A model generated the notes under the pieces. The model ran no database searches and was not told the origin of the DNA. It saw only the letters and a program-made list of their open reading frames with translations. DNA of 20,716 bases from a virus, in IMG/VR virus record IMGVR_UViG_3300021376_000440, positions 1-20,716 of that record. One strand, 5' to 3'. Position numbers and translations under genes: made by a program. Positions 1-20,716 of the stretch are shown piece after piece; within the stretch, counting starts at the first letter, position 1, and each line of letters begins with the position of its first letter.

Positions 1-102
1 TACTCCACCATTTGTAAGATTATAGGTAGCTGTGGCAGATGTTGTGATTGTATCTAGCTTGACGAAGTTTCCGATTGTTGGTTGTTTGCCGATATATGCC
101 AT
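1..102 (-). CDS. Small tail/fibre-associated protein, 3' end cut by window edge
   Basis: The reading frame starts at ATG 102-100 and is open for 34 codons to the window edge, so only the N-terminus is present. It begins MAYIGKQPTIGNFVKLDTIT. This opening resembles a family of small structural proteins found among tail-fibre genes of marine podoviruses and cyanophages; that match is from memory. The start is supported by the upstream gene, whose stop codon ends one base before this ATG, so the two are probably translationally coupled. Its first residues (M-A-Y-I-G-K-Q-P) echo those of the 166-residue protein at 340-840 (M-P-F-I-G-N-K-P), which suggests a shared docking or assembly sequence. 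Function beyond a tail-tip or fibre role is unknown. Confidence 0.75.
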   Translation of the reverse strand, partial: MAYIGKQPTIGNFVKLDTITTSATATYNLTNGGV

Positions 103-103
103 G

Positions 104-340
104 TTATTTTTTATTAATTGGTAAATTGTTATAATCTTCTAAATCTTTTTGTTTTTTAGCAATCCATTTATTTTTAATTTCTTCATTCCATTCAGCATTA
201 CAAATGTCTTTAACTTTTTGTGGTTGATTAGAAATATCCATATCTGGTTCTAAAATATATCTGTTATATTTATCATTAATTAATTCTCTTACTTGAATTA
301 ATTTATATTCAGTAACTATTTCAATTAAATCTATTACCAT
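104..340 (-). CDS. Small hypothetical protein in the fibre gene cluster (78 aa)
   Basis: This is a 78-residue, charged, soluble-looking protein with no membrane segment or signal peptide. The centre and C-terminus are rich in Lys, Asp, Glu and Asn, with a QPQKVKDICNAEW segment at about residues 39-51. I have seen similar small proteins next to fibre genes in marine phages but know no function for them. Its ATG overlaps the stop of the 166-residue fibre-like gene (TAATG), and its stop lies one base before the next start, so it is firmly part of the operon. A fibre assembly chaperone is one possibility from position alone; no sequence motif proves it. Confidence 0.7.
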   Translation of the reverse strand: MVIDLIEIVTEYKLIQVRELINDKYNRYILEPDMDISNQPQKVKDICNAEWNEEIKNKWIAKKQKDLEDYNNLPINKK

Positions 341-840
341 TAAGAAACACTCCTATAAATTACAGTTGCTCTAAAATATCCATTTTGAGTAAATGAACCA
401 GTATAAGCCATACTTGCATCAGTTGTGTTGTCTGCGTATTGACCATATAGTATTAAACCAGCTTGACCATATTCAGTTCCTACAAATGAACCATTGCCAG
501 ATGTTGTAAATGGTAATGTAAATGTAATAGCACCTGAACCAGAAGATGTATTTAAATGTGCCTGAACTTGTGCAACAACTATTCTTCCAACTTTCACATA
601 AGAATAAGCTGTTGTATCAATAGATGTTATTGAACCACCAGCTAAACTCCATGATGGAGTCCAAGTTCCAGTTTCTTGTGTAGCAACACCAGATAGTTTA
701 GTAGAAACTATTCCAGCACTAGCATTAATATCAGCATTAACGATTGTACCATCTGCTATCTTTGCAGAAGTAATAATACCATCTGTAATGTCAGCAGAAG
801 TTAAAGGTACTGCTGAAGGTTTATTTCCTATAAAAGGCAT
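340..840 (-). CDS. Tail-fibre-like protein with MPFIG N-terminus (166 aa)
   Basis: The N-terminus MPFIGNKP resembles the start of many marine-phage fibre proteins. Residues 15-50 form short repeats of the type I-x-D-G-x-I-x-x-x-x-I (ADITDGIITSAKIADGTIVN), typical of fibre shafts or trimerising segments. From about residue 57 (TGTWTPSW) the protein becomes Gly/Ser/Thr/Tyr-rich and beta-strand-like, as in the C-terminal beta-sandwich tips of fibres and spikes. I infer a small trimeric fibre or tip protein that may contact the host surface. It lies downstream of the gp17-like fibre and the 108-residue protein. Its stop overlaps the start of the next gene by one base. Confidence 0.8.
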   Translation of the reverse strand: MPFIGNKPSAVPLTSADITDGIITSAKIADGTIVNADINASAGIVSTKLSGVATQETGTWTPSWSLAGGSITSIDTTAYSYVKVGRIVVAQVQAHLNTSSGSGAITFTLPFTTSGNGSFVGTEYGQAGLILYGQYADNTTDASMAYTGSFTQNGYFRATVIYRSVS

Positions 841-849
841 TGTTTAATC

Positions 850-1176
850 CTAATTGCTGATGTCATCTACTGTGCTTACGATAGCATCTAAAGATGAAGC
901 TGTGTTAGAAACTACTTTTAGTGCATCACCTATTTGAACTACAAATTTTGCACCACCATCTAATACTTGTAGTGATGAACCAGAAGGTATCGGTGCATCT
1001 TTAATTATATAATAATCTAAAGACGTATTTGTAATAAACACAGAAGCATTAACTGAGCTTCCTGTTGTGTTAGAAATATTAATTCCAACAACAGTGTCTA
1101 TGCTATCTGCTGTGAACATTGTTCTTGTTGATGTACCAATATTTCGTTCTTGGTATCTTCTAAAGTTTTGTGCCAT
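850..1176 (-). CDS. Small virion/fibre-associated protein (108 aa)
   Basis: A 108-residue protein beginning MAQNFRRYQERNIGTSTRTM. It is rich in Ser, Thr, Val and Ile in an alternating pattern that suggests an all-beta fold, with no signal peptide or membrane segment. Proteins with this opening (an RRYxxRNIGT-like start followed by a small beta domain) occur in fibre clusters of marine myo- and podoviruses, as I recall, and are usually called hypothetical structural proteins. It sits directly after the gp17-like fibre gene, so a fibre-collar or adaptor role is plausible but unproven. No clear Shine-Dalgarno precedes the ATG; the upstream sequence is A-rich. Confidence 0.75.
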   Translation of the reverse strand: MAQNFRRYQERNIGTSTRTMFTADSIDTVVGINISNTTGSSVNASVFITNTSLDYYIIKDAPIPSGSSLQVLDGGAKFVVQIGDALKVVSNTASSLDAIVSTVDDISN

Positions 1177-1200
1177 ATTTTGTTTTTGTTAGTTGTTTTT

Positions 1201-2268
1201 TTAAAGAGCAATAGCCATAGCTATTGCAAATCCTTTAGTTGCTAAATTACTAGTATCAGTAGCTTCTACAGTTAACCAAGTAGAACCTGTATAATATTTC
1301 AATACATTTGAACTTGTATTAAAATATAAATCACCAGCAGTTAAAGGATCACCATCATTATCAACAGTTGGATCGGATGCCTTTGCACCTAAATAAATAT
1401 CATCAAAATTATCAGCAGCTGCGGCTGCGGCTGCGGCTGAGGCTGCAGAAGCTGATGCACTTGAACTTGCAGCGGATGCCGAAGAACTTGCAGATGAAGC
1501 ACTTGAACTTGCGGCTGCGGCTGAACTTGCGGCTGCAGTTTCTGAAGCACTTGCAGCAGCGGCTGAGGAAGAAGCAGCTGAGGCTGAAGAAGTCGCAGAA
1601 GCAGCATCAACGATTAAAGTATAATAAGCAGTATTTGCATTTGAACTTAACGGCTGCGCTCCTGAAGAAGTGTGAGCCGTATTAATAATATAAATATTAT
1701 TATTGGATGTATCTTTAACTAAATCTCTACCATTATAAGCGGTAGCTGTAGCCCAATTACCTCTGTAAGTTCCAAGCTCTTGTGTTACCGCAATCTCTCC
1801 GTTTGCATCAAAGGCTAGAATTTTATTAGCACGATCTGCAGATCCAACTGTAAATTCAGTTGAGTTAATTGTATTGGTTCTTGATAATTTTATTGATCGA
1901 TCAATCTGCTCTTGTAACTCCTGGCTTATTTGAGTTAACTTATCATAAGCTGTTTCAATACTGTTAGCAGGTAGTGGATCGTTTTCTATTAAATCTAACT
2001 CTTGTGTTTGTGGAGTTGATCTTCTTAAAATAATTGTCTGTGTCGCTGTTGGAATATTACCAGCTGTAAAAGTAACTGTTCCAGAGTTATTGCCAACTCC
2101 TGATACTGTATAATGTGTAGTTTTAGTTTTTACAGTTTCAGTTCCATTAGCTGCACGAATAATAACTTGAATATCGTCATCATCTGCAATTTTAAATGTA
2201 TATGTAAAAGCTGATGTTGAGCCGTTGCCTGTGTAACTATCTTTAATTGTTGTTGTAGAGATTGTCAT
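1201..2268 (-). CDS. T7 gp17-type tail fibre with Ala/Ser-rich shaft (355 aa)
   Basis: Residues 1 to about 135 match the N-terminal, virion-attaching domain of T7 gp17 (YTGNGSTSAFTYTFKI; the VSG...GTVTF stretch; ILRRSTPQTQELDL; a coiled-coil-like QISQELQEQIDRSIKLSR). Residues 168-200 (YRGNWATATAYNGRDLV) look like a small CBM5/12-type carbohydrate-binding module. Residues 221-285 are almost pure Ala/Ser, a flexible or helical shaft. Residues 290-333 (IYLGAKASDP, GDLYFNTSSNVLKYYTGSTW) form a domain common near fibre ends. T7 gp17 is 553 residues, so this fibre is shorter and has no obvious T7-type receptor-binding tip; the downstream small proteins may supply it. The start ATG directly follows the stop of the 929-residue gene. 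Attachment role is strong from family; host receptor is unknown. Confidence 0.93.
   Translation of the reverse strand: MTISTTTIKDSYTGNGSTSAFTYTFKIADDDDIQVIIRAANGTETVKTKTTHYTVSGVGNNSGTVTFTAGNIPTATQTIILRRSTPQTQELDLIENDPLPANSIETAYDKLTQISQELQEQIDRSIKLSRTNTINSTEFTVGSADRANKILAFDANGEIAVTQELGTYRGNWATATAYNGRDLVKDTSNNNIYIINTAHTSSGAQPLSSNANTAYYTLIVDAASATSSASAASSSAAAASASETAAASSAAAASSSASSASSSASAASSSASASAASAAAAAAAADNFDDIYLGAKASDPTVDNDGDPLTAGDLYFNTSSNVLKYYTGSTWLTVEATDTSNLATKGFAIAMAIAL
1208..1227 (-). repeat. Perfect inverted repeat at the 3' end of the fibre gene
   Basis: Eight-base arms GCAATAGC and GCTATTGC flank a four-base loop. The element lies inside the last codons of the fibre gene, which read AIAMAIAL before the stop. 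On the coding strand it is followed by TCTTTAAAAAAAC rather than a clean U-tract, so it is a poor intrinsic terminator. It could protect or space the mRNA end of the fibre cistron. It could equally be a by-product of alternating Ala/Ile codons. Confidence 0.5.
1414..1608 (-). repeat. Ala/Ser-coding repeat tract in the fibre shaft
   Basis: This stretch codes residues 221-285 of the fibre. It is built from degenerate Ala/Ser codons with short repeated units, including consecutive gcggct hexamers near 1421-1438 and a 14-base unit (gcacttgaacttgc) present twice. It is locally GC-richer than its surroundings. Such tracts can change length by slippage in multiples of three, altering fibre shaft length without breaking the frame. 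Confidence 0.8.
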
Positions 2269-5058
2269 TTATTGTGCTTGGTTAATAATATTTTCAAAAT
2301 AATTTTCAGGTAAAACATTACCTTTGTTTTTTTCTAATGCGTCTTTGTCTAACAATTCTGTAATTCTTGGTTTCACGCTGTCTTGTACTCCTGGATCTGC
2401 AAACAATTCATCATTTGCAACTTTTCTCGACATCTCAATTGTTCTTTGAATACGAGCTGCTTTGTCAGCTCTATTTGAATTTTGATATTCTGAATTGTTA
2501 AATAATTGTTCTAATTGTTGTTTAGTAATTTCACCTGATCTTCTTTGTAAAAAAGAAATCTCATCTGTTTCAAGTGGTAAATTTGCAGAATAGGCCCCAA
2601 CTGTAAAAGTTTTAGTTTGTCTAATCGGTGTAACTTCAGGATTTACATTTAAAAATTCTTGACGAATTGGATCTAATTTAATTTCACTTCTAGCAAATGG
2701 ATAACTTTTAGTTTTATTTACAGGATCGCCAAATAAATCATACTTAGTATTTAGATTAGCATCGTATAAATTTCTTTGAACATACTCGTTTAAATCTACT
2801 GCTAACTTTTTATAACCATCACCAGACCAATTGAATATTGTTCCTGGTTTTGCAAATGCTGGAATAAAAGAAGAGGCATAATTAGCACCCCAAACTTTTG
2901 CAAATTTTCCTAAATCGTAATTAGAAAACTTTTGGTAATCATCTATAAATTTTCCAACACCTGAAAGATAAGAACTGTCTGCTAAGTTTTCACCAATAGC
3001 TGCTGTAAATTCTAAAGCATGAGCAAGATAACGCTCAAAGCCTTCACTATCTTCATTTGAAATTGTATGAATAACTTTACCAAGATCTGAAGCCATGGCT
3101 ATACCTTGTGCTATTGGATCTAAGCCAGCGTAATTAAATTGTGTAACTCCATCATTAGTTGGAATACGAACTGTTTTACCTTGAAGGTTTAATGCTTCTT
3201 TAGTTGCACCTTTTCCTTTTGAAGTTAATCCAACATCTGAGCCTGCAGTAAATCCATTATAACCAAGTGTGGCAAAGGTTGCATAGAACATCGCACCTAA
3301 AGCCATCTTTGCTTTTGCCATATCTGCTCTTGCTCCACCTGCTGCAAGATCTTCTCTATATTTTCTTAAAAAAACATAGTTCAATCCAGGTGTTCGCTCT
3401 AAAGCAAAAGTTAAAATATTAGTTGGTGTCTGAATAAATGGTAAATAATAATTAGTTATAAAATCTGCACCAGGTGTTGAACTTTTAAATTTAATTAATA
3501 AATTTCCAAAATCAGAAATTTGATCATTCTTATTTTTTAACTTTGTTTGAAACGTTACATATAGCGCATTTTCATAAGCTGCTTTAGTTGCATTTTCACT
3601 TGGATTTGCAATTCTATTTGCAAGAAAAGTTGAAGCTGTTTCAACATCAGCTTTCAAAGTTCCTTTTTGTATTTCCTGCATTGTTTCTCTATATGCTTGC
3701 GCATAAATTTCTTCTCTAAATGCTAGGTTCTTAAAATAATTATCTGTTACTGATAAAAGTTTTGTTGGTATTCGATCTAATGTTGCAATCTTACCAAGAA
3801 TATCGACAGCTTTGCCAACACCTTCATTTTCAATTCCAAAATTTCTAGCAGTAAATTTTCCAAGATTTCCTGTATCAAACTTTTCACCTTGCAGCTGATT
3901 TGGAATTTCAATATTTTTTATATTTTTAATTTTATCAACGACACTTGAATTAGGTGTATTTAATGCTTTACCAATTAAAGACCACATCTCCTCTCGTGCC
4001 ATCTGCTTTCCGTAAGCAGCAGCCACATCTTCAAATGGTGAAATACCATCTTCAGATCTAAAAAATCTTGATGCAATTTTTCTCTCTAATGCAGTTATAC
4101 CTTGTGTAAGATAATTGCCTGCGGTGTTTTTAATGTGTGATACAGGATTAGATAAAATAACATTTAAAAATGTTTCACCAATTGCCTCAGAAGTAGCTGT
4201 TAATAAACCTTTGCTATTGTCAACCGCTTCTACTCTTTGCGCTCTGTTACCTTTTAAGTATTGCTGCGCTAAAATTCTAGTCTGCTCTTCTCCGCCAAGA
4301 TCTTCTAGTAATCTTATTTTATTTAATTCATCTAAAGTAAGATTAGTAAATTGTGTATCTCGTGGTTTATATTTAAACTGATTTAATGCTCGTGCAGTTT
4401 CAGTTTGTACACCTTTTAATACTCGCTGATATTCACCCATTAATGCAAAATGTTGCTTATAAGCTAATAGTGCATCTGGTCCGCCATTGACGGCAGCTTC
4501 AGCTAATGTGTTTAATTTTTTATGTCCTGCTACAAATATTTCACGAGCCGCTAATATTTGTGCATCATTTAATGTTGAGCCTGGTCTTAGTCTGACAAAG
4601 TTATCAATAAACTTTTGCTGGTCCTGACCTAATAAATCTGCAAGCTCTTGCGTTTCTTTTTTAGTGCGAACGCCACCTTTAGTATTTTGAAATTGTTTAA
4701 AATACTTCTTAGAAATCTGATCTATAAATAAAAGAAAATCACCTTTGTCATTAAATTTATCAATATTAAAATCATCGAGTACAGTTTTAGTAGCACCTGT
4801 ACTTTTTAATTTAACAAATTCGTCAATAGACTTTTGTGCATCCTCATTAGATACTTTAATTTTAATATCTAAATCCTCAGTACCTTTTACATTATCTTTT
4901 AAAGGAGCTTGTTTTTCTCTTACAACTTTTGGCTCACCAATTGGTGTTGCAGGTTGTTTTAAAACTTTCTTGTTTCCTTGTTCGACAATTCCTTTAATTT
5001 TTTTTTGTGCTTCTTGAACTAAATCAATAGCAAATTTTTTGTCAATATTTATAGCCAT
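2269..5058 (-). CDS. Large inner-core/ejection protein, second gp16-position protein (929 aa)
   Basis: This is the last large protein before the fibre gene, the place of T7 gp16, the ejected inner-core protein. The N-terminal 290 residues are charged and helical. The rest contains segments I recognise from phage polyvalent/MuF-associated large proteins: NPVSHIKNTAGN (304-315), YYLPFIQTPTNIL (537-549) followed by ERTPG (554-558), a hydrophobic stretch MALGAMFYATFATLGY (585-600), and a VRIP...AGLDPIAQGIAMASDLGK run (630-661). No transglycosylase motif is evident. I infer a virion protein that enters the cell envelope with the DNA. It follows the 1036-residue gene after a 54-base gap, and its stop abuts the fibre ATG. 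A catalytic function cannot be assigned. Confidence 0.8.
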   Translation of the reverse strand: MAINIDKKFAIDLVQEAQKKIKGIVEQGNKKVLKQPATPIGEPKVVREKQAPLKDNVKGTEDLDIKIKVSNEDAQKSIDEFVKLKSTGATKTVLDDFNIDKFNDKGDFLLFIDQISKKYFKQFQNTKGGVRTKKETQELADLLGQDQQKFIDNFVRLRPGSTLNDAQILAAREIFVAGHKKLNTLAEAAVNGGPDALLAYKQHFALMGEYQRVLKGVQTETARALNQFKYKPRDTQFTNLTLDELNKIRLLEDLGGEEQTRILAQQYLKGNRAQRVEAVDNSKGLLTATSEAIGETFLNVILSNPVSHIKNTAGNYLTQGITALERKIASRFFRSEDGISPFEDVAAAYGKQMAREEMWSLIGKALNTPNSSVVDKIKNIKNIEIPNQLQGEKFDTGNLGKFTARNFGIENEGVGKAVDILGKIATLDRIPTKLLSVTDNYFKNLAFREEIYAQAYRETMQEIQKGTLKADVETASTFLANRIANPSENATKAAYENALYVTFQTKLKNKNDQISDFGNLLIKFKSSTPGADFITNYYLPFIQTPTNILTFALERTPGLNYVFLRKYREDLAAGGARADMAKAKMALGAMFYATFATLGYNGFTAGSDVGLTSKGKGATKEALNLQGKTVRIPTNDGVTQFNYAGLDPIAQGIAMASDLGKVIHTISNEDSEGFERYLAHALEFTAAIGENLADSSYLSGVGKFIDDYQKFSNYDLGKFAKVWGANYASSFIPAFAKPGTIFNWSGDGYKKLAVDLNEYVQRNLYDANLNTKYDLFGDPVNKTKSYPFARSEIKLDPIRQEFLNVNPEVTPIRQTKTFTVGAYSANLPLETDEISFLQRRSGEITKQQLEQLFNNSEYQNSNRADKAARIQRTIEMSRKVANDELFADPGVQDSVKPRITELLDKDALEKNKGNVLPENYFENIINQAQ

Positions 5059-5078
5059 TCTGTAAATTTATGTTTTGG

Positions 5079-5104
5079 AAAAAAACAAATATGAGAGGAT
5101 ATTT
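5079..5104 (-). terminator. Weak AT-stem hairpin plus T-run between the two large core genes
   Basis: On the coding strand AAATAT, a six-base loop and ATATTT are followed by G and seven T residues. The stem is all A-T and therefore weak. It lies in the 54-base gap between the 1036- and 929-residue genes, one of the longer gaps in the window. It might cause partial termination or pausing; equally it may be chance in AT-rich DNA. Confidence 0.25.
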
Positions 5105-5112
5105 ATTTCTTA

Positions 5113-8100
5113 CTAATTTTTTGTCGGATTAGAAATAGTATTGTTTTGCATATTATCCGATATAACTTTTGCTGAACCGCCAGCAGTTAAGGCTGGTAAT
5201 ACAATATTAAATAATGGTTGTGATTTCTCTTGGACTGATCGTTTCATTTCAGGAGTTATTTTTAAAACAACATAATTAATACTTTCATTTTGTTCAGGCA
5301 ACTTTACCGCTTCTGTAGTTACAGGTGCATTCCATTTCTTTGCATATTTTTTCATATAAGTTGGAATTGCTTGATCGTATAATTCAAATTTACCTTTACC
5401 TTCTCCAATGAATTGTTTTTCAGATAATTTATAGTTAAAGGTTTTGTTCTTTAATTCTTCCTTTGTGTATCTGTGTAATAAAATATCCTCAGCATCACCT
5501 AATATATCTTGATAATTTTTTGGATAAATTTTATCAATATTATATATATCAGCATCAGTTAATGCTCTTTCTTCTACTACTTTTTTTCCGTTTTTTTGAG
5601 TTAAAATAAAAGTATAAGTTGGATAACCAGCTTCATTATTTTTGTCTGAAACACCAACTTTAACTTCAACATTATCTACAAATCCTCCAGTTTTACCATA
5701 ACGAGCTGCAGCTACTCTGCCTTCTGGAATTGCAATTGCAGAAAAATTATTATCGGCTGCGTATCTGATTAATCTTCTTGTAACTAATTCGTACCAATTA
5801 TTTTTAAAAGGAAAATCTTTTATTGTTTTGTCGTCAATCTCAGCTTTAGCTTTTTGTAAAATTTCTTGTTCAGTTACATTTTCAAATGATTTTTGATTGA
5901 CCTGGTCGATAGTAATATCGTTACTAGCTCTTTCTTTCGCATTTTTTAAAATTAATTTATTTTCTTTTTTAACTGCTTGAAAAATATCAGATTGTAATTC
6001 TTCAACAGATAAAGTTTTTTGACCTGCTATATTTCTTTCTTTAAATCTAACATGAGCAAATTCACCAGGCATATTAAAATGAGCGCTTGTATCTAAACCT
6101 AAATTATCTGCAGTTTGTTTAGTGGTTGCTCCTTGTTGTAATGGAAAGTATTTATCAACATTTTTTCCACCTTTTGATAAAGTAAATATTAGCTCTTTAT
6201 AATCTCTGCCGCCAGGTAATGTATATCTGTCATATTTTGTAGATTGAAAACCACCAACAAATTCCTCTATATCTCTGTAATCAAATTCATATCTATTTTG
6301 AATGTCATCTTCATTTAATCTTATTAAATATTCATTATGAAACTTCTTTAAATTTTCCTCATCAAGAAAAATCTTATCTTCATTCTTCATTACAAGACCT
6401 TGTTTTTTTATTGTGTCTTGCAACATCATGAAATCATCTTCAGAAAATAAAAGTCTTTTTACATCGCTGTAATCAACATCGGAACCATGACTATTTCTAA
6501 AATTATCTACATTTTCTTTTATAAAATTTATAACTAAAGTATCTCTTTCATCGTCAGTTAATCTTTTTTTTGATTTAGCAAAAAAAATATCTCCAATTCT
6601 ATATTGATTTTGTATTTCGCTTCTAAAAAAACTTATAGGCAATATTTCTCCTGAATAAAAAAATTCATCATATAATCCTGCATCTGACATTAACCGCTCT
6701 GTGTTATAGTTATATTTAGTACTATTAGAATTTCTGATTAAATTATATTTAATGTCATCAAAACGAATACCGCCATTTTTAGCTATTGCCTCTTGAATTT
6801 CTTTATAAGCGTAATATGCACTATCTCCTGTATCGGCATTTTGATCTCTAAACCATTCAAGAATTTCATCATCAGATTTTTTTGACTTAAAATTTCTTGG
6901 CAATTGCACTTCATTGACATCAAGTCTGTTGGCTTGAATAAAATCAGAAACTTCTTGTTTTGTTACTGATGGTTTTCCTTTTAAGAAATCATCAAGTCCA
7001 ATCCATTTCATTTCTTGCTGCGTAACGCCTGGAATATTTTTTATTGTTCCTAAAATTTGATCGCCTGGAGCTTTGTTTGGAATTCTCTCAATTGCATTAA
7101 CAACTGCTGATTTAAACACAGGTGCTAGTTCATTAACAACTTTTGGTACCAGCGGATTAGCCATCGCCTCTCCGCTAAACTCCTTTTTTATTGCACCGCC
7201 AATCTGAGTTAATTTATTTCCAAATTGATCGATACTGCTTCTTACATTATCAAGAATTGTTGGTTCTTGATTTTGCATTGTTTCATCTTTTGGATTTAAA
7301 ATTGTTTGATCTGTTATTTCTCCAATAGCAGTTGCAGATCCTGTTGCAACGGCTCCACCTGGTATTGCTTTATTAAATGCTGGTACATTTCTTTTTAAAA
7401 ATAATGCTGTATTAATAATTGGACCAATTAAAGTGGTAAGTCCTGTAGTTTCAAATGCTTGGTAAGCTCGATCAAATATTTCTCCTTCAGGAGTATCTGG
7501 TAAAGCGCCAAAGAACTCTTTCAAACCTTGAATAGATGCACTATCAAAGAAAAAACTACTCTGGCTTTTTCCTTCTGCATTTTTTTCTTTTGGATCAAAG
7601 GCAATACCTGAAGATAAACCTACAGATAAAGGAATTGATATTGTTTTAGGTAATCCTATTTTATCAAGTGTTGAATAGATTGGTGCAAAAAAAGGATAAT
7701 CTTGCGCTACATAACTTAACATATCAGCTCCAAAACTTGGATCTCGACCTTTTGCTGCTTGAAAACCTGTAGAGTAAGTTTGTTTAAAAGTTGTAATTAT
7801 ATTTTTTAATTTTTCGTCAGCATCTTGTGAAAATTTATAAATATCATTATAACGATCGCCTCCTGGTTCTGCTCCAAATAATCTTGAAATCGTTGGAAAC
7901 AAATTAACTCCTAATCTTGCTCCGTTCATTCCACCTAAAGCAATTCGGTATAATGCTTGATCTGGTAGATCGGCAATAAAGTTATAAACGTCTTTTGCAT
8001 AAAGAGGATTTACTTCTTTATTTTTTGGATCATCTTTATTTAATTCTACAATTGCAGCATTTGGATCACGAGTAATACCAATCAGCTCTGCAGGATCTAC

Positions 8101-8223
8101 ATTGTTTTCTTTAAAGAAATTATATTTGCGATCTCCAAATAATTTTTCTTGATCTTTAATTGGTTGATAAAGACTTTCAATAATATTAAAACTGCCAACG
8201 CCTATATTTTTTTCTTCTTCCAT
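5113..8223 (-). CDS. Large inner-core/ejection protein with polyvalent-type C-terminal domain (1036 aa)
   Basis: First of two large proteins at the T7 gp16 position. Residues 1-200 are mixed helical; 260-302 contain hydrophobic Gly/Ala-rich runs (TGLTTLIGPIINTALFL; IPGGAVATGSATAIG). Residues 380-441 (IPGVTQQEMKWIGLDDFL, then VTKQEVSDFIQANRL) and about 665-1005 match a pattern I know from large polyvalent proteins of phages and mobile elements: AHVRFKER (723-730), VEELQSD (740-746), FPFKNNWYELVTRRLIRYAA (804-823), ARYG (840-843), GEGKGKFELYDQAIPTYMKK (940-959) and ITPEMKRSVQ...PLF (989-1005). No known active site can be assigned. Position says it is packaged and ejected; the domain content suggests a role against the host or in the envelope channel, which is inference. 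It starts three bases after the gp15-like stop. Confidence 0.82.
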   Translation of the reverse strand: MEEEKNIGVGSFNIIESLYQPIKDQEKLFGDRKYNFFKENNVDPAELIGITRDPNAAIVELNKDDPKNKEVNPLYAKDVYNFIADLPDQALYRIALGGMNGARLGVNLFPTISRLFGAEPGGDRYNDIYKFSQDADEKLKNIITTFKQTYSTGFQAAKGRDPSFGADMLSYVAQDYPFFAPIYSTLDKIGLPKTISIPLSVGLSSGIAFDPKEKNAEGKSQSSFFFDSASIQGLKEFFGALPDTPEGEIFDRAYQAFETTGLTTLIGPIINTALFLKRNVPAFNKAIPGGAVATGSATAIGEITDQTILNPKDETMQNQEPTILDNVRSSIDQFGNKLTQIGGAIKKEFSGEAMANPLVPKVVNELAPVFKSAVVNAIERIPNKAPGDQILGTIKNIPGVTQQEMKWIGLDDFLKGKPSVTKQEVSDFIQANRLDVNEVQLPRNFKSKKSDDEILEWFRDQNADTGDSAYYAYKEIQEAIAKNGGIRFDDIKYNLIRNSNSTKYNYNTERLMSDAGLYDEFFYSGEILPISFFRSEIQNQYRIGDIFFAKSKKRLTDDERDTLVINFIKENVDNFRNSHGSDVDYSDVKRLLFSEDDFMMLQDTIKKQGLVMKNEDKIFLDEENLKKFHNEYLIRLNEDDIQNRYEFDYRDIEEFVGGFQSTKYDRYTLPGGRDYKELIFTLSKGGKNVDKYFPLQQGATTKQTADNLGLDTSAHFNMPGEFAHVRFKERNIAGQKTLSVEELQSDIFQAVKKENKLILKNAKERASNDITIDQVNQKSFENVTEQEILQKAKAEIDDKTIKDFPFKNNWYELVTRRLIRYAADNNFSAIAIPEGRVAAARYGKTGGFVDNVEVKVGVSDKNNEAGYPTYTFILTQKNGKKVVEERALTDADIYNIDKIYPKNYQDILGDAEDILLHRYTKEELKNKTFNYKLSEKQFIGEGKGKFELYDQAIPTYMKKYAKKWNAPVTTEAVKLPEQNESINYVVLKITPEMKRSVQEKSQPLFNIVLPALTAGGSAKVISDNMQNNTISNPTKN

Positions 8224-8226
8224 AAA

Positions 8227-9897
8227 TTATTGACCAGGTAAAAATGATTTATTTTGTTTTATGCTGCCTTTTGGTTTTGATTTGTCATCTTGTGGTGCTT
8301 GAAAACCAAAGAATAGATTTTTATCTTTACTAATATCTGCAATATCTTCTATTAAATCAAATTGAGAAAGTTCTCTGTCTAAAGTCTGAAAATTAATTTT
8401 ACCTGTTTTATATTCCTCAGCTAAATCTTTTCTTATTTGTTTAAAATTATTTTTATAATTTTCTTGATTAAATTCTTTAAACCTTGAAGCAAATCTTTCT
8501 GGTTGTGGCAGTTGAGTAATTTTAGGTATAAATTTTTGCTCATCTTTAATAGCTGCTACATAAGCATCCTCTGGTTTCATTTTCTCATCATAAACAAAAC
8601 TCTTATAACGCTCTGCTGCTCTGACCGCTCTTGCTTTTGCATCGCCTGCATCTTTATTGGATGCAAATAATACACCTGTTGGATCGCCTACATCCGCTTG
8701 CAATATTTTTAAATAATTTTGGAAATCTCTAAAACCTTTACGATCTTCTTTAGATTTATTTAATATTTCATTAAATTTAACTAAATCATCTACCTTTAAT
8801 CGTTTCATAATTGTTAGATCGGCATTAACGATTTCTTGCAAGGTATCAATTTTATCTACGCTATCAGCAACTGCGATTTGAACATTTAATTCATTTAAAA
8901 ATTGTTCATCAGTTAAAATTTCAGATTTTGTATAAGTTTGCACAAGTCGTGCATATTGAGCTGAATTGATTGAACCTTTATTTCTAAGATCATAAATAAA
9001 ATCTAAATCTGGTCGTGCTTCAATCGCTTCTTTGTCGTTAGGATTTTTATTAGCATTATTGATACGAGTTGAAAGCTCAGCAAAATAAGTATTTTGTAAT
9101 TCTGTCGTTGCTCGAATTTCAAACTTTTCTCGATCAAGTTTTTTAGTGGTTTCTGATACTAATCTTGCTTTTGCATTTTCTAAAATTAATGCAGCTCTTT
9201 TTTCACCAAATATATTTGCAATAGTTTCAGCGTTGTTAATTGTAAGTAAAGGATCAATCTTATTGTTATTTTCAACAATAAATCTTAACGATTGTAAGTT
9301 TTTATCTTTAACAATTTTATCATATTCTTTTGCATCGTAGATACTTCTAAATGCAGGATTTTTTATAAAATTATCAAACTCATCATCACCAAATTTAGCA
9401 TCAATAGCATTAGTAACGGTTGCTCGTTTTATATTTAGTTGTGTTAAATAATTATCATTTGTTATTTCAGTTTTTTTAATACTGTTTTCAGTAATCTTTG
9501 CTGAAAGTTTTGGCAGTAATTCTATTTGTTGTTTAACAAGCCAAGTATTAATTTTATCTTTAGCATTACGACTGATGTCTGGATATTGAGATAAAAAATC
9601 TTTTTCTTTAATTGCATCTCTAAACATTTGCGCACCTTTTAATACATTTGTTTCATTAGATGCTGCAGAATAGATTGTTGAAAGCTCTGGAGATATTTTA
9701 CTTATAATATCTAAATAAGTGCTATTATCTTCTTTATCTTTTTGATCTTCGTAAATCTTAACTAATTGTTTTCCAATATTACCAATTCCTGATGCTTGTT
9801 CAGTTGCAAGTGATAATGGTAAAGTCAAAGATGCTGACTGCGGAACTTTTAATCCTTCAGGCTGCGTTATTACTTCTGAAATTTTAAGAATAGCCAT
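8227..9897 (-). CDS. gp15-like internal virion (core) protein (556 aa)
   Basis: This protein lies between the gp14-like gene and the two large gp16-position proteins, the place of T7 gp15 (747 residues), which forms the inner core and the periplasmic part of the ejection channel. The sequence is almost wholly helical and highly charged, with long Lys/Glu/Asp/Asn stretches, repeated helix-turn segments such as YDLRNKGSINSAQYARL and ELSQFDLIEDI, and no signal peptide, transmembrane segment or catalytic motif. The C-terminus is basic and flexible (DDKSKPKGSIKQNKSFLPGQ). The identification rests on gene order, size and composition rather than a signature motif. It starts two bases after the gp14-like stop and ends three bases before the next ATG. 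Confidence 0.78.
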   Translation of the reverse strand: MAILKISEVITQPEGLKVPQSASLTLPLSLATEQASGIGNIGKQLVKIYEDQKDKEDNSTYLDIISKISPELSTIYSAASNETNVLKGAQMFRDAIKEKDFLSQYPDISRNAKDKINTWLVKQQIELLPKLSAKITENSIKKTEITNDNYLTQLNIKRATVTNAIDAKFGDDEFDNFIKNPAFRSIYDAKEYDKIVKDKNLQSLRFIVENNNKIDPLLTINNAETIANIFGEKRAALILENAKARLVSETTKKLDREKFEIRATTELQNTYFAELSTRINNANKNPNDKEAIEARPDLDFIYDLRNKGSINSAQYARLVQTYTKSEILTDEQFLNELNVQIAVADSVDKIDTLQEIVNADLTIMKRLKVDDLVKFNEILNKSKEDRKGFRDFQNYLKILQADVGDPTGVLFASNKDAGDAKARAVRAAERYKSFVYDEKMKPEDAYVAAIKDEQKFIPKITQLPQPERFASRFKEFNQENYKNNFKQIRKDLAEEYKTGKINFQTLDRELSQFDLIEDIADISKDKNLFFGFQAPQDDKSKPKGSIKQNKSFLPGQ

Positions 9898-9899
9898 AA

Positions 9900-10376
9900 T
9901 TAAGTTCTTTTAGTGTATTTGTCGTAAGCACCGTAAGCCATATTGGCATCGCTTAATAAACTACCAACGGCTGCAATATATTGACTTCGTGCTGTAAGAT
10001 TAGCTTTAAACAATTCACCTTCTCCTTGTGAACGCAACATGATTGCTTCGTTTTGGATGTTTTCACTTTCAGTAATTGCATTAAATTCTGCTGTTGCAAT
10101 ATTAAATGCTTGGATATTTTTATTCTCTAAACCCACTAAATAAGGAGTGGTACCAGATCTAAATTCTGCACCTGATTTTAAAGCGTTAACTAAAAATTGT
10201 GAATATTCAGCTTCTTGTTTTCTTACAATTTGTGGTCTGGTAACTACGTTAAATATTTGTCGTCTTTGTTCTTTTTGTTTTTCTTTAAGCGCTGCTTGTT
10301 GTTGATAAACTTTATTATTATAATTACCAATTGCTCTAGCACTTTCAGCTGCTGCGATATTTCCTAAAAAACTCAT
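9900..10376 (-). CDS. gp14-like internal virion protein (158 aa)
   Basis: A 158-residue protein with the profile of T7 gp14 (196 residues), the ejected protein that makes the outer-membrane part of the DNA channel. The N-terminus MSFLGNIAAAESARAIGNYN is small-residue-rich and is followed by a long helix of Gln, Lys, Glu and Ala (NKVYQQQAALKEKQKEQRRQ). The C-terminal half again has helices with small residues (AVGSLLSDANMAYGAYDKY). Its ATG overlaps the stop of the gp13-position gene (ATGA), so translation is coupled. Family assignment rests on position plus this N-terminal pattern; no enzymatic role is expected. Confidence 0.8.
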   Translation of the reverse strand: MSFLGNIAAAESARAIGNYNNKVYQQQAALKEKQKEQRRQIFNVVTRPQIVRKQEAEYSQFLVNALKSGAEFRSGTTPYLVGLENKNIQAFNIATAEFNAITESENIQNEAIMLRSQGEGELFKANLTARSQYIAAVGSLLSDANMAYGAYDKYTKRT

Positions 10377-10828
10377 ATTTTATATATTTTAGCCATGCGG
10401 TAGTAGTTAGTTTTATCTGGACCGTATTGCACCATTACTCCTTCTTCTTGAAGTCCAAGCCATTTTGCAAAACGTATGCCAAGTTTAAAATCCTCTTTTA
10501 CTGCTGTCTGTAATCTCCAGATTTTATTGTTAATACAAAGCATATCCATTCTACGTTTAACAAGAATGGCAGCTCTAATTTTGTGTTTAAATATTTCCTT
10601 ACTTGATAATACCCAGCCTTCCGCACAACCTTGCCAGAGCGGATAAATTCCACCTGATACAATTGGCTGCTCATTGGCTAGTAAAGTAAATGAAAGTCCT
10701 GGTGCAGCAATATCAATTCTGTTTTCGTAATTTTCTGCATCCTGATCCATTAACGGATCATTCATTCCGTAATTTATAATTTCCGTTCCATGTGTAGAAC
10801 GATACGGAATAACTTTATAATTAACCAT
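10373..10828 (-). CDS. gp13-position protein, GNAT acetyltransferase-like (151 aa)
   Basis: It occupies the slot of T7 gp13 (138 residues), a protein needed for virion maturation. The sequence has the outline of the gp13/GNAT-like family: a beta strand and helix first, then a central GLSFTLLANEQPIVSGGIYPLWQG segment (44-67 region) followed by EGWVLSSKEI, and a conserved-looking LGLQEEGVMVQYGPD near the end (125-139), as expected for an acetyltransferase-type fold. A clear acetyl-CoA loop (Q/RxxGxG/A) is not visible, so activity is doubtful. Its start overlaps the end of the gp12-like gene by eight bases (ATGGTTAA) and its stop overlaps the gp14-like start, indicating tightly coupled expression. 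Confidence 0.8.
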   Translation of the reverse strand: MVNYKVIPYRSTHGTEIINYGMNDPLMDQDAENYENRIDIAAPGLSFTLLANEQPIVSGGIYPLWQGCAEGWVLSSKEIFKHKIRAAILVKRRMDMLCINNKIWRLQTAVKEDFKLGIRFAKWLGLQEEGVMVQYGPDKTNYYRMAKIYKI

Positions 10829-13280
10829 CAGATGTTACAACGGTTGGATAAATTGCAAGAACTGAACAAGGTAAAGCCTGTTCTTGTTTTACAAAAATAA
10901 ATCCATCAGTATTGTAATCATCTCTAAATTCTATTTCCTTATCACCTGCTAAAAAAGTTGAAACAGGAGTGTCCATTGGATCCGATGAACTTCTAAAAGG
11001 TATAGTTTCTAAATTATCTAAATCTGGTCCAACTTTAACTCCAACAGTTTCAAATAATCTAAGAACAACTTTTGAAATTCGTTTAGTTTTACCTTGTGAA
11101 GTTCCTTCTTCAGCACCTCCTTCAATTCGCATTGTCTGAAGTACACTTGAATAATTTAAACCTACAACTGCTTTATTTATATATCGATCTAAACTTATAG
11201 CACCTGATGATACAGTTTTATTAGAGTGCGTTGCACCATCTGCCAGGATGCCAACAGATTGTGCTTCAAGATGTGATAATCCTGATAATGAATTTACAAC
11301 TTGTTTTACAGTAGCACCTGTTGTGTGCGCTGCTGCAGCGGTACTGTTAAATCCTCTTGTGCAGCCTGTTAAAGTATTTGTCGATTTACCTGAATAAGAA
11401 ATACGCTCACTATCAATTAAAATAGTTCCTGTTGCAGTAAATGAACTAGCATCGGTTAATGTAATTGAAGCTGTTGAATTATTAATACTGCCATTTAATG
11501 TAGTAGATGGTCCTGTATAAGTTAAAAAACTATCTAAAAATTTAAAGTCTGTAGAGTTCGTTTCATCAAAATCAAAATCAGAAAAACATTCAATATATCT
11601 TTTAGTTGATCCATTAATGGTGCGCTTAACAATAATCCATAATTCATCTTCATCTAAAGTTCCTGAAATAGATGCAATACTTTCAACAATACCAAATTGA
11701 CTTGTTCCAAAAGAACCGCCTAATTTATGTTTATGCCAAGCAACTACATTTTCAGATCTTTGATAAGTAAGACCAATTAAAATTCCATCATCTCGAACAG
11801 CCCACAAAATACTTGAAGGCTCTTGCTGATAAGTAAATTCATTTATTCCGCTATCAGTTACAGCATCATTTAAAATACAAAGATCAGGTGCGACATAGCC
11901 GTCACTATCGAAATTGTATGCTAACTCTCTAAATTTTCTTTTTGCTTTTTGTAAAAAGATAACTGCATTACCAACAGGTAAAGCATCGACATCGGCAGTT
12001 CCAAATGAACTTTGTTTTTTAATTGTTAAGTTTGTTGGTGTAACTGCAGCATCCGTTCCATCTGCGGTTACTGTAAATTCTCCGCCTGTGGTTCCTATAA
12101 TTAATGTTCGTTGTGCTTTTAAATATCGAACTCTATTTACCTGATTAGAAGCGATTGTATAAATCATCGCATCATCTGCTAAAGTTCCTGCTGCAAAGTT
12201 TTCGTAATCGCCAGATTTTGAAAAATAAATTGTTTGTGGCTCTGTGTTTGTACCAGCAAAAACTAATCGTTGTTCAAAAAAAGATACACAAGCAGGATGA
12301 CCTGAAAAATCAGAAAAGGCTCCAAGTTTCCATTTAGTCGTTGCAATATTTTCTGAACTATACACAAAAGCTAAAGTTCTGTGAGTTGCAGCGGTTGTTG
12401 AGCTAGTTCCTCTAGTACAGCCTGTAAGACTTCTTGTAGCTGCATCTTTGCCTGTGTAGGTAATTAATTCATCATCAATTCTAACTGTACCTGTTGTTGC
12501 GTAATCATCAATTTTATCGACAACAATTGTGGTATCTGATGATGAAATTTCCTTTGAAAGTTTAGATGGATTAACTTTTGGTGCTAATGTTTCAAGTACA
12601 TCAGCGGTTACCACAGTTGTTGAAGTTCGTGCAGTTATTTCTGCATATCCTAATCCATAACCAATACTAACTAATCTACCCACATCAGATGTTTGAAAAC
12701 CTGTATTATTATTAATTCCTGTTACAGCTGATGCAGTAATAGTTATCCCATTTCCTGAAATCGCACTTGCACTTAAAGTCGTTGTTTCAGTATTTTCATC
12801 TAAAAATGGACCGTAAGTAAAAAGTAATTCATCTAAACTCCAATTGGTATGACCTGTTCTTGATAATTTTCGAACTTCGTGATTTGGATGACAAATGTAT
12901 AAAACGTCTGCTGATTGAGCAAATTTAATTTCAAATAATTCAGCCGTTAAATAAGGTGATGCAATTTCATAAGCAGATCCACTTGATAAAATTTGACCTT
13001 TGTCTTTATAAAAACGAATGTACTGATTACCGAATTCTAAAATATAAGTTTGTGTTGTTGAAAACTCAAACGGTATTAATCTTGTTTTATTAGCAGAAGT
13101 TTTAACTTCACTAATAAATTGTGTACCTACTCTTCTAGTCGCTGCTCCTTGTGGATGGACTAAAAAATTTTCTAAAGTTTTGCAGCCTGTTCTATATTTA
13201 TCAAAATCAGTTCTACCATCTAGTTTAGAGCCAAGCTCACCAGATACAAAAGAAGTAAGCGCTAATGTTGTTCGAGGCAT
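10821..13280 (-). CDS. T7 gp12-type tail tubular protein B / nozzle (819 aa)
   Basis: The N-terminus (SFVSGELGSKLDGRTDFDKYRTGCKTLENFLVHPQGAATRRVGTQFI) is the typical start of the podoviral gp12 nozzle family, and length is close to T7 gp12 (794). Other family segments include RLIPFEFSTTQTYILEFG (67-84), HPACVSFFEQRLVFAGT (328-344), PQTIYFSKSGDYENF (348-362) and RTLIIGTTGGEFTV (391-404). Two copies of a small beta module lie at residues 246-306 and 602-660. The protein should form the hexameric nozzle below the gp11-type ring and bind fibres. It follows the gp11-like stop with no gap, and its end overlaps the gp13-position start. Confidence 0.95.
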   Translation of the reverse strand: MPRTTLALTSFVSGELGSKLDGRTDFDKYRTGCKTLENFLVHPQGAATRRVGTQFISEVKTSANKTRLIPFEFSTTQTYILEFGNQYIRFYKDKGQILSSGSAYEIASPYLTAELFEIKFAQSADVLYICHPNHEVRKLSRTGHTNWSLDELLFTYGPFLDENTETTTLSASAISGNGITITASAVTGINNNTGFQTSDVGRLVSIGYGLGYAEITARTSTTVVTADVLETLAPKVNPSKLSKEISSSDTTIVVDKIDDYATTGTVRIDDELITYTGKDAATRSLTGCTRGTSSTTAATHRTLAFVYSSENIATTKWKLGAFSDFSGHPACVSFFEQRLVFAGTNTEPQTIYFSKSGDYENFAAGTLADDAMIYTIASNQVNRVRYLKAQRTLIIGTTGGEFTVTADGTDAAVTPTNLTIKKQSSFGTADVDALPVGNAVIFLQKAKRKFRELAYNFDSDGYVAPDLCILNDAVTDSGINEFTYQQEPSSILWAVRDDGILIGLTYQRSENVVAWHKHKLGGSFGTSQFGIVESIASISGTLDEDELWIIVKRTINGSTKRYIECFSDFDFDETNSTDFKFLDSFLTYTGPSTTLNGSINNSTASITLTDASSFTATGTILIDSERISYSGKSTNTLTGCTRGFNSTAAAAHTTGATVKQVVNSLSGLSHLEAQSVGILADGATHSNKTVSSGAISLDRYINKAVVGLNYSSVLQTMRIEGGAEEGTSQGKTKRISKVVLRLFETVGVKVGPDLDNLETIPFRSSSDPMDTPVSTFLAGDKEIEFRDDYNTDGFIFVKQEQALPCSVLAIYPTVVTSDG
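11301..11477 (-). repeat. Second copy of the ID-E-I-YSG/LTGCTRG module in the nozzle protein
   Basis: Codes residues 602-660 of the gp12-like protein. The core reads GTILIDSERISYSGK, then TLTGCTRGFNSTAAAAH. It pairs with the copy at 12363-12545 (GTVRIDDELITYTGK, SLTGCTRGTSSTTAATH). The copies are clearly similar at protein level but diverged in DNA, so the duplication is old or each copy was acquired separately. Confidence 0.85.
12363..12545 (-). repeat. First copy of the ID-E-I-YTG/LTGCTRG module in the nozzle protein
   Basis: Codes residues 246-306 of the gp12-like protein. Shared features with the second copy are a hydrophobic strand, T-G-T-x-x-I-D, E-x-I-x-Y-x-G-K, L-T-G-C-T-R-G and A-A-x-H. 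Modules of this kind are seen in many phage structural proteins, as I recall, where they look like small surface-exposed beta domains. Confidence 0.85.
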
Positions 13281-13859
13281 TTATAACCTCGCATCTGTGA
13301 ATTCATTACTTTCAAGTGAACTAATGCTATTTTCCGTTGCATCAATAAATCTTGCTTCTCTTAATCTTTCATCTGCTTGTTCTTGATAATATTTTGCAAG
13401 CGTTGCATTGTTGGTAATACCGTAAGCAATATCGGCTGCAAGTTGAGCAGCAAGTGCTTCTTGTAAAAAAGTATCGTATTCGTTTGGATCGGTAATTAAA
13501 GCAACGTAGAGAATATAAACGGTTGCTTCATCCGTTACTAATTTTCGACCTTCAATGTTATATTTAATATCAGCTTCAATACTGTCGAGTGCGCCTGTAT
13601 GTATTTTTAAAACTCTTAAACAATCTGCAGGCAAAGTATAAGCATAAGCATATTCCACCACAGGTGCCGTTGCATCTTGTGCGAGTTGAACTCTTTTTAA
13701 TAAACAGTTCCAAGGATGCGATCTAAATATTCTATTTCTAATCGGTTCATATCTTTGATTACAAATTCTTGCATTTTTACTGTCATCCGTAAGAGCTGTA
13801 ATAGTTGAGGCTCCTAATAAATTTAATGCTGAATTAACTATTTCTACAACGCTTGCCAT
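13281..13859 (-). CDS. T7 gp11-type tail tubular protein A / adaptor (192 aa)
   Basis: A 192-residue protein, very near the length of T7 gp11 (196), which forms the ring between portal and nozzle. Family segments are visible: an N-terminal helix IVNSALNLLGASTITAL (7-23), NQRYEPIRNRIFRSHPWNCLLKRV (34-57), AYAYTLPADCLRVLKI (71-86) and a long C-terminal helix pair (FLQEALAAQLAADIAYGIT; YYQEQADERLREAR). The ATG at 13859 has an AAGGA ribosome binding site about nine bases upstream and overlaps the end of the preceding small gene by 16 bases. The next gene, the gp12-like nozzle, begins directly after its stop. Confidence in the assignment is high. Confidence 0.95.
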   Translation of the reverse strand: MASVVEIVNSALNLLGASTITALTDDSKNARICNQRYEPIRNRIFRSHPWNCLLKRVQLAQDATAPVVEYAYAYTLPADCLRVLKIHTGALDSIEADIKYNIEGRKLVTDEATVYILYVALITDPNEYDTFLQEALAAQLAADIAYGITNNATLAKYYQEQADERLREARFIDATENSISSLESNEFTDARL

Positions 13860-14038
13860 ATATATTTGTCCTTACAATTTAATTTTACTGAAATTGATCC
13901 TACGGAATACCGTTCCTCAAAAAACTTTGCAGCATAAGTGCAACTTTCTAAATCTTTGAAAGCCATCTTTGGCTGAATTATAAAACACTCTTCTAAAAGA
14001 GGTGAACACACTAGTCCTATTAAAATAAATTTTATCAT
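13844..14038 (-). CDS. Small protein with hydrophobic N-terminus, unknown function (64 aa)
   Basis: This 64-residue protein begins MIKFILIGLVCSPLLEE, a short basic plus hydrophobic stretch that resembles a signal peptide or short membrane anchor. The remainder holds three further cysteines (residues 18, 33 and 55) around MAFKDLESCTYAAKFFEERY, which would suit a small disulfide-bonded exported domain. It lies between the capsid operon hairpin and the gp11-like gene, overlapping the latter by 16 bases. Small proteins with this outline (signal-like start, then a 'dleSC' helix) occur in other marine phages as I recall, but no function is known to me. There is no clear Shine-Dalgarno, as the upstream region is taken up by the hairpin. 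An export, envelope or lysis-related role is possible. Confidence 0.65.
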   Translation of the reverse strand: MIKFILIGLVCSPLLEECFIIQPKMAFKDLESCTYAAKFFEERYSVGSISVKLNCKDKYIWQAL

Positions 14039-14049
14039 GAATGATTGAA

Positions 14050-14073
14050 GGAGGAGGCAATTACGCCTCCCCC
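14050..14073 (-). terminator. GC-rich hairpin after the capsid genes (candidate terminator or processing site)
   Basis: The arms 14050-14058 (GGAGGAGGC) and 14065-14073 (GCCTCCCCC) pair over nine positions with one A-C mismatch around a six-base loop. This is the strongest GC-rich stem in a very AT-rich window. On the coding strand it is followed by TTCAATCATT, a poor U-tract, so full intrinsic termination is uncertain. It stands 15-38 bases after the decoration-protein stop, matching the place of the T-phi terminator of T7, which sits right after the capsid gene and lowers expression of tail genes. Confidence 0.6.
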
Positions 14074-14087
14074 ATTTCGACTAAGAA

Positions 14088-14552
14088 TTAGTCAACAACG
14101 TATCTAATTGTTAAATAGATCGTTCCTGTTGCCGCTCCGCCAGCAAGTGTTGCTGTAATTGGCATTCCGTCTTTATTTGCATCTACAACTGAACCAGAAC
14201 CTAGAGCGATTGTCGCTGCTATGTCTGTTCTTGCTGCTGATGATGTTGAAGTTGCTGCTAAAAAATTAGCCGCTGAAGCAGATACTGTTGTTCCAGCTGC
14301 GTTAGTGTGAGCCGCATATCCAACGGATAATGTAGTTGAAGCTCCTAAAGCATCATTTGCTAAGTAACCGTCAATAATTCTTGCACCATTTGGTAGGTTA
14401 AAGAATTGTATAACGTCAGCGATTTGAAGTGAGCTTGCTTCGTATTCTGCAAAAGCAATTCTTACTTTTCCGCCTTGTTCATTAGTTTTGATGTTTTCTG
14501 AAGGAACATTCTGACTCCATTTAGTTTTTTGAACTGAATATACTGTTGCCAT
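14088..14552 (-). CDS. Probable head decoration / capsid-associated protein (154 aa)
   Basis: A 154-residue protein directly downstream of the major capsid gene. It is rich in Ala, Thr, Ser and Gly with alternating hydrophobic residues, suggesting a beta-structured surface protein; a central segment VIQFFNLPNGARIIDGYLAND (47-67) and the final TGTIYLTIRYVVD strand are typical of small capsid-associated proteins placed next to capsid genes in podoviruses. No enzyme motif or signal peptide is present. A perfect AGGAGG lies eight bases upstream of the ATG and overlaps the capsid stop codon, indicating high-level translation, as expected for a stoichiometric head protein. A head fibre or minor capsid protein is the alternative reading. 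Confidence 0.78.
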   Translation of the reverse strand: MATVYSVQKTKWSQNVPSENIKTNEQGGKVRIAFAEYEASSLQIADVIQFFNLPNGARIIDGYLANDALGASTTLSVGYAAHTNAAGTTVSASAANFLAATSTSSAARTDIAATIALGSGSVVDANKDGMPITATLAGGAATGTIYLTIRYVVD

Positions 14553-14560
14553 ATTTTATT

Positions 14561-14566
14561 CCTCCT
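14561..14566 (-). promoter_or_regulatory. Consensus Shine-Dalgarno for the decoration protein
   Basis: AGGAGG lies eight bases before the ATG at 14552 and overlaps the TAG stop of the major capsid gene. It decides the start of the 154-residue protein and argues that capsid and decoration proteins are made from the same message at high rates. Confidence 0.85.
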
Positions 14567-15428
14567 ATGCTTCGTGACATTCGATTGATACAACTTTAGC
14601 TTCTTCCATTCTGGTTGCGCCAATGGATTGACATACATAGACTTGTGTTGAGTAACCACGATCTGATCGCTCATCAATTCTAGTCATGATGTCTTGTCCA
14701 ACTGCCATAAGAATTGCATCTTGTGTGTACACAAGTGCTTTTCTTAAATTGCCAGATTTAGAAAGTCTGTTCGACATAATAAAATTGAAACCCATGAATG
14801 TATTTAATTCACCATTCACAAGAGCTTTAACTGTATTGTAGTCAGAACTTGTAACGTTTGTATCACCAAGTAAATCGATAACACCTTGTGGTGCTACTAT
14901 GATGTATCTTGGAATTGAAGGATCTACATCACCGCTATCAAGAATTTTTTTAGCATTTCTTAATTTTGTTAATGTTAATCCGTTTGTTGATGCTTCAGTA
15001 ATTGCATTACCAGCTGGCAAAGAAGTAGATGTACTTCCTGTTTCGCCTGTGAATGCTGTTCCTGTTGCAGCGCTTATAATTACATCGTCTTGCGCTCTGC
15101 CTAAAGCATAAGCTGCAGCTAAAGCATAAGATGATGTTGGATCGATTAGAGTTCTTAACTTATCTTGATTGTCGATAAGATCAGCATACTCATAATCAGC
15201 CAAAGATACTCTTCTTCGTGAATGTGGAGTATCCAACTGAGGCGTTTCTGCGTGGCGTGTTGTTCTTAACACGGCAGCTACGCTACCAACTTGGTCAAAG
15301 AAAGCATTTTTTCCTACAACGCTTTCAACTCTCACACTACCTCTAAGAAGAGAACCTTTTTGTTGTGACAACATTTGTACATTGTTTGAATACTGCTGTA
15401 CAAAAGCTGTGGTTATTTGGTTTGACAT
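14565..15428 (-). CDS. Major capsid protein, HK97-fold podoviral type (287 aa)
   Basis: This 287-residue protein sits immediately after the scaffold region and before the decoration gene, the normal place of the major capsid protein. The N-terminus (NQITTAFVQQYSNNVQMLSQQKGSLLRGSVR) and the TRHAETPQLDTPHSRRRVSLADYEYADLIDNQDKLRTLIDPTSSYA stretch (57-101) are characteristic of a podoviral capsid family. Later parts include LTKLRNAKKILDSGDVD (152-168), YIIVAPQGVIDLL (174-186) and a C-terminal strand set typical of an HK97-type fold. Translation starts at ATG 15428 with AAGGAGA eight bases upstream, one of the best ribosome binding sites in the window. No internal protease is visible nearby, in line with T7-type capsids that mature without proteolysis. 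Confidence 0.94.
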   Translation of the reverse strand: MSNQITTAFVQQYSNNVQMLSQQKGSLLRGSVRVESVVGKNAFFDQVGSVAAVLRTTRHAETPQLDTPHSRRRVSLADYEYADLIDNQDKLRTLIDPTSSYALAAAYALGRAQDDVIISAATGTAFTGETGSTSTSLPAGNAITEASTNGLTLTKLRNAKKILDSGDVDPSIPRYIIVAPQGVIDLLGDTNVTSSDYNTVKALVNGELNTFMGFNFIMSNRLSKSGNLRKALVYTQDAILMAVGQDIMTRIDERSDRGYSTQVYVCQSIGATRMEEAKVVSIECHEA

Positions 15429-15528
15429 ATTGTCAATCTCCTTGTTGTTAGTTTAAGTTTTGATTAGTCGGTTCGATTTTCCAGAAATCTGGATCTTGCC
15501 TGTGTATTTAACGATTACACTTCATCGT
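15429..15528 (-). promoter_or_regulatory. 100-base untranslated leader of the capsid gene
   Basis: This is the longest clearly non-coding stretch between genes in the window. It contains two short inverted repeats and ends in the AAGGAGA ribosome binding site (15437-15443). The first repeat, AACGAT/ATCGTT (15510-15529), overlaps the stop codon of the 58-residue gene by one base. The second, TCCAG/CTGGA with a four-base loop (15480-15493), lies mid-leader. I see no convincing sigma70 promoter. A leader with stems just before the most expressed gene could stabilise the mRNA or mark a processing site. Confidence 0.5.
15437..15443 (-). promoter_or_regulatory. Strong Shine-Dalgarno of the major capsid gene
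   Basis: AAGGAGA is spaced eight bases from the ATG at 15428. It fixes the capsid start and contrasts with most genes in the window, which rely on overlapping stop-start coupling. Confidence 0.85.
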
Positions 15529-15705
15529 TTATCTTTGAGATCCTTTACGGATTTTCTCAATAGAATTTTTTTTCATTACCCAATCGAAATAATTTTGCGC
15601 CACAGGAATTGGATCTAGCTTGATATTTTCAGATGCGAATTCAACAGCTAAACGCAAGCATTCCAGGCGTATTTCGTGTTCGGTTAGAATTTGTTTTTCA
15701 ACCAT
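15529..15705 (-). CDS. Small hypothetical protein between scaffold and capsid genes (58 aa)
   Basis: Reading the minus strand from ATG 15705 gives a 58-residue open frame ending in TAA at 15529-15531. It begins MVEKQILTEHEIRLECLRLA and continues through VEFASENIKLDPIPVAQNYF to a basic tail (KKNSIEKIRKGSQR). The ATG overlaps the scaffold stop (ATGGTTGA), the same coupling geometry as at the gp12-like/gp13-position junction (ATGGTTAA). The composition is that of a real small helical protein, with an R-L-E-C-L-R-L-A-V-E helix and a Y-F-D-W-V motif. I recall short proteins of this kind in other marine phages but know no function. Position suggests a capsid-assembly accessory role; that is inference. 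Confidence 0.75.
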   Translation of the reverse strand: MVEKQILTEHEIRLECLRLAVEFASENIKLDPIPVAQNYFDWVMKKNSIEKIRKGSQR

Positions 15706-16570
15706 TTAATAACTGTCTAAGTTTATAAACTTCATCAACAGCTCTCTTGTGGTTAGGATGACCGCTTGTCCAATAAGGAGAACCTTCTTCCATAAGAGTA
15801 TCTATTTCTCTTTGGATGTCGGCTGCGGTTTGATAGCCAGAACCTTCACCTTTGACAATTTCATCTTCCGATAATTTGTCAGCAAGTTGTGAAAATGCTT
15901 TTACTAATAAAACATTATCACCAAGTCTGGACCCATCTTGTAAAATAGTATTATTTAAAAAATCAGCACCTAAAGTTGAACTTGCAAGTCTTTTAGCTTG
16001 GTCAAGTCTTTTATTAAACTCTGGTCCAAATTCTTTTTTCAAACTTAATTCTGTTTCTTGTCTAACAGTTGCAGCTTGTGCTTCTTGTTGCTGTACAGAA
16101 TTTTGATTAAGCTCATTATAAAATTTTATTAATCCTTCTGCTTGTTTAGGAAGTAATCCTAATTTATGTGCAGCTTGATTAAATTCTTTTAACTGATTTG
16201 GATCAACTTCCTCATCTTTAAAAGAATATTTATATTGATCTGGAGTTTCTGGCGCACCTAATTTTTTAAATACGGCTTGCCAATCTTCATCTGTTGCATA
16301 TTTATTAGGAACAGGAATTTTATCCATGCCTACTAATTTTTGTGCGTGTAGATAACTTTTTACAAAACTTTCCATATCATTAAAATTTTGTAATGATTTT
16401 TCTTCTTTATAACTTTCAGGAATTAAAGATTTAAAATCTATTTTATTTTCCTGTTTAGCCTGTGTAGATACAGGTTGCGCTAAAGTTGTTGGCGCTTGTA
16501 CTGATGAAGCAACATTTTGTTGAACATCAGATTGTCCTGTTGCTACAGGAGCAGTTGTCTGATTTTCCAT
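15698..16570 (-). CDS. gp9-type scaffolding (capsid assembly) protein (290 aa)
   Basis: A 290-residue protein in the position of T7 gp9 (307 residues), between portal and capsid. The first 45 residues are a disordered Gln/Thr/Ala/Val-rich leader. They are followed by IDFKSLIPESYKEEKSLQNF (44-63), ESFVKSYLHAQKLVGMDKIPVPNKYATDEDWQAVFKKLGAPETPDQYKY (67-115), a pattern typical of podoviral scaffolds, then long charged helices. The C-terminus (SPYWTSGHPNHKRAVDEVYKLRQLLNG) is the region expected to contact the capsid protein. The protein should guide procapsid assembly and leave before maturation. It begins four bases after the Bbp19-like stop, and its end overlaps the start of the 58-residue gene. 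Confidence 0.93.
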   Translation of the reverse strand: MENQTTAPVATGQSDVQQNVASSVQAPTTLAQPVSTQAKQENKIDFKSLIPESYKEEKSLQNFNDMESFVKSYLHAQKLVGMDKIPVPNKYATDEDWQAVFKKLGAPETPDQYKYSFKDEEVDPNQLKEFNQAAHKLGLLPKQAEGLIKFYNELNQNSVQQQEAQAATVRQETELSLKKEFGPEFNKRLDQAKRLASSTLGADFLNNTILQDGSRLGDNVLLVKAFSQLADKLSEDEIVKGEGSGYQTAADIQREIDTLMEEGSPYWTSGHPNHKRAVDEVYKLRQLLNG

Positions 16571-16574
16571 TTAT

Positions 16575-16802
16575 TTAACTGTTAGTTTGTTTTAGAGCGT
16601 TTTTAATAAAGATAAGTACAGAGCGTTGACCTTCTAAGTAGGCTGTTTCGTGACTATCACCTTTTTGATGAGTAGTTACAAACTCATGACATCTTTTTTC
16701 GAGATCGCTTAGAACTCGTTTTCCTTCATCGCTACCGAATACAATTTTGTAATCAGCAACAAGTTCGAGAAATTTTTTATTGTGGTTGTTGTTGTGTTCC
16801 AT
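16575..16802 (-). CDS. Bbp19-like small phage protein (75 aa)
   Basis: After an Asn/His-rich start (MEHNNNHNKK), residues 12-70 (VADYKIVFGSDEGKRVLSDLEKRC ... THQKGDSHETAYLEGQRSVLIFI) match the pattern of Bbp19-like phage domains: Y-x-x-x-F-x-x-x-x-G-x-x-V-L-x-D-L, and E-G-Q-R-S-V followed by a hydrophobic helix. Such proteins sit near the portal gene in many podoviruses; their function is not known to me. The first 26 bases overlap the last codons of the portal gene in another frame, so the portal's Gln-rich tail and this protein's Asn/His-rich head come from the same CAA/CAC-rich DNA. Confidence 0.85.
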   Translation of the reverse strand: MEHNNNHNKKFLELVADYKIVFGSDEGKRVLSDLEKRCHEFVTTHQKGDSHETAYLEGQRSVLIFIKNALKQTNS

Positions 16803-18405
16803 TGAGAGCTTTCACCATTGGTGCAGCGTTACGTGCAATTTCGCTACCAGCGAGTTCTTGTTGCATTTGCATCTGCATTTGTTGTTGTTGTGCTTGTTGC
16901 TCTCTTTTTTGTCTTACTTGCGCATCTGATCTAATCATCTTCGCAGGTAATCCTAAAACATTGATAATGGTTTTAACTAGACCGTTTTCATCAATATAAT
17001 CTGTTACAGGAGATACTTGGCTAATAGAGCCAAATACTTCTAATCCTCTCATAATCGATTGTAGTTCTTGGGATCTTTGTGCAATTGCCATAGGCGATAC
17101 ATATTCAATATCAATTTCTTGATTAGCAAGCATTTGTGGAGCTTGAACAAATAAATTATTTCTTAACATAATATTAAACACACGAATAATCATTGGCTGC
17201 AATAATTCGTTTTGTAATCTTGATAATGCTGGTCCTAAAATTCTCATTCGTTCTTCATTACGAGCCGTAACTTCTGTGGCTGTCATAGAACGATTAGAAC
17301 TAGACATCATTAATTGATCTACATAAAAAGTTTTTGCAATCGCATCTCGTCTTTGGTTTTCTAAATTAATTCCAAGCGGAGAGTTTGCACCTATTTGTAA
17401 TGGTTCAATTTTATCTCGTGAGCCTGATCGATAATAATTTAATGAACCTGGAGATGTACGAACAGGCAAAATCATACTATCATCAGGAACTAATAATGGT
17501 GGATCAACCATCTTAGCTGCGGCCTTTAATGATACCTCAACCATTTTGTTTAAAACTTTAACATCAGGTAAAGCATTCATTCCAGGAGATCTGCCGTATA
17601 TCTCTGATGAGCCTTTTAAATATCTTGGTACAACGTAAGGAAGTTCTTTAAATCCTCCTTGTGAAATAATATGTCCGCTTTCGTATTCAAAATAAATACT
17701 TTCAAACGGCATATTCTTTTTATCTTTTTTCTTCTCATCGTACATTAATCTTGGTCGTACAACATGAACTAAAGATATTTCATCAAATGGATTTTTTTTA
17801 AATGCGTTTTGAATAGCAGAGCTTACATTCTCACCGCCAAATTTTGCAACGATTGCCTGAGCTGGCATTTTAAATTTACGATAAATGGTATCAACAAATC
17901 CTTTGTCATTTTCCATTATGTATAATTCTTTTATATGTCTTGATGAAAAACGAACGATGTCCTCTCGATCTTCTTCGATCATTAAACAAGCGGTACCGAA
18001 TGCAATTAAATCATGGTAACACTCAAATACTTCTTGCTGAAAATTAGAACGGTTAAAAGCTACATACATTTTATTTGTTGCATCATCCAACCACTCTTTC
18101 GCTTCATCCTCATCATTTAGAATTGGCTCTTTAAATCTTAGAGAAAACCATCTATTTGCAGATGAGGTTAACATTCCATGTAGTGAAGCTGCCAAAAGTT
18201 CGAGCGAATGTATGGCTGTTCCATCAAATATTTCAGTGTTTCGCTTGTCGCCTTTTGCTCGTTCTTTTGTAATGTCGGCTCGTCTAGGCAGCAGTACATC
18301 TGCTATTTCTTGCCAATGGCTTTCAAAGTTACTTCTTTGCTCCATTAACCTAGATAAATTTCTTTTTAAATCTCGTGAGAGATCTCTTAAATTTTGTTCT
18401 TGCAT
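16777..18405 (-). CDS. T7 gp8-type portal / head-tail connector (542 aa)
   Basis: The length equals that expected for T7 gp8 (536). Characteristic segments are RSNFESHWQEIADVLLPRRA (23-42), the T-x-I-F-D-G-T-A-I-H-S-L-E-L-L-A-A-S-L-H-G-M-L-T run with SSANRWFSLRF (56-91), FNRSNFQQEVFECYHDLIAFGTACL (117-141), and QLMMSSSNRSMTATEVTARNEER further on, a signature of this family. The last 50 residues are Gln- and Met-rich (REQQAQQQQMQMQMQQEL), a poorly conserved tail. The portal forms the dodecameric ring through which the terminase pumps DNA and which nucleates the scaffold-capsid shell. It starts three bases after the third small basic protein and overlaps the Bbp19-like gene by 26 bases. Confidence 0.96.
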   Translation of the reverse strand: MQEQNLRDLSRDLKRNLSRLMEQRSNFESHWQEIADVLLPRRADITKERAKGDKRNTEIFDGTAIHSLELLAASLHGMLTSSANRWFSLRFKEPILNDEDEAKEWLDDATNKMYVAFNRSNFQQEVFECYHDLIAFGTACLMIEEDREDIVRFSSRHIKELYIMENDKGFVDTIYRKFKMPAQAIVAKFGGENVSSAIQNAFKKNPFDEISLVHVVRPRLMYDEKKKDKKNMPFESIYFEYESGHIISQGGFKELPYVVPRYLKGSSEIYGRSPGMNALPDVKVLNKMVEVSLKAAAKMVDPPLLVPDDSMILPVRTSPGSLNYYRSGSRDKIEPLQIGANSPLGINLENQRRDAIAKTFYVDQLMMSSSNRSMTATEVTARNEERMRILGPALSRLQNELLQPMIIRVFNIMLRNNLFVQAPQMLANQEIDIEYVSPMAIAQRSQELQSIMRGLEVFGSISQVSPVTDYIDENGLVKTIINVLGLPAKMIRSDAQVRQKREQQAQQQQMQMQMQQELAGSEIARNAAPMVKALNGTQQQPQ

Positions 18406-18408
18406 TTA

Positions 18409-18648
18409 TTATCCAAGTAAAGATCTATAACCTAAAGACAATGTGTCTGCAGGTCCTGTAACGCCTGTCAAAATATTTGCACGTCTGCCTCTACGTCTTG
18501 CATCAATTAATCTTTGATCTGTCATCTCGACAGCAGTTGGTCCTGCAGGAACGGTAGCTGGTTTTGGTGCTTCCATTTGTGCTGGCACTTGCGGTTGCTC
18601 TTGTGCTTTTGGTTTTGATTTAAACGGATTTGGAATAGGTCCACCCAT
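18409..18648 (-). CDS. Small basic protein with RRRGRR/ILTG/LLG motif, third of three (79 aa)
   Basis: A 79-residue protein with a Pro-, Lys- and Gln-rich first half (MGGPIPNPFKSKPKAQEQPQ ...) and a basic second half with ARRRGRRANILTG (50-62), ending SLLG. The same C-terminal pattern is in the 74-residue protein at 18844-19068 and, in weaker form, in the 63-residue protein at 18650-18841. In T7 the gene before the portal is 7.3, a small basic virion protein involved in tail assembly and adsorption; position and composition suggest a comparable role here, which is inference. The start is well supported by AGGAGG five bases upstream. Confidence 0.85.
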   Translation of the reverse strand: MGGPIPNPFKSKPKAQEQPQVPAQMEAPKPATVPAGPTAVEMTDQRLIDARRRGRRANILTGVTGPADTLSLGYRSLLG

Positions 18649-18649
18649 G

Positions 18650-18841
18650 TTAACCTCCTAGTAAAGTTGTTTGGTTATTTAACTGACTTTGTTTTTGCAA
18701 AGATCTTGTTCTTCTTTTTGACATTGGTAATTTTGTATTTGAAACTTCTTTAGCAACTGCTGAAGATTTTTCTGTTTGTTTAACTTTTTCAATTGCTTTA
18801 GCTTGTTGCATTATATCAACAATCTTTTTTCCTAACCCCAT
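18650..18841 (-). CDS. Small basic protein with LLGG end, second of three (63 aa)
   Basis: A 63-residue Lys/Gln/Ser-rich protein without membrane segments. The N-terminus MGLGKKIVDIMQQAKAIEKV should be an amphipathic helix. The second half (MSKRRTRSLQKQSQ ... TTLLGG) is a degenerate version of the RRRGRRxxILTG...TLLGA end of its upstream neighbour: a basic cluster, then a spacer with Leu-Asn, then T-x-LLG. It lacks the ILTG core. Codons of its final Leu-Gly-Gly (CTA GGA GGT) supply the AGGAGG ribosome binding site of the next gene. The start is two bases after the upstream stop. Likely a minor virion or assembly protein. Confidence 0.75.
   Translation of the reverse strand: MGLGKKIVDIMQQAKAIEKVKQTEKSSAVAKEVSNTKLPMSKRRTRSLQKQSQLNNQTTLLGG
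18654..18659 (-). promoter_or_regulatory. Shine-Dalgarno embedded in LGG codons of the upstream gene
   Basis: AGGAGG lies five bases upstream of the ATG at 18648 and forms part of the codons for the last Leu-Gly-Gly of the preceding 63-residue protein. The same bases therefore serve coding and ribosome binding. Confidence 0.8.
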
Positions 18842-18843
18842 GA

Positions 18844-19068
18844 TTAAGCGCCTAATAAAGTTTTATTATCTAACTCAGGAGAACTTGTAAGTCCTGTGCC
18901 TGTTAATATTGTAGAACGTCTGCCTCTTCGTCTGGCCATACTTTCACGCATCGCAAGATCTTCTGCTTCTCTTCTTTTTACATCTTCAAAATTTGGAACC
19001 GCCTCAACTTTTGGCTCTATAAATTTTGGAGGTTCTGGCATTTTTGGTTTTCCAAAAATAAAACTCAT
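18844..19068 (-). CDS. Small basic protein with RRRGRR/ILTG/LLG motif, first of three (74 aa)
   Basis: A 74-residue protein starting MSFIFGKPKMPEPPKFIEPK, Pro-rich and flexible, followed by a charged helix (FEDVKRREAEDLAMRESMA) and the motif ARRRGRRSTILTGTG (45-59), ending NKTLLGA. Small phage proteins with a Pro-rich head and an R-rich ILTG...LLG end are familiar from other tailed phages near terminase and portal genes, as I recall; their biochemical job is not settled. The ATG overlaps the terminase stop (ATGA). It is the best-conserved-looking member of the tandem triplet. A virion tail-tip or adaptor role like T7 gp7.3 is my inference. Confidence 0.85.
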   Translation of the reverse strand: MSFIFGKPKMPEPPKFIEPKVEAVPNFEDVKRREAEDLAMRESMARRRGRRSTILTGTGLTSSPELDNKTLLGA

Positions 19069-20339
19069 AATATATTAAATTGGTTGTCAGCCACTTGTTG
19101 TCGGCTGCTGTTGTTAAAAATTTTAACTTCTTGCAAACCAACGGCTAAGGTTCTCAAAGCATCTGCTGCATGAGATGACCAATCGTGATTTACTGAAAGT
19201 TTATATACTCTGTCTTTGTCATTATACTTTCGGTGATAATGACGAAGTGCATTTATTAATTTAGAGCAGTTATCAATATTAATAAAACATCTCTCTAAAA
19301 CCATTTTCACACTATGTATTCCATCTTCTAATGAAATTTTTGGTGCTACTCTAAATCTAATCCCCATTTGATAAGCAACTTCTCTTCTGGTCTTACCAGA
19401 TGCAAAGTCTGTAACTTCTATATCATGTGGTGCGTAGTGATTTTCGTACACAAAATCTTTTTCTTTTAAGACTTGCGCATAGTGTGGAAACGCTTGATTA
19501 TTATTTTCATAGTAATCAATAATGTGAATAGCGTGTCCGATCTGCTGAAAAAATATTATAGATGTGCTATCGCTAAATCCAATATCCCAGGCAGTATGCA
19601 CAGGATAAGCAGGATCATAAGGAATAGAAGCAACTTGTTTTTTATCTTCAAGTTTGCTTAGTAGATCTCCATAAATAGAGCCTCTAATATTACCAATAAA
19701 AGAACACTCAAATTCTTGGTTATATTTAGCAACCCCCATAACTCCAAGAGCGGCTTGCAATTCCTCTTTATCAACTATCTTTGTATCAGAGGCTTTTGCT
19801 TTATATAAAAACCAATTCTTATTGCTTTGTGCTTTTTGGTAATAATCGTAAAATAAATTATTCATACCTGCTGGCGTTCCAACTAGGATCATAAATCCTT
19901 TGCGGTCCGATAATGCAGGAGTAATAACTTCATCTATTAAAGCTGCTTGTACTTGTGCAGCCTCATCAATAATACAGCCATCTAAATATATTCCTCTAAT
20001 GCTATCAGGATTTTCAGATGACAATAAAGTTATTCTAGCACCATTAACTAAATCACAACGTAACTCTGTTTCGTTATATTTTGTGCCAGGTATCTTGTCG
20101 GTAAAATGTTTTAAATAATCCCAGGCTATCTTTTTTGCCTGACTATAAGTCGGTGCAATATAAGCATATCGTGGCTGATGATTTCTATTCGTCATCGCCA
20201 TTTTAATTAAATGATTAATACATAAAACTGTTTTGCCAAATCTTCTATGACAACACAGAACCGCATACCTGTATTTACTTAATTCATTATGAACGTAGGC
20301 TTGTTGTTTTCTTGGTGTATAAGGTAGAACAACTTTCAT
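19065..20339 (-). CDS. terL: Terminase large subunit (424 aa)
   Basis: This is the ATP-driven DNA packaging motor and nuclease. The ATPase half has a Walker A-like loop CHRRFGKT (30-37), Walker B CIIDEA (122-127, Asp125 and Glu126) and a coupling motif ILVGTPAG (151-158). The nuclease half has WDIGFSDSTS (251-260, probable catalytic Asp252), an acidic PHDIEVTDF region (304-312) and a final HDWSSHAADALR (386-396, probable metal-binding Asp). The C-terminus is short, making the protein smaller than T7 gp19 (586). The ATG overlaps the upstream stop (TAATG) and the stop overlaps the next ATG. Unlike T7, where terminase genes are at the late end, here the large subunit heads the structural module. 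A small subunit is not recognised. Confidence 0.95.
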   Translation of the reverse strand: MKVVLPYTPRKQQAYVHNELSKYRYAVLCCHRRFGKTVLCINHLIKMAMTNRNHQPRYAYIAPTYSQAKKIAWDYLKHFTDKIPGTKYNETELRCDLVNGARITLLSSENPDSIRGIYLDGCIIDEAAQVQAALIDEVITPALSDRKGFMILVGTPAGMNNLFYDYYQKAQSNKNWFLYKAKASDTKIVDKEELQAALGVMGVAKYNQEFECSFIGNIRGSIYGDLLSKLEDKKQVASIPYDPAYPVHTAWDIGFSDSTSIIFFQQIGHAIHIIDYYENNNQAFPHYAQVLKEKDFVYENHYAPHDIEVTDFASGKTRREVAYQMGIRFRVAPKISLEDGIHSVKMVLERCFINIDNCSKLINALRHYHRKYNDKDRVYKLSVNHDWSSHAADALRTLAVGLQEVKIFNNSSRQQVADNQFNIL

Positions 20340-20548
20340 TAGTGAATGCTAGGCATCTTCTGCAGATCCACATATTGCATTTTGATTTTAGTAAATACAA
20401 AATCTGCAAAGTCTTTTAAATCTTCTTCGCTTTCAAATCCTGAAAAATTAATTACAAGATCGTTGTTGTGCGTTGAGAATGTAACTGCTTGTATGTTTTT
20501 ATATTTATCTAAAATATGTTTCATTAATGACTTTGTTTGTTCGTTCAT
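20339..20548 (-). CDS. Small conserved-type protein coupled to terminase (69 aa)
   Basis: From ATG 20548 the product is 69 residues: MNEQTKSLMKHILDKYKNIQ, then AVTFSTHNNDLVINFSGF, a charged helix (ESEEDLKDFADFVFTKIKM) and an end reading QKMPSIH. This looks like a small alpha/beta protein; no DNA-binding helix-turn-helix is seen, so a terminase small subunit cannot be claimed, although the place just before the large subunit is where one might sit. A longer version with a GTG start at 20584 (81 residues) is possible. I prefer the ATG because it forms an ATGA overlap with the stop of an upstream frame. The stop overlaps the terminase ATG. Confidence 0.75.
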   Translation of the reverse strand: MNEQTKSLMKHILDKYKNIQAVTFSTHNNDLVINFSGFESEEDLKDFADFVFTKIKMQYVDLQKMPSIH

Positions 20549-20664
20549 GTGTTTGATCGGTAATTTATCGCATACAGTCCGCACCCACGTTTTTGAGGTG
20601 TAGTACCGCAGAAAAAACGTAATTTGCCTACAGAAATATCGATACTTGCTTGACTAGCCGACAC
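20545..20664 (-). CDS. Doubtful 39-codon frame upstream of the terminase operon
   Basis: A frame closed upstream by TAA at 20689-20691 runs to TGA at 20545-20547, overlapping the ATG of the 69-residue gene. A GTG at 20664 would give 39 residues, with a basic Cys-containing part reading FFCGTTPQKRGCGLYAINYR. There is no Shine-Dalgarno and the GTG would sit two bases after the predicted start of the T7-like promoter. It is therefore either a very short leader peptide, a leaderless gene or an accidental open frame. I keep it only because of the ATGA overlap and its non-random look. Confidence 0.28.
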   Translation of the reverse strand: MSASQASIDISVGKLRFFCGTTPQKRGCGLYAINYRSNT

Positions 20665-20683
20665 TCTATAGTGAATTGCCTTA
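20661..20683 (-). promoter_or_regulatory. T7-class phage-promoter-like sequence
   Basis: The coding strand carries TTCACTATAGAGTG preceded by TAAGGCAA. Against the 23-base consensus of T7 promoters I count 16 matches, including an unbroken TCACTATAG core. The predicted +1 G is at 20666, upstream of the terminase operon and reading into it. The similarity is to the T7 enzyme's sites; no phage RNA polymerase gene is in the window and other phages of this kind use different recognition sequences, so it may be chance. Confidence 0.35.
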
Positions 20684-20716
20684 TCTATTTAATTAGTTGG
20701 TGCAAGCCTGGTGTAA
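20684..20716 (-). other. Window edge, possible end of an upstream gene
   Basis: All three minus-strand frames close here (TAA or TAG between 20685 and 20695), so an upstream gene could end here, for example with TPGLHQLIK before a TAG at 20685-20687. Too little sequence is present to choose a frame. No RNA gene or repeat is seen. Confidence 0.25.

Follow-up and report, generated by a model that had tools for sequence, protein, structure and literature searches.

In phages, polyvalent proteins are encoded near virion genes, and RimI-like GNATs occur in proteins of this kind (Iyer et al., 2017, PMC5512222). In the T7-like phage Peru-2 the core proteins are virion components that are released ahead of the genome, and virion preparations can contain a further enzyme, a lipase, in abundance (PMC13320782, preprint). 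Here we analyse a gene from a 20.7-kb viral fragment (the window, meaning the whole stretch of DNA that was analysed), the host of which is an ocean bacterium of the SAR11 type. The closest named relative of its 1036-aa product is found in Pelagibacter phage HTVC028P, a phage assigned to the proposed Ubiqueviridae (PMC10504331).

Position of the gene in the ejection-core cluster

The genes of the window run on the minus strand in the order terminase, portal, capsid, tail tubular proteins A and B, core and tail fibre. From tail tubular protein B onwards they are:

10821-13280, minus strand: tail tubular protein B, the anchor of the core cluster, 819 aa (phrog_376, E 1.6e-211)
10373-10828, minus strand: gp13-position protein, 151 aa (phrog_4177 and phrog_308 'internal virion protein')
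9900-10376, minus strand: gp14-position internal virion protein, 158 aa (phrog_418, E 3.5e-6)
8227-9897, minus strand: gp15-position protein, 556 aa (assigned by position and synteny only)
5113-8223, minus strand: module protein, 1036 aa, with its ATG at 8223 and stop at 5113-5115 (translation; orthologues in HTVC028P, gp34, and in IMG/VR contigs)
2269-5058, minus strand: gp16 homologue (internal virion protein D type), 929 aa (profile alignment; HTVC028P homologue annotated 'putative internal virion protein')
1201-2268, minus strand: tail fibre or tail-fibre-like protein (gene order)

It can be seen that the gene for the 1036-aa protein, hereafter the module protein, lies inside a cluster composed of tail tubular protein B, the gp13-, gp14- and gp15-position genes, the module gene itself and gp16. 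The same core order is annotated in HTVC028P, where gp34 is the orthologue (31% identity over its length, with identical gene order), and it recurs in 49 loci, not all of which are independent. Core synteny was also seen at L204, with phrog_418 and phrog_6651 neighbours, and the module homologue there is compact, at 731 aa.

The initial annotation had placed the protein at the gp16 position of a T7-type ejection core and had read the domain as built into gp16. The position was approximately right, in that the gene is inside the core cluster, but gp16 itself is the adjacent 929-aa gene. A profile of the 929-aa family aligned over nearly the whole length with the internal virion protein D of HTVC011P (residues 271-1145, E 1.7e-61) and that of CRP-114 (residues 425-1265, E 5.5e-89), and because of these alignments we identify the 929-aa gene (2269-5058) as the gp16 homologue, N-terminally shortened by the first ~270-425 residues of gp16. 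Reading this neighbour as LPD38 was unsupported (profile probability 0.5%). We rejected the 1036-aa protein as a gp16 homologue, since the gp16 profile matches its neighbour instead, and the similarity of its N-terminal profile to the gp16 proteins of HTVC011P and CRP-114 was insignificant. An SLT/lysozyme identity was rejected on the Pfam scan; when the alternative of a gp16 with a transglycosylase was checked, neither an SLT match nor significant gp16 similarity was found in the protein. With the neighbour recognised as gp16, the gene for the module protein is therefore a separate one, added to the core cluster between the gp15-position gene and gp16, the products of which probably guide the phage DNA into the host cell. 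A literature search returned no proteomics placing the 1036-aa protein in a virion, and nothing relevant on the module motif strings or on 'internal virion protein' combined with 'polyvalent protein'.

Other genes of the cluster have features of their own. The HTVC028P homologue of the 151-aa gp13-position protein is annotated as a putative acetyltransferase. Tail tubular protein B carries two similar inserts (~residues 238-300 and 587-666) matching PHROGs of tail fibre, virion structural and baseplate wedge proteins, and its HTVC028P homologue is shorter than the 819 aa of the window protein. The tail-fibre-like protein (1201-2268, minus strand) includes a long low-complexity region rich in Ala and Ser; its CBM_5_12 match was weak (E 0.002) and fell below the cut-off. 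Relatives of the window lineage may be temperate, because the nearest isolate, HTVC028P (L001 26225-29047), has integrase and XRE-type repressor genes.

The module as one split domain and its distribution

Translation of window positions 5113-8223 on the minus strand gives an intact ORF of 1036 aa. All the segments quoted in the initial annotation are present in it: IPGVTQQEMKWIGLDDFL begins at residue 397, AHVRFKER at residue 723, VEELQSD at 740, WYELVTRRLIRYAA at 810, GEGKGKFELYDQAIP at 940, ITPEMKRSVQ at 989 and PLF at 1003, and residues 380-1005 correspond exactly to 5209-7086 of the minus strand. When 23 orthologues from viral contigs were aligned these segments proved to be the best-conserved parts of the family, indicating that they are not chance patterns. 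The protein contains one recognisable module in addition to an N-terminal region, and is divided as follows:

7153-8223, minus strand: N-terminal region, residues 1-357; helical and specific to pelagiphages, modelled with low confidence, evolving faster than the module
6889-7152, minus strand: module part 1, residues 358-445 (~88 residues); helices and strand 1 (434-442) of the predicted GNAT-like sheet
6262-6888, minus strand: insert, residues 446-654; predicted to be folded, with neither sequence nor length constant
5194-6261, minus strand: module part 2, residues 655-1010 (~350 residues); the remaining GNAT-like strands and most of the invariant polar residues
5986-6003, minus strand: EELQSD, residues 741-746, at the end of strand 4; E742, Q744, S745 and D746 invariant in 89/89 copies
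5377-5379, minus strand: Y949, in the helix before strand 6 (the GNAT alpha-4 position); invariant in 89/89 copies
5116-5193, minus strand: C-terminal tail, residues 1011-1036; its last residues are the NNxIS motif conserved in pelagiphage orthologues (orthologue alignment)

Identity to the relative L004 is 89% over residues 358-445 and 75% over residues 655-1010, compared with 27% for the insert and 43% for the N-terminus. E404, L414, N432 and E438 are near-invariant in module part 1. The insert after strand 1 is modelled with pLDDT mostly of 75-94, yet shows 18-49% identity among close relatives, as if it might set target specificity; we make no claim of positive selection on it, substitutions being near saturation. 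NNxIS ends the last 26 residues of the protein in nearly all pelagiphage orthologues, and is a possible signal for core assembly or ejection.

The conserved segments had initially been taken for two separate domains. This did not stand, as the N-terminal and C-terminal segments share one ORF in 206 of the 221 ORFs that have the C-terminal segment (a count in which some contigs are included twice), with a gap between them of up to ~300 residues, and both belong to a single predicted fold. They travel together because strand 1 of the predicted GNAT-like sheet lies in the N-terminal segment. We conclude that the two segments are one domain with a variable insert between them.

Searches with the conserved segments found the module in more than 300 viral-contig stretches, far outside the pelagiphages. 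By contrast, matches were present in only 3 of 299 Pseudomonadota genomes, one of them a Pelagibacteraceae genome with a copy that was already known, and the module is therefore mainly a domain of mobile elements. After redundancy filtering, 88 diverse copies were aligned with that of the window (alignment A5, 89 copies in total). Thirteen columns of A5 are invariant: Y675, E677, H715, R726, L738, E742, Q744, S745, D746, P805, W810, Y949 and K962.

Scans of the 1036-aa protein against Pfam, PHROGs, NCBIfam and PDB sequences gave no match, and the same scans of its orthologues returned nothing significant. The profile match to known polyvalent-associated domains that the initial annotation had led us to look for was not obtained: no Pfam LPD, ART or PBECR model matched the protein (0 Pfam families), and no LPD was found among the 23 orthologues. 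The further proposal, that the pattern is common to large polyvalent proteins of phages and conjugative elements, was borne out by the module itself, which shares chains with several polyvalent domains in mobile elements. On Pseudomonas plasmid p382 a protein of 5000 aa, annotated 'LPD23 domain-containing protein', contains the two halves of the module together with LPD23 and 12 ART-PolyVal stretches; a 3217-aa protein (L217) has ddrB-ParB, PBECR1 and LPD38 around it; and a protein of Dolichospermum phage Dfl-JY45 combines ART-PolyVal with two module copies. A 3207-aa protein of another phage (L213) carries towards its N-terminus an SLT transglycosylase that matches phrog_342 'internal virion protein with endolysin domain'; the module comes next, and a gp16-type domain (phrog_6651) follows it. 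This was the only polypeptide found to unite module, transglycosylase and gp16 domain. All four proteins fit the definition of polyvalent proteins (PMC5512222), and in none of them does a Pfam model cover the module. The possibility that the module is itself an ADP-ribosyltransferase was set aside, since ART-PolyVal occupies other parts of the p382 protein.

Plasmid p382 (L271, L272) looks conjugative on account of its DotD/TraH, TrbM/KikA, TraX and T2SS/T4P-type genes, although MOB-suite types it as non-mobilizable. It also encodes Pycsar and AbiJ-type defence genes and a second very large protein, with an N-6 DNA methylase (record 113591-120643). In Pseudoalteromonas phage PH1 a 1299-aa protein (L269 4668-8564) starts directly with a divergent module copy, and its gene adjoins one labelled TerL, a label that may be wrong.

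These results indicate that the module is a real and previously undefined domain, shared by descent between polyvalent proteins and the pelagiphage ejection core.

Predicted fold, candidate active site and proposed role

The structure prediction called for in the initial annotation gave a confident model: AlphaFold2 run on A5 for residues 358-1012 reached a pLDDT of 87.7 and a pTM of 0.78. A second prediction, of the whole protein and from another alignment, had a pLDDT of 62 overall and a poor N-terminus, and gave an identical order of elements for the module region. With VIA-align 2, all 50 best listed PDB entries had the GNAT fold for each of the two models, with best Z scores of 9.9 and 8.9 and scores of 7.0 and 6.3 at rank 50. 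These entries include NatD, GCN5, the ICL2 C-terminal domain, Elp3, KacT, p300, EsaI and Mom, which we take to be GNAT folds. There was no ART among the best 50 rows listed, which by itself does not exclude an ART. The rows span residues ~434-990, from strand 1 (434-442) in the N-terminal segment to the last strand near residue 988, and the best alignment covers 138 residues with an rmsd of 3.1 at a Z of up to 9.9. VIA-align 2 re-ranked the candidates that Foldseek had supplied, and its Z scores of 9-10 exceed only moderately the values of 7-8 that are usual for unmatched models; Foldseek against the PDB gave no match with E < 0.001, the best being NatD at 0.16. Taking DSSP order and VIA together, the models have the arrangement beta1-alpha-alpha-beta2-4-alpha3-beta5-alpha4-beta6-7.

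When GNAT ORFs from genomes of the host order were aligned and their profile compared with that of the module by hhalign, the match fell short of significance (P 0.027, probability 2%). It did outrank all 31 decoy families, and the region aligned was that of helix 3 - strand 5, as expected. The canonical CoA P-loop, [QR]xxGx[GA] after strand 4, occurs in only 17 of the 89 copies and is not found in the window protein; the invariant QSD stands where it would be expected. Because the P-loop is mostly missing and the profile comparison is not significant, we call the module GNAT-like in predicted fold rather than a proven GNAT. A cluster that in the model resembles an active site is formed by the strictly conserved polar residues Y675, E677, H715, R726, E742, Q744, S745 and D746, together with Y949, which lies on the helix preceding strand 6. 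The loop GxGKxxLYD, in front of strand 6, is conserved as well.

Our main reading, to which we assign a probability of about 0.5, is that the module protein belongs to the internal core as an extra component, is ejected with the DNA and carries as its payload a split GNAT-like transferase domain (residues 358-1010). It would be a product of the late operon, in which its gene stands between those for the gp15-position protein and gp16, and would probably be packed in the head, in or beside the core next to the portal. Ejection into the host with the gp14-gp16-type core proteins, ahead of or together with the DNA, would then allow the module to act early, most likely as a transferase of an acyl or aminoacyl-type group to a host or genome-associated target. 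Other polyvalent-protein domains are thought to act on such targets early in infection. By analogy, the observations on Peru-2 lend credibility, if not proof, to ejection of an enzyme in this way, and a host-directed enzyme effector is plausible. More tentatively, the module may represent a widespread family of split GNAT-like enzymes with QSD for the P-loop, co-delivered with DNA by phages and conjugative plasmids, which in pelagiphages has become a stand-alone ejection-core protein carrying a host-modifying enzyme, possibly of new chemistry.

The loss of the canonical P-loop from most copies would also suit a non-catalytic module, that is, a structural or DNA- or protein-binding part (serving for example in packaging, in unfolding or as a channel scaffold) that is inactive but still GNAT-like in fold. 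Its location inside the internal-core cluster and its constancy while partner domains vary widely are consistent with this. However, the polar residues (H, R, E, Q, S, D, Y and K) that stay invariant across 89 copies are numerous and look catalytic, and the occurrence of the module on a conjugative-type plasmid argues against a virion-packaging tag alone; we regard a non-catalytic module as rather unlikely. If the module is a GNAT-like enzyme, its chemistry or donor might be a different one (aminoacyl-tRNA, nucleotide or amino-acid transfer, or hydrolysis), with the QSD loop serving for the CoA P-loop. The presence of QSD at this site in all copies, the GxGKxxLYD loop, and the AHL synthase EsaI and phage Mu Mom among the structural neighbours point this way, but the best neighbours are mostly ordinary acetyl-CoA enzymes and the donor would be conjectural, making this an unlikely reading. 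That the 1036-aa protein is instead the N-terminal half of a split gp16, a degenerate transglycosylase for peptidoglycan opening, might be thought to follow from the residues missing from the 929-aa neighbour and from the single chain of L213, but is highly improbable given that the protein has no SLT match and insignificant N-terminal similarity to gp16, that SLT (80-182) and module (about 1783-2220) are separate regions in L213, and that the predicted fold is GNAT-like, not lysozyme-like.

Under the main reading, of an ejected core protein with a transferase payload, the locus offers a testable case of phages of the very abundant SAR11 bacteria injecting an enzyme along with their DNA.

Comparison with known systems

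None of the libraries scanned here defines the module family, yet it occurs in the viral contigs and plasmid-borne polyvalent proteins described above, and a fold and candidate active site can now be proposed for it. Even the HTVC028P orthologue, gp34, is annotated only as a hypothetical protein. PHROG 7348 'endolysin' (2564 aa) includes a region (~1610-2100) to which the module copies of L080, L082, L204, L213 and L217 match, whereas the window protein falls short of a match to this model; the 'endolysin' label presumably derives from another domain of that giant.

The predicted topology follows the GNAT order seen in NatD, GCN5, the ICL2 C-terminal domain, Elp3 and KacT. In contrast to that superfamily, the module has large inserts, of ~210 residues after strand 1 and another after strand 5, most copies lack the canonical P-loop, and the sequence-profile comparison gave no significant match. 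The GNATs of polyvalent proteins are RimI-like as the paper describes them (PMC5512222), whereas the module matches no Pfam GNAT model. Unlike T7 gp16 (internal virion protein D), the 1036-aa protein has neither significant similarity to that protein nor a transglycosylase domain, but a true gp16 homologue adjoins its gene.

The window protein differs from polyvalent proteins (PMC5512222) in being only about 1,000 residues long, in having no Pfam or PHROG domain and in being encoded by a separate gene in a T7-type core. However, the same two-part module occurs in them with ART-PolyVal, LPD23, LPD38, PBECR1, ddrB-ParB and SLT, and the window gene, like the phage versions, lies near virion genes. 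Polyvalent effectors and the T7-type ejection core, which were previously held apart, are linked by a module that is fused to a gp16 domain in L213 and stands beside gp16 in the pelagiphages.
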